This document shows positions 1 to 64,000 of a stretch of DNA of 64,000 nt, in pieces. The notes beneath the pieces are model-generated. The model was not told where the DNA came from and made no database searches. It worked only from the letters and a program-made list of their open reading frames with translations. The stretch comes from Gammaproteobacteria bacterium (lineage in GTDB: Bacteria; Pseudomonadota; Gammaproteobacteria; Steroidobacterales; Steroidobacteraceae). Each line of letters opens with the position of its first letter. The first letter of the stretch is position 1. The translations under genes were made by a program, and so were the position numbers. The DNA lies in contig CANGBB010000005.1 in the NCBI GenBank assembly GCA_947452065.1, positions 76,820 through 140,819 on the forward strand, given 5' to 3'.

Positions 1-140
1 TGCAGCGGAATATGGATGCTGCCAGGGATGCTCGCCAGAGCCCGTTCCCAGTCTTCGCGTACGTCGAGCACACAGGGCGGCTCTGGTCCGGACATCATCT
101 CGGCCAGTTCGCGGGCGGATACCTGAGTGATCTGCGTCAT
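1..140 (-). CDS. Rhodanese-like domain protein, N-terminal part (truncated by window edge)
   Basis: Reverse strand from the ATG at 138-140 reads MTQITQVSARELAEMMSGPEPPCVLDVREDWERALASIPGSIHIPL, with the rhodanese VLDVRExxE...IPGSIHIPL pattern. Confidence 0.8.
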   Translation of the reverse strand, partial: MTQITQVSARELAEMMSGPEPPCVLDVREDWERALASIPGSIHIPL

Positions 141-155
141 GGTGAGCCTCGGGGA

Positions 156-806
156 TCAGAATCGGAAGGTGGCGGGCACGGCGGTGTGTTCCAGCAGTTC
201 CAGTGAAGTCTGGAACAGGAGCTGTGTGTCGAAACCCGAATCCGTGCGACATATGCGCAATGCGTCCATGGGGGCGCTCGCGCCGGCTGCAGCGTGGATC
301 ACGAACAGACGGCCGCCGCTCTTTAGTGCACGCATATAACGCTGATCGATTGCAGGCACTGCAGCCGTCAGCACCACGCAGTCGTAGCGGTCAGTCTCGT
401 CCAGCCGTGTGCCGTCGGCGGTCTCCACGCTGACTCCATCCACTCCGGCGGCGGCCAGGTTCAGGCGCGCCAGCGCAGCGATATCTTCGTGCAGCTCCAG
501 CGATCTCACGCTGCCCCCCAGACGGGCCAGGCAGGCGGAGACATAGCCGCTGCCGGTGCCGATCTCCAGCACCTGTGCACCTTCCTGCACGGCCACGGCC
601 TGCAGAAGGCGTCCGACCAGCATCGGCGTGAGCATGCGCTTGCCATGGGCCAGAGGTATGGCGAATTCGGCGTGACTGAAGTGCCGCCACGGACCGGGTA
701 CGAAGCGCTCGCGCGGGAGGCTGCGCAGGGTGGCGAGTGTGGCTGGATCCAGCACCTCGCAGGTACGGATCTGCTGGCCGACCATCTGTTCCAAAGCGGA
801 TGACAT
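156..806 (-). CDS. pcm: Protein-L-isoaspartate O-methyltransferase family protein
   Basis: 216 aa; MVGQQIRTCEVLD..., VLEIGTGSGYVSACLARL SAM-binding motif, PCMT family layout. Confidence 0.85.
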   Translation of the reverse strand: MSSALEQMVGQQIRTCEVLDPATLATLRSLPRERFVPGPWRHFSHAEFAIPLAHGKRMLTPMLVGRLLQAVAVQEGAQVLEIGTGSGYVSACLARLGGSVRSLELHEDIAALARLNLAAAGVDGVSVETADGTRLDETDRYDCVVLTAAVPAIDQRYMRALKSGGRLFVIHAAAGASAPMDALRICRTDSGFDTQLLFQTSLELLEHTAVPATFRF

Positions 807-959
807 GACGAGTTAACCTAATCCGGGAGACGCGCGGGAGGCGCAAGTTAAGGGTTTTTGCCCGGGCTGCCAAGCGCGAAATTCAACCGAGCGAGTTCAC
901 ATATCCGGAAATTGCCGGCATGGGGGGCTGGAGCGCTGGGCTATTCTCGACCCACTCAG

Positions 960-3332
960 ATGACTGCCGTGGGCCTCCTTTCTCTTTCTCTTGGTCTGGT
1001 CAGTGTCTTGCTGATCGCGGCCCTCTGGCTATTTGGCCGGCAGCGAAGCGTTCTGCGTCAGTTTTCCCAGCAGGTGCAGCGTATTGCCGTCGGCGGCTCA
1101 CTGGTCAGCCGCATCGAGCCGAACGGCGACCATCCGGAGATGGCCGCACTGACCACGGCGGTGAATCACCTGTTGTCGAGAGCCTCGACTGCGATGCCAG
1201 TCGCAACCTCTGCTGCGGGGCTGTCCCGGCCATCGACGGCCGTCTCGCTGGTGGGCTCATTGTCTGACGGCGACAAGTCGACACCCATTGAGATGCTGGC
1301 TGATCGGGTCCATGAGGCTGTCCTGATCCATGGCAGCGACGGCATCCTCTTCGCCAATCGCCAGTTCTGCGCGCTGCTGGGATCATCAGCCGCAGAGCTG
1401 TTCGGCACACCGTTCAGTTCCCTGCTGCCTTCCGAGTACGCCGAGCTGGTTTCAGGGCACATCGGCCGTGCGCTGGCGGGCGAGGCGGGTGCCGATCGCT
1501 ATGAGGTGGATCTGATCGGGCAGCACGGGCAGCCCGCGCGCCTGGAAGTCAGCTCTTGGCGTGTGCAGTTCAACGGACAGGACGCGCTGTTGATGATCGG
1601 TGTGGAAGTGCTGCCGACGCAGAGGGCCGAAGTGCAAGAGGCCACAGAGGGCCGGGTGCGTTCGCGCGCATTGCTGGCGCTGGAATCGCTGGGCGAGGCC
1701 ATCGTCACCACGGACGCTCGCGGCCGAATTGACTACCTGAACCCTGCAGCCAGCGATTTATTCGGCGTCAGCAGTACCGCCGCGCGTGGCATGGAGATTG
1801 AGGCGCTGGCACGGCTGGTCGATGAATCTGACCGCAAGGTGTTGGTCGATCCGATACGGCAGGCGCTGGAGAGCGGTGCCCCGATCAATCTCGGCCGGCG
1901 CGCTATGGTCTTCGCGCGCCACGGTGCCGGCGGCGATCGCGCTGTCGAGCTGCTGGCTGCGCCTATGCGCGCTGAAACCGGCGATACGGTTGGCGCAGTG
2001 TTGCTCCTTCATGATGTCACCGAGGTGCATGGCATCGCCCGGCAGATGTCCTACCAGGCTACCCATGACGCACTCACGGGGCTGGTGAACCGCAGCGAAT
2101 TCGAGCGCCGTGTGCAGCAGAGCATCGAATATGCCAGCCGCGCCGAGAGTACGTCAGTGTTGTGCTATCTCGATCTCGACCGATTCAAGGTCGTCAACGA
2201 TACGGTCGGTCATCTGGCCGGCGATGGCCTGTTACGCGAAGTCGCCAAGCTGCTGCGCGGGTCCGTGCGCGATTCCGACACCGTGGCACGCTTGGGCGGC
2301 GATGAGTTCGGACTGCTGCTGCCGCTGTGCCCGCTGGACAAGGCTCGCCAGATTGCCGATGCCGTGTGCCGCAAGGTTCAGGACTATCGCTATTCTTCGA
2401 AGGGGCAGGTTTTCGAGCTGGGTGTCAGCATCGGTCTGGTCGAGATCGCTGGCAGCTCAGCCAGCGTCGAACAGTTGATGGCCTCGGCCGACTCCGCCTG
2501 CTATGTCGCCAAGCGCCAGGGCGGGCATGTGGCGGTGTATTCCGCCGAGGATGAGACGGCGGCGCGCGAGAGTGGTGAAATCCACTGGCTGAAAACGCTG
2601 CAGACGGCGCTGAAAGAACGACGCCTTGAGCTCTACAGCCAGCCGATTACTGCTGCCTTCAGTGGCGGCGAAGATCATGGCCCGGCCATGGAAGTGCTGG
2701 TCAGACTCAAGGGCGAGGATGGTGTTTCGATCGCGCCCCGCGACTTCATGAGCGCCGCCGAGCAATACCGGATGATGTCGTTGATCGATCGACGCGTGAT
2801 CCAGATGACGCTGACGGCGCTCGGCAATGGCAGCCTTGTGCTGCCCGCCAAGCGTAGTGTCGCCATCAATCTATCGGGCCAGACGCTCTCGGATCCCCAG
2901 TTCCTTGAATTCGTGGTCGAGTGCTTCGACTCCACCGGCGCCAATCCCGCGCAGGTCTGCTTCGAGATCTCTGAAAGTGCCGTGATGGCCCATCTGGATT
3001 TCACGCGCCGCTTCATTGGTGTGCTTCATGGGATGGGCTGCCGATTCGCGATGGACGACTTCGGCAGTGGTCTGGGTTCGCTGGCTAATCTCAAGAGCTT
3101 GGCCATCGACTTCCTCAAGCTCGACGGCGCCTTCATGCGCAACCTCGGGCGCGACACCGTGAATCAGGAGATGGTCACGGCGATGATGCGCATGGCGCGC
3201 GCTCTGAACATCCGGGTCATCGCCGAGCAGCTGGAAGACAATGCTGCGGTCGATGCGGCGCGGCGCATCGGCGTTGACTATCTGCAGGGCTTTGCGGTCG
3301 CGCGACCAGCGCCGCTGGCCATCGCCGCATAA
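960..3332 (+). CDS. PAS-domain GGDEF/EAL cyclic-di-GMP signalling protein with N-terminal TM segment
   Basis: Likely start is the internal ATG at 960 (MTAVGLLSLSLGLVSVLLIAALWLFG); PAS-like regions, RDSDTVARLGGDEF, EVLVRL, DDFGSG, FLKLDG, IAEQLED, YLQGF. Confidence 0.9.
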   Translation: MTAVGLLSLSLGLVSVLLIAALWLFGRQRSVLRQFSQQVQRIAVGGSLVSRIEPNGDHPEMAALTTAVNHLLSRASTAMPVATSAAGLSRPSTAVSLVGSLSDGDKSTPIEMLADRVHEAVLIHGSDGILFANRQFCALLGSSAAELFGTPFSSLLPSEYAELVSGHIGRALAGEAGADRYEVDLIGQHGQPARLEVSSWRVQFNGQDALLMIGVEVLPTQRAEVQEATEGRVRSRALLALESLGEAIVTTDARGRIDYLNPAASDLFGVSSTAARGMEIEALARLVDESDRKVLVDPIRQALESGAPINLGRRAMVFARHGAGGDRAVELLAAPMRAETGDTVGAVLLLHDVTEVHGIARQMSYQATHDALTGLVNRSEFERRVQQSIEYASRAESTSVLCYLDLDRFKVVNDTVGHLAGDGLLREVAKLLRGSVRDSDTVARLGGDEFGLLLPLCPLDKARQIADAVCRKVQDYRYSSKGQVFELGVSIGLVEIAGSSASVEQLMASADSACYVAKRQGGHVAVYSAEDETAARESGEIHWLKTLQTALKERRLELYSQPITAAFSGGEDHGPAMEVLVRLKGEDGVSIAPRDFMSAAEQYRMMSLIDRRVIQMTLTALGNGSLVLPAKRSVAINLSGQTLSDPQFLEFVVECFDSTGANPAQVCFEISESAVMAHLDFTRRFIGVLHGMGCRFAMDDFGSGLGSLANLKSLAIDFLKLDGAFMRNLGRDTVNQEMVTAMMRMARALNIRVIAEQLEDNAAVDAARRIGVDYLQGFAVARPAPLAIAA

Positions 3333-3466
3333 GCGGAACAAAACCGCTCCATCAATCAGAACGAACGTACCCGCGGCGAGGCGGGTTGACACTTCTTGTG
3401 GCGCGGCCTCCGGCTACGGACAACTACGGGCCGACGAGCGGCTCTGTATTCGGTTAACGTGCGCGC

Positions 3467-4732
3467 ATGTTCAATGATGCCCCTCCATCCGATCGGCCCC
3501 GCATGCGCCGCGAGCGCACCGCGGCGATGCCGTTCATCATGCTGACCGCACTGATCGACATGATTGCCATCGGGCTGATCATTCCGGTGTTGCCTGGGTT
3601 GGTCGGCGAACTGACCCATTCGAAGACCGATCAGGCGTTCTGGTTCGGCGTCACCACGTTTGCATTTAGCATCGCGAATTTCGTCAGCGCGCCCATGCTC
3701 GGTGCGCTCTCTGATGCGTATGGGCGCCGCCCGGTGCTGCTGATCGGTTTTTCCGGGCTGGCGATTTCCTTTCTGAGTACCGCCTTAGTCACCTCAATGC
3801 CCGTGCTCATTGTCATTCGCCTCATCGGCGGTGCGATGCAGGCCAATCTGACAGTGGCCAATGCCTATGTGGCCGACATCACGCCACCGGAGCAGCGAGC
3901 ACGACGTTTCGGCGCGTTGGGCGCGATGTTTGGAATCGGCTTCATCCTCGGACCCGTTGTGGGCGGATTGCTCGGTGCCATCAATCTGCGCCTGCCATTC
4001 CTGGTCGCCGGCAGTTTGGCCCTGCTGAATCTTGCTTACGGCTTCTTCGTTCTGCCCGAGTCATTGCCGGTGGAACGTCGTCATGCCTTCAGTTGGCGCT
4101 CGGCCAACACGTTCAGCGCGCTGCGGCGACTGTCAGAGCTCAAGGGTGTTGGGCGGTTGGCAACCGTGCTGGCATTGTGCGCTCTGGCGCAGTTCGTGAT
4201 GTACACCTCCTGGGTGCTCTACACCACCTTCAAGTTCGGCTGGGGACCGCTGCAAAACGGTTACTCGATGGCGGCAGTGGGCGTGACCAGTGCGCTGGTG
4301 CAGGGTGTGCTGCTCAGCCGGCTGCTGGCGCGATTTAGCGCGTGGCGGCTTGCAGTGATCGGCCTGGCTTCCTCGACGTTGGCCTACACCCTGTTCGGTC
4401 TGGCCACCCAAGGCTGGATGATGTTCGCGGTGATCCTCGCGAATATGCTGGGCTCCACGGTTGCCCCGGTCTTTCAGAGCATCATCTCTCGCTCCGCAGA
4501 CGAGAAGAGCCAGGGCAAGACCATGGGAGCGGTCAGTGGTATCAACAGCCTCATGGCTGTCGTCGCACCGCTGTTCGGTGCACCGCTGATGACGGCGGTG
4601 TCGCATCTGCCGCGGGGTGATTGGCGCATCGGGGCGGCGTTTTACTTTTGCGCGCTGCTGCAGGCCTGCGGTCTGCTACTGACTTTCATGCACGCCCGCG
4701 CCGCACGGCGTAAGTCATCGGCTCATGCCTGA
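3467..4732 (+). CDS. MFS transporter, TetA/DHA1-like drug:H+ antiporter family
   Basis: 421 aa, 12-TM pattern; APMLGALSDAYGRRPVLLIGF signature motif A; IGLIIPVLPGL N-terminus typical of the TCR/Tet family. Confidence 0.85.
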   Translation: MFNDAPPSDRPRMRRERTAAMPFIMLTALIDMIAIGLIIPVLPGLVGELTHSKTDQAFWFGVTTFAFSIANFVSAPMLGALSDAYGRRPVLLIGFSGLAISFLSTALVTSMPVLIVIRLIGGAMQANLTVANAYVADITPPEQRARRFGALGAMFGIGFILGPVVGGLLGAINLRLPFLVAGSLALLNLAYGFFVLPESLPVERRHAFSWRSANTFSALRRLSELKGVGRLATVLALCALAQFVMYTSWVLYTTFKFGWGPLQNGYSMAAVGVTSALVQGVLLSRLLARFSAWRLAVIGLASSTLAYTLFGLATQGWMMFAVILANMLGSTVAPVFQSIISRSADEKSQGKTMGAVSGINSLMAVVAPLFGAPLMTAVSHLPRGDWRIGAAFYFCALLQACGLLLTFMHARAARRKSSAHA

Positions 4733-4737
4733 AAAAG

Positions 4738-4766
4738 AAAGCCTGGCACTGGGCCGGGCTTTCGTG
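4738..4766. terminator. Bidirectional intrinsic terminator between convergent MFS gene and hppA
   Basis: AAAGCCTGGC-ACTGG-GCCGGGCTTT: 10-bp stem (one T-G wobble), flanked by A-rich and T-rich sides. Confidence 0.7.
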
Positions 4767-4793
4767 TGGACTGCTGTCCAGGATGCCATTGCC

Positions 4794-6827
4794 TCAGAGC
4801 AGAGGCACCAGCAACAGGGCCACGATGTTGATGATCTTGATCAGCGGATTGATCGCCGGTCCCGCAGTGTCCTTGTAAGGATCGCCAACGGTGTCGCCGG
4901 TGACCGAGGCCTTGTGCGTGTCCGAGCCCTTGCCGCCGAAGTGACCTTCTTCGATGTACTTCTTGGCGTTGTCCCAGGCACCGCCACCGGTGCACATGGA
5001 GATGGCAACGAACAGGCCGGTGACGATGGTGCCGATCAGCAGTCCGCCGAGTGCACGGATGCCGGCGCCCGGGCCCATCAGCGCATTCATGCCGAAGGCG
5101 ATCACCACTGGCACTAGGATGGGCAGGAGCGAGGGCACAACCATTTCCTTGATGGCGGCCTTGGTCAGCAGGTCCACGGCCTTGGAGTAATCCGGCTTCG
5201 CAGTGCCTTCCATGATGCCGGCGATCTCGCGGAACTGGCGACGTACTTCGGTGACCACTGAGCCGGCGGCGCGACCCACGGCCTCCATCGCCATTGCACC
5301 GAACAGATACGGCACCAGGCCGCCGATGAACAGACCGATGATGACGGCCGGATCGGACAGCGAGAAGTCCACGGCCTTGCCGGCCGCTTCGAGGTTGTGC
5401 GTGTAGTCAGCGAACAGCACCAGCGCCGCCAGACCGGCTGAACCGATGGCATAGCCCTTGGTGACGGCCTTGGTGGTGTTGCCCACCGCATCCAGCGGAT
5501 CGGTGATGTCGCGCACCTTCTTGTCGAGGCCGGCCATCTCGGCGATGCCGCCGGCGTTGTCGGTGATCGGGCCGTAGGCATCGAGTGCCACGATCATGCC
5601 GGTCAGCGACAGCATGGCGGTCGCGGCAATCGCGATGCCGTAAAGACCGCCGAGCTGGAACGCGCCGAAGATCGCGAAGCAGACGGCGATCACTGGCAGT
5701 GCGGTGGACTTCATCGACACACCGAGGCCGGCGATGATGTTGGTCGCATGACCTGTCTGGGACGCTGCGGCCACGCCGCGCACCGGAGCGTATTCCGTTG
5801 CGGTGTAGTACTCGGTGATGACGATCAGCGCAGCTGTCAGCGCCAAGCCGATCAGGGTGCAGCCGAACATCGCCGAGAAGTTGCCCGGCATCATCGCCTG
5901 AGTGATGAACCAGAAGCCGATCGCCGAGATCACGCCCGAGACGATCACGCCCTTGTACAGCGCGTTCATGATCTTGCCGCCATCAGCGGCCTTGACGAAG
6001 AACGTGCCGACGATTGAGGCGACGATCGACACGGCGCCAATGATCAGCGGGTAGAGGATGGCGTTGGCACCAGCACCCTTCATCATCAGACCGCCGAGCA
6101 GCATGGTGGCAACCAGCGTTACGGCATAAGTCTCGAACAGGTCGGCAGCCATGCCCGCGCAGTCACCCACATTGTCACCGACGTTGTCGGCGATCACTGC
6201 CGGGTTGCGCGGATCATCTTCCGGAATACCGGCTTCGACCTTGCCCACCAGGTCAGCGCCGACGTCGGCGCCCTTGGTAAAGATGCCGCCGCCGAGACGC
6301 GCGAAGATCGAGATCAGGGAGCCGCCGAAGGCCAGACCCACCAGCGCGTGCAGCGCGCTGTCACCGGCGGCCGTGCCACCCAGTGCCGTGTAGTAGCCGG
6401 CCACGCCCAGCAGGCCGAGTCCCACCACCAGCATGCCGGTGATGGCACCACCCTGAAAGGCTACCTGCAGCGCCGCGTTCAAGCCCTGATTGGCCGCCTG
6501 CGCCGTGCGCACATTGGCGCGCACGGAGATGTTCATGCCGATGAAACCGGTCAGGCCCGAGAGGATCGCGCCGACGGCGAAGCCACCTGCGGTCTGCCAG
6601 CCCAGCGCCACCCACAGCAGCACGAACAGGATCGCGCCCACGATGGCGATGGTGGTGTACTGACGATTCAGGTAGGCCTTGGCACCGGCCTGAATCGCCG
6701 CGGCGATTTCCTGCATTCGCTCATTGCCCGCTGGCAGCCCAAGAATCCGGGCGCGTGCGACCACGCCGTAGAGAACCGCCAACACGCCGGCGCCAATCGC
6801 CAGCCACAGCCAATTCGTGGCATCCAT
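4794..6827 (-). CDS. hppA: Membrane-bound proton-translocating pyrophosphatase
   Basis: 677 aa; [88 protein letters not shown] signatures. Confidence 0.97.
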
Positions 6828-6871
6828 GAACGAACCCCCTGTCTGAATGTTTTATTCGGTTAAACGGACTC

Positions 6872-6896
6872 TCTGGCGCATCGGAGACGCACCAGA
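6872..6896 (-). other. Stem-loop at predicted 5' end of the hppA mRNA
   Basis: Minus-strand RNA UCUGGUGCGU-CUCCG-AUGCGCCAGA; 10 bp with two G-U wobbles. Confidence 0.55.
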
Positions 6897-6905
6897 AACC
6901 GCCCG

Positions 6906-6914
6906 AATATAGCA
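6906..6914 (-). promoter_or_regulatory. Putative extended -10 promoter element for hppA
   Basis: Minus strand reads TGC-TATATT (TGn extended -10), about 80 nt upstream of the hppA ATG; no good -35. Confidence 0.45.
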
Positions 6915-6942
6915 CAGCCGGCGCAGGTGGCCGGGCAGGGGG

Positions 6943-7149
6943 TCAGTAGTGAGGGGGCTTCTCGTAGCCGCCCGCTGCGGCGCCGCCGGCTTCGAGTTCT
7001 TCTATGCGGCTACTCAGCCGCTGAGCGCGCGCCAGTGTCTGATCGAGCAGCTTCTGCTGTCGCGCCACTTCGTCGCTGATCTGCTGCACGGCCTGCTCGA
7101 GATGGGCCAGCTTGGTTTCGATGTGTTCCATTCGCTCGTCGCCGGCCAT
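6943..7149 (-). CDS. slyX: SlyX family protein
   Basis: 68 aa coiled coil ending in ...EKPPHY, matching SlyX C-termini (PPHY). Confidence 0.85.
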   Translation of the reverse strand: MAGDERMEHIETKLAHLEQAVQQISDEVARQQKLLDQTLARAQRLSSRIEELEAGGAAAGGYEKPPHY

Positions 7150-7187
7150 TGCAGTTCTCCATGCCGGCTGAGGCAGCCGGCCCGCAC

Positions 7188-8456
7188 TCAGATCTTGAAT
7201 TCGGTCTTCAGTTTCTTGCGCACCGTCTTGCCACGGATGCGCACGTATTTCGGAATGCCTTTCTCATACGGCGGGTAGTCCTCACCCGCGATCAGCGGTT
7301 CGAGGTAACGCCGACAGGCTGCAGTGATGCCAAAGCCGTCAGCGGTGATGAAATTGCGCGGCACCTTCTTTTCCACATTGGCGACTTCGGCCAAAGGCAC
7401 GGGCACGATCTTCCAGCGATACGGACTGCTCGAGGTGCGACGGATCGCCGGCATGACCGCATGCATGCCGCGCACGGCAAATTCCACTGCGGCTTTGCCC
7501 ACCGCATAAGCCTGTTCGACATCGGTCTTCGAGGCGATATGGCGTGCGGCGCGCTGCAGATAATCGGCCACGGCCCAGTGATATTTGTAGCCCAGACCCT
7601 CGCGCACCATGTTCGCAACCACCGGCCCGACACCGCCTAACTGCGCATGTCCGAACGCATCGAGTGTGCCCGCTTCGGCCAGGAATTTGCCGTCCGGATA
7701 CTTGGCACCTTCCGACACCACGATGACGCAGTAGCCATAGCTTTTGACGCATTCCTGAACGCGGGCGAGGAAACGCGCTTTGTCGAAGGCGATCTCGGGG
7801 AACAGAATGATGTGCGGCGGCTCACCGGCTTTACGGCCCGCGAGGCCACCCGCAGCCGCAATCCAACCCGCATGTCGGCCCATGACTTCAAGTACGAACA
7901 CCTTGGTTGAGGTGCGCGCCATCGATGCCACGTCCATCGCGCCTTCCAGCGTGGAGATGGCGATGTATTTGGCCACCGAGCCAAAGCCCGGGCAGCAATC
8001 GGTGAGCGGCAGATCGTTGTCCACGGTTTTCGGCACGCCGATACAAGTGATCGGATAGCCGAGCTGTTCACCGAGCTGCGAGACCTTCAGTGCGGTGTCC
8101 ATCGAGTCGTTGCCACCGTTGTAGAAAAAGTAGCCGATGTCGTGGGCGCGAAACACTTCGATCAGGCGCTCATATTCGGCGCGGTTCTTGTCCAGGCCTT
8201 TCAGCTTGAAGCGCGCGGAGCCGAAGGCGCCTGCCGGCGTGTGCCGCAGTGCTCGGATGGTGGCCGGGCTCTCGGCGCTGATGTCGATCAGATCCTCGGT
8301 CAGCGCACCGACGATGCCGTCGCGTCCGGCATAGATGTGGCCGATGTGCCGGCGTGCCTTGCGGGCCGCCTCGATCACGCCGCAGGCGGAGGCATTGATC
8401 ACGGCGGTGACGCCGCCGGACTGGGCATAGAAAGCGTTGCGCGGAGCGGTTTTCAT
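7188..8456 (-). CDS. pfp: Pyrophosphate-dependent 6-phosphofructokinase
   Basis: Start MKTAPRNAFYAQSGGVTAVINAS; YNGGNDSMDTA, GVPKTVDNDLPLTDCCPGFGSVAKY, VMGRHAGWIAAAGGLA; PPi-PFK type (Asp after GGN, Lys in PKTVDND). Confidence 0.92.
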   Translation of the reverse strand: MKTAPRNAFYAQSGGVTAVINASACGVIEAARKARRHIGHIYAGRDGIVGALTEDLIDISAESPATIRALRHTPAGAFGSARFKLKGLDKNRAEYERLIEVFRAHDIGYFFYNGGNDSMDTALKVSQLGEQLGYPITCIGVPKTVDNDLPLTDCCPGFGSVAKYIAISTLEGAMDVASMARTSTKVFVLEVMGRHAGWIAAAGGLAGRKAGEPPHIILFPEIAFDKARFLARVQECVKSYGYCVIVVSEGAKYPDGKFLAEAGTLDAFGHAQLGGVGPVVANMVREGLGYKYHWAVADYLQRAARHIASKTDVEQAYAVGKAAVEFAVRGMHAVMPAIRRTSSSPYRWKIVPVPLAEVANVEKKVPRNFITADGFGITAACRRYLEPLIAGEDYPPYEKGIPKYVRIRGKTVRKKLKTEFKI

Positions 8457-8559
8457 GGGCGTCAATCCTTGCTGCAGGCGGGCTTGGAAACATGAAAATG
8501 ATAGCCGAATGGGCGTGTTTGCGTTTGACCCGGGCGATGCAGGCCGGTACCTTTCCGCC

Positions 8560-9477
8560 ATGCGAATCGTGCTGTTGGGCGCTCCAGGGAGCGGCAAGGG
8601 AACTCAGGCTCAACGACTGGTCGAGAGATTCGGCCTGCCGCAGATATCCACGGGCGACCTGCTGCGCTCGGCGGTTGCGCGTGGCACGCCCTATGGTCTG
8701 CAGGCCAAGGCGGCCATGGATGCCGGGCAGCTGGTCTCCGACGCTGTTGTACTGGGCATCATCCGTGACCGTTTGGCTGAATCGGACACGTTGCGCGGCT
8801 ACGTCCTCGATGGCTTCCCGCGCAATCAGGCGCAGGCTCGTGCGCTGGCGGCCATGCTGCGCGAAATCGGCAAGCCGCTCGATGCGGTGGTGCTGATCGA
8901 AGTGCCGTACAAGGAAATCGTCAAGCGCATCGCCGGTCGCCGCAGTTGCCCCAAGTGTGCCGCGGTGTACAACATTCATGATGTGGGCCCGGGCGAGGCA
9001 CTCCGCTGCCGCAACGGCAACGACCATCCTCCGCTGGTTCAGCGACCGGACGACAACGAGGCCACGGTGACCAAGCGCCTCGAGGTCTACGAGAAGTCCA
9101 CCCGTCCGCTGGTGGATCTCTACGCCAAGCAGGGATTGTTGCGACGTATCGATGGCGATGCGCCCACTGATACAGTCACTCAACGGCTGATGGGTGCGCT
9201 GCTTCAGCCCGCGCCGGCTTCCAAAGCCGCATCCCGTAGTGGGCGCAAGACGGGCCGCAAGAGCGCCGCAAAGCGCAAAACAGCTTCGAAGCGTAAGTCC
9301 GCCGCAAAGCCCAAGAGCGCGGCCAAGCGCAAGGGCGCGGCCAAGCGTAAGCCAGCCGCTAAGCGCAAAACGGCTGCGAAGCGTAAACCGGTTGCGAAGC
9401 GCAAGCCGGTGACCCGGGGCAAGCCTGTCGCCAAGCGCAAGAAGGCAGTGGCCAAGCGCAAGACGCGCCGCCGCTAG
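8560..9477 (+). CDS. adk: Adenylate kinase with Lys/Ala-rich C-terminal extension
   Basis: MRIVLLGAPGSGKGTQAQ P-loop, DGFPRN, CPKC LID, QRPDDNEATV; after about residue 218 an ~88-aa basic tail. Confidence 0.95.
   Translation: MRIVLLGAPGSGKGTQAQRLVERFGLPQISTGDLLRSAVARGTPYGLQAKAAMDAGQLVSDAVVLGIIRDRLAESDTLRGYVLDGFPRNQAQARALAAMLREIGKPLDAVVLIEVPYKEIVKRIAGRRSCPKCAAVYNIHDVGPGEALRCRNGNDHPPLVQRPDDNEATVTKRLEVYEKSTRPLVDLYAKQGLLRRIDGDAPTDTVTQRLMGALLQPAPASKAASRSGRKTGRKSAAKRKTASKRKSAAKPKSAAKRKGAAKRKPAAKRKTAAKRKPVAKRKPVTRGKPVAKRKKAVAKRKTRRR
9274..9435 (+). repeat. Nine consecutive 18-bp units encoding hexapeptides of type K[TSGP][AV]A-K-R inside adk
   Basis: Units KTASKR|KSAAKP|KSAAKR|KGAAKR|KPAAKR|KTAAKR|KPVAKR|KPVTRG|KPVAKR by direct reading (register shifted by one codon relative to the DNA unit start). 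Confidence 0.85.
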
Positions 9478-9505
9478 GCCCTGAAGCCGCTGTCAGTCGC
9501 CGCAA

Positions 9506-10609
9506 CTAGAGCGCGGCAGTCAGCGCCGCGCCGATCACTTCTCCGCGCCAGCCACTGAAGGCTCCGCCACTGCGGGCGCCGCCGGCAATGCGTTCCAGTT
9601 CGCGACGTGGGGCCAGCAGTTCCGGCGCAATCTGCAATCGTTCCGCACAGGCTCGTGTCGCCTCGCCCAGTCGGCGGACGCACTCCATGAACTCCGGTCC
9701 CGGGCGTTCGCGACGCGGTAGCGGGGCAGGCGGATCGGGAATCCCGGCGTCGCTGACCAGCTGGAGCAAGGTGGGGCCGCTGTTTCTCAGCATCCCTTCG
9801 GTCAGTTCCGGAATGACGCTCAATTCGCTGGCGTTGCGGGGCACGCGGAGCACGATCTCGCGCAGCGAGATATCCGGCAGTACCCAGCCGCGCGGACGAT
9901 CGCTGGACATGGCGCGTCTTTCGCGCCATTCGCCCAGCGACTGAGCCAGACGTAAACGCGGCTCATCCAGATCGCTCAGGCCTTTGAGCCGGTGCCAGGC
10001 CTCGGCCGGATCGACAGTCAGCGGCTCGGCTGCGGCCGAGAGCGAGTCTTCCTCGAACCAGGCCAGGCGACCAAGTGCCTGCAGCCGCTGCAGCAGCAGC
10101 TCACACAGCGGCAGCAGGTGGCGCACATCGTCCAATGCATAGTCGATCTGCGCGGCGCTCAGCGGTCGGCGTGACCAGTCGGTGCGGGCCTGAGTCTTTT
10201 GGAGCTTGACCTGTAACAGTGCTTCCACCAGCGCGGCATAGCCGACCTGCGGCGGGAAACCGACCAGGGCGGCAGCCAGCTGGGTGTCAAACACATTGGC
10301 GATGACGCCGCAGCTGGGGGCCAGTACTTCCAGATCCTGCCGCGCCGCATGCAGCACCTTGCACACCGACGCGTCGTTCATCAGCTGCCGGAGCGGGGCC
10401 AGAGCGCTCGCATCCAACGTCTGCGCGCTGGCGAGGGCGATGGTGTCCACACAGAATGCGTCGTCCCTGCCCGAGAGCTGCAGCAGGCACAACTGGGCAT
10501 AGTAGGTGCGTTCGCGCAGGAACTCGGTATCAAGGCCGATGGCCGGCTGCGTCGCTAGGGGTTGCAGCCGCGCATGGAGTGCGGCCGCTTCGGTGATGGG
10601 CATGCTCAT
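9506..10609 (-). CDS. rnd: Ribonuclease D
   Basis: 367 aa; IGLDTEFLRERTYYAQLCLLQLS, KVLHAARQDLEVL, YALDDVRHLLPL exonuclease motifs and HRDC-like region. Confidence 0.93.
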   Translation of the reverse strand: MSMPITEAAALHARLQPLATQPAIGLDTEFLRERTYYAQLCLLQLSGRDDAFCVDTIALASAQTLDASALAPLRQLMNDASVCKVLHAARQDLEVLAPSCGVIANVFDTQLAAALVGFPPQVGYAALVEALLQVKLQKTQARTDWSRRPLSAAQIDYALDDVRHLLPLCELLLQRLQALGRLAWFEEDSLSAAAEPLTVDPAEAWHRLKGLSDLDEPRLRLAQSLGEWRERRAMSSDRPRGWVLPDISLREIVLRVPRNASELSVIPELTEGMLRNSGPTLLQLVSDAGIPDPPAPLPRRERPGPEFMECVRRLGEATRACAERLQIAPELLAPRRELERIAGGARSGGAFSGWRGEVIGAALTAAL

Positions 10610-10675
10610 GCCCGAAAATATCTGCTCACGGAACGAAGGCTACCGGCGTTGTGTGTACAATCAAGCGGAATCTGC

Positions 10676-12052
10676 ATGCACGTACATATTCTCGGCATCT
10701 GTGGCACTTTCATGGGCGGCATCGCGGCCATCGCGAGGCAGGCCGGCCATCGCGTGACCGGATCAGACCGCAACGTCTATCCGCCCATGAGCACGCAGCT
10801 CGAGGCGCTGGGCATTGAACTGATCGAGGGTTACGACCCATCCCAGCTCTCGCCGCGACCCGACGAGGTGGTGGTCGGCAATGTCATGAGTCGCGGCATG
10901 CCGGTCATCGAGGCCTTGCTGGAGTCCGGCATTCCTTACACCTCCGGCCCCGAGTGGCTGGCGCGCAATGTGCTTCGCGAGCGCTGGGTGCTGGCTGTGG
11001 CCGGCACTCACGGCAAGACCACCACCACCAGCATGCTGGCCTGGATTCTGGAGGATGCAGGGCTCTCGCCCGGCTTCTTGATCGGCGGCGTGCCCGTCGA
11101 TTTTCCGGTCAGTGCCCGGCTCGGTGAGCAGCCGTTCTTCGTGATCGAGGCCGACGAGTACGACACCTCCTTCTTCGACAAGCGGGCGAAGTTCGTGCAT
11201 TACCGACCGCGCACCGCGATCCTCAATAATCTCGAATTCGACCACGCCGACATCTATCCGGACCTTCCGGCCATTGAGCGCCAGTTTCATCATCTGGTGC
11301 GCACGGTTCCAGCTGGCGGCCGACTCATCGTGAACGCAAGCGATGAAAATCTGCAGCGCGTACTGCAATTGGGCTGCTGGAGCGGACGCGAAGGGTTCGC
11401 TGCAAGCGGCGCCGGCGGTGCACTGTGGAGCGCGCAGCTACCGGCGGGCGGCGATGGTTCTACATTCACCGTGCTCGAGGCGGGTGTGGCGCGTGGCGAA
11501 GTGCGCTGGGCGATGCTTGGCGCGCACAACGTCGACAATGCGCTCGCGGCTATTGCCGCTGCCCGTCATGCCGGTGTGCCCGTCGAGCGCTCAATCGAAG
11601 CACTCAGCCGTTTCGGTGGTGTCCGACGCCGCATGGAACTGCGCGGTACCGTCCGCGGCATCAGTGTTTATGACGATTTCGCTCATCATCCAACGGCCAT
11701 CGCCACCACACTCGATGGGCTGCGCCGACGTGTTGGCGCGCAGCGCATCATCGCGGTGCTGGAGCCACGTTCGAACACCATGCGCATGGGCGTGCATGCC
11801 GATGCGCTCGGCCAGTCTTTGACCGGCGCGGATGAGGCGTGGATTTACGCGCCGGCGGATCTCGGTTGGGATGCGCCGGCCGCCGTGAAGCAACTAGGCG
11901 CGCGTGCCCATGTGGCCACGTCGCTGGATGCGCTGCTGCAGGGCCTACTCAGCACGCTGCGCGGCGGCGAGCATGTGCTGATCATGAGCAATGGCGGTTT
12001 CGGTGGCCTGCATGCGCGGCTACTGGAGTCGCTGCGGGCTGCAACCTCCTGA
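10676..12052 (+). CDS. mpl: UDP-N-acetylmuramate:L-alanyl-gamma-D-glutamyl-meso-diaminopimelate ligase
   Basis: [58 protein letters not shown]; Mpl-type start. Confidence 0.93.
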   Translation: MHVHILGICGTFMGGIAAIARQAGHRVTGSDRNVYPPMSTQLEALGIELIEGYDPSQLSPRPDEVVVGNVMSRGMPVIEALLESGIPYTSGPEWLARNVLRERWVLAVAGTHGKTTTTSMLAWILEDAGLSPGFLIGGVPVDFPVSARLGEQPFFVIEADEYDTSFFDKRAKFVHYRPRTAILNNLEFDHADIYPDLPAIERQFHHLVRTVPAGGRLIVNASDENLQRVLQLGCWSGREGFAASGAGGALWSAQLPAGGDGSTFTVLEAGVARGEVRWAMLGAHNVDNALAAIAAARHAGVPVERSIEALSRFGGVRRRMELRGTVRGISVYDDFAHHPTAIATTLDGLRRRVGAQRIIAVLEPRSNTMRMGVHADALGQSLTGADEAWIYAPADLGWDAPAAVKQLGARAHVATSLDALLQGLLSTLRGGEHVLIMSNGGFGGLHARLLESLRAATS

Positions 12053-12059
12053 GCCCGTC

Positions 12060-12695
12060 GTGACCGCCGCAACCGCATCGGACGGCGAGACACAGGCACA
12101 CTCACTGCCACTCTTTCCGCTGCGTACCGTGTTGTTCCCGGGCGGCTTACTGCCGCTGCGAATTTTTGAGGCTCGTTACGTCGACATGATTGGGCGCTGT
12201 ATGCGCGAGGGCATACCGTTCGGTGTGCTCTGGCTGTGCGAAGGCGCTGAGGCGGGCGAGGTACGCGAGGCACGCGAGTCCGGTGCGGCAGCGCAGCTGG
12301 CCGATGTTGGCAGCAGCGCACGTATTGTTGATTTCGAGCGTCTGGAGGATGGGTTGCTCGGCATTCTCTGCCGCGGCGAGCAGCGCTTCCGTCTGCTGCG
12401 GCGCTGGGTGCAGTCCGACGGACTGCATATGGGCGAGGTGCAGTGGCTGGTCGATCCGCCACAGTCGCCGTTGCCGGAATCGCGCCGCGCACTGGGTGCC
12501 GTATTACGCAGCGTCATGGATGAGTACGGAGATCTTGCCCGGCATCTGCAGCCGGATTTCGAAGAGGCGGGTTGGGTGGCCAATCGCTTTGCGGAACTCC
12601 TGCCACTCAGTCGCGCCGCCCAGCAGCAGTTGCTGGAGATCGATGATCCACTGGCGCGCCTCGAAGCCATCGCACCGCTGATCGAGGTGCGTTGA
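12060..12695 (+). CDS. LON N-terminal (substrate-binding) domain peptidase-like protein
   Basis: In-frame GTG at 12060; LPLFPLRTVLFPGGLLPLRIFEARYVDMIGRCM. Confidence 0.85.
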   Translation: MTAATASDGETQAHSLPLFPLRTVLFPGGLLPLRIFEARYVDMIGRCMREGIPFGVLWLCEGAEAGEVREARESGAAAQLADVGSSARIVDFERLEDGLLGILCRGEQRFRLLRRWVQSDGLHMGEVQWLVDPPQSPLPESRRALGAVLRSVMDEYGDLARHLQPDFEEAGWVANRFAELLPLSRAAQQQLLEIDDPLARLEAIAPLIEVR

Positions 12696-12703
12696 GCAGT
12701 CGT

Positions 12704-13495
12704 TCAGCCCAGCGTCCGGGTTCCCCGGCCCATGCCATCCACACGCACCACTTCGCTGTCGATACTGCCGTCGGCATGCAGCGTCAGTGAGCGGTAACCC
12801 GGCGCGGCCGAATCCACGGTGAAGGTTTCCGATGCGGGCTTGAACTGCACGCAGGTGGAAGGCACACCCATGAGCCGCACGCCCTTGCGTCGCACGTCGA
12901 ACTGCTGATGCACGTGACCCCAGCAGATGGCGCGCACGGCCGGATAACGATCGGTGATGGCCAGCAGTTCCGTGCCATTGAGCAACCGCACTTCCTCCAG
13001 CCAGCCGGTGGCCAGCGTGACCGGATGATGGTGAAGCGCGACCAGAACATGACGTGCGCCGGCATCCATCACAGCTCGTTCGAGCCGCTGCAGTTCAGCG
13101 TCCGCCAGACGGCCGTACACCTCGCCGGGCACCACGCTGTCGAGCATCACGATGCGCCAGTTGGCGAAGTCCACCTGTCCGCCCAGCTGGAAGGGCGCGC
13201 CGGCCAGCGCTGTGGCACAGGCGGTCAGATCGTCATGATTGCCGGGCAGGCAGTACACCGGCTTGCCCAGCGCACCAAATAACGTGCGCACATGCGCATA
13301 GCCGCCGGCATCGTCATGCACCAGATCGCCGGTCAGCAGCAGCGCATCGAAATCACCGTGATGCAACTGCGCATGGGCGAGCACCGCGCGCAGCGACTCG
13401 TAGTTGCAGATGCCCTTGAGCGTGGCACCGGCGTCGGTGACGAGGTGGGTGTCGGAAAACTGGAGTAGACGCAGCGGAGGTGTCATGGGGACCAT
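12704..13495 (-). CDS. cpdA: Metallophosphoesterase, CpdA-like 3',5'-cAMP phosphodiesterase
   Basis: QFSDTHLV, LLTGDLVHDD, LPGNHDD, ALHHHPV, WGHVHQ metallophosphoesterase motifs. Confidence 0.8.
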   Translation of the reverse strand: MVPMTPPLRLLQFSDTHLVTDAGATLKGICNYESLRAVLAHAQLHHGDFDALLLTGDLVHDDAGGYAHVRTLFGALGKPVYCLPGNHDDLTACATALAGAPFQLGGQVDFANWRIVMLDSVVPGEVYGRLADAELQRLERAVMDAGARHVLVALHHHPVTLATGWLEEVRLLNGTELLAITDRYPAVRAICWGHVHQQFDVRRKGVRLMGVPSTCVQFKPASETFTVDSAAPGYRSLTLHADGSIDSEVVRVDGMGRGTRTLG

Positions 13496-13520
13496 GCGAT
13501 CAATCCGATGCCACCGGAGT

Positions 13521-13556
13521 TGCCGCGCGGCACACCATGCAGTGCGCCGCGCGGCA
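13521..13556 (-). other. Strong intergenic RNA stem-loop between ahcY and cpdA
   Basis: Minus-strand TGCCGCGCGGCGCAC-TGCATG-GTGTGCCGCGCGGCA; 15-bp stem with a single G-U. Confidence 0.7.
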
Positions 13557-13585
13557 GATGCCGGACGTGGTTGACTGAGTGGAAC

Positions 13586-15007
<1,422 letters not shown>

Positions 15008-15011
15008 GGTT

Positions 15012-15025
15012 CCAACTCCAGTTGG
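15012..15025 (-). promoter_or_regulatory. Putative RBS-containing hairpin in the ahcY leader
   Basis: Minus strand CCAAC-TGGA-GTTGG, with GGAG Shine-Dalgarno in loop/stem, 5 nt before the ATG. Confidence 0.5.
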
Positions 15026-15026
15026 T

Positions 15027-15114
15027 AATGAGCGCGGTTGGCTTTTCGCCGGCGGTCCCGAGCCTGGCAGGGCGGGCGGTGATTCCGCCCCCCTGTCGCA
15101 GCGCCCCTCGGGTG
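15027..15114 (-). ncRNA. S-adenosylhomocysteine (SAH) riboswitch in ahcY 5' leader
   Basis: Minus strand CCCGAGGGGCGCTGCGACAGGGGGGCGGAATCACCGCCCGCCCTGCCAGGCTCGGG...AAAAGCCAACCGCGCTCATT: conserved CCGAGGrGCGcUGC and GCCAGGCUCGG segments, P1 (CCCGAG/CTCGGG), P2, and 3' pseudoknot strand GCGCTC. Confidence 0.92.
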
Positions 15115-15137
15115 CCGGCCTGCCGCGAATGCGGCTT

Positions 15138-15170
15138 AAAAAATCTCGCGAAGCCGATTTTAGCCGCGAG
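15138..15170 (-). terminator. Intrinsic terminator overlapping the metK stop codon
   Basis: Minus strand CTCGCG-GCTAAAATCGGCTT-CGCGAG-ATTTTTT. Confidence 0.65.
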
Positions 15171-16347
15171 CGACCCGCTTGCGCGACTTGCGGGCGGCAT
15201 CGGCCGCCAGCGCCTGCGCCTTATCGGTGCGCTCCCAGCTGAAGGCCTCTTCCTTGCGGCCGAAGTGGCCGTAGGCAGCCGTCTGCTGATAGATCGGACG
15301 GGCCAGATCGAGCATCTCGCGCAGGCCGTACGGCGTCAGGTCAAAGTGACGGCGCACCAGCGCGGTCATGTCCTCGCGGCTCAGCGAGCTGGTGCCGAAG
15401 GTTTCGACCATGATGGAGGTCGGCTCGGCTACGCCGATGGCGTAGGACACCTGCACCTCGCAGCGCTCGGCCAGACCGGCGGCCACAATGTTCTTGGCCA
15501 CGTAGCGCGCGGCATAGGCAGCCGAGCGATCCACCTTGGACGGATCCTTGCCAGAGAAGGCGCCGCCGCCGTGACGGGCATAGCCACCGTAAGTATCGAC
15601 GATGATCTTGCGACCGGTCAGGCCGCAGTCGCCCACGGGTCCGCCAACCACGAAGCGACCAGTCGGGTTGATATGGAACTGTGTCTGCTTGGTGATCCAG
15701 CGCTTCGGCAGCACCGGCAGGATGATCTCGTCCATGACCGCGTCGCGCAGCTTGTTGGTGGAGATGTCGTCGCTGTGCTGGGTCGAGAGCACCACGGCCT
15801 CGATGCCCACCGGCTTGTCGTTCTCGTAACGCAGCGTGACCTGGCTCTTGGCGTCGGGGCGCAGCCACTTCAGCTTGCCCTTCTTGCGCACGTCGGCCTG
15901 ACGCTTCACGAGGCGATGCGCCAGCGTGATCGGCGCGGGCATCAGCACGTCCGTCTCGTTGGTGGCATAGCCGAACATCAGACCCTGATCGCCGGCGCCC
16001 TGCTTGCGCTTGGACTTGCGATCCACGCCCATGGCGATATCGGGCGACTGCGCACCGATGATATTGATGACCGCGCAGCTGGCGCCGTCAAAACCCATGT
16101 CCGAGCTGTTGTAGCCGATGTCGAGGATGGTCTTGCGCACCAGCTTCTCAAGGTCGATCCACGCCGTGGTGGTGATTTCGCCGGCGACGATGGCGCAACC
16201 TGTTTTCACCAGCGTCTCGCAAGCTACGCGACCGGACGGGTCTTCTTTCAGGATGGCATCCAGGACCGCGTCGGAAATCTGGTCGGCAACCTTGTCCGGA
16301 TGGCCTTCGGACACCGACTCGGAGGTGAACAGGTAGCTGTTAGACAT
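15160..16347 (-). CDS. metK: S-adenosylmethionine synthetase
   Basis: Start [66 protein letters not shown]. Confidence 0.98.
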
Positions 16348-16388
16348 GTGTGATCTGGCGCCTTTTTCGAGGGTCAAAATGAGGGCGC

Positions 16389-16394
16389 AGTATA
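16389..16394 (-). promoter_or_regulatory. Putative -10 box for metK
   Basis: Minus strand TATACT about 42 nt upstream of the metK ATG; -35 weak. Confidence 0.4.
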
Positions 16395-16434
16395 GCCGCT
16401 GGCCGGGTTCCTACATAAGTCTTCGTTTCTCAGA

Positions 16435-16463
16435 TTGCCCGCTCCGCGGCCGTAGGGGACAAT
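16435..16463 (+). promoter_or_regulatory. Putative sigma70 promoter for tkt
   Basis: TTGCCC - 17 nt - GACAAT, 30 nt upstream of the tkt ATG. Confidence 0.4.
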
Positions 16464-16492
16464 GCGCGCCCCTCCGAGCCCCGAGCCCTCCG

Positions 16493-18499
16493 ATGACGAC
16501 CCCGACGCCCGACCGCCGCGAACTGGCCAACGTAATCCGCGTTCTGTCCATGGATGCCGTCCAGAAGGCCAACTCCGGGCATCCCGGCGCGCCCATGGGC
16601 ATGGCCGAAATGGGGACGGTGCTGTGGCGCCAGTTCCTCAAGCACAACCCGGCTAACCCGCACTGGTGGGATCGTGACCGCTTCGTCCTGTCCAATGGTC
16701 ATGCCTCGATGCTGCTGTATTCGCTGCTGCATCTGACGGGTTATCCAGTGGCCATGGACGAGCTGCGCAACTTCCGTCAGCTCGGCAGCCGCACAGCCGG
16801 CCATCCCGAGCATGACGTGGCCATGGGCATCGAAACCACCACCGGTCCGTTGGGACAGGGCCTCGCCAATGCCGTGGGCATGGCGCTGACCGAGAAGATT
16901 CTCGCCGCGCAGTTCAATCGCCCGGGACTGCCCATTGTCGATCATCGCACCTGGGTGTTCCTCGGCGACGGCTGCCTCATGGAAGGCATTTCGCATGAGG
17001 CCGCTTCGCTGGCCGGCACTTGGCAGCTCGGCAAGCTGGTCGCGCTCTATGACGACAACGGCATCAGCATCGATGGCAAGGTGACCGGCTGGTTCACCGA
17101 CGACACGGTGAAGCGTTTCGAGAGCTACGGCTGGCACGTGATCCGCAACGTGGACGGTCATGATCCCGCAGCACTCGAAGCAGCGATTCGCGCTGCTACA
17201 GCCGACGATTCACGTCCGACGCTCATCTGCTGTCGCACGGTGATCGGCTATCCGGCGCCGACGCGCGGCGGTACCGCCAAGGCGCACGGCGAACCGCTGG
17301 GCGCCGAGGAAATCGCTGCCGTGCGCGCGAACATCGGTTGGTCGGCGCCGCCCTTCGAAGTGCCGCAGCCGTTGCGCGATGCCTGGAACTGCGAACGCAG
17401 TGGCCGTGCCGCCGAGGCGGCCTGGCAGGCGCTGTTCGCCCGTTATCGCGCCGAGCATCCGGCGCTGGCTGACGAGTTTGAGCGTCGCATGCAGGGGCGC
17501 CTGCCATCGAACTGGGAAGAGGTTCGCGCCACGACGCTGGCTGCTGCGGCTGCTGTCACGGCAGCGCAGGCCACGCGCGTATCGTCACAGAATGCGCTGA
17601 ACGCACTTGGGCCGATGGTGCCGGAAATGCTGGGCGGCTCGGCTGACCTGACCGGCTCGAACAACACGCTGCGCAAGGATTCACGCGCGGTCACCGTGGC
17701 CGATTTCAGTGGCAACTATCTCTACTACGGCGTGCGCGAATTCGGCATGAGCGCCATCATGAATGGTCAGGCACTGCACGGCGGCGTGCTGCCCTACGCG
17801 GGCACCTTCCTGACCTTCTCCGATTACGCTCGCAACGCGGTGCGCATGGCCGCGCTCATGCGCCAGCGTGTGGTGCATGTCTACACCCATGATTCCATCG
17901 GACTGGGCGAGGACGGACCGACTCACCAGCCGGTCGAGCACACGGCCAGCCTGCGACTGATGCCCAACCTCAGCGTGTGGCGTCCCGCCGACGGACTCGA
18001 GAGCGCAGTTGCGTGGCTCGCGGCAGTGGAGCGCGAAGACGGTCCCACCTGCCTGGTGCTCACCCGCCAAGCGCTGCCGCAACTTGTCACTGCCGCTCAG
18101 GCGCCGCAGGTGGCGCGTGGTGGCTATACGCTGCTCGACTGCAGCGGTACACCTGAATGTCTGGTCATTGCCACGGGTTCAGAAGTCTCGCTCGCCATTG
18201 AGGCCGTGCGTGCGGCGCAGGCCCAGGGCCGCCGTGTACGCCTGGTCTCGATGCCCAGCTGTGATGTCTTCGATGCGCAGGATCCCGCCTGGCGCGAATC
18301 TGTGCTGCCCGCAGCGGTGCGGCGTCGTCTGGCCGTCGAGGCCGGTGCGACCGGGCTGTGGTGGCGCTATGTCGGCAGCGAAGGTCGCGTGATGGGCATC
18401 GATGAATTCGGTGCCTCGGGCAAGGCAGCGGACCTGTTCAGCAAGTTTGGCCTGACCGCCGACAAAGTGCTGGCCCAAGTATTAGAATTGTGCGCTTAA
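16493..18499 (+). CDS. tkt: Transketolase
   Basis: Start [54 protein letters not shown]; typical transketolase. Confidence 0.97.
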
Positions 18500-18530
18500 A
18501 TCTGGAATTTCGCAGTCGGAGGAACTGTCC

Positions 18531-19544
18531 ATGGCATTGAAAGTCGGCATCAACGGCTACGGTCGCATCGGTCGCAACATTCTGCGTGCGCTGTATGAAT
18601 CCAATCGCAGGAATGAAATCCAGATCGTTGCCATCAACGACCTGGCCGATCCGCAGACCAATGCTCACCTGACGCAGTACGACACGGCCCACGGCAAGTT
18701 CCCCGGCAAGGTGCATGTCGATGGCGACTCGATCGTCGTCAACGGCGATCGCATCAAGGTTTTTGCCGAGCGCGATCCGGCCAAGATTGGCTGGGCCTCG
18801 GTCGGTGCCGACATCGTCTTCGAGTGCACCGGCTTCTTCACCACCAAGGCCGATGCGGGCAAGCATCTGGCGGGCGGTGCCAAGAAGGTCGTGATCTCCG
18901 CGCCCGGTGGCAAGGATGTCGATGCAACCGTCGTCTACGGCGTGAACCACAACGTGCTGAAGTCCAGCATGTCCGTGATCTCCAATGCCTCGTGCACCAC
19001 CAACTGCCTCGCGCCGCTGGCCAAAGTGCTCAATGACGGCATCGGCATCGAGCGCGGTCTGATGACCACTATCCACGCCTACACCAACGATCAGCGTCTG
19101 ACGGACGTCTATCACGAGGACATCCGCCGTGCGCGTTCGGCCACCATGTCGATGATCCCAACGAAGACTGGCGCGGCTGCTGCCGTGGGTCTGGTGCTGC
19201 CCGAGCTCAAGGGCAAGTTCGACGGCTTCGCGGTGCGTATCCCGACCATCAACGTGTCGCTGGTGGACCTCACGTTCACACCGAAGCGCGCGACCACCAT
19301 CGAAGAGATCAACAAGCTGGTCAAGACTGCAGCCGAAGGCCCGCTCAAGGGTGTGCTCGCTTACACCGAAGCGCCGCTGGTCTCGATCGACTACAACCAC
19401 GACGCGCATTCCTCGACCTACGACGCGACCATGAGCCGCATCATCGACGGCAACCTCGTCAAGGTCTGCGCTTGGTACGACAACGAGTGGGGCTTCAGCA
19501 ACCGTATGCTGGACACCACGCTCGCTTGGTCGCGCGCAGTCTGA
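18531..19544 (+). CDS. gap: Type I glyceraldehyde-3-phosphate dehydrogenase
   Basis: [34 protein letters not shown] catalytic motif; [14 protein letters not shown]. Confidence 0.98.
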
Positions 19545-19548
19545 TCGC

Positions 19549-20748
19549 ATGGCCGCTTCGGGATCGGCGGTGAAGCCGCTGCGCATGGCGGATCTGGACC
19601 TCGCTGGCAAGCGGGTTCTGATCCGCGAAGACCTCAATGTGCCGGTCGCCGATGGCGTGGTCACCAGCGATGCGCGTATCCGCGCGGCGTTGCCGACCGT
19701 ACGCATGGCGCTCGACAAGGGGGCGCGCGTGCTGCTGATGTCGCATCTGGGGCGGCCCGAAGAAGGCAAGTTCGAATCGGAGCACTCGCTGGCGCCCGTC
19801 GCCCAGCGACTCTCCGAACTGCTCGGCAAGCCGGTGCCGCTGGTGAAGGACTGGCTCGACGGCGTTGATTGCGCGCCGGGCACAGCGGTGCTGTGTGAAA
19901 ACGTACGCTTCAACAAGGGCGAGAAAAAAGACAACGACGATCTGGCGCGCCGCATGGCTGCGCTGTGCGACGTGTTTGTCATGGACGCCTTCGGCACGGC
20001 GCATCGCGCCGAGGCCAGCACCCACGGCGTGGCCAAGTATGCGCCGGTGGCCTGTGCCGGGCCGCTTCTGGTGGCTGAGCTTGAGGCTCTGGAGCGGGCG
20101 CTGGCTACGCCGGCGCGGCCGATGGTGGCCATCGTTGCCGGCTCCAAGGTTTCCACCAAGCTCACCGTGCTCGAGTCGCTGCTGGGCAAGGTGGATCAGT
20201 TGATCGTCGGCGGGGGCATTGCCAATACGTTCTTGGCGGCCACCGGCGTCAAGGTCGGCAAGTCGCTGTGCGAGTCCGAAATGCTCGACATCGCGCGCCA
20301 GCTCCTTGCGCAGGCCAAGCAGCGCGGTGCCGATATCCCGTTGCCGACGGACGTGGTCGTGGCGCGCGAATTCGCCGCTACGGCGCACGCCGATGTGCGT
20401 GCGGCCAACGATGTGCGTGACGATGAGATGATTCTGGACATTGGCCCTGACACCGCCGAGCGGCTCGCCAAGCTGCTGCAGTCGGCTGGCACCATCATCT
20501 GGAACGGTCCGGTCGGCGTGTTCGAGTTCGACCAGTTCGGCGAGGGCACCCGTGCAATCGCCAACGCAGTGGCAAGCAGCAAGGCTTACTCGCTGGCCGG
20601 TGGCGGCGACACTCTGGCGGCCATCGAGAAGTACGAAGTCGAAGAGGGGATTTCCTATATCTCCACCGGCGGCGGCGCCTTCCTGGAGTTCGTTGAAGGC
20701 AAGGTTTTGCCCGCGGTTGCCATCCTGCAGGAGCGCGCGGCCCGCTAA
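19549..20748 (+). CDS. pgk: Phosphoglycerate kinase
   Basis: [48 protein letters not shown]. Confidence 0.98.
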
Positions 20749-20819
20749 GCCCTAAACCCCTACTGGGGCCCCAAGCACTCGGCGTAATGGTGACGCCGCT
20801 ATGGGGTAGACTGGGGCGC

Positions 20820-22259
20820 ATGGATACTTCCCGGCGCACCAAGATCGTAGCGACTCTCGGACCTGCCACCGATGACCCGGCCGTGCTTGCCGCCATGGTC
20901 GGTGCGGGTCTTGATGTTGCCCGTGTCAACTTCTCCCACGGAACGCGCGACGCGCATCGGCGCCGTGTCGAGATGCTGAGAAACGCCGCCCGCGAGGCGA
21001 ATCGCTACGTGGGTGTGCTGGCCGATCTCGCTGGCCCCAAGATCCGCATCGAGAGTTTTCAGGGCGGTGCGGTGCAGCTGGAGGAGGGCGCGCCATTCGC
21101 GCTCGATACAGCGCTCGATCCGACGGCCGGCAACTCCGCCGAGGTGGGCTGCGCCTATCTCAACCTGCCAAACGATGTGCATAACGGCGACGTGCTGCTG
21201 CTCAATGACGGGCAGATCGTGCTCGACGTCGAGCGTGTCAGCGGCACGCGCATTCATTGCGTGGTGCGTGTCGGCGGCACGCTCTCCGATCGCAAGGGCG
21301 TGAACCGGCAGGGTGGCGGAATTTCCGCACCGGCACTCACTGAAAAGGATCTCGAGGACATCAAGCTGGCTGCCGAGCTGGGTATTGATTACCTCGCCGT
21401 CTCCTTCTGTCGTGACGCCGAAGATATCCGCCGTGCGCAAAGCACGCTGCGCAAGTGGCGCGGCGAGGCGCGGGTGGTGGCCAAGATTGAGCGTCATGAG
21501 GCGCTCGATAATCTCTCAGCCATCCTTGGTGTCACCGACGCCGTAATGGTGGCGCGCGGCGATCTGGGCGTTGAGATGGGCTATGCGGAGCTGACGGGCC
21601 TGCAAAAAACCATCATCCGCCAGACACTGGCGCGCAATCGCGTGGTCATCACTGCTACGCAGATGATGGAGTCCATGATCCACAGTCCCATCCCGACCCG
21701 CGCAGAAGTCAGCGACGTGGCCAATGCCGTGCTCGACGGTACTGACGCGGTGATGCTGTCGGCCGAGACGGCTGCCGGTAAATATCCGGTCAAGGCCGTG
21801 CAGGCCATGGCCGAAGTCATTCAGGGTGCGGAGAAATATCAGGTGGGTGCCGAGCGCCGCATCTGGCGCAGCGAGGATGGCTTCACCAACAATGAAGAAG
21901 TCATCTCGATGGCGGTGAACTACACCGCCAGCCACATGCGTGTACGCGCCATCGTGGCGCTGACCGAGTCCGGTCTGACGCCGCTGTTGATGAGTCGCAA
22001 CCGCAACGACATACCGATCTATGCCTTCACGCGTCACGAGGCCACTCGCCGGCGCGCGACCCTCTATCGCGGCGTCTACGCCGTGCCCTTCGACATCACC
22101 ACGTCTGATCCCAAGCAACTGTATCCGGCGATCTTCGAGCAGCTGCTGCAACGGGGTCTGGTGGAGACCGGTGACCAGGTGATCCTGACCAAGGGCGAAC
22201 TCAGCGGCGTGTCCGGCGGCACGAATTCCCTGGTCATTCTCAGCGTGGCGCGCAGCTAA
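20820..22259 (+). CDS. pyk: Pyruvate kinase
   Basis: Start MDTSRRTKIVATLGPATDDP; VARGDLGVEMG; ATQMMESMIHSPIPTRAEVSDVANAVLDGTDAVMLSAETAAGKYP. Confidence 0.97.
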   Translation: MDTSRRTKIVATLGPATDDPAVLAAMVGAGLDVARVNFSHGTRDAHRRRVEMLRNAAREANRYVGVLADLAGPKIRIESFQGGAVQLEEGAPFALDTALDPTAGNSAEVGCAYLNLPNDVHNGDVLLLNDGQIVLDVERVSGTRIHCVVRVGGTLSDRKGVNRQGGGISAPALTEKDLEDIKLAAELGIDYLAVSFCRDAEDIRRAQSTLRKWRGEARVVAKIERHEALDNLSAILGVTDAVMVARGDLGVEMGYAELTGLQKTIIRQTLARNRVVITATQMMESMIHSPIPTRAEVSDVANAVLDGTDAVMLSAETAAGKYPVKAVQAMAEVIQGAEKYQVGAERRIWRSEDGFTNNEEVISMAVNYTASHMRVRAIVALTESGLTPLLMSRNRNDIPIYAFTRHEATRRRATLYRGVYAVPFDITTSDPKQLYPAIFEQLLQRGLVETGDQVILTKGELSGVSGGTNSLVILSVARS

Positions 22260-22282
22260 CAGCCGTCGCGTTGCGGCGTTGA

Positions 22283-23095
22283 TCAGTCCTTCGTGCGCGC
22301 TTCGGGGCGCCAGCCGATGCGCCGGACTACGGTCCGCAGCGTCCGGTGGAAGTGGCGCGCGATGAACACCAGCAGCTTGCCGTGGAAGGTGACGATCACC
22401 TCGTCCTGACCCCTCGCAATGGCTCGGGCGATGACGCGTGCCGCTTGCGGCGTACGCATCCGGAGCCACGCCGGGATCGGGTCTGATGCCCCAGCATGAA
22501 ACAGCCCACGGTTGTCGGTGCGACGGATATCCGAGTCGATGTAGGCCGGCGACACCAGTGTGACGCCGATGCCCTCGCGACCAAGTTCGCCACGCAATGA
22601 CTCCGCCAGAGCACGCACTGCGAACTTGCTCATGGCATAGGCTGAGGCGCCCGGTGCTGCGACGTAACCGGCAACGCTGCCGATGATCACCAGCCGACCA
22701 CGCGCAGCGCGCAGCGCCGGCAGGGACTCCTGCACCGTGCGCAGCACACCGAAGACATTGGTTTCGAACTGGCGACGATAGTCGGCCAACGTCAGCCGTG
22801 TCAGTGGGCCGGTCACGCTGTAGCCGGCGTTCGCGATCACGATGTCGATGCCCGATTCACCCGCCCAGTCGGCGATGGCGCGCGCCACAGCACCATCGTG
22901 AGTCACATCGGCAGTTTGGATGCTGACCTCTGCGCCCGTGGCGCGCAGACGTTCCGCGAGCTCCGCGAGTCGTTCGCTACGACGCGCCAGCAGCAGCAGG
23001 CGTGCGCCGCGGCGCGCATAGTTCTCAGCCAGCGCCGCACCGATCCCGGAGGAGGCGCCGGTGATCAGTACGCGTGGGTTTTCAGTGCGGCTCAT
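22283..23095 (-). CDS. SDR family oxidoreductase
   Basis: VLITGASSGIGAALAENYARRGA, NAGYSVTG, YAMSKFAVRALAESLRGEL (YxxxK). Confidence 0.9.
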   Translation of the reverse strand: MSRTENPRVLITGASSGIGAALAENYARRGARLLLLARRSERLAELAERLRATGAEVSIQTADVTHDGAVARAIADWAGESGIDIVIANAGYSVTGPLTRLTLADYRRQFETNVFGVLRTVQESLPALRAARGRLVIIGSVAGYVAAPGASAYAMSKFAVRALAESLRGELGREGIGVTLVSPAYIDSDIRRTDNRGLFHAGASDPIPAWLRMRTPQAARVIARAIARGQDEVIVTFHGKLLVFIARHFHRTLRTVVRRIGWRPEARTKD

Positions 23096-23118
23096 GATCA
23101 GTCCCGGCGACTCAACGC

Positions 23119-24480
23119 TCAGAGCAGGAACAGCGTGCCGAGGCCAAGCAGCGTGGCGAATCCGATGCAGTCCGTGAAAGTGGTCAGGATGACGCCCGCG
23201 GCCAGCGCTGGATCGATGCGCAGTCGGCGCAGGGTCAGTGGCACGGTGACACCGACGATGGCTGCAGCCAGCAGGTTCACCATCATCGCCGCGGCAATGA
23301 TGACAGCGATTTTCCAAGTGCCGAACCAGCTGACGGTGGCCGCGCCCACCACCAGCGCCCAGATCAGCCCGTTGGTGGCACCCACGGCGATTTCCTTAAA
23401 CAGTAGCCAGCGCGCGTTGGCCCACTGCACCTGACCCAGTGCCAGCCCGCGCACGATCAGTGTCACGGTCTGGGTGCCGGCGATGCCGCCCATGCTGGCA
23501 ACAATCGGCATCAGCGTGGCCAATGCGGTGACACGCTGGATGGTGCCTTCGAAGGGGCGCACCACCGACGAGGCCAGGAAAGCTGTCAGCAAGTTGATGC
23601 CCAGCCAGACCAGACGGCGCTGGGTCGAGGCGGCAACACCGGCGAAGATATCTTCCTCGTCGTGAAGGCCGGCCATGCTGAGCACGGAATGCGCCGCTTC
23701 CTCGCTGATCACGTCGACCACGTCATCGACTGTGATACGACCCAGCAGCTGGCCTTCATCATCCACCACCGCGGCGGAGACCAGGTCGCGATCGCGGAAC
23801 AACTGCGTGACTTCGCTGGCGGGGATGGCCGGCGCGATGCGCGGCGCTTCCGCATCCATGGCTGCGCCGACATCGCTCTCCGGATCAGCCGTCAGCAGGT
23901 GGGTGAGCGGTACGGCACCGAGGTAACGATTGCGCGAGTCGACGATGAACAGGCTGTCGGTGCGCTTGGGCAGCTCGCCGCGCATGCGCAGGTAGCGCAG
24001 CACCACTTCGACGCTGACGTCAGCGCGCAGGCTGATGGTGTCGGTGTTCATCAGGCCGCCCGCGCTGTCCTCGGGCCAGGCCAGCACGCGGTTCAGGCGC
24101 TCACGATCCGCATGGTCCATCGACTTCAGCAGCTGCTGCGTGACCGTCTCCGGCAACTCCGCGACGAGGTCGGCGAGGTCGTCGACCTGCATGCCCTCGG
24201 TGGCAGCCACCAGTTCGTCCGGTTCCATCTCGCTGATGAGATCGTTGCGTACCGGATCGCTGAGCTCGACCAGCACCTCACCTTCGGCTTCTGGCTCAAC
24301 GAATTCCCAGACGACGTCGCGTTGTGCTGGCGGCAGCGACTCGAGCAACTGCGCAACCTCGGCCGGGTGCATGGCTGTGACCATGCGTTGCGCCGAGCGC
24401 AACGCACCCTGGCCCAGCGCACGGCGCAGCAGTGCCAGGCGCGTCTGCTTGGGAGACAGGATGTCGGTCGTGGTGTCCAT
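23119..24480 (-). CDS. mgtE: Magnesium transporter MgtE
   Basis: Start MDTTTDILSPKQTRLALLRR; MgtE N-domain, CBS pair, C-terminal TM domain with MPIVASMGGIAGTQTVTLIVRGLALGQ. Confidence 0.95.
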   Translation of the reverse strand: MDTTTDILSPKQTRLALLRRALGQGALRSAQRMVTAMHPAEVAQLLESLPPAQRDVVWEFVEPEAEGEVLVELSDPVRNDLISEMEPDELVAATEGMQVDDLADLVAELPETVTQQLLKSMDHADRERLNRVLAWPEDSAGGLMNTDTISLRADVSVEVVLRYLRMRGELPKRTDSLFIVDSRNRYLGAVPLTHLLTADPESDVGAAMDAEAPRIAPAIPASEVTQLFRDRDLVSAAVVDDEGQLLGRITVDDVVDVISEEAAHSVLSMAGLHDEEDIFAGVAASTQRRLVWLGINLLTAFLASSVVRPFEGTIQRVTALATLMPIVASMGGIAGTQTVTLIVRGLALGQVQWANARWLLFKEIAVGATNGLIWALVVGAATVSWFGTWKIAVIIAAAMMVNLLAAAIVGVTVPLTLRRLRIDPALAAGVILTTFTDCIGFATLLGLGTLFLL

Positions 24481-24627
24481 GCGGGCGCTAGTGTACCCTC
24501 GCAACGCAAAATGTCCTTTGCCGATTGGCGTCTCCGACAAGTCCGGGCGCTGACGGCCAGTCCGAAGGCGTGTCGCGTCAATGCCGGCGGACTAGGCAGG
24601 GCCCAACGACGCTGCGAGAATGCTTTG

Positions 24628-26913
24628 ATGGAAGAAGAACTGAAGAAAGCCGCTCTGGATTACCACCGTTTCCCGACCCCGGGAAAGATTGCGCTGGCAC
24701 CGACCAAGGTGCTCACTAACCAGCGTGACCTCAGCCTGGCGTATTCGCCCGGCGTGGCTTACGCCAGCCTGGCCATCAAGGAGAACCCGCTGGAAGCGGC
24801 CAGCGTGACCTCGCGCGCCAACCTGGTCGCCGTGGTGACCAACGGCACGGCGGTGCTCGGCTTGGGCAATATTGGCCCGCTCGCCGGCAAGCCGGTGATG
24901 GAGGGCAAAGGCTGCCTCTTCAAGAAATTCGCCGGCATCGATGTGTTCGACATCGAGATCGACGAAACCGATCCCGACAAATTCGTCGATATCGTCGCTG
25001 CCCTTGAGCCGACGTTTGGCGGCATCAACCTCGAGGACATCAAGGCACCGGAGTGCTTCTACATCGAGCGCAAGCTCCGCGAGCGCATGAAGATCCCGGT
25101 TTTCCACGACGACCAGCATGGCACCGCCATCATCGTCTCGGCCGCAGTGCTCAATGCACTCAAAGTCGTTGGCAAGGACATCGGCAAGGTCAAGCTGGCC
25201 TGCTCGGGTGCGGGCGCCGCGGCCATTGCCTGCCTAGACCTGCTTTGCGCGCTGGGTTTGAAGCGCGAGAACGTCTCTGTCGCGGACAGCAAGGGCGTGG
25301 TCTATCAGGGTCGCCCCAACACGGATGCCGACAAGCTGCGCTATGCGCAGAACACCGCGGCGCGGACGCTGGCCGATATCATGGTCGATGCGGACATCTT
25401 CCTTGGTCTCTCCGGGCCTGGCCTGGTGAAGCCGGAAATGGTGGTGCGGATGGCGCCCAAGCCGCTGATCCTTGCGCTGGCCAATCCCGAGCCTGAGATC
25501 CGCCCGGAACTGGCCAAGCAGGCGCGACCGGATTGCATCGTTGGTACAGGCCGTTCGGACTATCCGAACCAGGTCAACAACTCGCTCTGCTTCCCGTTCA
25601 TCTTCCGCGGCGCGCTGGATGTTGGTGCGACCACCATCAACGACCCGATGAAAATGGCGTGCGTGCATGCAATTGCCGAACTGGCGCAGGCCGAGCAGTC
25701 GGACGTGGCCACCACGGCCTACGGCGAGGGCACGGCCAGCTTTGGTCCGGATTCCATCATCCCGCGTGCCTTTGATCCGCGCCTGATCATGCAGATCGCC
25801 CCGGCTGTGGCCAAGGCGGCCATGGACAGCGGCGTAGCCACGCTGCCGATCACGGACTTCAATGCCTATCGTGCGCGACTGACGCAGTTCGTCTACGAAT
25901 CCGCTTCAGCGATGCAGCCGGTGTTTGCCGCCGCCAAGCGCAACCCGAAGCGCGTGCTGTTTGCCGAGGGCGAAGAAGCCCGCGTGTTGCAGGCCGCGCA
26001 GGTGGCCATCGACGAAAAGCTGGCGCGTCCGGTGCTCGTCGGTCGTATCGACGTGATCAATGACCGCATCGAAAAGCTCGGGCTGCGGCTGCGTCTCGGC
26101 GAGAACTGCGACGGCGTCAATGTGCTCAATGACGCGCGCTTCCGCGAGGCGTGGAACGAGTACTACCAGCTGGCCAAGCGTGACGGCGTCACGCGTGCGC
26201 AGGCCATGGAAGACATGCGCAGCCGCGCCACGCTGATTGCCGCGATCCTGCTTCGCCGCGGCGACGCCGATGCGATGCTCTGCGGCACTACGGGCAACTA
26301 CCTCGAACATCTGAAGTTCATCCGCCTTGCGATCGGTAAGCGTGCCGGCGTACATAATTTCGCCGCCATGCAGATGCTGATCCTGCCGGATCGTCAGCTG
26401 TTCATCTGTGATACCCATGTCAACGTTGATCCGGATGCCGAACAGATTGCGGCGATGACGCTGATGGCGGCCGAGCAGGTGCGGCGCTTCGGTGTCACGC
26501 CCAGTGTGGCGCTGGTCAGTCATTCCAGTTTCGGCAGTTCCCGTGCGCCTTCCGCGGTGAAGATGCGCGAAGCGCTTGAGCTGATCACAGCGCGTGCGCC
26601 GGGCCTCTCGGTCGAGGGTGAGATGCGCGCCGACTCGGCGCTGTCGGCCATGATCCGCGACAATGAGTTCCCGGATTCGCGTCTGACCAGCAATGCCAAC
26701 CTGCTGATCATGCCGAACGTTGATGCAGCCAACATCTGCTACAACGCGCTGCGCATCGCAGCCGGCAATGGTGCGACGGTTGGTGGGATCCTGCTCGGTG
26801 CCGCACAGCCCGCGCACATCCTCACCGGATCGGCCACGGTGCGGCGCATCGTCGACATGACCGCGTTCGCAGTCGCTGACGCCGGCGCCAGCCGCGACCG
26901 CTCGGCGCTGTAG
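24628..26913 (+). CDS. maeB: NADP-dependent malic enzyme with phosphotransacetylase-like C-terminal domain
   Basis: Start [47 protein letters not shown]-terminal PTA-like half. Confidence 0.95.
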
Positions 26914-26957
26914 AGCCCGCACGATCGACCTGCGGCGCACGCGCTGAGGGAGCAACC

Positions 26958-27305
26958 GTGGGAATCGTCTACAGCACGGGTCTGGGCACTATCTGTCCTG
27001 GTTGCCGGCGGCCAGCCGCGGGCTGCGTTTGCCGGACGGCCAGTGGCAACAAGGTGCAGCCCGCAGGTGGCGCAGTGCGCGTGCTGCGCGAGAAGCAGGG
27101 GCGGGGTGGCAAGGTGGTGTCGGTCATCACCGGCCTGCCGCTGAATGCCGAACAACTGGCGACGCTCGCTGGCGAGCTCAAGCGCCGCTGCGGCGCGGGT
27201 GGCGGAGTCGCCGGCACCAATATCGAGATCCAGGGAGACCACCGCGACACGCTGGTGGCCGAACTCTTGAAACGAGGGTTCAGCGCCAAGCGCGCCGGCG
27301 GCTGA
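26958..27305 (+). CDS. yciH: SUI1/YciH family translation factor
   Basis: GTG start; MGIVYSTGLGTICPGCRRPAAGCVC...VRVLREKQGRGGKVVSVITGL; SUI1 domain. Confidence 0.92.
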   Translation: MGIVYSTGLGTICPGCRRPAAGCVCRTASGNKVQPAGGAVRVLREKQGRGGKVVSVITGLPLNAEQLATLAGELKRRCGAGGGVAGTNIEIQGDHRDTLVAELLKRGFSAKRAGG

Positions 27306-27321
27306 ACAGCCGCTACTGCTG

Positions 27322-28197
27322 TCAGGTCTTGGGCAGGGCGGAATGCCGCGTGCGAATGTCGAGTTGCGTGTTGCCCATAAGCCTCGCCAGCTTCTCGGCG
27401 ATGTACACGGAACGATGTCGGCCGCCGGTGCAGCCAATAGCGATGGTGAAATAGGTACGGTTGGAGGCGCGAAACTCTGCGAACCGCGGCTCGATGAAAC
27501 GCTGGATGTCCTGGATGTAGCGTTCCACGCCGGACTGGTTTTCCAGGAAGTGGGCCACAGCCGGATCCCGCCCGGTCAGATCACGCAGCCCCGGCTCCCA
27601 GTAGGGGTTGGGCAATGAGCGTGCATCGAACACAAAATCTGCATCCCCGGGTATGCCGTACTTGAAGCCGAAGGATTCGATCAGCACCGCGAGCTTGTTC
27701 TTGCGGCGCTGCTCCACGCGCAGATGCATCTGCTCGCGCAGCTCGTGCACACCCATGCTTGAGGTGTCGATCACCAAATCGGCCGCATTGAGCAGCGGCT
27801 CTAGGAGTCGTCTTTCAGTGGCGATCGCCTCACGCAGGCTCTCGCCGCCGCGACTCAATGGGTGCATGCGGCGTGTTTCCGCAAAGCGCCGCAGCAGTTC
27901 GTCCTCATTCGTGACCAGAAAGATCAGTTCGCACTCGATGCCACTGCGACGCAGCTCCGTGATCAGTCCCGGCACCGAGCTGATTTCCGCGTCGGTGTTG
28001 CGTGCATCGATGCCGACCGCAGTGCGCTGGTACACCGTATCTGGGCTGCGCACGCTGTGTGATATGAACGGCTTGAGCAGTGCCGCCGGCATGTTGTCGA
28101 TACAGTAAAAGCCCAGATCCTCAAGCAGGTGCAGCGCCACGCTCTTGCCTGACCCGGACAGGCCGCTGAGGATCAGCAATCGCGTGGTGCCGCTCAT
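27322..28197 (-). CDS. rapZ: RNase adapter protein RapZ
   Basis: LLILSGLSGSGKSVALHLLEDLGFYCIDNMPAALL; IAIGCTGGRHRSVYIAEKLA. Confidence 0.96.
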   Translation of the reverse strand: MSGTTRLLILSGLSGSGKSVALHLLEDLGFYCIDNMPAALLKPFISHSVRSPDTVYQRTAVGIDARNTDAEISSVPGLITELRRSGIECELIFLVTNEDELLRRFAETRRMHPLSRGGESLREAIATERRLLEPLLNAADLVIDTSSMGVHELREQMHLRVEQRRKNKLAVLIESFGFKYGIPGDADFVFDARSLPNPYWEPGLRDLTGRDPAVAHFLENQSGVERYIQDIQRFIEPRFAEFRASNRTYFTIAIGCTGGRHRSVYIAEKLARLMGNTQLDIRTRHSALPKT

Positions 28198-28218
28198 GGT
28201 CGCTTCCTGCCTCTGAGC

Positions 28219-28539
28219 TTAGCTCTGCGCGCCGTGGCGCGCTTCGGCGGCGTGGTGGTCGTTCACCTTTTCCTTGTGCTTGACCACCAACCGGTCAAGT
28301 TTGTCGGTCAGCGCGTCGATGGCTGCGTACATATGCTCGTCCGAAGCCATGGCGTGCAGGGTCTCCCCGCGCATGTGCAGCGTTGCCTCAGCCTTGTGCA
28401 CCAGCTTTTCGACGGTCAGAACACAATGCATGTCGATCAGCTGGTCGAAATGACGCAGCACCCTCTCCAGCTTCTTCTCGACATAGCTGCGCAGCGCCGG
28501 AGTGATTTCCAGGTGATGACCGGTGAGTTTCAGATGCAT
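28219..28539 (-). CDS. hpf: Ribosome hibernation promoting factor HPF/YfiA family
   Basis: Start MHLKLTGHHLEITPALRSYVEKKLERVLRHFDQL; location between rpoN and rapZ. Confidence 0.93.
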   Translation of the reverse strand: MHLKLTGHHLEITPALRSYVEKKLERVLRHFDQLIDMHCVLTVEKLVHKAEATLHMRGETLHAMASDEHMYAAIDALTDKLDRLVVKHKEKVNDHHAAEARHGAQS

Positions 28540-28549
28540 GGTGATCTCC

Positions 28550-29998
28550 TCATTGATTGACGGCCTGTTCTCTTGAATGGGTGCGCTTGCGCTCGCTCGA
28601 GGGAGCGATGCCAAGCATTTCACGGTATTTAGCCACCGTGCGGCGCGCCACGGGGATCCCTTCAGATGACAGCACTTCGGCGATGCGGCTGTCGCTGAGC
28701 GGATTCCCCGGGGTTTCATCCTTGATCAGTTTGCGGATCTTCGCGCGGATCGCCGTTGATGACGTTCCCAATCCGTCGTTCCCCTCCACTTGGCTGGAGA
28801 AGAAGTAACGCAGTTCGAACACGCCACGCGGTGTGTGCATGTACTTTCCGGAGGTCACGCGCGACACCGTTGACTCGTGCATGCCGATGGCCTCGGCAAT
28901 GTCGCGCAGGATCATGGGCTTCATGTGTTCCTCGCCCTGCTCGAGAAAGGCGTGCTGGCGCTCGACGATCGAACGAGCCACTCGTGTCAGCGTGTCCTGG
29001 CGGATTTCCAGGCTCTTGAGCAGCCAGCGCGCTTCCTGCAGCTGCGTGCGCAAGGCAGCGTGGCTGGCCTCGCGACTGATCAGGCGTGCGTACTCGTCAT
29101 TGATGCGGATGCGCGGCAGGGTGGAGTGGCTGACCTCCACGCTCCAGCCGCGCGCCGTGCGCCGCACCAGTACATCGGGTATCACATATTCCGCAGCCGA
29201 TGCGCTGATGATCGAACCTGGTCGCGGATTCAGGCTGCGCACCAGTGCCAGCGACTGTTCCAGTTCTTCGTCCGAGGCCGACAGTGCGCGGCGCAGCGCC
29301 GCGAGCTCGCGACCGGCCACGTGCTCGAGGTGATCGCGTGCGATCAGCCGCGCGGTGAGCAGACCGGGGGTCTGAGGCGACAGTTGGTCTAGCTGCAGCA
29401 GCAGGCATTCGCCGACCGTGCGTGCGCCCACGCCGGCGGGGTCGAAGGTCTGCACGATCGCCAGCACATTCTCCATTTCCTCGAGTGTGCATTCGGTTTC
29501 GGGACGCAGCGTCTCGATGATCTCCTCGAGCGTATCGGTCAGATAGCCGTCGTCATTGATCGCGTCGATGATGGCGCGTGCGATGAGCAGTTCACGCGCT
29601 GACGGGTGGGCCAATTCCAGCTGCCAGAGAAGATGGTCACGCAGGCTCTTGCCGGCCTCGTCGGCGAACTCTTGCTCGCGGTCGTCGTCGCCGCCGCTCC
29701 ACGGGTTCTCGGCCGGCCCCGTACTCTGGTCGTCCCAGCCTTCGTCTACGACCTCAACCTGGGGTTCGGTGGGTGCGACCGCGGTTTCGCCGCCGGTTTC
29801 AGGGCCGCCGGCCAACGCTTCCAGTCGCTCGGTTTCCCCTTCCTCGTCCTGCTCGAGCATGACGTTGCTCTCAAGCAGTTCGCGAATGTGTGCCTGCAGC
29901 TCGATGGTGGGCAGTTGCAGGAGACGAATGGCCTGCTGCAGCTGCGGTGTCATCGTCAGCTGCTGCCCCATGCGCAGCTGCAGTGAGGCTTTAAGCAT
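28550..29998 (-). CDS. rpoN: RNA polymerase sigma-54 factor
   Basis: MLKASLQLRMGQQLTMTPQLQQAIRLLQLPTIEL; RRTVAKYREMLGIAPSSERKR (RpoN box). Confidence 0.98.
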   Translation of the reverse strand: MLKASLQLRMGQQLTMTPQLQQAIRLLQLPTIELQAHIRELLESNVMLEQDEEGETERLEALAGGPETGGETAVAPTEPQVEVVDEGWDDQSTGPAENPWSGGDDDREQEFADEAGKSLRDHLLWQLELAHPSARELLIARAIIDAINDDGYLTDTLEEIIETLRPETECTLEEMENVLAIVQTFDPAGVGARTVGECLLLQLDQLSPQTPGLLTARLIARDHLEHVAGRELAALRRALSASDEELEQSLALVRSLNPRPGSIISASAAEYVIPDVLVRRTARGWSVEVSHSTLPRIRINDEYARLISREASHAALRTQLQEARWLLKSLEIRQDTLTRVARSIVERQHAFLEQGEEHMKPMILRDIAEAIGMHESTVSRVTSGKYMHTPRGVFELRYFFSSQVEGNDGLGTSSTAIRAKIRKLIKDETPGNPLSDSRIAEVLSSEGIPVARRTVAKYREMLGIAPSSERKRTHSREQAVNQ

Positions 29999-30069
29999 GG
30001 GAGCGCCTGCCGGAATTCGCGGAAACGGGTCTCAGAATCGTGCCTCGGAGACTGACCGGAAAAGAGTCT

Positions 30070-30795
30070 TCAAAGTACAAAAGACTCGCCCAAGTACACC
30101 TCACGGACGCGCTGGTTGGCAAGGACTTGTGCTGCGGTCCCGGAAGCGATCACAGTACCCTGATCGACAATGTAGGCCCGCCCGCAGACGCTGAGTGTCT
30201 CGCGCACGTTGTGGTCGGTGATCAGCACCCCAATGCCGCGCTCGGCCAGTTCGCTCATGATGCGCTGGATGTCGGCCACAGACAGCGGGTCTACGCCGGC
30301 AAAGGGCTCATCCAGCAGGATGAAGCGCGGTTCGGCGGCCAGCGCACGGGCAATTTCCACCCGGCGTCTTTCCCCGCCCGAGAGCGCCATGCCCAGCGTG
30401 TCCCTGACGTGGCCGATGCGCAATTCCTCAAGCAGGCGCTCCAGACGGGCCAGACGGGCAACCCGGTCCATGCCGCGCCGCAATTCGAGCACCGCGAGGA
30501 TGTTTTCGGCGACGGTGAGCTTGCGGAAAACCGACGCCTCCTGCGGCAGATAACCCACGCCCAGTCGCGCCCGCTGGTCGAGCGTGCAGCGGGTGATGTC
30601 CTCATTGTCGAGCATCACCTGCCCGCCGTCGGCCTGGACCAGCCCGACGATCATGTAAAACGAGGTGGTCTTGCCCGCGCCGTTGGGACCCAGCAAGCCG
30701 ACCACTTCGCCCGTGGCGATCTCCAGCGACAAGTCCTGTACCACCTGTCGCGAGCGGTAGCGCTTGCTCAGATTGCGTGCCGTCAGCAGGCTCAT
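30070..30795 (-). CDS. lptB: LPS export ABC transporter ATP-binding protein
   Basis: [48 protein letters not shown]. Confidence 0.98.
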
Positions 30796-31457
30796 GGGTT
30801 TTTGTCCTGTTCGCCGCTGCTGCGCGGCTTGAGACGGATGGTGCCGTGCACGCGCTCGTTATCGCCTTTATCGAAGCTCGAGGTGCGCAGCGGAATATTG
30901 TAAGTGGCGCGGCTGCTATTGATTTCGCCTGTGGACTCGCTGCTGAACCAGACACTGCCGTTGAATACCAGATTGCCGCTGTCGGCGTTGTAGCTGATGT
31001 CGTTGGCATGGCCGCGCGCACTGGGTGCGCCGCTTCGGCTGGTGCGTTGTTCAAATGCGGCCGGCGTACCACTGACATTGGCCGTGCTGATGCGTCCGCG
31101 CACGATCAGTACCCGTGCCTGATCGGCATGCAGTTCGCCTTCCTGAATGGTCACAGTGACATGGCCGCTGAATGCCCAGACGCTGTTGGCAACGTCTAGG
31201 CCATTGGACTCGGCACGGTCGGCGCGGATGGTCTTCAGGATCGTGCCGCGCGCATCTTCTTCCATGATCACGGCCTGTTCGAGCAGCACCTTGCCGGGCT
31301 GCTCCGTCAGCTGACCGAATTCGATGCGGATGCCGGCGCCACCCATTGTCTCGGCTGACTGTGCAACCGCAGCAGTCATGAGCCATGCAGCACCGGCCAA
31401 CAGTGCCGTGCAACGCCGGAGCGGATACCGACTGCTGTTAGTAGCGCAATTGCCCAT
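30792..31457 (-). CDS. lptA: Lipopolysaccharide transport periplasmic protein LptA
   Basis: Signal peptide; OstA-like fold; 4-nt overlap with lptB. Confidence 0.9.
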
Positions 31458-31998
31458 GACCGGTCCCATTGAGTACGAAGAGCCCGCTGACCATGTCGGC
31501 ATGCAAGCCACCGGCGTGCAGTTGGGCACGTCCCCATTCGATGTCCACCGGCGCGGCGGTGTCAGCGACTCGGCTCTGCAGATCCACCTGCAGTGTTGCA
31601 GTACGCAGCACCAGCGGCTGCGAGCGCGGCATCGTGCGACGCGCCTGCACTTCGCCGTCAAAGGCCACGGAGTGCCGGTCGGCACTCAAGGTGCCTCGCG
31701 TCGCACGCAGTGTCCACTGGCCACGCGCGCGATCATCGTAGCTGAGTTGGGGCGAGTCGAGTTCAACGGCTGCATCAGGGCGTTGCTGCGCGATCCGTTG
31801 GGCGCGCAATCGGTAGAGCGGGGCTCCGTCAGCGCCAGTCTCGATCAGTTCTGCATCCAGGGCCGCGAAGCCAAGTTTGTCAGCGGTCTGTGCGCTCGCT
31901 TCGCTGGCCGCAGCATCGGGGTGGAGCTGGCGCGGGGCCAGCCACGTCCAGAGTCCCGCGATTATTAGTACCGGCAGCAGCCACCAGAGTTGCCGCAT
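31438..31998 (-). CDS. lptC: LPS export ABC transporter periplasmic protein LptC
   Basis: Single N-terminal TM, LptC-type DUF1239 pattern, locus context. Confidence 0.9.
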   Translation of the reverse strand: MRQLWWLLPVLIIAGLWTWLAPRQLHPDAAASEASAQTADKLGFAALDAELIETGADGAPLYRLRAQRIAQQRPDAAVELDSPQLSYDDRARGQWTLRATRGTLSADRHSVAFDGEVQARRTMPRSQPLVLRTATLQVDLQSRVADTAAPVDIEWGRAQLHAGGLHADMVSGLFVLNGTGHGQLRY

Positions 31999-32501
31999 CA
32001 GGGCTTCCGCACGCGCCGCGCGTTCAGCAGCCAGTCGCAGACTTCGCGCACTGCGCCCTGACCGCCACCCAGCGTCGTAGTCCGATGCGCCGCACGGCGC
32101 ACATCGGGGTGCGCATCGGCAACAGCGACTGCGAAGCCGGCCTGACGCAGCAGCGGCAGATCAGGCGAGTCATCGCCGATGCACGCGCACTCACGCGGCG
32201 TGACACCAAGACGCGTGCATAGCGCACTGAAGGCTTTCTCCTTGTCCTCGACGCCGAGGAATACCTCGCCAATGCCCAGTTCACGGCAGCGCTGGATGGT
32301 TGGCGGCGAGCGCCGTCCGGATACCACGGCAACGGTGACGCCCAGTTGTTGCACCTGCTTGATGCCCAACCCGTCGCGCACATGGAATACCTTGAGTTCT
32401 TCGCCATCGGCGCCGAAGTAGAGTCGGCCGTCAGTCAGCACGCCGTCGACGTCCAGCACCAGCAGGCGGATGCTGCCCAGCGCGACCGGCTTGCGCGTCA
32501 T
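31998..32501 (-). CDS. kdsC: 3-deoxy-manno-octulosonate-8-phosphatase
   Basis: LLVLDVDGVLTDGRLYFGADGEELKVFHVRDGLGIK; HAD phosphatase KdsC. Confidence 0.95.
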   Translation of the reverse strand: MTRKPVALGSIRLLVLDVDGVLTDGRLYFGADGEELKVFHVRDGLGIKQVQQLGVTVAVVSGRRSPPTIQRCRELGIGEVFLGVEDKEKAFSALCTRLGVTPRECACIGDDSPDLPLLRQAGFAVAVADAHPDVRRAAHRTTTLGGGQGAVREVCDWLLNARRVRKP

Positions 32502-33493
32502 ACGACCCCTGCGCGCATCAAATCGTGGACATTCAGCGCGCCGACCAGTTTTTGCTGCTCATCCACGACCAGCAGGCCGGTGATCTGATGCTTCTCCATC
32601 AATCGCGCAGCGCTGGCCGCCAGCTCCTGCGGTCCGATGCGGTGTCCGCCGCTGGTCATCACCTCGCGCATCGAGGCCGCATGCAGATCGATGCGTGCAT
32701 CCAGTGCCCGACGCAGATCGCCGTCGGTGAAAATACCGAGTACCCGGCCATCGGCATCGGTCACGGCGGTCATGCCCAGACCCTTGCGTGACATCTCCAG
32801 CAGTCCCTTGGCCAGCGGTGTGTCCGGAGTCACTCGCGGCAGCGCCTCGCCGCTGCGCATGACATCGGCCACATGCAACAGCAGAGCGCGTCCCAGCGCG
32901 CCGCCAGGATGTGAGCGGGCGAAGTCGTCGGCGGTGAAGCCGCGTGCCTCAAGCAGTGCCACCGCGAGCGCATCACCCAGAGCGAGTGCCGCAGTGGTGC
33001 TCGCCGTCGGAGCAAGGTTGTGCGGACAGGCTTCCTGATCCACCGCCCCATCCAGCGCAGCATCGGCCGCATTCGCCAGTGTCGAATCGCGCCGTCCGCT
33101 CAGTGCAATCAGCGGTACGCCGAGTCGCTTGATCTGCGGCAGCAGTGGCAGCAGCTCCGCGGTTTCGCCCGAGTTGGACAAGGCCAGTACCACGTCGGCG
33201 CGGGTGATCATGCCGATGTCGCCGTGACTGGCTTCCGCCGGGTGCAGGAAGAAAGCCGGGGTGCCGGTGCTGGCCAGCGTAGCGGCGATCTTGCGCGCGA
33301 TATGACCGGATTTGCCCATTCCGGTCACGACCACGCGGCCTTGGCAGGCGAGGATGAGCTGACAGGCCCGCACGAACGCGCCATCCAGTGCGGATTGGAC
33401 GCGGTGCAGGGCTACGGTCTCGATCTCCAGCGTACGGCGCGCGGTGGCCAGCAGCTGGTCGTCGGAGGCACGGGGGGGCGAGTGGGCAGGCAT
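32498..33493 (-). CDS. kdsD: Arabinose-5-phosphate isomerase
   Basis: SIS domain VVVTGMGKSGHIARKIAATLASTGTPAFFLHPAEASHGD plus tandem CBS; start MPAHSPPRASDDQ. Confidence 0.93.
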   Translation of the reverse strand: MPAHSPPRASDDQLLATARRTLEIETVALHRVQSALDGAFVRACQLILACQGRVVVTGMGKSGHIARKIAATLASTGTPAFFLHPAEASHGDIGMITRADVVLALSNSGETAELLPLLPQIKRLGVPLIALSGRRDSTLANAADAALDGAVDQEACPHNLAPTASTTAALALGDALAVALLEARGFTADDFARSHPGGALGRALLLHVADVMRSGEALPRVTPDTPLAKGLLEMSRKGLGMTAVTDADGRVLGIFTDGDLRRALDARIDLHAASMREVMTSGGHRIGPQELAASAARLMEKHQITGLLVVDEQQKLVGALNVHDLMRAGVV

Positions 33494-33523
33494 TTGGGCA
33501 TGATACCGCCTAGAATCCCGGGG

Positions 33524-35036
<1,513 letters not shown>

Positions 35037-35058
35037 CGGCGGCGGTGCAGTCGCCGGG

Positions 35059-36321
35059 TCAGTTGCCTGTCGGACGCTCGATGACCTGACACTTGAGTTC
35101 GAGTTTCTTCTGCCCACGCTGCAGTTGCAGCGGCATGCTGGAGCCGGGCTTGTACTCGGACATGCGGGCCTGGGCATCCTGTGCATTGCGCACATCCTGC
35201 CCGCCCACTTTCAGGAAAACATCACCGGGCTGAATGCCGCAGCTCACGGCCGGACTGTTGCGATACAGCCCCGTGACCACGACACCACCGCGCGGCAGGC
35301 CCAGTTGCTGGGCCTGCGTGTCATCAATGTCCTCGGGCACCACACCGACCCAGCCGCGAATCACGCGCCCGTGATCCAGAATCTCGGCCATGACCCCGCG
35401 CACCAGATTCACCGGGATGGCGAAGCCGATGCCCTCGACGCCCGTGGTGTCTAGGTTCTTGGCGATCACGGCCGTGTTGATGCCGATCAGCTCGCCCTCT
35501 AGGTTGACCAGCGCACCGCCTGAGTTGCCCTCATTGATGGCGGCATCGGTCTGGATGAAGTTTTCGAAGGTGGCCACGCCCAGCTGACTGCGGCCCGTGG
35601 CGCTGATGATGCCGTGGGTGACCGTTTGCTGCAGTCCCAGCGGATTACCCATGGCCAGCACTTCATCGCCGACCTGACTGTGATCCGAGCGTCCCAGCGG
35701 CATCACCGGCAGGTTGGGCAGTTTGATCGAAAGGACCGCCAAATCCGTGTCCGGATCGCGACCGACGATGGTGGCGCTGGTCACACGTCCATCGGCGAGC
35801 TGTACATTGATCTGTGTGGCGTCCTTGATCACGTGGTGATTGGTGATCACATGGCCAGCGGCGTCGACGATCACGCCGGAGCCGAGCGCACTCTGCACGC
35901 GCTGCTGTGTGCGCGGCCAGCTATCCCCGAAGAATTGCTCAAGCGGCGAGGGCAGCACGCGCTCGCTGATGACGCGGCGAGTGTAAATGTTGACCACCGC
36001 CGGCGCGGCGCGCCGCACGGCGCTGACAAACCCCCGGACTGGACGCTCGATGACAGGTTGCGCCGCCGGTGCGCTGGAGCTGGAGGAGACTGCGGCGCCC
36101 GACATAGCCACTGGTGCCAGCGTTGCCGCGGGGCTGCCCGGTGCCGCCTTGGCTGTGATCGGGGCGCTGCTCCTTAGAACGGGCAGCAAATCCGGTCGAA
36201 TCAACACGGCCACGAAGGCGAGCGCGAGCCCGCCGGCGATGACCCCGGCCAGGAATACGAGACTGCGACCCAGTTGCGGCAATTGGCCTCTCCATGCCCG
36301 GCCGACTCTGGCCAAGCCCAC
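35059..36321 (-). CDS. degS: DegS/AlgW-like membrane-anchored trypsin-like serine protease with one PDZ domain
   Basis: N-terminal TM; ALGSGVIVDAAGHVITNHHVI; DTDLAVLSI; INEGNSGGALVNLEGELIGINTAV; single PDZ. Confidence 0.88.
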   Translation of the reverse strand: MGLARVGRAWRGQLPQLGRSLVFLAGVIAGGLALAFVAVLIRPDLLPVLRSSAPITAKAAPGSPAATLAPVAMSGAAVSSSSSAPAAQPVIERPVRGFVSAVRRAAPAVVNIYTRRVISERVLPSPLEQFFGDSWPRTQQRVQSALGSGVIVDAAGHVITNHHVIKDATQINVQLADGRVTSATIVGRDPDTDLAVLSIKLPNLPVMPLGRSDHSQVGDEVLAMGNPLGLQQTVTHGIISATGRSQLGVATFENFIQTDAAINEGNSGGALVNLEGELIGINTAVIAKNLDTTGVEGIGFAIPVNLVRGVMAEILDHGRVIRGWVGVVPEDIDDTQAQQLGLPRGGVVVTGLYRNSPAVSCGIQPGDVFLKVGGQDVRNAQDAQARMSEYKPGSSMPLQLQRGQKKLELKCQVIERPTGN

Positions 36322-36333
36322 GAATGGGTTGTG

Positions 36334-36339
36334 TATAAT
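36334..36339 (+). promoter_or_regulatory. Putative -10 box (TATAAT) for petABC
   Basis: Perfect TATAAT 80 nt upstream of petA; no clear -35. Confidence 0.4.
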
Positions 36340-36418
36340 GCGCCCCTTCCAAAAAGCAAGCGCAGCCCCCGTGTGGCGGATGTTTCTTCATTCGCAGGGG
36401 GTGGTGGAGTGGTGACAG

Positions 36419-37042
36419 ATGACAAATGCCGGTGCAACGACCGAAGACGCGGATAACGACCTGAGCCGTCGCAAGTTCCTGACCGTGGCGCTGGGCGCCG
36501 TGGCGGGCACCGGGGCGGCCTTCACCGCCGTGCCTTTTCTCTCGACTTGGGCGCCTTCGGAGCGGGTACGTGCGGCCGGTGCTCCGGCCAAGTTCGACCT
36601 GAGCAAGCTGCAACCCGGTCAGATGGCCACCATCGTCTGGCGCAAGCAGCCCGTTTACATCGTGAACCGTCCCAAGGACGTCACCGCTAAGCTCGCCGAG
36701 CACGATTCCCGGCTCAAGGATCCGCAATCGGCCGAGTCGCAGCAGCCGGATTACGCCAAGAATGGCTCGCGCTCTGTGCGTGACGATCTGCTTGTTCTGA
36801 TTGGCACCTGCACTCACCTGGGCTGCCTGCCGAAGCAGCGCTTCGAGCCAGGTGATGCCACGCTGGGCGCCGACTGGCCGGGTGGCTTCTACTGCCCGTG
36901 CCATGGCTCCCGCTTCGATCTCGCCGGCCGCGTGTTCAACGGCTCGCCGGCCTCGCTGAACCTGCGCATTCCTCCTTACCACGTGGACGGCAATCTGCTG
37001 ACCGTGGGCGAGGACGGTGCTGCAACGACTGGAGCTGCGTAA
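36419..37042 (+). CDS. petA: Ubiquinol-cytochrome c reductase iron-sulfur (Rieske) subunit
   Basis: Twin-arginine SRRKFLTVALGAVAG; CTHLGCLP and CPCHGSRFD Rieske motifs. Confidence 0.97.
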   Translation: MTNAGATTEDADNDLSRRKFLTVALGAVAGTGAAFTAVPFLSTWAPSERVRAAGAPAKFDLSKLQPGQMATIVWRKQPVYIVNRPKDVTAKLAEHDSRLKDPQSAESQQPDYAKNGSRSVRDDLLVLIGTCTHLGCLPKQRFEPGDATLGADWPGGFYCPCHGSRFDLAGRVFNGSPASLNLRIPPYHVDGNLLTVGEDGAATTGAA

Positions 37043-38283
37043 TGGCCACGACGGGACAGGAAAGCAAGCCCGGCCTCATGGGCTGGATCAACAAGCGTCT
37101 GCCGGTCGATCAGTTCGTCCGTTCACAGCTGCTCGATTACTACGCCCCGAAGAATTTCAACATTTGGTATTTCTTCGGCGCTCTCTCGCTGCTGGTGCTG
37201 GTCATCCAGCTGCTATCCGGCATCTTCCTGACCATGTTCTACAAGGTTGGCGAAGCCACGGCCTTCGACTCCGTCGAATACATCATGCGCGAAGTCGACT
37301 ACGGCTGGCTGGTGCGCTACATCCACTCCACCGGCGCGTCGGCCTTCTTCGTGGTCGTCTACCTGCACATGTACCGCGGCCTGATGTACGGCTCTTACAA
37401 GGCGCCGCGCGAACTGCTGTGGCTGTTCGGCATGCTCGTGTATCTGGCGCTGATGGCTGAAGCCTTCATGGGCTACGTGCTGCCATGGGGCAACATGTCC
37501 TACTGGGGCGCGCAGGTGATCATCAACCTCTTCAGCACCATCCCGGTGGTGGGTGGCGGACTGGTGGAATGGATCCGTGGCGACTACGCCATTGCCGACT
37601 CAACGCTGAACCGCTTCTTTGCGCTGCACGTTGCCGCGGTGCCGCTGGCCATCATCCTGCTGGTCGCGCTGCACTTGGTGGCGCTGCGTCAAGTCGGGTC
37701 CAACAATCCGGACGGTATCGAAATCAAGGCCAACAAGGGCCCGGACGGCAAGCCGATCGATGGCATTCCGTTCCACCCGTACTACACGGTCAAGGATCTG
37801 GTGGGCGTGGGTACCTTCCTGCTGGCCTTCTGCACGGTGGTGTTCTTCGTCCCAACGTTCAACGGGCTGTTCCTCGAGGCGGCCAACTTCGAACCGGCCA
37901 ACCCGGTCTCTACGCCTGAAGACATCACGCCGTCGTGGTACTTCACGCCGTACTACGCGATCCTGCGCTCGATCCCCAATCAGCGCCTCGGCGCACTGGC
38001 AATGTTGCTCGCAATTCTGGCGTTCTTCTTCCTGCCGTGGCTGGATCGCTCGCCGGTCAAGTCGATCCGCTACCGCAGCGGGTTGTACAAGTTCTTCTTC
38101 TCGATCTTCACCGTTTCTTTCTGCGGCCTGATGTACCTCGGTCTGCAGAAGGCCGAAGAGCCCTATGTGACGCTGGCGCGCATCTGCATGGCCGGGTACT
38201 TCCTGTTCTTCGTGACGCTGCCGTTCTACAGCGGCAAAGAAAAGACCACGCGCGTGCCGCAGAGAGTGACGTTCCATGAATAA
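37042..38283 (+). CDS. petB: Cytochrome b of bc1 complex
   Basis: Start MATTGQESKPGLMGWINKRLP; YLHMYRGLMYGSYKAPRELLW; GYVLPWGNMSYWGA; PEDITPSWYFTPYYAILRSIPN. Confidence 0.97.
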   Translation: MATTGQESKPGLMGWINKRLPVDQFVRSQLLDYYAPKNFNIWYFFGALSLLVLVIQLLSGIFLTMFYKVGEATAFDSVEYIMREVDYGWLVRYIHSTGASAFFVVVYLHMYRGLMYGSYKAPRELLWLFGMLVYLALMAEAFMGYVLPWGNMSYWGAQVIINLFSTIPVVGGGLVEWIRGDYAIADSTLNRFFALHVAAVPLAIILLVALHLVALRQVGSNNPDGIEIKANKGPDGKPIDGIPFHPYYTVKDLVGVGTFLLAFCTVVFFVPTFNGLFLEAANFEPANPVSTPEDITPSWYFTPYYAILRSIPNQRLGALAMLLAILAFFFLPWLDRSPVKSIRYRSGLYKFFFSIFTVSFCGLMYLGLQKAEEPYVTLARICMAGYFLFFVTLPFYSGKEKTTRVPQRVTFHE

Positions 38284-39079
38284 GGTTGCTGCGTTCCTGT
38301 CCGTTTCTTGGCTGGCACTGGCCGGCGCCGCCAGTGTTGCGGCTGCGGCCGAGGGTGCTGAAGCGCCCGCTAAGGAGACCGAGACTGAGTCGCTGGACTG
38401 GAAGAGCTGGCGGGCCAACAACAAGGTCGACAGCATCAACTCGTTGCAGCGTGGTGCGCGCAACTTCATGAACTACTGCGTCAGCTGTCATTCGCTCAAG
38501 TACCTGCGGTACTCGCGCATGGCCCATGACCTGCAGATTCCCGAAGACATGTTGCAGAAGAATCTGATGCCCATCGAAGCATCGGTGAACGACTACATCA
38601 CCACTTCACTCCGTGGCTCCGATGGTGAGACTTGGTTCGGCAAGGAACCGCCGGATCTGTCGCTGATGGCGCGCGCCCGTGGCGTGGACTACATCTACCG
38701 CTTCCTCAAGACCTTCTACACCGACCCGTCGCGGCCGACGCAGACCAACAATCTGCAGCTGGAAAATGTGGCCATGCCGGCAGTGCTGTCCGATCTCGGC
38801 GGCGTGCAGGCGGCGGTGTACCGCAATGTCGAGCGCGTGGTCGACGGCAAGACCGTCACCGAGAAGGAGTTCTCGCACTTCGAGCTGACGACCCCTGGCC
38901 GGCTGACGCCGCAGGAGTTCGATGAGTTCGTGCGTGACACCGTCAATTTCCTCGACTATGCGGGTGATCCATCGCAGGTTGAGCGCCGCAGCACCGGTGT
39001 TTGGGTGGTGCTGTTCCTGCTGGTGCTCACCTGGCTGGCCTGGCTCCTGAAGAAGGAGTACTGGAAGGATATTCACTGA
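38276..39079 (+). CDS. petC: Cytochrome c1
   Basis: Signal peptide, NYCVSCHSLKYLRYSRMAHD heme site, C-terminal TM anchor. Confidence 0.95.
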   Translation: MNKVAAFLSVSWLALAGAASVAAAAEGAEAPAKETETESLDWKSWRANNKVDSINSLQRGARNFMNYCVSCHSLKYLRYSRMAHDLQIPEDMLQKNLMPIEASVNDYITTSLRGSDGETWFGKEPPDLSLMARARGVDYIYRFLKTFYTDPSRPTQTNNLQLENVAMPAVLSDLGGVQAAVYRNVERVVDGKTVTEKEFSHFELTTPGRLTPQEFDEFVRDTVNFLDYAGDPSQVERRSTGVWVVLFLLVLTWLAWLLKKEYWKDIH

Positions 39080-39085
39080 CGCGCC

Positions 39086-39691
39086 ATGATGACCCTGTTC
39101 TCAGCTCCCACCGGTTTGCAGAGCCACCGTACGCGGATCGTCGCGGCCGAGAAGGGTGTAGAGATCAACGTTATCAATGTTGAGCCGGGCGCGTCTCCGC
39201 CAGCACTGCGCGAGGCCAATCCTGAGAACACGCTGCCCACGCTGGTGGACCGCGATCTGGTGCTGACGGACGCGCGCATCATCATCGATTACCTCGATGA
39301 GCGCTTCCCGCATCCGCCTCTGATGCCTGTCGATCCAACCACTCGCGCTCAGTTTCGCGTCGCCATGCATCGCATGGAGCGGGAGTGGTACGAGCTGGGT
39401 GATGCCATCGAAGCGACAGCTGACGCCAAGAAGCGCTCTGCGCTCGCGGCCCAGTTGCTTGAGCGCATCACCGATTCGACCGATCTGTTCAAGATCAAGC
39501 CGTTCTTCCTGAGTGACGAATTCTCGCTGGTCGATGCCACCATCATGCCGGTGTTGTGGCGACTGAAGCGTTACGGCATTCAGCTGCCGTCAACGGCACA
39601 GCCCATCTCGCGCTATGCGGCCAACATGCAGTTGCGCCCCTCGTTCCGCGCCAGTCTATCGGCGGCCGAAGTGGCCATGGCTAAGGGTTGA
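39086..39691 (+). CDS. sspA: Stringent starvation protein A (GST fold)
   Basis: GST-N/GST-C layout; followed by sspB downstream of petABC. Confidence 0.92.
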   Translation: MMTLFSAPTGLQSHRTRIVAAEKGVEINVINVEPGASPPALREANPENTLPTLVDRDLVLTDARIIIDYLDERFPHPPLMPVDPTTRAQFRVAMHRMEREWYELGDAIEATADAKKRSALAAQLLERITDSTDLFKIKPFFLSDEFSLVDATIMPVLWRLKRYGIQLPSTAQPISRYAANMQLRPSFRASLSAAEVAMAKG

Positions 39692-40140
39692 GCGACTCCG
39701 CCTCCACGTCGGCTGGTCAGGTGTCCAGGAGGCCTTACCTGCTGCGTGCGATGCATGAGTGGATGCTCGACTGCGGCTATACCCCGCACCTGATCGTCGA
39801 CACGGAGTGCAAAGGCGTGCAGGTGCCCGTGGCCTACGTCAAAGATAATCGCATCGTGCTCAATGTCTCCATGACTGCAACGCAGCAACTGGCGCTGACC
39901 AATCAGGAGATCTCATTCGACGCACGCTTCGGCGGCGTGGTGCACCATGTGGCCGTGCCGGTGAACGCCGTGTTGGGCATCTATGCGCGGGAGACGGGTG
40001 AGGGCATGGTCTTCGACGAAGTCGAGCCCGAGGGTTCACCCCCCACGACCGAGCCGCCGGCCACCGATCCTGCCGCACCGGCCGAAAAGCCCGATGCCAG
40101 TCCCAAGACACGCCGACCGCGACTGACGGTGGTAAAGTAA
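39688..40140 (+). CDS. sspB: ClpXP protease specificity-enhancing factor SspB
   Basis: TTG start overlapping sspA stop; RRPYLLRAMHEWMLDCGYTPHLIVD; FGGVVHHVAVPVNAVLGIYARETGEGM; acidic/Pro tail. Confidence 0.92.
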   Translation: MSDSASTSAGQVSRRPYLLRAMHEWMLDCGYTPHLIVDTECKGVQVPVAYVKDNRIVLNVSMTATQQLALTNQEISFDARFGGVVHHVAVPVNAVLGIYARETGEGMVFDEVEPEGSPPTTEPPATDPAAPAEKPDASPKTRRPRLTVVK

Positions 40141-40144
40141 AAAC

Positions 40145-42100
40145 ATGATGAATGCCTACCGCGAGCACCCGGGAATGATCACGGCAGTGCGCGCGGCAGC
40201 GCTGCTCGTCGTGCTGGTCGGAATGGCCACTGTGCAGGCCGCCTCGGCACCGCAGGGTCCGCGATTAGAATCGATTCCACCGCCACGCGACGTGCCCTAT
40301 GCGGGTGTCATCACGCTGGCCGTGGATGCCACGGATGTCGAACACGCCATCCTCAATGCCCACGAGGTCCTGCCGGTAGCGTCATCCGGACCGCTCACGC
40401 TGCTTTATCCGCAGTGGCTGCCGGGTACGCATTCGCCCACCGGTCCCATCGACAAGCTGGCGGGGCTGCGCATCAGCGCGGCTGGCCAGCCGCTGGCTTG
40501 GCAGCGCGATCCGGTGGATGTCTATGCCTTTCATGTGCAGGTACCGCCTGGCGTCCGTGCGCTGGACATTGATCTGCAGTTCCTCTCACCGGCCTCGGTG
40601 CGTGAAGGGCGGGTATTGATGGTCCCCGGTCTACTGCGAGTCCAGTGGAACACGGCATTGCTGTATCCGGCCGGTCATCATGCACGGCAGATCCGCGTTG
40701 AGCCGAGCATCAAGCTGCCGGCTGGTTATTCGCTGGCCACCGCCCTCGATGTGGCCTCGACCCGCGAGGGCTCCACGACTTTCCGCGCCGTCGATCTGGA
40801 TACGCTGGTCGATGCACCGCTCCTAGCCGGTCCGTATTTCCGTCGCTTCGAACTCGAGACCGGCAATGCACCACGCGTCAGTCTTGATGTATTCGCCGAT
40901 CGGCCTGAGCAGTTGGAGTTGAGCAGCAAGGCGCTGACGGCACAGCAGTCTCTGGTGCAGCAGGCGGTGAGTCTGTTCGGTGCGCGGCACTACAGCCACT
41001 ATGATTTCCTGCTCTCGCTTTCCGCGCGCCTCGGCGGTATTGGTCTGGAGCATCACCAGTCCACGGAAATTAGCACCGATCCGCGCCTGTTCCTCGACTG
41101 GGACAAGCTTCTGGCCAGCAAGGAAGTGCTGGCCCACGAATTCGTGCACAGCTGGAATGGCAAATTCCGTCGGCCGGCAGACCTGTGGACACCGACATTC
41201 AACGTGCCGATGCGCAACAGTCTGCTCTGGGTCTATGAAGGTCAGACTCAGTATTGGGGGTATGTGCTGAGCGCCCGCTCCGGGATGCTGAGTGCGCCGC
41301 AAGCGCTCGAAGCGCTGGCACAGCTGGCCGCCATCTATGACCTGCGCGTGGGGCGCAGCTGGCGTCCGCTCGAGGACACCACCAACGACCCCATCATCGC
41401 GCAGCGGCGACCGCTGTCGTGGCTCAGCTGGCAGCGCAGCGAGGACTACTATCGCGAAGGTCAGTTGGTATGGCTGGACATCGATACACGCATCCGTGAG
41501 ATGTCCGGTGGCCTACGCTCACTGGATGATTTCGCCCAGCGTTTCTTCGGAATCGGCGATGGCAGCTTCGTTCCGGTCACCTATAACTTCGACGACGTTG
41601 TGAAGACGCTCAATGCCGTGCAGCCCTTCGATTGGGCTAGCTTCCTGCGTGAGCGTCTAACGGGCCGCGCCTCCGGCGCGCCGCTCGATGGACTGGCGCG
41701 GGGTGGCTACCGGCTGGTCTACACGGATACCGCTGGCGAGTACTTCCGGGCGCTGGAAACGCGCAGCAAGGCCACCGACCTGAGCTTCTCGCTCGGCATC
41801 ATCATCAGTCGCGAGGGAACACTCAGCGAGGTGTTGTGGGACAGCCCGGCATTCCGCGCTGGACTCGCTGAGGGCACTCAGCTCATCGCAGTCGACGGGG
41901 AAAGCTACAGTTCCGATGGTCTGAAAGAAGTCATCCGTCTGGCCCAGAGCAAGACGACGCCGATCGAGCTGCTGGTAAAAGACAAGGACCAGTTCCGCAC
42001 GGTGCGCATCGATTATCACCAGGGTCTGCGTTACCCGAAACTGGAGCGCATCCCCGAAACGCCGGCCTTGCTCGACGCCATTCTGGCGCCGCGCAAGTAA
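40145..42100 (+). CDS. M61 family peptidase with C-terminal PDZ domain
   Basis: Signal peptide; VLAHEFVHSWNGKFRRPADLW (HExxH-type); WVYEGQTQYWG; PDZ-like C-terminus. Confidence 0.9.
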   Translation: MMNAYREHPGMITAVRAAALLVVLVGMATVQAASAPQGPRLESIPPPRDVPYAGVITLAVDATDVEHAILNAHEVLPVASSGPLTLLYPQWLPGTHSPTGPIDKLAGLRISAAGQPLAWQRDPVDVYAFHVQVPPGVRALDIDLQFLSPASVREGRVLMVPGLLRVQWNTALLYPAGHHARQIRVEPSIKLPAGYSLATALDVASTREGSTTFRAVDLDTLVDAPLLAGPYFRRFELETGNAPRVSLDVFADRPEQLELSSKALTAQQSLVQQAVSLFGARHYSHYDFLLSLSARLGGIGLEHHQSTEISTDPRLFLDWDKLLASKEVLAHEFVHSWNGKFRRPADLWTPTFNVPMRNSLLWVYEGQTQYWGYVLSARSGMLSAPQALEALAQLAAIYDLRVGRSWRPLEDTTNDPIIAQRRPLSWLSWQRSEDYYREGQLVWLDIDTRIREMSGGLRSLDDFAQRFFGIGDGSFVPVTYNFDDVVKTLNAVQPFDWASFLRERLTGRASGAPLDGLARGGYRLVYTDTAGEYFRALETRSKATDLSFSLGIIISREGTLSEVLWDSPAFRAGLAEGTQLIAVDGESYSSDGLKEVIRLAQSKTTPIELLVKDKDQFRTVRIDYHQGLRYPKLERIPETPALLDAILAPRK

Positions 42101-42115
42101 CGACAGTCATCCCCC

Positions 42116-42472
42116 TCAAGCAGCGTCGAACGCGTTGCGAATCCATTCCAGTGGTGCATGAGTGTCACTGGCCACCAGCGCGTCGAAGCGCACCGGCAGT
42201 CGGGCCAGATTCGGGTGGGACGCCAGCAGATGCCGCGTGGCACGCACGATGCGCTGACGCTTGCGCCAAGTGATGCTCGCCGCCGCACCACCGTAACGCT
42301 GGCTTGAGCGCAGTCGCACCTCAACCACGATCAGAACCTGCCCATCACTGGCGACGATGTCCAGTTCCCCGCCGCGGCAGCGATAGTTGCGCTTGAGTAT
42401 CTGCAGGCCGGCAGCCTCCAGCAGTGTCGCGCTTCGTGATTCCGTGTCGCGACCCAGCTGCTGACGATCCAT
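42116..42472 (-). CDS. yraN: YraN/UPF0102 family endonuclease-like protein
   Basis: GRDTESRSATLLEAAGLQILKRNYRCRGGELDIVASDGQVLIVVEVRLRSS. Confidence 0.92.
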   Translation of the reverse strand: MDRQQLGRDTESRSATLLEAAGLQILKRNYRCRGGELDIVASDGQVLIVVEVRLRSSQRYGGAAASITWRKRQRIVRATRHLLASHPNLARLPVRFDALVASDTHAPLEWIRNAFDAA

Positions 42473-42493
42473 GGGCAGCGCGGCAGGCGCGCT

Positions 42494-43798
42494 TTAGTTG
42501 CGCGCGGAGTTCGTCAGCAACTGCGCCTCACCGTCGCGCATACGTGCCCAAGTCTGCTCGCGGCGTACTCGCCCTGCAGTATCCAGCGACAGTTTTCCGG
42601 TGAGACCGGTCACGCGCACGCGCGCAGTGTCGCGGCCAGCCACTGCGATGGTCAGCGCCAGCTGCGCTGCATCGAAGCCGAAAGCAAAGTATTGCGACTG
42701 CCACGAGGTGTTGGCGGAATCCTGCTGGGCTGTACCGCGCAGTGCATCGAGACTGGCATCAGGCAGCAGCCAGGGCATGCCGGGCAGCAGCACGCCATTG
42801 AGGTCATCGTTGGCCTCTTTGCCACCGGGTGTGAAGGATGGCGAGGTCATGTAAGTCGGAATATCGCCGGCGTACTGGAAGCTGATCTGCGGGCGCAGCA
42901 GTCGTGCGTGGGTCGGCTGGCTGGCGGCGGCGAAAATGAACTGAATGTCGCTGCGCCGTCGCGGCTCGAAGTCGAAGCGCGCACCCGTGATCGATTGCAG
43001 GCGGCGGAGCCGCGCATCGCTCTCGTTCAACCCAAGGACCTGCTTGATGCCAGCGCTGTAGTCCGCAGCCGCAGTATCGTAGTTGGCCTGAGCCAGCAGC
43101 GTTCCGCCGCCGGCGCGAAATTCCTGACTGAATGCGATGGCTACGCGGCTGCCCCATTCACCGCTGGGTGTCAGCGCCACACCGCGCTTGAATCCATCTG
43201 CCAGAATGCGCTGCGCGATGGCCCGCGCCTCGTCTTCGGGTGACAACGCGAACTGATAGAGGTTTGCAGGTGCGCGTGCATCACCCGCCAGTGCGTTCAG
43301 TGCCAGAGTAGGTAACGGTACTGCACCACTGGCTGCAATGGCTGCGACCTCATTGCGCAGCAGAGGTCCCACTGCGAAGCTGTTGCCGTCCGTTCGTGCT
43401 GCGGCCAGTTGTTCGACGGCTGTGCTTTTCGATGTGTCATACACCTGCAGTCGCGGTCGGGCGCCTTCCGGCATCTGCTCCAGCGCGAACTGAAAGCCGT
43501 CGCGAATGGTGCGCGCCTCTGCACTGCTGGTGATGGGCAGCAACAGGGCCAGACGGGCGGGTGCTCGGCCCGACGAGATCGCCAAGGGCTGTCCGCCGAC
43601 GGCCGTTTCCGTGGTCGAGCGGCTCGGCTGGCCTGAAGACTGCGTCTGGGTGCCGCGCGATGTGCCGCCCTCGGTCGGCGGAGGCGAGTTGGCCGGGTTC
43701 GCCGCCGGGAAGCTGGCGGGCGGTAGTCCGACGCAGCCGGCCAGCAGGAGTCCGAGCGCGAATCTGCAGAAGGACGGAAATTGCACTGTGAAACGCAT
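42494..43798 (-). CDS. lpoA: LpoA/LppC-like penicillin-binding protein activator lipoprotein (short form)
   Basis: Start MRFTVQFPSFCRFALGLLLAGC lipobox; RLALLLPITSSAEARTIRDGFQFAL periplasmic-binding-like domain; between rsmI and yraN as in other gammaproteobacteria. Confidence 0.85.
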   Translation of the reverse strand: MRFTVQFPSFCRFALGLLLAGCVGLPPASFPAANPANSPPPTEGGTSRGTQTQSSGQPSRSTTETAVGGQPLAISSGRAPARLALLLPITSSAEARTIRDGFQFALEQMPEGARPRLQVYDTSKSTAVEQLAAARTDGNSFAVGPLLRNEVAAIAASGAVPLPTLALNALAGDARAPANLYQFALSPEDEARAIAQRILADGFKRGVALTPSGEWGSRVAIAFSQEFRAGGGTLLAQANYDTAAADYSAGIKQVLGLNESDARLRRLQSITGARFDFEPRRRSDIQFIFAAASQPTHARLLRPQISFQYAGDIPTYMTSPSFTPGGKEANDDLNGVLLPGMPWLLPDASLDALRGTAQQDSANTSWQSQYFAFGFDAAQLALTIAVAGRDTARVRVTGLTGKLSLDTAGRVRREQTWARMRDGEAQLLTNSARN

Positions 43799-43845
43799 AT
43801 TCTGCTGGCTCTCTCGCACGGTGAATCCAGAACACGGGAATTATA

Positions 43846-44709
43846 GTGACTGAAACGGCAGGAAGGCTCGAAGTCATTGCCACGCCAATTGGCAATTTGG
43901 GCGACTTGGCGCCGCGCGCGGTAGCCGCTTTACAAAATGCCTCGCTGATCGTGGCTGAGGATACGCGGCGCACCGGTCAGCTGCTGGCCCACTGCGGCAT
44001 TGCGCGGCCGATGCAGTCCTTGCATGAACACAATGAAGCCGAGCGTTCGGCTGCGATCGTGGCGCGGCTGCGCGCCGGTGAAACGGTAGCGCTGGTCAGT
44101 GATGCCGGCACCCCGCTGTTGTCCGACCCCGGTTTGCTACTGGTACGCGCCGCTGTGGCCGCGGGTATTCCCGTGGTTGCCGTGCCGGGTCCCAGCGCGC
44201 TGACCGCGGCGCTGTCCATCGCGGGGCTCAGTGCACGACGTTTCGCTTTCGAAGGATTCCTGCCCGCGCGCGCGGGCGAGCGGCGCAGGGCGCTGGAGCG
44301 TCTCGCCGCCGAGACTCGCACGCTGGTGTTCTTTGAAGCCCCGCATCGTCTGGCCGAGACCCTGGACGACATGATGATGGCATTCGGTTCCGAACGTCCG
44401 GGCGTCATCGCGCGTGAACTGACCAAGCTGCACGAGACGGTCTATCGCGGCTCGCTGACGGAGCTGGTGTCCCAGTTGCGTGCTGATCCCAACGTGGCGC
44501 GCGGCGAGCTGGTGCTGCTGATAGGTGGGGCTGAGGCGCAGGATGATGAAGGGGACATGGAGCTGATGCGCCGCGCATTGCCGCTGCTGCTGAAGGAATT
44601 GCCACCCGCCCGCGCAGCCGGCGTCGCCGCGAAACTGAGTGGTGTGCCACGCGAGACGGCCTACAGCGAGGCGCTCAGGTTGTCCGGGCATGCCGCAGAC
44701 GAAGGCTGA
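43846..44709 (+). CDS. rsmI: 16S rRNA (cytidine1402-2'-O)-methyltransferase
   Basis: GRLEVIATPIGNLGDLAPRAVAAL; AEDTRRTGQLL; VPGPSALTAALSIAGL. Confidence 0.96.
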   Translation: MTETAGRLEVIATPIGNLGDLAPRAVAALQNASLIVAEDTRRTGQLLAHCGIARPMQSLHEHNEAERSAAIVARLRAGETVALVSDAGTPLLSDPGLLLVRAAVAAGIPVVAVPGPSALTAALSIAGLSARRFAFEGFLPARAGERRRALERLAAETRTLVFFEAPHRLAETLDDMMMAFGSERPGVIARELTKLHETVYRGSLTELVSQLRADPNVARGELVLLIGGAEAQDDEGDMELMRRALPLLLKELPPARAAGVAAKLSGVPRETAYSEALRLSGHAADEG

Positions 44710-44718
44710 CGATCGCTA

Positions 44719-44747
44719 TTGAGTTGCCTGTCGATGCCCCGTATGGT
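44719..44747 (+). promoter_or_regulatory. Sigma70 promoter of rnpB
   Basis: TTGAGT - 17 nt - TATGGT, placing +1 near 44754, the first base of the P1 helix. Confidence 0.65.
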
Positions 44748-44753
44748 GCCCGC

Positions 44754-45134
44754 GTGGAGAGTCAGCCAGGCAGTCGCTGCCGTGTGCATCGTAAGGTGTC
44801 GCGGTGGAGGAAAGTCCGGGCTCACCGGACAGGGTGCCAGCTAACGGCTGGGCGGCGCGAGCCGACGGAAAGTGCAACAGAAAGATACCGCCAAGCGTCA
44901 GCAATGACGCCGGTAAGGGTGAAATGGTGCGGTAAGAGCGCACCGCGGACATGGCAACATGGACGGCACGGCAAACCCCACCTGGAGCAAGGCCAAATAG
45001 GGAAGTCGCAGTGGCAACACTGCAGCGCATGTCCGAGCGTGCTTCCGGGTAGGCTGCTTGAGGGCTGTGGCGACACAGTTCCCAGAGGAATGACTGCTCA
45101 CGACAGAACCCGGCTTATCGGCTGGCTCTCCACC
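44754..45134 (+). ncRNA. rnpB: RNase P RNA (class A)
   Basis: GGAGGAAAGUCCGGGCU, AGGGUGCCAGCUAACGGCUGGGCGG, GAAAGUGCAACAGAAAGAUACCGCC, AAACCCCACCUGGAGCAAGGCCAAAUAGG, AGAGGAAUGACUGCUCACGACAGAACCCGGCUUAUCGGCUGGCUCUCCACC; 5' and 3' ends pair as P1. Confidence 0.97.
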
Positions 45135-45282
45135 TTCTGCTGCGTGTGCCGCTGAATACCCGCGCGAGTTGCGCCGAGAGGGTTTGCCTTTCTAGCGCCC
45201 GACCTCCTATGCTTGTTCTCTTCGCGGCGCCAATGAATACCAAACTACAGCGCTGCTCTGTGCCCTAAGGGAGATCGCCGAT

Positions 45283-47463
45283 ATGGCCGAGTCGCATCAC
45301 GATTCAAGTCCCGCGCATCAGCCTTTCATCCCCTCCAGTCAGCAGCCGCCCGAGATGTCGCTGCTGCCGATACTGATCGGCGCGCTGCTGGGAATTCTCT
45401 TCGGGGCCAGTTCCATGTACCTCGTGCTCAAGGTGGGCATGACGGTCAGCGCATCAATCCCTGTAGCAGTCCTCTCAATCACCTTGTTCCGCGCCTTTTC
45501 GCGGGCCTTCGGTGTGCGCAAGGCGACAATCCTTGAGAACAATATCGTGCAGACCACCGGTAGCGCCGGCGAGGGCATCGCCTTCGGTGCAGGTGTCACG
45601 ATGCCGGCGATGCTGATTCTCGGCTACGACCTCAACTATCTGCACATCGCTCTGGTGGCGGTGCTGGGCGGTTTGCTCGGAACTTTCCTGATGATCCCGA
45701 TTCGTCGCGCCCATGTCGTCAAGGGTGTGAAGAATCTGGTCTACCCCGAAGGCACGGCTTGCGCCGAAGTGCTGATCTCGGGCGAGAAGGGCGGGACTAC
45801 TGCCCGCACGGTTTTTGCCGGTCTCGGATTCGGTTCGCTGTTTGCGCTGGCTTATCAGGGTCTGGGCCTGTTCAAGGACACTGCCTCGAGAGTCTTTGGC
45901 AAATGGTATGACGGTGGCAATGTGGCCGCAGAGGTCAATCCCGCGCTGCTCGGTGTTGGATACGTCATCGGCACGCGAACCGCATTGGTGATGGGTGCCG
46001 GCGGCATTCTCGCCTCACTGGTGCTCATGCCGGCCATCAAGCTCTTCGGTGCGAACGCCACCGCGCCGATCTATCCGGCCACCGCGCTCATCAATGACAT
46101 GAGCACGGATCAGATCTGGCACGACTATGTGCTCTACATCGGTGCCGGTGCGGTTGCTGCCGGCGGCATTATTTCGCTGCTCCGCGCGTTGCCGACCATC
46201 TTCGGTGGTGCGGTGCGCGGTCTGGCCGGTCTGCGCGGTGCCGGTGGTGTCGGTACCACCGAGCGCACCGATCATGACCTGCCGCTGTGGGTGTGGGGTG
46301 GTGGCGCGCTGCTGGTGGTCATCGCACTCACGCTCGCCCCGTCGCTCAAGCTCAATCTGCTCGGTGCGCTGCTGGTGCTGGTTTTTGGCTTTCTTTTCGT
46401 GACCGTCAGTTCGCGCCTCACAGGCGAGATCGGTAGTTCCTCGAACCCCATTTCCGGCATGACGGTGGCCACGCTGCTGCTAACCAGCCTGATTTTTCTG
46501 GCGCTCGGATGGGTCACTACGCCTTACAAGATCGCTGCATTGTCCATCGCTGGCGTTGTCTGCATTGCCTCATCGAATGGTGGCACGACCTCGCAGGATT
46601 TGAAGACGGGCTATCTGATTGGCGCAACGCCCTGGCGGCAACAGATCGCCATTCTCGTCGGCACAGTCTCTTCGGCGCTGGTCATCGGCCTGATACTGCT
46701 GAGCCTCAACAGTGCCTCCACGGTCTACGCCAAGCGCGACTACCCGGGCTATCAGGCAAACGTTGCAGCACTGACCGAACGTGAGTCACTGCGCGGTCCC
46801 GACGCTGCGCATGACACAGCCGAGTATCGTGTGCTGCGTCTCGCCGAACCTCGTGATGGTGTGCCGGCCGGCAAGTATCTGGTCGACGATGCAGGTCAGA
46901 TTCGCTATGTGGTTGATCCGGGCATCAACGGCCGTGTGACGACGCGCGACACGGGTGAGAAGGTCACGAAGTACAACGCGCCTAAAGCCATGCTGATGTC
47001 ATTCATTGTCGACGGCATCATGACGCAGAAGCTGCCATGGAGTCTGGTGCTGATCGGTGTGTTCATTGCCGTGCTGCTGGAGTTGCTCGGTCTCTCATCG
47101 CTGGCTTTCGCGGTGGGCGTGTATCTGCCAATCGCCACCTCAATGCCCATCATGATCGGTGGAGTGGTGCGCTGGATTGCGGATCGCACTGCGCGTCGCA
47201 AGCTCACCGAGGCGGAGGCCACTAGCGGTCCGGGCGTTCTCTTCAGTTCGGGTCTGATCGCCGGCGGATCGGTCACCGGTATGATTTTGGCTCTGATACA
47301 GCTCCGTCCGGCAGGCGAGCGCTTTGTAAAAGCCATCAACCTCTCGGAGGCCATTCCCACGCTGAGTGGGAGCGATCTGTTCTCCATCCTCCTGTTTTTG
47401 GCCCTGGCCGCCGTCCTTTATTTGGTGGCCACCGAGCGTTTTCTGGCTGAAAAAGGCCGTTGA
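45283..47463 (+). CDS. OPT family oligopeptide transporter
   Basis: 726 aa, many TM segments; TGSAGEGIAFGAGVTMPAM; typical bacterial OPT (YSL-like) protein. Confidence 0.9.
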   Translation: MAESHHDSSPAHQPFIPSSQQPPEMSLLPILIGALLGILFGASSMYLVLKVGMTVSASIPVAVLSITLFRAFSRAFGVRKATILENNIVQTTGSAGEGIAFGAGVTMPAMLILGYDLNYLHIALVAVLGGLLGTFLMIPIRRAHVVKGVKNLVYPEGTACAEVLISGEKGGTTARTVFAGLGFGSLFALAYQGLGLFKDTASRVFGKWYDGGNVAAEVNPALLGVGYVIGTRTALVMGAGGILASLVLMPAIKLFGANATAPIYPATALINDMSTDQIWHDYVLYIGAGAVAAGGIISLLRALPTIFGGAVRGLAGLRGAGGVGTTERTDHDLPLWVWGGGALLVVIALTLAPSLKLNLLGALLVLVFGFLFVTVSSRLTGEIGSSSNPISGMTVATLLLTSLIFLALGWVTTPYKIAALSIAGVVCIASSNGGTTSQDLKTGYLIGATPWRQQIAILVGTVSSALVIGLILLSLNSASTVYAKRDYPGYQANVAALTERESLRGPDAAHDTAEYRVLRLAEPRDGVPAGKYLVDDAGQIRYVVDPGINGRVTTRDTGEKVTKYNAPKAMLMSFIVDGIMTQKLPWSLVLIGVFIAVLLELLGLSSLAFAVGVYLPIATSMPIMIGGVVRWIADRTARRKLTEAEATSGPGVLFSSGLIAGGSVTGMILALIQLRPAGERFVKAINLSEAIPTLSGSDLFSILLFLALAAVLYLVATERFLAEKGR

Positions 47464-47501
47464 CGCCCCGTTCTGGGGCAGTCAAATCAAGCGATCCCCC
47501 G

Positions 47502-47534
47502 GCCGCCCGCCGATGCGCGGCGGGGGCGCTTTTT
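47502..47534 (+). terminator. Intrinsic terminator after OPT transporter
   Basis: GCCGCCCGCCGATGCGCGGCGGGGGCGCTTTTTC: GC-rich hairpin followed by T run. Confidence 0.65.
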
Positions 47535-47693
47535 CAAATTCCCACTCGATTGCAAGATGTAATGATTCATTCACATTGATTATCAGCTTTGGTCGCCAAC
47601 CTGCTGAATAGATTGACCGAATGCAGCGCCGTAGTCAGGTTCAGGAAGCGGCGTAAGTCCCTACTACCTAAAGAAAAAATTGCGTCCGGGGCG

Positions 47694-47721
47694 TTGACTT
47701 GGGCGTTGCCGGGTTTATAGT
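47694..47721 (+). promoter_or_regulatory. Sigma70 promoter of the mraZ/dcw cluster
   Basis: TTGACT - 16 nt - TATAGT immediately upstream of the MraZ boxes. Confidence 0.7.
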
Positions 47722-47730
47722 GGCGGCAAG

Positions 47731-47755
47731 TGGGAAATTGTGGGAGCAAATGGGT
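47731..47755 (+). promoter_or_regulatory. MraZ operator: three direct TGGG[A/T] boxes with 5-nt spacers
   Basis: TGGGA-AATTG-TGGGA-GCAAA-TGGGT, 10-nt periodicity. Confidence 0.85.
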
Positions 47756-47774
47756 CGTTCGACCCTGAAAAGGC

Positions 47775-48227
47775 ATGTTTCGCGGTGCAACAAAGCTCAA
47801 CCTGGATGACAAGGGGCGCATGGTCATGCCCACCCGTCACCGGGAATGGCTGCGCGAGCATTCCGCGGGGCGCGTCGTGGTCACCGTCGACCGCGACCAG
47901 TGTCTGCTCGTCTACCCGATTTCCGAGTGGGAACGGATCGAGAAGCAGTTGATGGCGCTGCCCACCCTTCACCCGCAGGCCCGTCGCCTGCAGCGGTTGA
48001 TGGTGGGTCATGCCACGGATCTGCAACTCGACGGTCATGGCCGTTTGTTGCTGCCGCCTGAGCTGCGCGAGTTTGCCGGGCTGACACGCCAGGCAATGCT
48101 GATCGGCCAAGGCAGCCGTTTCGAACTGTGGGATGAAGCGCGCTGGCTGGAGCGACGTGATTTCTGGCTGAAGAGCGAGGAATTAACGGGCGAACTGCCG
48201 GCGGAACTGGAATCGCTGTCGCTGTAG
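47775..48227 (+). CDS. mraZ: Transcriptional regulator MraZ
   Basis: MFRGATKLNLDDKGRMVMPTRHREWL; duplicated AbrB-like motif. Confidence 0.96.
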   Translation: MFRGATKLNLDDKGRMVMPTRHREWLREHSAGRVVVTVDRDQCLLVYPISEWERIEKQLMALPTLHPQARRLQRLMVGHATDLQLDGHGRLLLPPELREFAGLTRQAMLIGQGSRFELWDEARWLERRDFWLKSEELTGELPAELESLSL

Positions 48228-48263
48228 TGGCGCGATTGAGTCGGGTCAGAGAGGGCTCGGGGG

Positions 48264-49187
48264 TTGGATGAGCACAAACCGGTGCTTGTCGATGAGGTGC
48301 TTGCCGCACTTGCCGTGCAACAGGACGGCCTTTACGTCGACGCCACATTTGGACGCGGAGGCCACAGCGCGCGAATTCTCGCGTCCCTTGGCGCCGGCGG
48401 CCGACTCATCGCCATCGACCGCGATCCGGAAGCCATCGCAGCGGGTCGCCAGCGCTTCGCATCGGAGCCGCGTGTTGCGTTGGTGCCGGGTGCGTTTGGA
48501 GATCTCGCCGCGCTGGTGCATGCAGCGGCGGGGGCGCGTCGCTGCAACGGAATCCTGCTCGACTGCGGCGTCTCGTCACCGCAACTCGATACGCCAGGGC
48601 GGGGCTTCAGCTTCCAGACCGACGGCCCGCTCGACATGCGCATGGATCCACAGCACAGCGAACCGGCAGCCCTGTGGCTGGCTCGCGCTGCTCACCATGA
48701 GATACGTGACGTGATCGCACGGCTCGGCGAAGAAAAGTTCGCGCGCCGCATCGCCGATGCCATTGTTCGCGCGCGTAGCGTTGCTCCCTTGACCCGGACT
48801 CTGCAGCTGGCGGATGTTGTTGCCCGTGCAGTGCCGACGCGTGAGCCCGGAAAACATCCGGCCACGCGCACGTTTCAGGCGCTGCGCATGTTCATCAATG
48901 ACGAGCTCGGTCAGCTGCGTGCCGCGCTGGCGCAGGCGCTGGGTTTGCTCGCGCCGCAGGGGCGGCTCGCCGTGATCAGTTTTCATTCGCTCGAGGATGC
49001 GGTGGTGCGTGATTTCATGCGCGACCACTCGAGTGTGCCACCGGAGCTGGCGCGACTGCCGTCGCTGCCGCCGGATGCCGAGCCGCCGCTGCGGCTGGTT
49101 GGTCGCAAGCAGCGCGCCAGTGAGGCCGAAGTCGCTGCCAATCCGCGTGCCCGCAGTGCGCTGCTGCGTGTGGCGGAGCGTCGATGA
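48264..49187 (+). CDS. rsmH: 16S rRNA (cytosine1402-N4)-methyltransferase
   Basis: HKPVLVDEVLAAL, VDATFGRGGHSARIL, VISFHSLEDAVVRDF. Confidence 0.97.
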   Translation: MDEHKPVLVDEVLAALAVQQDGLYVDATFGRGGHSARILASLGAGGRLIAIDRDPEAIAAGRQRFASEPRVALVPGAFGDLAALVHAAAGARRCNGILLDCGVSSPQLDTPGRGFSFQTDGPLDMRMDPQHSEPAALWLARAAHHEIRDVIARLGEEKFARRIADAIVRARSVAPLTRTLQLADVVARAVPTREPGKHPATRTFQALRMFINDELGQLRAALAQALGLLAPQGRLAVISFHSLEDAVVRDFMRDHSSVPPELARLPSLPPDAEPPLRLVGRKQRASEAEVAANPRARSALLRVAERR

Positions 49188-49474
49188 TGCTCAAGGGTTT
49201 GCCGCGCATCGCGTTGTGGTTGCTGGTGCCGTTGCTCTGGATTGCCGTGCTGGGTTCCGCGGCCGGCGTTATCTGGTGCAAATACCGCTCGCGCGAGCTG
49301 TTCGTCGAGCTTGAGCGACTTCACCTTGGTCGTGACGAATTCGAGGCCGAGTGGGGCAGGCTGCAGCTCGAACAGAGCTCGTGGTCCACTTACGCCTACG
49401 TCGAGAGCGTCGCCAGCTCGCGCCTGCGCATGAAGATTCCTGCCTCCAACAGCATAGAGATCGGTCTACGGTGA
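49184..49474 (+). CDS. ftsL: Cell division protein FtsL
   Basis: 96 aa bitopic protein between rsmH and ftsI. Confidence 0.88.
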   Translation: MMLKGLPRIALWLLVPLLWIAVLGSAAGVIWCKYRSRELFVELERLHLGRDEFEAEWGRLQLEQSSWSTYAYVESVASSRLRMKIPASNSIEIGLR

Positions 49475-51210
49475 GGGGTCGGGCATACACGCCGCGCCCG
49501 TCGACTGAGGTCCGTCCGTGGCGTCTGCTGCTGCTGCTCGGGCTGCTGTCTGCCGCGGCGCTGACGCTGGCCGGCGTCGCAGTACGACTGCAACTCGTCG
49601 ATCATCGCTTTCTGGCGAAGCAGGGCGATCAGCGCTCGGTTCGTCAGGTGGCGACGGCGGCCGTGCGCGGTTCGATGCTCGATCGCTACAACGAGCCGCT
49701 CGCGGTCAGCACGCCTGTGGATGCCGTGTGGATCAATCCTCCCGAGCTGGCTGCGCAGAGCGAGCGGCTGCCAGAGCTCGAGCAGGTACTGAGTCTGCCG
49801 CACGGCGATTTGGCGCGCAAAGTCAGCGCCAATCTCGATCGCGAATTCCTTTACGTGGCGCGTGGCCTGCAGCCGGCGGATTCACGTCGTGTCCGGGCGC
49901 TGAATATCAGTGGTGTCAATTTCACGCGCGAGTACCGCCGCTACTATCCGGCGGGTGAGGTCACGGGGCATCTGCTCGGTTTCACGGGTATCGATGACAA
50001 CGGTCAGGGCGGAATGGAGACGGTTCTCGATGCCAAGCTCGCCGGTGAGGGTGGCATCAAGCGTGTGATTCAGGACAGCAAGGGTCGCAAGGTCGAGGAC
50101 GTGGAGAGCATTCGCCCCGTCCGCCCGGGCGAGAATCAGGTGCTGAGTATTGACCTGCGCCTGCAATACTTGGCCTACCGCGCGTTGAAATCTGCTGTGA
50201 TCGAGAATCGTGCCCGCGGGGGTTCGCTCATCGTCGTGGATGTGCAGACCGGCGAGATCCTCGCTTTGGTCAATCAGCCGGCATTCAACCCCAACGACCG
50301 TAAGCAGCTGACGCCCGACGCGGTTCGCAACCGTGCCGTGACCGACCCGATGGAGCCCGGCTCGATCTTCAAGCCGTTCATCATGGCTGCGGGCTTTGCC
50401 TCCGGGCGTTTTGGTCCCGACAGCATCATCGATACGGGCAACGGATCTCTGCAAATTGGTTCAACCGTGATCACCGATGAGCATCCGCTGGGAGCGGCGC
50501 CGCTATCGACGATCATGGCCAAGTCATCCAATGTCGGCATGGCAAAGATTGCGCTCTCGCTCGAGCCGGCGCAGCTCTGGAAGTCGCTCACAGCCTTCGG
50601 CTTCGGTCAGGTCACGGCGGCCAAGCTGCCCGGAGAGTCCGCCGGTCTGCTGTCGAAATACGCCAATTGGCGCAGTGTAGGGATCGCCACGATGTCGCAC
50701 GGCTACGGTGTCAGCGTGACGCCGTTGCAGCTGGCGCAGGGCTACGCGACGATCGGTGCGCTCGGTGTGCGCCATCAGTTGACGTTGCAGAAGGTTGAAA
50801 AGCCTGAGGCGGGTGAGCAGGTATTTGATGCGGCGGCCTGTCGCACCTTGCTCAAGATGATGGAGGCCGTCACCACCGAAGAGGGTGGGACAGGTCTGCG
50901 TGCTCGTATCCCTGGCTATCGCGTGGCGGGCAAAACCGGCACGGCTTGGAAGTCCGTCGGTGGCGTTTACTTGAAAAGCCGCTACGTGGCCAGCTTTGGC
51001 GGCCTCGTGCCGGCCAGTGCACCGCGTCTGGCCGCCATTGTTGTGATCGACGATCCATCGGCTGGCAAGTACTACGCTTCGGAAGTTTCGGCACCTGTGT
51101 TTGCCGAGGTCATGGGCGGCGCGTTGCGGCTTCTCGGCATTCCTCCGGATCAGCCTGAGAGCGGGACAGCGCCACAGCGGCTGCCACCGCAGCGCGTGGC
51201 GCAGCGATGA
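49471..51210 (+). CDS. ftsI: Peptidoglycan D,D-transpeptidase FtsI (PBP3)
   Basis: GTG start; N-terminal TM; ILALVNQPAFNPND, AKSSNVGMAKIAL (SxN), AGKTGTAWK (KTG). Confidence 0.96.
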   Translation: MRGRAYTPRPSTEVRPWRLLLLLGLLSAAALTLAGVAVRLQLVDHRFLAKQGDQRSVRQVATAAVRGSMLDRYNEPLAVSTPVDAVWINPPELAAQSERLPELEQVLSLPHGDLARKVSANLDREFLYVARGLQPADSRRVRALNISGVNFTREYRRYYPAGEVTGHLLGFTGIDDNGQGGMETVLDAKLAGEGGIKRVIQDSKGRKVEDVESIRPVRPGENQVLSIDLRLQYLAYRALKSAVIENRARGGSLIVVDVQTGEILALVNQPAFNPNDRKQLTPDAVRNRAVTDPMEPGSIFKPFIMAAGFASGRFGPDSIIDTGNGSLQIGSTVITDEHPLGAAPLSTIMAKSSNVGMAKIALSLEPAQLWKSLTAFGFGQVTAAKLPGESAGLLSKYANWRSVGIATMSHGYGVSVTPLQLAQGYATIGALGVRHQLTLQKVEKPEAGEQVFDAAACRTLLKMMEAVTTEEGGTGLRARIPGYRVAGKTGTAWKSVGGVYLKSRYVASFGGLVPASAPRLAAIVVIDDPSAGKYYASEVSAPVFAEVMGGALRLLGIPPDQPESGTAPQRLPPQRVAQR

Positions 51211-52715
51211 CGGCCGGAGTGCAATGGCGACCACTGAGGGCACTGCTGGGCGGTGCCTTCGATATTCCGGATGACATCGACGTGGCGGATATCACGCTGG
51301 ACAGTCGTGCCGTCGGTCCAGGTTCTGTTTTTCTCGCCTGCCGCGGGCGTTCACAGCATGGACTGGCTCATGCGACGCAGGCTGTTGCTGCCGGTGCGCG
51401 CGCCATCCTGTGGGAGCCGGCGCCCGGGGTGACGCCGCCGGCGCTTGGCCGTCAGGTGTTGATGGTTGCTGTTCCCGAGTTGCATGCGCAGGCCGGCTAT
51501 ATCGCCGACCGTTTCTTTGCGGCGCCTTCAGCAAAGCTCGCGGTGGTGGGTATCACGGGTACCAATGGCAAGACCACGTGTGCTTGGCTCCTCGCTGATG
51601 CGTTGAGCCGCTGCGGTCGTCCAGCAGCTTATTTTGGCACGCTGGGTCATGGTCGCCTCGGCGCTCTGCGGGGCACGACGATGACCACGCCTGATGCGGT
51701 GACGCTGCAGCGCTGGCTGGCCGAGGAAGTTGCGGCAGGTACGCGCGCAGTCGCGATGGAAGTCAGTTCGCACGCGCTCGATCAGGAGCGCTGCACCGGC
51801 GTGCGCTTCCGGGCGGCCGCATTTACCAACCTGACGCATGACCACCTCGATTACCACGGCGACATGGACACTTATGCCGCCGCTAAAGCGCGTCTTTTTG
51901 AATGGCCGCGGTTGCAGGCACGCGTCTTCAATATCGATGACCCCTGTGGCCGCGAGCTGGCGCAGCGCATGCGCGGCGAAGAGGGTGTGTGGGTCACTTC
52001 GCGCGCGCCGGGCGCAACAGCACCAACGAATAGTCGGTTCGTGCACGCGCGTCAGCTGCACAGCGCCGCCGATGGGCTGCAGCTTGAGATCGTCAGCAGC
52101 GTCGGTAGCGCGCAGCTGCGCAGTCCGCTGCTGGGTGAGTTCAATGCGGACAACCTTCTGACCGTGCTCGCACTGCTGCTCGAGCTGGATGTTGGTTTGG
52201 AGCAGGCCTGCGAAGCGCTGTCTCAGTGTCATGCGCCGGCCGGCCGGATGGAAACGCTGGGCGGCGGCCAGCTGCCGCTGGTGGTGGTGGACTATGCGCA
52301 TACGCCAGATGCCTTGAAGAAGGCTCTCACGGCGCTGCGTGTGCATACCACCGGCCAGCTGTGGTGTGTCTTCGGTTGCGGCGGCGAACGTGATGCCGGT
52401 AAGCGGCCCGTGATGGGCACCATCGCGGCGCAGTTCGCCGATCAAGTGATTGTCACCGATGACAATCCGCGTGGTGAGGATCCCGCTCGCATCAGCGACG
52501 CGATTCTGGCGGGAATGCCAGCTGGCCACGCTGTCGAGGTTATTCACGACCGTGCCGCGGCTATCGCCGCTGCGCTGGCACGCGCTCAGGCCGGTGACAC
52601 CATCCTGATCGCTGGCAAGGGGCACGAAGAGATTCAGATCACCGGCTCGACGTCGCGCCCATTCAGTGATCTGCGCGCTGCGCAGTCCGCCTTACAGGCG
52701 AGGTCTCCGCAATGA
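51207..52715 (+). CDS. murE: UDP-N-acetylmuramoyl-L-alanyl-D-glutamate-2,6-diaminopimelate ligase
   Basis: [28 protein letters not shown] (DAP-binding DNPR motif). Confidence 0.96.
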   Translation: MTAGVQWRPLRALLGGAFDIPDDIDVADITLDSRAVGPGSVFLACRGRSQHGLAHATQAVAAGARAILWEPAPGVTPPALGRQVLMVAVPELHAQAGYIADRFFAAPSAKLAVVGITGTNGKTTCAWLLADALSRCGRPAAYFGTLGHGRLGALRGTTMTTPDAVTLQRWLAEEVAAGTRAVAMEVSSHALDQERCTGVRFRAAAFTNLTHDHLDYHGDMDTYAAAKARLFEWPRLQARVFNIDDPCGRELAQRMRGEEGVWVTSRAPGATAPTNSRFVHARQLHSAADGLQLEIVSSVGSAQLRSPLLGEFNADNLLTVLALLLELDVGLEQACEALSQCHAPAGRMETLGGGQLPLVVVDYAHTPDALKKALTALRVHTTGQLWCVFGCGGERDAGKRPVMGTIAAQFADQVIVTDDNPRGEDPARISDAILAGMPAGHAVEVIHDRAAAIAAALARAQAGDTILIAGKGHEEIQITGSTSRPFSDLRAAQSALQARSPQ

Positions 52716-54097
52716 AGCGCACGTTAAGCGGTTTTGCGCAGGCAGTCGGCGGAACGCTGCACGGGGATGACAGACCCTTTGCGCAGGTTGTTATCGATAC
52801 GCGCAAGCTGGCAGCGGGTGATCTGTTCTTGGCCCTGCCGGGCGAGCGCGTCGATGGTCATGATTTCGTGTCGGCGTCGGGCGCCGCGGGAGCGGTCGGT
52901 GCGGTGGTCACGCGACTGCAGCCACTCGATCTGCCGCAGATCGTCGTGGCGGATGTGGCGCAGGCACTGACGGCAGCCGCAGCAGCGTGGCGGGCTCAGT
53001 TCACTCTGCCGCTGATCGGTGTCGCCGGCAGCAATGGCAAGACGACCGTGAAAGAAATGCTGGCCGCGATACTGTCGCGCACTGGTGACTGTCTCGCCAC
53101 TGCGGGCAATCTCAATAATCAACTTGGTGTGCCACTGACCTTGCTGCGTCTGGAAAAGAAGCATCGCAGCGCGGTGATCGAGATTGGCGCCAATCGGCCC
53201 GGCGAGGTGGCCGAGCTGGCTGCGCTCGCGCAGCCGAGTATTGCATTGATCACCAATGCGGGCGCCGAACACCTGGAAGGTTTCGGCGATATCGAGGGTG
53301 CAGCGCGCGCGGAAGGCGAAATCGTTGCTGCGCTGAGCCCACAAGGCGTTGCCGTCATCAATGCCGATGACCCCTATGCGGCCATGTGGCGCGGGATGAC
53401 GCGCGGTCGAGTGGTCACGTTCGGCTTGTCTCAATCCGTCAGCGTGCGGGCCAGTCATGTCACGCAGTCCGTGGGTGATGACGGTTTCACCGTGCGTTTC
53501 CAGTTGCACACCGCGAATGGCACGCAGGACGTCGAGATGGCTCTGGCGGGTGAGCACAATGTACGCAACGCCGCGTGTGCGGCGGCGGCTGCACTGGCGG
53601 CCGGTGCATCGCTTGCGGATGTCGCCCAAGGGTTGTCTTCGGTGCGTGCCGTCGCCGGTCGACTGCAGTTCCGCCGCACTACTGCTGGCGGATGGCTGAT
53701 CGACGACTCCTACAACGCCAACCCAAGTTCAGCGATCGCAGCAATGGATGTGCTGGCCGGTCTGTCGGGTCGCAAGTGGATGGTGCTCGGGAATATGGCC
53801 GAACTGGGTGCGCAGGCCGAGACCGCGCACCGCGAGATTGGTGTGGCGGCGCGCGAGCGCGGGATCGAGCGGCTGTATGCCTTTGGCAATTTGGCGGCGC
53901 TCGCTGCGGATGCTTTCAGTGTCGGTGCGGCACCGACTCAGCGCTCGCTGTGCTTCAGCGACAGCGTGGCGCTGACCCGCGATTTAAACGATGCGCTCAC
54001 CAGTGATGTGCGCTTGCTCGTAAAAGGCTCGCGCGTCAATCGACTCGAGCGTGTGGTGGCTGCGGTCAGTGCAGCTGCGGCGGACAGGGGGGTCTGA
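52712..54097 (+). CDS. murF: UDP-N-acetylmuramoyl-tripeptide-D-alanyl-D-alanine ligase
   Basis: [30 protein letters not shown]. Confidence 0.96.
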
Positions 54098-54102
54098 TCG
54101 AA

Positions 54103-55188
54103 ATGCTTTATTGGCTGGCACATGCACTGGAACCGAAGCTCAGACTCCTTAACGTCTTCTCCTACATCACGCTGCGTGCGCTGCTGGCGACGATGACGGC
54201 TTTGGTGGTGGCGCTGGCGATTGGTCCGGCGATGATCCGGCGTCTGTCACTGCGGCAGATCGGCCAGGTGGTGCGGGATGACGGACCGCAGTCGCATCTG
54301 AAGAAGGCCGGCACGCCGACGATGGGAGGCGCGCTCATCCTGGTGGCTATCCTGCTGGCGACCTTGCTGTGGGCCGATCTCTCCAATCGTTTCGTGTGGC
54401 TGGCACTGGCCGTGATGAGTGGCGGTGGTGCTGTGGGCTTTTACGACGACTACCTGAAGCTCGTGGTCGGTAACTCCCGCGGTCTGGCACCACGCTGGAA
54501 ATACTTCTGGCAGTCGGTCATCGGACTGACGGCAGCCGTCGTGCTCTACCACCTCGCACGCGGTCCGAGCGAAACCAGTTTCTACGTGCCGTTCTTCAAG
54601 AACATCGTGCTGCCGCTTGGCGAGGGCGGTTTCGTGCTGATCGCCTATCTGATGATCGTCGGCATGAGCAACGCAGTAAACCTCACCGACGGACTGGATG
54701 GTCTGGCCATCATGCCGGCCGTGATGGTCGCAGCAGGCTTGGCGGTCTTTGCCTATGTGAGTGGCAATGCCTTGTTCGCCGAATACCTGCAGGTGCCGGC
54801 AGTCCGCGGCGCCGGTGAACTGATGATCTACTGCGGAGCGATGGCTGGAGCCGGTCTGGGTTTCCTGTGGTTCAACTCTTATCCGGCGCAGGTCTTCATG
54901 GGCGACATCGGCGCGCTGGCGCTGGGCGCCGGGCTGGGCTTTGTCGCGGTCGTGGTGCGACAGGAAGTCGTAGCGCTGGTCATGGGCGGAATCTTCGTGC
55001 TCGAGACCGCTTCGGTCATGTTGCAGGTGGCTTCGTTCAAGCTCACCGGCCGACGCATTTTCCGCATGGCTCCCATCCATCATCACTTTGAACTCAAGGG
55101 TTGGGCAGAGCCGAAGGTCATCGTACGTTTTTGGATCATCAGCCTCCTGCTGGTGCTCGCTGGCCTGACAACGTTGAAGCTGCGATGA
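54103..55188 (+). CDS. mraY: Phospho-N-acetylmuramoyl-pentapeptide-transferase
   Basis: [53 protein letters not shown]. Confidence 0.98.
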
Positions 55189-56525
55189 CGATGCAAGTGA
55201 CAGCAGGTACGGCGGCAGTGGTTGTAGGGCTCGGTAAGACCGGGCTCTCGGCGGTTCGCTACCTGCGCGCCCGCGGTGCACGGGTCGCTGTGACCGACAG
55301 CCGCAGTTCACCGCCCGAGCTGGCTGCCCTGCGCGCCTTTGATGCTTCGGTTCCGGTGAGTCTCGGGGGTTTCGATGAGACGCTGCTGGCGGGCAGTAAT
55401 CTGGTGGTGGCATCACCGGGTGTGGCCACCAGTGGTCCGTTCTTCAGCGCCGCGCAGCGCCAGGGCCTGCCGGTGGTGGGTGACATCGAATTGTTCGCGT
55501 CAGAGGCTCGCGCTCCGATCGTCGGTATCACCGGTACCAATGGCAAGAGCACCGTCACCACACTGCTTGGCCGGATTGCCGCACGTGCCGGCAGTCGCGT
55601 ACGCGTGGGTGGCAACCTCGGCGAGCCTGCGCTGGATCTTCTTGATCCCGGTGCCGAGCTTTATGTGCTCGAGTTGTCCAGCTATCAACTGGAGACCCCC
55701 GGCGCGCTACCGCTGGTTGCGGGTGCGATACTCAACATCAGTCCCGATCATCTGGATCGCTACGGCACGATCGAGGCCTACGCTGCTGCCAAGGCGCGAC
55801 TGTTCATGAACTGCGCAGTGCAGGTCGTCAACGCGGATGATCCGCTGGTGCATGCGTTGCCAGCGTTCAACGGCCGCCGCGAATACTTCTCGCTGCGGGC
55901 TGATTCAACCGCTCGCTATCGGCTGCAGCAGCATGAAGGCTCTTTATGGCTGACGGCCGGCGATGAGTCGCTGTTGCCGCTTGCGGCCATGAAGATCAGT
56001 GGACTGCACAATGCAGCCAATGCGCTGGCATGCATCGCACTGGCGGACGCCTTGCATTTGCCGCGTGCGGCGACGATCGCTGAATTGCAAGAATTCACAG
56101 GTCTCCCGCATCGCACGCAGTGGGTAGCGGAGCGTCGCGGGGTGCGTTACATCGACGACTCGAAGGGCACCAATGTCGGCGCCACGGTGGCTGCAGTCTC
56201 AGGACTGCCCGGACCTCTGGTGCTCATCGCTGGCGGCGATGGTAAGGGCCAGGACTTCGCGCCACTCGCTCCAGTGCTCCATGACAAGGTCCGCCATGTT
56301 GTCTTGATCGGCCGCGACGCTCGCATCGTGGGGCGCGCATTGGCCGGTGTTTGTCCGCAAAGCTATGCCGAGTCATTGCCGGAAGCGGTTGAGGCCGCCG
56401 CGGCAGTTGCGGTCGCCGGTGACACCGTCTTGTTATCGCCGGCCTGCGCCAGTCTCGACATGTTCCGCGACTATACGCATCGCGGCGCGGTGTTCGCCGC
56501 CGCCGCAAGGGGGCTGCCGCAATGA
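55185..56525 (+). CDS. murD: UDP-N-acetylmuramoylalanine-D-glutamate ligase
   Basis: [42 protein letters not shown]. Confidence 0.97.
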
Positions 56526-57694
56526 GCAGTCTGGAGTGGTCACCGACCGGTGCAACGCGCGGTGGTCTGCGAATTGATGGCGTGTTCCTGATGCTGGTGG
56601 CCGCCATCGTGCTGCTGGGTCTGGTGATGGTGGGTTCGGCCTCGATCAACATGTCGAGTAAGGAGACCGGGCAGCCGTTCGGCTACCTCGAAAAGCAGTT
56701 GTTTCTGGTGCTGGTTGGGAGTGTAGGCGCTGTGTTGATCGCCATGATCCCGATCGCGTGGCTCGAGAAGCATGCCTTCAAGTTGCTGGTGAGCGCCGGT
56801 GCGTTGCTGCTATTGGTGCTGATCCCGGGACTGGGTATGCGTATCAACGGCGCCAGTCGCTGGCTCCGTCTCCCCGGTTTTGGCTTTCAGGTATCCGAAG
56901 CTGCGCGTGTGCTGACTCTGATCTATCTGGCTTCGTATTGTGTGCGTTTCGAGGAGGATCTGCGCAACGGTCCGGGCGCTTTTGCGCGTGCGCTTGGCAT
57001 GCTCTCGCTGCTCAGTGCGCTGCTGCTACTGGAGCCGGATTTCGGTGCCGCCACTGTGCTTTTGGTCACGGGCTTTGGTTTGCTGTTCCTGGCCGGTTCG
57101 CAACTGCGCTGGGTGCTAGCCGCACTGGCGCTCGGTGTGCTCGGTTTGGTGGGTCTGGTAATCGTTTCGGACTACCGCATGCGACGCCTAAAGACGTTTC
57201 TCGATCCCTGGGCCGATCCCCTCAAGGATGGCTTCCAGCTCACACAGTCACTGATCGCTATTGGTCGCGGCGAGTGGTTCGGAGTCGGACTCGGAGCCAG
57301 TGTGCAGAAGCTTTTTTACCTGCCTGAAGCGCACAACGACTTCCTGTTCGCGGTACTGGCCGAGGAATTGGGTCTGTTGGGCGTGCTGGTCACGATCGGC
57401 CTGTTCCTTGCTTTGGCGTTGCGTGTGCTGCTGCTGGCACGGCGTGCACAGCAAGTTGGTCTGAAGTTCCACAGCTATCTGGCTGCGGGTTTTGGCCTGT
57501 GGCTCGGCGTGCAGGCATTCGTGAACATGGGCGTCAACATGGGCGTGTTGCCGACCAAGGGCCTGACATTGCCGTTGATGAGCTATGGCCGCAGCAGCCT
57601 GATCGTCACGCTGTGCTGGATCGGTCTGATCCTGCGTGTTCACCACGAAGTTGCGGTTGGCGGTCGCAGCCCGAAGCGGGGTGCGCACGCATGA
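56522..57694 (+). CDS. ftsW: Peptidoglycan glycosyltransferase FtsW
   Basis: SEDS family; GLGASVQKLFYLPEAHNDFLFAVLAEELG; LPTKGLTLPLMSYGRSS. Confidence 0.97.
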   Translation: MSSLEWSPTGATRGGLRIDGVFLMLVAAIVLLGLVMVGSASINMSSKETGQPFGYLEKQLFLVLVGSVGAVLIAMIPIAWLEKHAFKLLVSAGALLLLVLIPGLGMRINGASRWLRLPGFGFQVSEAARVLTLIYLASYCVRFEEDLRNGPGAFARALGMLSLLSALLLLEPDFGAATVLLVTGFGLLFLAGSQLRWVLAALALGVLGLVGLVIVSDYRMRRLKTFLDPWADPLKDGFQLTQSLIAIGRGEWFGVGLGASVQKLFYLPEAHNDFLFAVLAEELGLLGVLVTIGLFLALALRVLLLARRAQQVGLKFHSYLAAGFGLWLGVQAFVNMGVNMGVLPTKGLTLPLMSYGRSSLIVTLCWIGLILRVHHEVAVGGRSPKRGAHA

Positions 57695-58779
57695 GTGCTC
57701 CGGTGGTCTTGATCATGGCAGGTGGCACCGGCGGGCATGTATTCCCGGCGCTCGCGTTGGCGCGAATACTGCGTGCCCGTTCATGGCAGGTTGTATGGCT
57801 GGGCTCGCGCCGCGGTATCGAGGCGCGTCTGGTGCCGGCGGAAGGCATTCCAATCGAGTGGCTAACCATTGGTGGGCTGCGCGGCAAAGGCGTACTCACC
57901 CTGCTGTGGGCGCCATTCCGTCTGGCCCGCGCGCTGTTCGAGGCCATCGCCATCGTGCGCCGCCATCGGCCCGACGTTGTCGTCGGTCTGGGTGGATTCG
58001 TCTCCGGTCCGGGTGGCGTGGCGGCTTGGTTGTTGGGCCGGCCGCTGGTGATTCACGAACAGAATGCCGTGGCGGGCTTCACCAACCGCTGTCTGGCTGT
58101 GATGGCCAGGCGCGTGCTGGCTGCCTTCCCCCAGGCTTTCGCCTCGCATGTTGGTGCGGAAGTAACCGGTAATCCGGTGCGCGCCGAGATCGCCGCATTG
58201 CCGCCGCCGCCGGCGCGTTTCGCCACGCGGCGTGGAGCGATCCGCGTACTGGTAATTGGCGGTAGTCAGGGTGCGCTCAAGCTCAATAATGTGGTGCCCC
58301 GCGCTTTAGCGTTGGTGAGCCGCGAGGCGTCGCTCGAAGTGCGTCATCAGTCCGGCGAGCGTTGGTTTGCTCAGGCCGAGCACTGCTATCGCGAGCTCGC
58401 CGTCCCCGCTAGCGTTACGCCGTTCATCGACGACATGGCTGAAGCGTATGCGTGGGCGGACCTCGTGGTCTGTCGCGCTGGCGCATTGACGGTTTCCGAA
58501 TTGGCGGCGGCCGGTGTTGCTGCGGTGTTTATCCCGTTCGCCGCTGCGGTCGACGATCACCAGACGCACAACGCGCAGTGGCTCGTGAACGAAGGCGCGG
58601 CCTGCATGATCAGTGAGGCGGAGCTGACGGCCGAGCGACTGGCCAGTGAACTCATGCCGCTCTGTCAGGGTCGCGGACGCCTGCTGGCGATGGCCGAGCG
58701 TGCGCGCCTGATGGCGCGGCCGCAGGCTACCGAGGCATTGGCGGACGCCTGTGAATCGTGCGTGAGGGAAGCGGCATGA
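57691..58779 (+). CDS. murG: Lipid II synthase MurG
   Basis: [55 protein letters not shown]. Confidence 0.97.
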
Positions 58780-60203
58780 ACCAGCGCATGCGCCGCATCA
58801 ACACCATCCACTTCGTCGGTATCGGCGGCAGCGGCATGGGCGGCATTGCTGAAGTGTTGCTCAATCTCGGCTATCAGGTGCAGGGCTCGGATCTGAAGCC
58901 CAACGCCGTCACTGACCATTTGCAGCGCATGGGTGCGCGTATCGCGTTGGGTCATCGCGCCGAAAATGCAGCCGGTGCCGATGTCGTCGTGGTCTCCACA
59001 GCCGTGGCATCGGACAACCCTGAGGTTGTAGCCGCGCATGAGCACCGTGTACCGGTGGTGCCGCGCGCCGAGATGCTGGGAGAGCTGATGCGCTTCCGCC
59101 AGTCCATTGCGGTAGCGGGTACGCACGGCAAAACCACTACTACCAGCCTAGTAGCCAGCGTGCTAGCCGAAGGCGGCGAAGATCCGACCTTCGTGATCGG
59201 GGGACGATTGAAGAGCGCCGGCACCAATGCCCGACTGGGTGCTGGTCGTTATCTGGTCGCCGAGGCGGATGAGAGCGATGCCTCATTCCTGCGTCTGCAG
59301 CCGATGATTGCCATCGTTACCAATATCGACAACGATCATCTCGGCACGCATGGCGGCGACTTCGACAAGCTGTGCCAGAGTTTCGTCAGCTTTCTCCATA
59401 ACCTTCCGTTCTACGGTCTGGCCGTGCTGTGTCGGGACGACGAGCATGTGCGCCGCATCGAGCCGCAGGTGGGTCGTCCGATCCTGACTTACGGACTGTC
59501 CTCGGATGCCGATGTGCGCGCCATCGATATCGTGCGTGACGGCCAGCACACACACTTCAAGGTTGTGCGTCCGGGTCAGCCCAAGCCGCTGGAAATCACT
59601 CTCAATCTGCCGGGGCTGCATAACGTGCGCAATGCGCTCGCAGCCATCAGCGTGGCCACGGAGTTGCAGATCGACGACGCGGCCATCGCGCGCGCTCTGG
59701 CTGGCTTTCAGGGCATAGACCGTCGCATGCAGTTCGTTGCCGATGTGCAGACGCCGACTGGTCGCATCAGCATTGTCGATGATTACGGTCACCATCCCAC
59801 CGAATTGGCTGCGACGATGGATGGCTTGCGCCAGGCTTATCCCGGCCGTCGTCTGGTACTCGCTTTTCAGCCGCACCGCTATACGCGCACCCGTGACCTG
59901 CTCGATGACTTTGCCATCGTGCTGTCCAGTGCTGACGTGTTGTTGGTCACTGAGGTGTACGCCGCTGGCGAGACGCCCATCAAGGGTGCCGACGGGCGTG
60001 CCATCTGCCGTGCTGTGCGCAGCCGCGGCAAGATCGAGCCGGTGTTCGTCGGCCCAGTGGAAGAGCTCGACAAGGTGCTGAAAGACCTGGTGCGCGATGG
60101 TGACTTGGTAGTCACGATGGGCGCGGGTCACATCGGTGCGATCGCGCACGAACTGCCGGCCCGTCTGACGGGTGCGGTCAATCCCGAGCGGAGGCACCGG
60201 TGA
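58776..60203 (+). CDS. murC: UDP-N-acetylmuramate-L-alanine ligase
   Basis: [49 protein letters not shown]. Confidence 0.97.
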
Positions 60204-61099
60204 ACCCGCTGCAGTCGCATGAATTCAGTGCGCGCATTCAGCGCAACGAGCCGATGTCGCGTCACACCTCATGGCGCGTCGGTGGCCCAGCAGACTACTT
60301 TTATGAGCCGCGCGATCGCGCTGAGCTCGGTGCCTTCTTGCGTGAGTTGCCGCAGGAAACGTCGGTGTACTGGGTCGGCTTGGGGAGCAACCTACTCGTG
60401 CGCGACGGTGGGCTCCGTGGCGTCGTGATCTCGATGCAGGGCGTCTTCACGCGGCTCGAGCAGCGCGGCCCGACGAGCGTGTATTGCGAATGCAGCGTGC
60501 CCTGCACGCGTCTGGCGCGTCAGGCGACGCAATGGAACATGGCTGAGGGCGAGTTCTTCGCCGGTATTCCCGGCACGCTGGGTGGTGCGCTGGCGATGAA
60601 TGCCGGTGCCTACGGTGGCGAGACCTGGAAGCATGTGGTCAGCGTCGAAGTGATCGATCGCAGCGGCGTGTGCCGGGTGCGGTCTGCGGCCGAGTACCAG
60701 CCGGGCTATCGTCATGTGCAGCGTCCGGCGAACGATGAATGGTTTCTTGCAGCGGAGCTTCAGTTTGGCGTCCAGTCTGATGGTGACCGCGAGCGCGTCC
60801 GCCAGCTCAGTGCGCGGCGCAAGGCCACGCAGCCCCTCGGCGAGTGGAGTTGCGGCTCGGTGTTTACCAATCCACCGGGTGATCATGCCGCGCGACTCAT
60901 TGAGGCCGCGGGCCTGAAGGGTTACCGCATCGGCGACGCGGTGGTGTCCACCAAGCACGCGAATTTCATCATCAACGAGCGATCAGCCAGTGCTGCTCAG
61001 CTTGAGCAGTTGATCCTGCATGTGCAGGCCACTGTCGAGCAGGTGCACGGTGTGAAGCTCATTCCGGAGGTCAGGATTGTGGGAGAGGCGTTGCAATGA
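60200..61099 (+). CDS. murB: UDP-N-acetylenolpyruvoylglucosamine reductase
   Basis: FVGG-type [49 protein letters not shown]. Confidence 0.97.
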
Positions 61100-62061
61100 G
61101 ACTGCGCTATGACAGCCGCACGGCGCGCCGTGTGACACAGCCCGAGGACTTCGGTCGCGTAGTGGTGCTGCTGGGCGGCACCTCGAGCGAGCGCGAGATT
61201 TCGCTGCTGACGGGTCATGCAGTGCTGGCTGCCTTGCAGCGTCGCGGCGTGCAGGCCGAGGCTTTTGATCCGGCATCGCGACCGCTCTCCGATCTGCAAT
61301 CCATGGGCTGCGAGCGTGTCTGGATCGCGCTGCATGGCCCGGGTGGAGAAGATGGCACATTGCAGGGTGCGCTGGAGTTCATGGGTATTCCGTACACCGG
61401 CAGCGGTGTCATGGGATCCGCCATCGGCATGGATAAATTGCGTACCAAGCGCTTGGCCCAATCGGTAGGTGTGCCCACGGCGGACTTCGTCGTTCTGCGC
61501 GGGCCGGATGATCTGCAGGTGGCCGTCGAGCGACTGGGCCTGCCGCTGATCGTCAAGCCCGCCAGCCAGGGTTCCAGCGTGGGCATGACGCGTGTGACAG
61601 AAGCGGGGCAGATGCACGCTGCTTGGGAAGCGGCCACTCGTCATGAGCGTTTGGCCTTTGCCGAGCCATGGATCACGGGCGGTGAATACACGGTCGCCAT
61701 CCTGCAGGGTCGTGCATTGCCGGCGATCCGCATCCAGCCCGCACATGATTTTTACGACTACGAAGCCAAGTATCTGCGCGACGATACGAAGTACCTCTGT
61801 CCGTCCGGCTTGCCGCAGGCTGCCGAGGCGCATCTGGCCACGCTCGCACTCGCAGCGTTCGAAGCCTGTGGCGCGGAGGGCTGGGGACGGGCTGACTTCA
61901 TGATGGATCGCGCCGGTCGCCCGCAACTGCTCGAGATCAACACGGTCCCGGGAATGACCGACCACAGTCTGGTGCCCATGGCGGCGCGCGCTGCCGGCAT
62001 CGGTTTTGATGAGCTCGTCTGGCAGGTGCTTGAAACAAGCCTTGTGAGGACGCCATGCTGA
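61096..62061 (+). CDS. ddlB: D-alanine-D-alanine ligase
   Basis: [50 protein letters not shown]. Confidence 0.97.
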
Positions 62062-62852
62062 TTGGCCGGCGCAGCAATCGTCGTCGTGATGAGAAGAGCC
62101 GTTGGCAGATGCCGGCTCTGCCATGGCGTCGCATTGGTGTTGCCTTCGCAAGCCTGCTGGTGCTGGGCGTCGCGCTCGGCACGTTGGTGTGGCTGCTCAA
62201 TCGCCCGATCGAAAAGGTCACCGTGGCGGGCAGTTTTCAGCGCGTCTCGCCGCTCGACATCGAAAAGCTGGCGCGAGGGCGCGTGGTGGGCGCGGGGCTG
62301 GTCAGCGTGAATCTGTCCGCGGTGCGCAGTGAACTGCGGCAGCTGCCGTGGGTAGACGATGTCAGCGTCGCGCGCCAATGGCCGAGCGGTCTGCTGGTGC
62401 AGGTCCGTGAGCAGACACCGATTGCCCGCTGGAACGAAACCCAGTTGGTCAATGTGCGTGGACTGCTCTTCACCAGCGAGTCGCGCTTCATTCCCAACGA
62501 GTTGCCGCAGCTGCGCGGGCCGCCGGGAACCGACGGCGAGGTGATCAATCGCTATCAGGCGATGCAGGGGCACATGGCCGAGGTTGGCATGCGCCTGGTA
62601 TCGCTGGAGCTGGACGCGCGCGGTGCGTGGCAGTTCGCGCTCGACAACGGCGTCAGCGTGCGCCTCGGTCGTCGCCAGATCGATGAGCGCGCCCAGCGTT
62701 TCATCACATTAGTTCTGCCTTGGCTGACGGCGCGGGTTGCGAAAGTCGGCTACATCGACATGCGTTACACCAATGGCTTTGCAGTCGGCTGGCGCAGCGG
62801 CGCGCAGTTGGCGGACAACGCCCCTCGCAAGGACACCACACCGGATGGCTAA
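62055..62852 (+). CDS. ftsQ: Cell division protein FtsQ
   Basis: Single TM then POTRA ([18 protein letters not shown]) and FtsQ domain ([32 protein letters not shown]). Confidence 0.94.
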
Positions 62853-64000
62853 GCGTACAGATCGGAAAATTATTGTTGGGCTCGACATCGGCACCTCGAA
62901 GGTCGTGGCGCTGGTCGGCGAGCAAAGTATCGACGGTAGCATCGAGACCATCGGTTTCGGTTCGCAGCCATCGCGGGGACTCAAAAAGGGCGTGGTGGTC
63001 AACATTGAGTCCACCGTGCAGTCCATTCAGCGTGCTGTCGAAGAAGCGGAGCTGATGGCCGGTGTGGAAATCAACTCGGTTTACGCCGGAATCGCTGGCA
63101 GCCACATTCGCAGCCTGAATTCACACGGCGTGGTCGCAATCCGTGATCGCGAGGTGTCCCAGCACGATGTTGATCATGTGATCGAAGCGGCCAAGGCCGT
63201 CGCCATTCCGGCTGACCAGCGCATTCTGCATGTGCTGCCGCAGGAATTCGTCATCGACGGGCAGGAAGGTATTCGCGACCCGATCGGCATGTCGGGTGTG
63301 CGTCTGGAAGCGAAAGTGCACATCGTCACCTGCGCCGACAGTGCCGCGCAGAATATCGTCAAGTGTGTTCAACGCTGCGGGCTGGAAGTCGAGGACATCG
63401 TGCTCGAGCAGTTGGCCTCGAGCTTTGCCTGCCTCACCGATGACGAGCGCGAGCTGGGCGTCTGCATTGTCGATGTCGGCGGCGGCACCACCGACCTTGC
63501 CGTTTTCTCGGGCGGCGCCATCCGGCACACCGCTGTGTTGCCCATCGCAGGTGATCAGGTCACCAACGACATCGCAGTCTCGATGCGCACACCGACTCAG
63601 TACGCTGAAGACATCAAGCTGCGTCATGCCTGTGCGCTGTCACAGCTGACAAACCCAGACGAAACCATCGAAGTGCCCGGCGTCGGCGATCGGCCGGCGC
63701 GCCGGCTGGCGCGCCAGACGTTGGCCGAAGTCGTCGAGCCGCGTTACGAGGAACTCTTCAACCTGGTGCGCGATGAATTGCGTCGCAGCGGCTTCGAAGA
63801 AGTGGTTGCGTCGGGACTGGTGTTGACCGGTGGTAGTTCGCGCATGGAAGGCGCGATCGAACTGGCCGAAGAGATTTTCCACATGCCGGTGCGGCTGGGA
63901 CTGCCGCAGGGTGTGAAGGGGCTGGCCGAAGTGGTGCGCAGCCCGGTGTATTCGACGGCCGTCGGTCTGTTGCTGTACGCCCGCGAGAATTCTGCGCCGC
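62845..64000 (+). CDS. ftsA: Cell division protein FtsA (truncated by window end)
   Basis: ATG at 62845, [26 protein letters not shown]...; VDVGGGTTDLAVFSGG; TGGSSRMEG; no stop before 64000. Confidence 0.95.
   Translation, partial: MAKRTDRKIIVGLDIGTSKVVALVGEQSIDGSIETIGFGSQPSRGLKKGVVVNIESTVQSIQRAVEEAELMAGVEINSVYAGIAGSHIRSLNSHGVVAIRDREVSQHDVDHVIEAAKAVAIPADQRILHVLPQEFVIDGQEGIRDPIGMSGVRLEAKVHIVTCADSAAQNIVKCVQRCGLEVEDIVLEQLASSFACLTDDERELGVCIVDVGGGTTDLAVFSGGAIRHTAVLPIAGDQVTNDIAVSMRTPTQYAEDIKLRHACALSQLTNPDETIEVPGVGDRPARRLARQTLAEVVEPRYEELFNLVRDELRRSGFEEVVASGLVLTGGSSRMEGAIELAEEIFHMPVRLGLPQGVKGLAEVVRSPVYSTAVGLLLYARENSAP

Follow-up and report, generated by a model that had tools for sequence, protein, structure and literature searches.

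Lysine-rich low-complexity regions in prokaryotes go with DNA-binding proteins (PMC6821194). AlgP of Pseudomonas aeruginosa and the phasin PhaF carry disordered K/A/P repeats that have been likened to histone H1, and KPAA tail peptides of AlgP bind DNA, but AlgP is a dedicated protein of DNA and polyphosphate (polyP) granules and not a metabolic enzyme (PMC9239181). Lysine-repeat tails also reinforce the non-specific binding of DNA by Streptomyces TopA, mycobacterial HupB and Ku (work cited in PMC6821194; PMC5676037), and work cited in PMC6821194 reports that metabolic proteins are depleted in low-complexity regions in eukaryotes. Adenylate kinase (Adk) is usually regarded as a freely diffusing housekeeping enzyme. 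Here we describe an adk gene whose product ends in C-terminal basic repeats as TopA, HupB and Ku do, although the cores of those three proteins bind DNA on their own and the Adk core does not.

The gene lies in a window of 64,000 nucleotides, the whole stretch of DNA that was analysed (Table 1). Its N-terminal part matched Pfam ADK (E=3.8e-52), and the protein gave full-length NCBIfam matches above the cut-offs of PRK00279.1-2 (255.1 bits against 251) and TIGR01351 (234.8 against 168). The product is thus a bacterial adenylate kinase by family membership, and catalysis is predicted. The core contains the P-loop GAPGSGKGT and a LID of the zinc type that has three of the usual cysteines, and the P-loop residues together with R36, R88, R123 and D84 are invariant in the P-loop and catalytic Arg/Asp columns of both A1 and A2. 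In the LID (8935-9051), Cys fills three of the four positions that usually bind zinc (CPKC...C-R-N-G); the fourth is neither Cys nor Asp and is variable in relatives too. The core resembles ordinary long-LID bacterial Adks (PDB 5g3y, 1zin), of which 5g3y is the nearest solved structure and spans query residues 1-214. Those enzymes are untailed, and all solved matches stop near query residue 214. AlphaFold gave a pLDDT mostly above 90 for the core and about 50 for the tail, which is predicted to be disordered past about residue 230. No second Adk paralogue was found in the source genome (2.17 Mb, 96% complete), and a simple scan of 8440-9620 found no promoter or terminator.

Table 1. Coordinates of adk, its parts and its flanking genes in the window
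Feature	Position	Strand	Basis or content
PPi-dependent phosphofructokinase-like gene, divergent from adk	7188..8456	-	ORF, synteny; named from sequence
adk ORF	8560..9477	+	305-residue product: Adk core, then in-frame K/R/A/P/S/T tail
Adenylate kinase core, residues 1-214	8560..9201	+	Pfam, NCBIfam, solved structures, AlphaFold
C-terminal basic tail, residues 215-305 (91 residues)	9202..9474	+	41 K/R, 0 D/E
Nine in-register 18-bp units, K-x-[AV]-A-K-R-like hexapeptides	9274..9435	+	Tandem Repeats Finder and between-unit pN/pS
adk stop codon TAG	9475..9477	+	ORF
RNase D-like gene, convergent with adk	9506..10609	-	ORF, synteny; named from sequence

The original prediction, made from the sequence alone, was that the reading frame continues past the normal Adk end as a tail of almost pure K/R/A/P/S/T, and the ORF confirms this through to its TAG stop. 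Tandem Repeats Finder detected an 18-bp period at 9256-9383 and 9289-9441. The proposed register of nine units held, but the hexapeptide K-x-[AV]-A-K-R given for all of them is exact in only six and the others vary. Likeness to proteins of the Hc1, AlgP and H1 type had also been proposed, and the tail agrees with it in composition, in lacking acidic residues and in its low pLDDT; as modelled, it belongs to the H1-like type (AlgP/Hc1) of long, predicted disordered, K/A/P-rich, acid-free repeats.

The further claim that the tail is a selected peptide and not a slippage product was borne out when the repeat units were compared with one another in the real frame: pS was 0.72 and pN 0.22 (pN/pS ~0.3). 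Between-unit identity of the nine units was 0.73, 0.78 and 0.45 at the three codon positions, lowest at the third, and stops fall inside the units in both other frames. Synonymous sites are saturated and the peptide is conserved. K and R account for 41 of 85 tail residues, against a mean of 24 and a maximum of 37 in 2000 dinucleotide shuffles. In the source genome, open frames averaged only 1.2 K per 60 codons, and a net charge of +25 with at least 15 K was reached by only three of 73,468 stop-free 60-codon stretches. In a composition scan of all ten contigs (~2.17 Mb, minus 500 bases of C1), the Adk tail was the top-ranked basic 60-residue stretch of the proteome. Ten pairs of related species gave tail pN/pS values of 0.06-0.98, which are approximate because low-complexity tails align imprecisely; the value was below 0.6 in eight of the ten, exceeded that of the core in nine, and was highest (0.98) in L050/L052. 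Most differences between repeat units, and between the tails of closely related species, are synonymous, so purifying selection acts on the composition while the sequence itself drifts. Length drifts as well, and composition stays.

In the Adk-core tree, the family group of the window includes Steroidobacter gossypii and further records under the name Steroidobacteraceae, which places the source genome in or near that family. Occurrence of the tail among close relatives is patchy: in the nearest sequenced one (80% core identity) it is 75 aa long, seven congeners have just 2-13 residues after the core, and four further close relatives extend 56-98 residues. A tail confined to this assembly would have pointed to a frameshift or misassembly; that origin is refuted by the tailed nearest relative and by dozens of independent genomes that have tails. 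Among 109 distinct Adk cores, mostly from Gammaproteobacteria and biased to the Adks most like the query, 43 carry an extension of at least 52 residues, K/R-rich in every case. Extension lengths are bimodal (0-21 residues, a single intermediate of 34, then 52-317), and the longest tailed Adks are proteins of 486 and 530 residues. The last 60 residues of the 43 long extensions have a median of 47% K+R, 0% D/E and 22% A. In L089 (3001-4197), KKAKKK repeats give way to GEEKGQEESSQ in the distal tail, as if by a frameshift inside the repeat, real or from assembly.

On the Adk-core tree, tail state has to change 13 times, against about 34 under label shuffling, and at least six of the 13 are forced by well-supported branches; these counts do not separate gain from loss. 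The tail has therefore been repeatedly gained or lost. Within a single genus, L009, L010, L013 and L014 are tailed whereas L004-L008, L011 and L012 are untailed. Because about 60% of the sampled Adks are untailed, including these close congeners, the tail is dispensable.

A K/A-rich, H1-like C-terminal tail on Adk is also a feature of PRK13808 (NF010381, 335 positions), so tailed Adk is already a named database family. The window protein is not a member: it scored 197.9 bits against a cut-off of 426, with its best stretch at residues 1-127. PRK13808 differs in being an alphaproteobacterial Adk type of short-LID length, with a tail unrelated to that of the window. Of 199 genomes drawn evenly from the phylum, five exceeded the cut-off, all from one genus outside the class, which we take to be Bradyrhizobium-like and alphaproteobacterial. 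All five have a K/A tail on a short Adk with a common AAKKVTKKRAKR end or a near equivalent, and tailed Adk has a separate origin in that genus. Searches of the literature outside subscription journals found neither a description of such an Adk tail nor a function for it. A known enzyme and a known type of tail are thus joined in a combination that is recurrent and unexplained.

The composition scan also found K/A/R-rich extensions on TopA, RpoD, DksA, an H-NS-like and an HU-like protein, ObgE, RsfS, a SET-domain protein, Lon and SucD; the names SucD, ObgE and RsfS were confirmed by NCBIfam and the others were read from sequence. The extension is N-terminal in RpoD and DksA and internal in Lon. 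The RpoD-like sigma factor (C7:62472-64883) and the DksA-like protein (C1:387805-388599) have long K/A/P-rich N-terminal extensions, and ObgE (C2:240448-241656) and the ribosome silencing factor RsfS (C2:38695-39327) have basic C-terminal ones. SucD, the succinate-CoA ligase alpha subunit (C5:155603-156727; L263), ends in an 87-residue K/A/R-rich tail. Nearly every family genome whose sucD gene is complete has this tail; outside the family it was absent even from genomes with a tailed Adk, so it is not an obligate companion of the Adk tail there. The SET-domain protein (C2:83690-84232) has a K-rich C-terminus; it was matched in 33 of 37 family genomes and in almost none from other families of the order, and it may act as a methyltransferase on K-rich tails. 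A search of the source genome with an HMM of the Adk tail gave two weak matches, in a TamB-like ORF and in an LptG-like/transporter ORF region with in-frame stops, which overlap other genes and were judged to be chance.

The order H+-pyrophosphatase, PPi-dependent PFK, adk, RNase D, mpl (hppA-pfp-adk-rnd-mpl) is conserved at 4794-12052, and by these gene names adk appears to sit in a pyrophosphate-energy neighbourhood. In the examined flanks pfp was found at 34 of 45 tailed and 47 of 70 untailed loci. Since the order is the same with and without a tail, the neighbourhood is not tail-specific, and a link between the two was rejected.

The Adk tail is real, conserved in composition, recurrently gained or lost and predicted to be disordered, and its composition is common to extensions on nucleic-acid-associated proteins of the same cell. 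The reading that we favour, and to which we give about an even chance, is that the tail is a functional one, an intrinsically disordered polycation joined to an otherwise ordinary Adk, and that it holds the enzyme on nucleic acid by non-specific electrostatics. It would give Adk a second, sequence-independent affinity for polyanions. Composition alone does not separate DNA from RNA, polyP or acidic lipid; nucleic acid is the most likely partner because of the composition of the tail together with the company it keeps in this genome, and the candidates would be nucleoid DNA, ribosomal and messenger RNA, or both. A soluble Adk would thereby be kept loosely at sites where AMP is produced and ATP used, such as tRNA charging, NAD-dependent DNA ligation, RNA turnover and transcription, and local Adk may speed the equilibration of ATP and AMP with two ADP. 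We infer binding, localisation and metabolic benefit in this sense.

Alternatively, the tail might be tolerated and not useful, arising by stop loss at the adk end and slippage in GC-rich genomes and purged only where harmful. Its patchy occurrence, its length range of 52-325 aa with fast indel turnover, the relaxed pN/pS of some pairs such as L050/L052 and the comparable extensions on several other proteins of the genome would all fit. This is nevertheless unlikely, given that all long Adk extensions are basic and none of mixed composition, that lysine is so scarce in open frames of this genome, that the peptide is conserved between synonymously saturated units, and that a tailed Adk has a separate origin in Alphaproteobacteria. 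It is less likely still that the tail directs Adk to polyP as the AlgP tail does, coupling it to polyP:AMP phosphotransfer, or that, like PhaF, it is directed to PHA granules. E. coli Adk works with Ppk in polyP:AMP phosphotransfer, and both PPK1 and PPK2 are present in the source genome. Spacing of polyP granules requires the KPAA tail of AlgP, and the puncta that AlgP forms are dependent on polyP kinases (PMC9239181). However, PPK1 occurs in almost all relatives whether Adk is tailed or untailed, and tails are not confined to genomes with a polyP kinase: neither PPK1 nor PPK2 was matched in G017 (99% complete, 148-aa Adk tail) or G035 (96%, 113-aa tail), which weakens polyP as a general target, barring another synthase. 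Of the tethering targets first suggested, nucleic acid stays plausible, fitting the other tailed proteins of the genome, and polyP does not stand as a general one. PHA granules are unlikely here because PhaC_N had no match in the source genome. NDK is present, ruling out a role for Adk in place of a missing NDK.

We consider it more improbable again that the tail works on Adk itself or on protein partners, through solubility, oligomerisation, binding of acidic proteins or regulatory modification of lysines, for example by a SET-domain methyltransferase. Two ATP-handling enzymes, SucD and Adk, are tailed in the family, and the SET-domain protein, itself K-tailed here, is nearly universal in family genomes and almost absent elsewhere. 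Yet outside the family Adk is tailed without SucD being so, some tailed genomes there, such as G040 and G044, lack SET, and beyond composition the tails share no conserved motif.

Returning to the nucleic-acid tether, a tail that is often gained or lost, is always basic, and provides natural pairs of tailed and untailed Adks within one genus makes nucleic-acid localisation of adenine-nucleotide balancing directly testable. The parallel tail of SucD suggests that tails of the nucleic-acid type mark a broader class of metabolic enzymes that has been overlooked. A broader proposal, which we put forward as doubtful, is that H1-like tails have been repeatedly added to ATP-handling enzymes, to Adk in many Gammaproteobacteria and independently in Alphaproteobacteria, and to succinyl-CoA synthetase throughout Steroidobacteraceae; together they might form a nucleoid- or ribosome-bound layer of energy supply, possibly regulated in Steroidobacteraceae by a SET-domain enzyme that methylates lysines.
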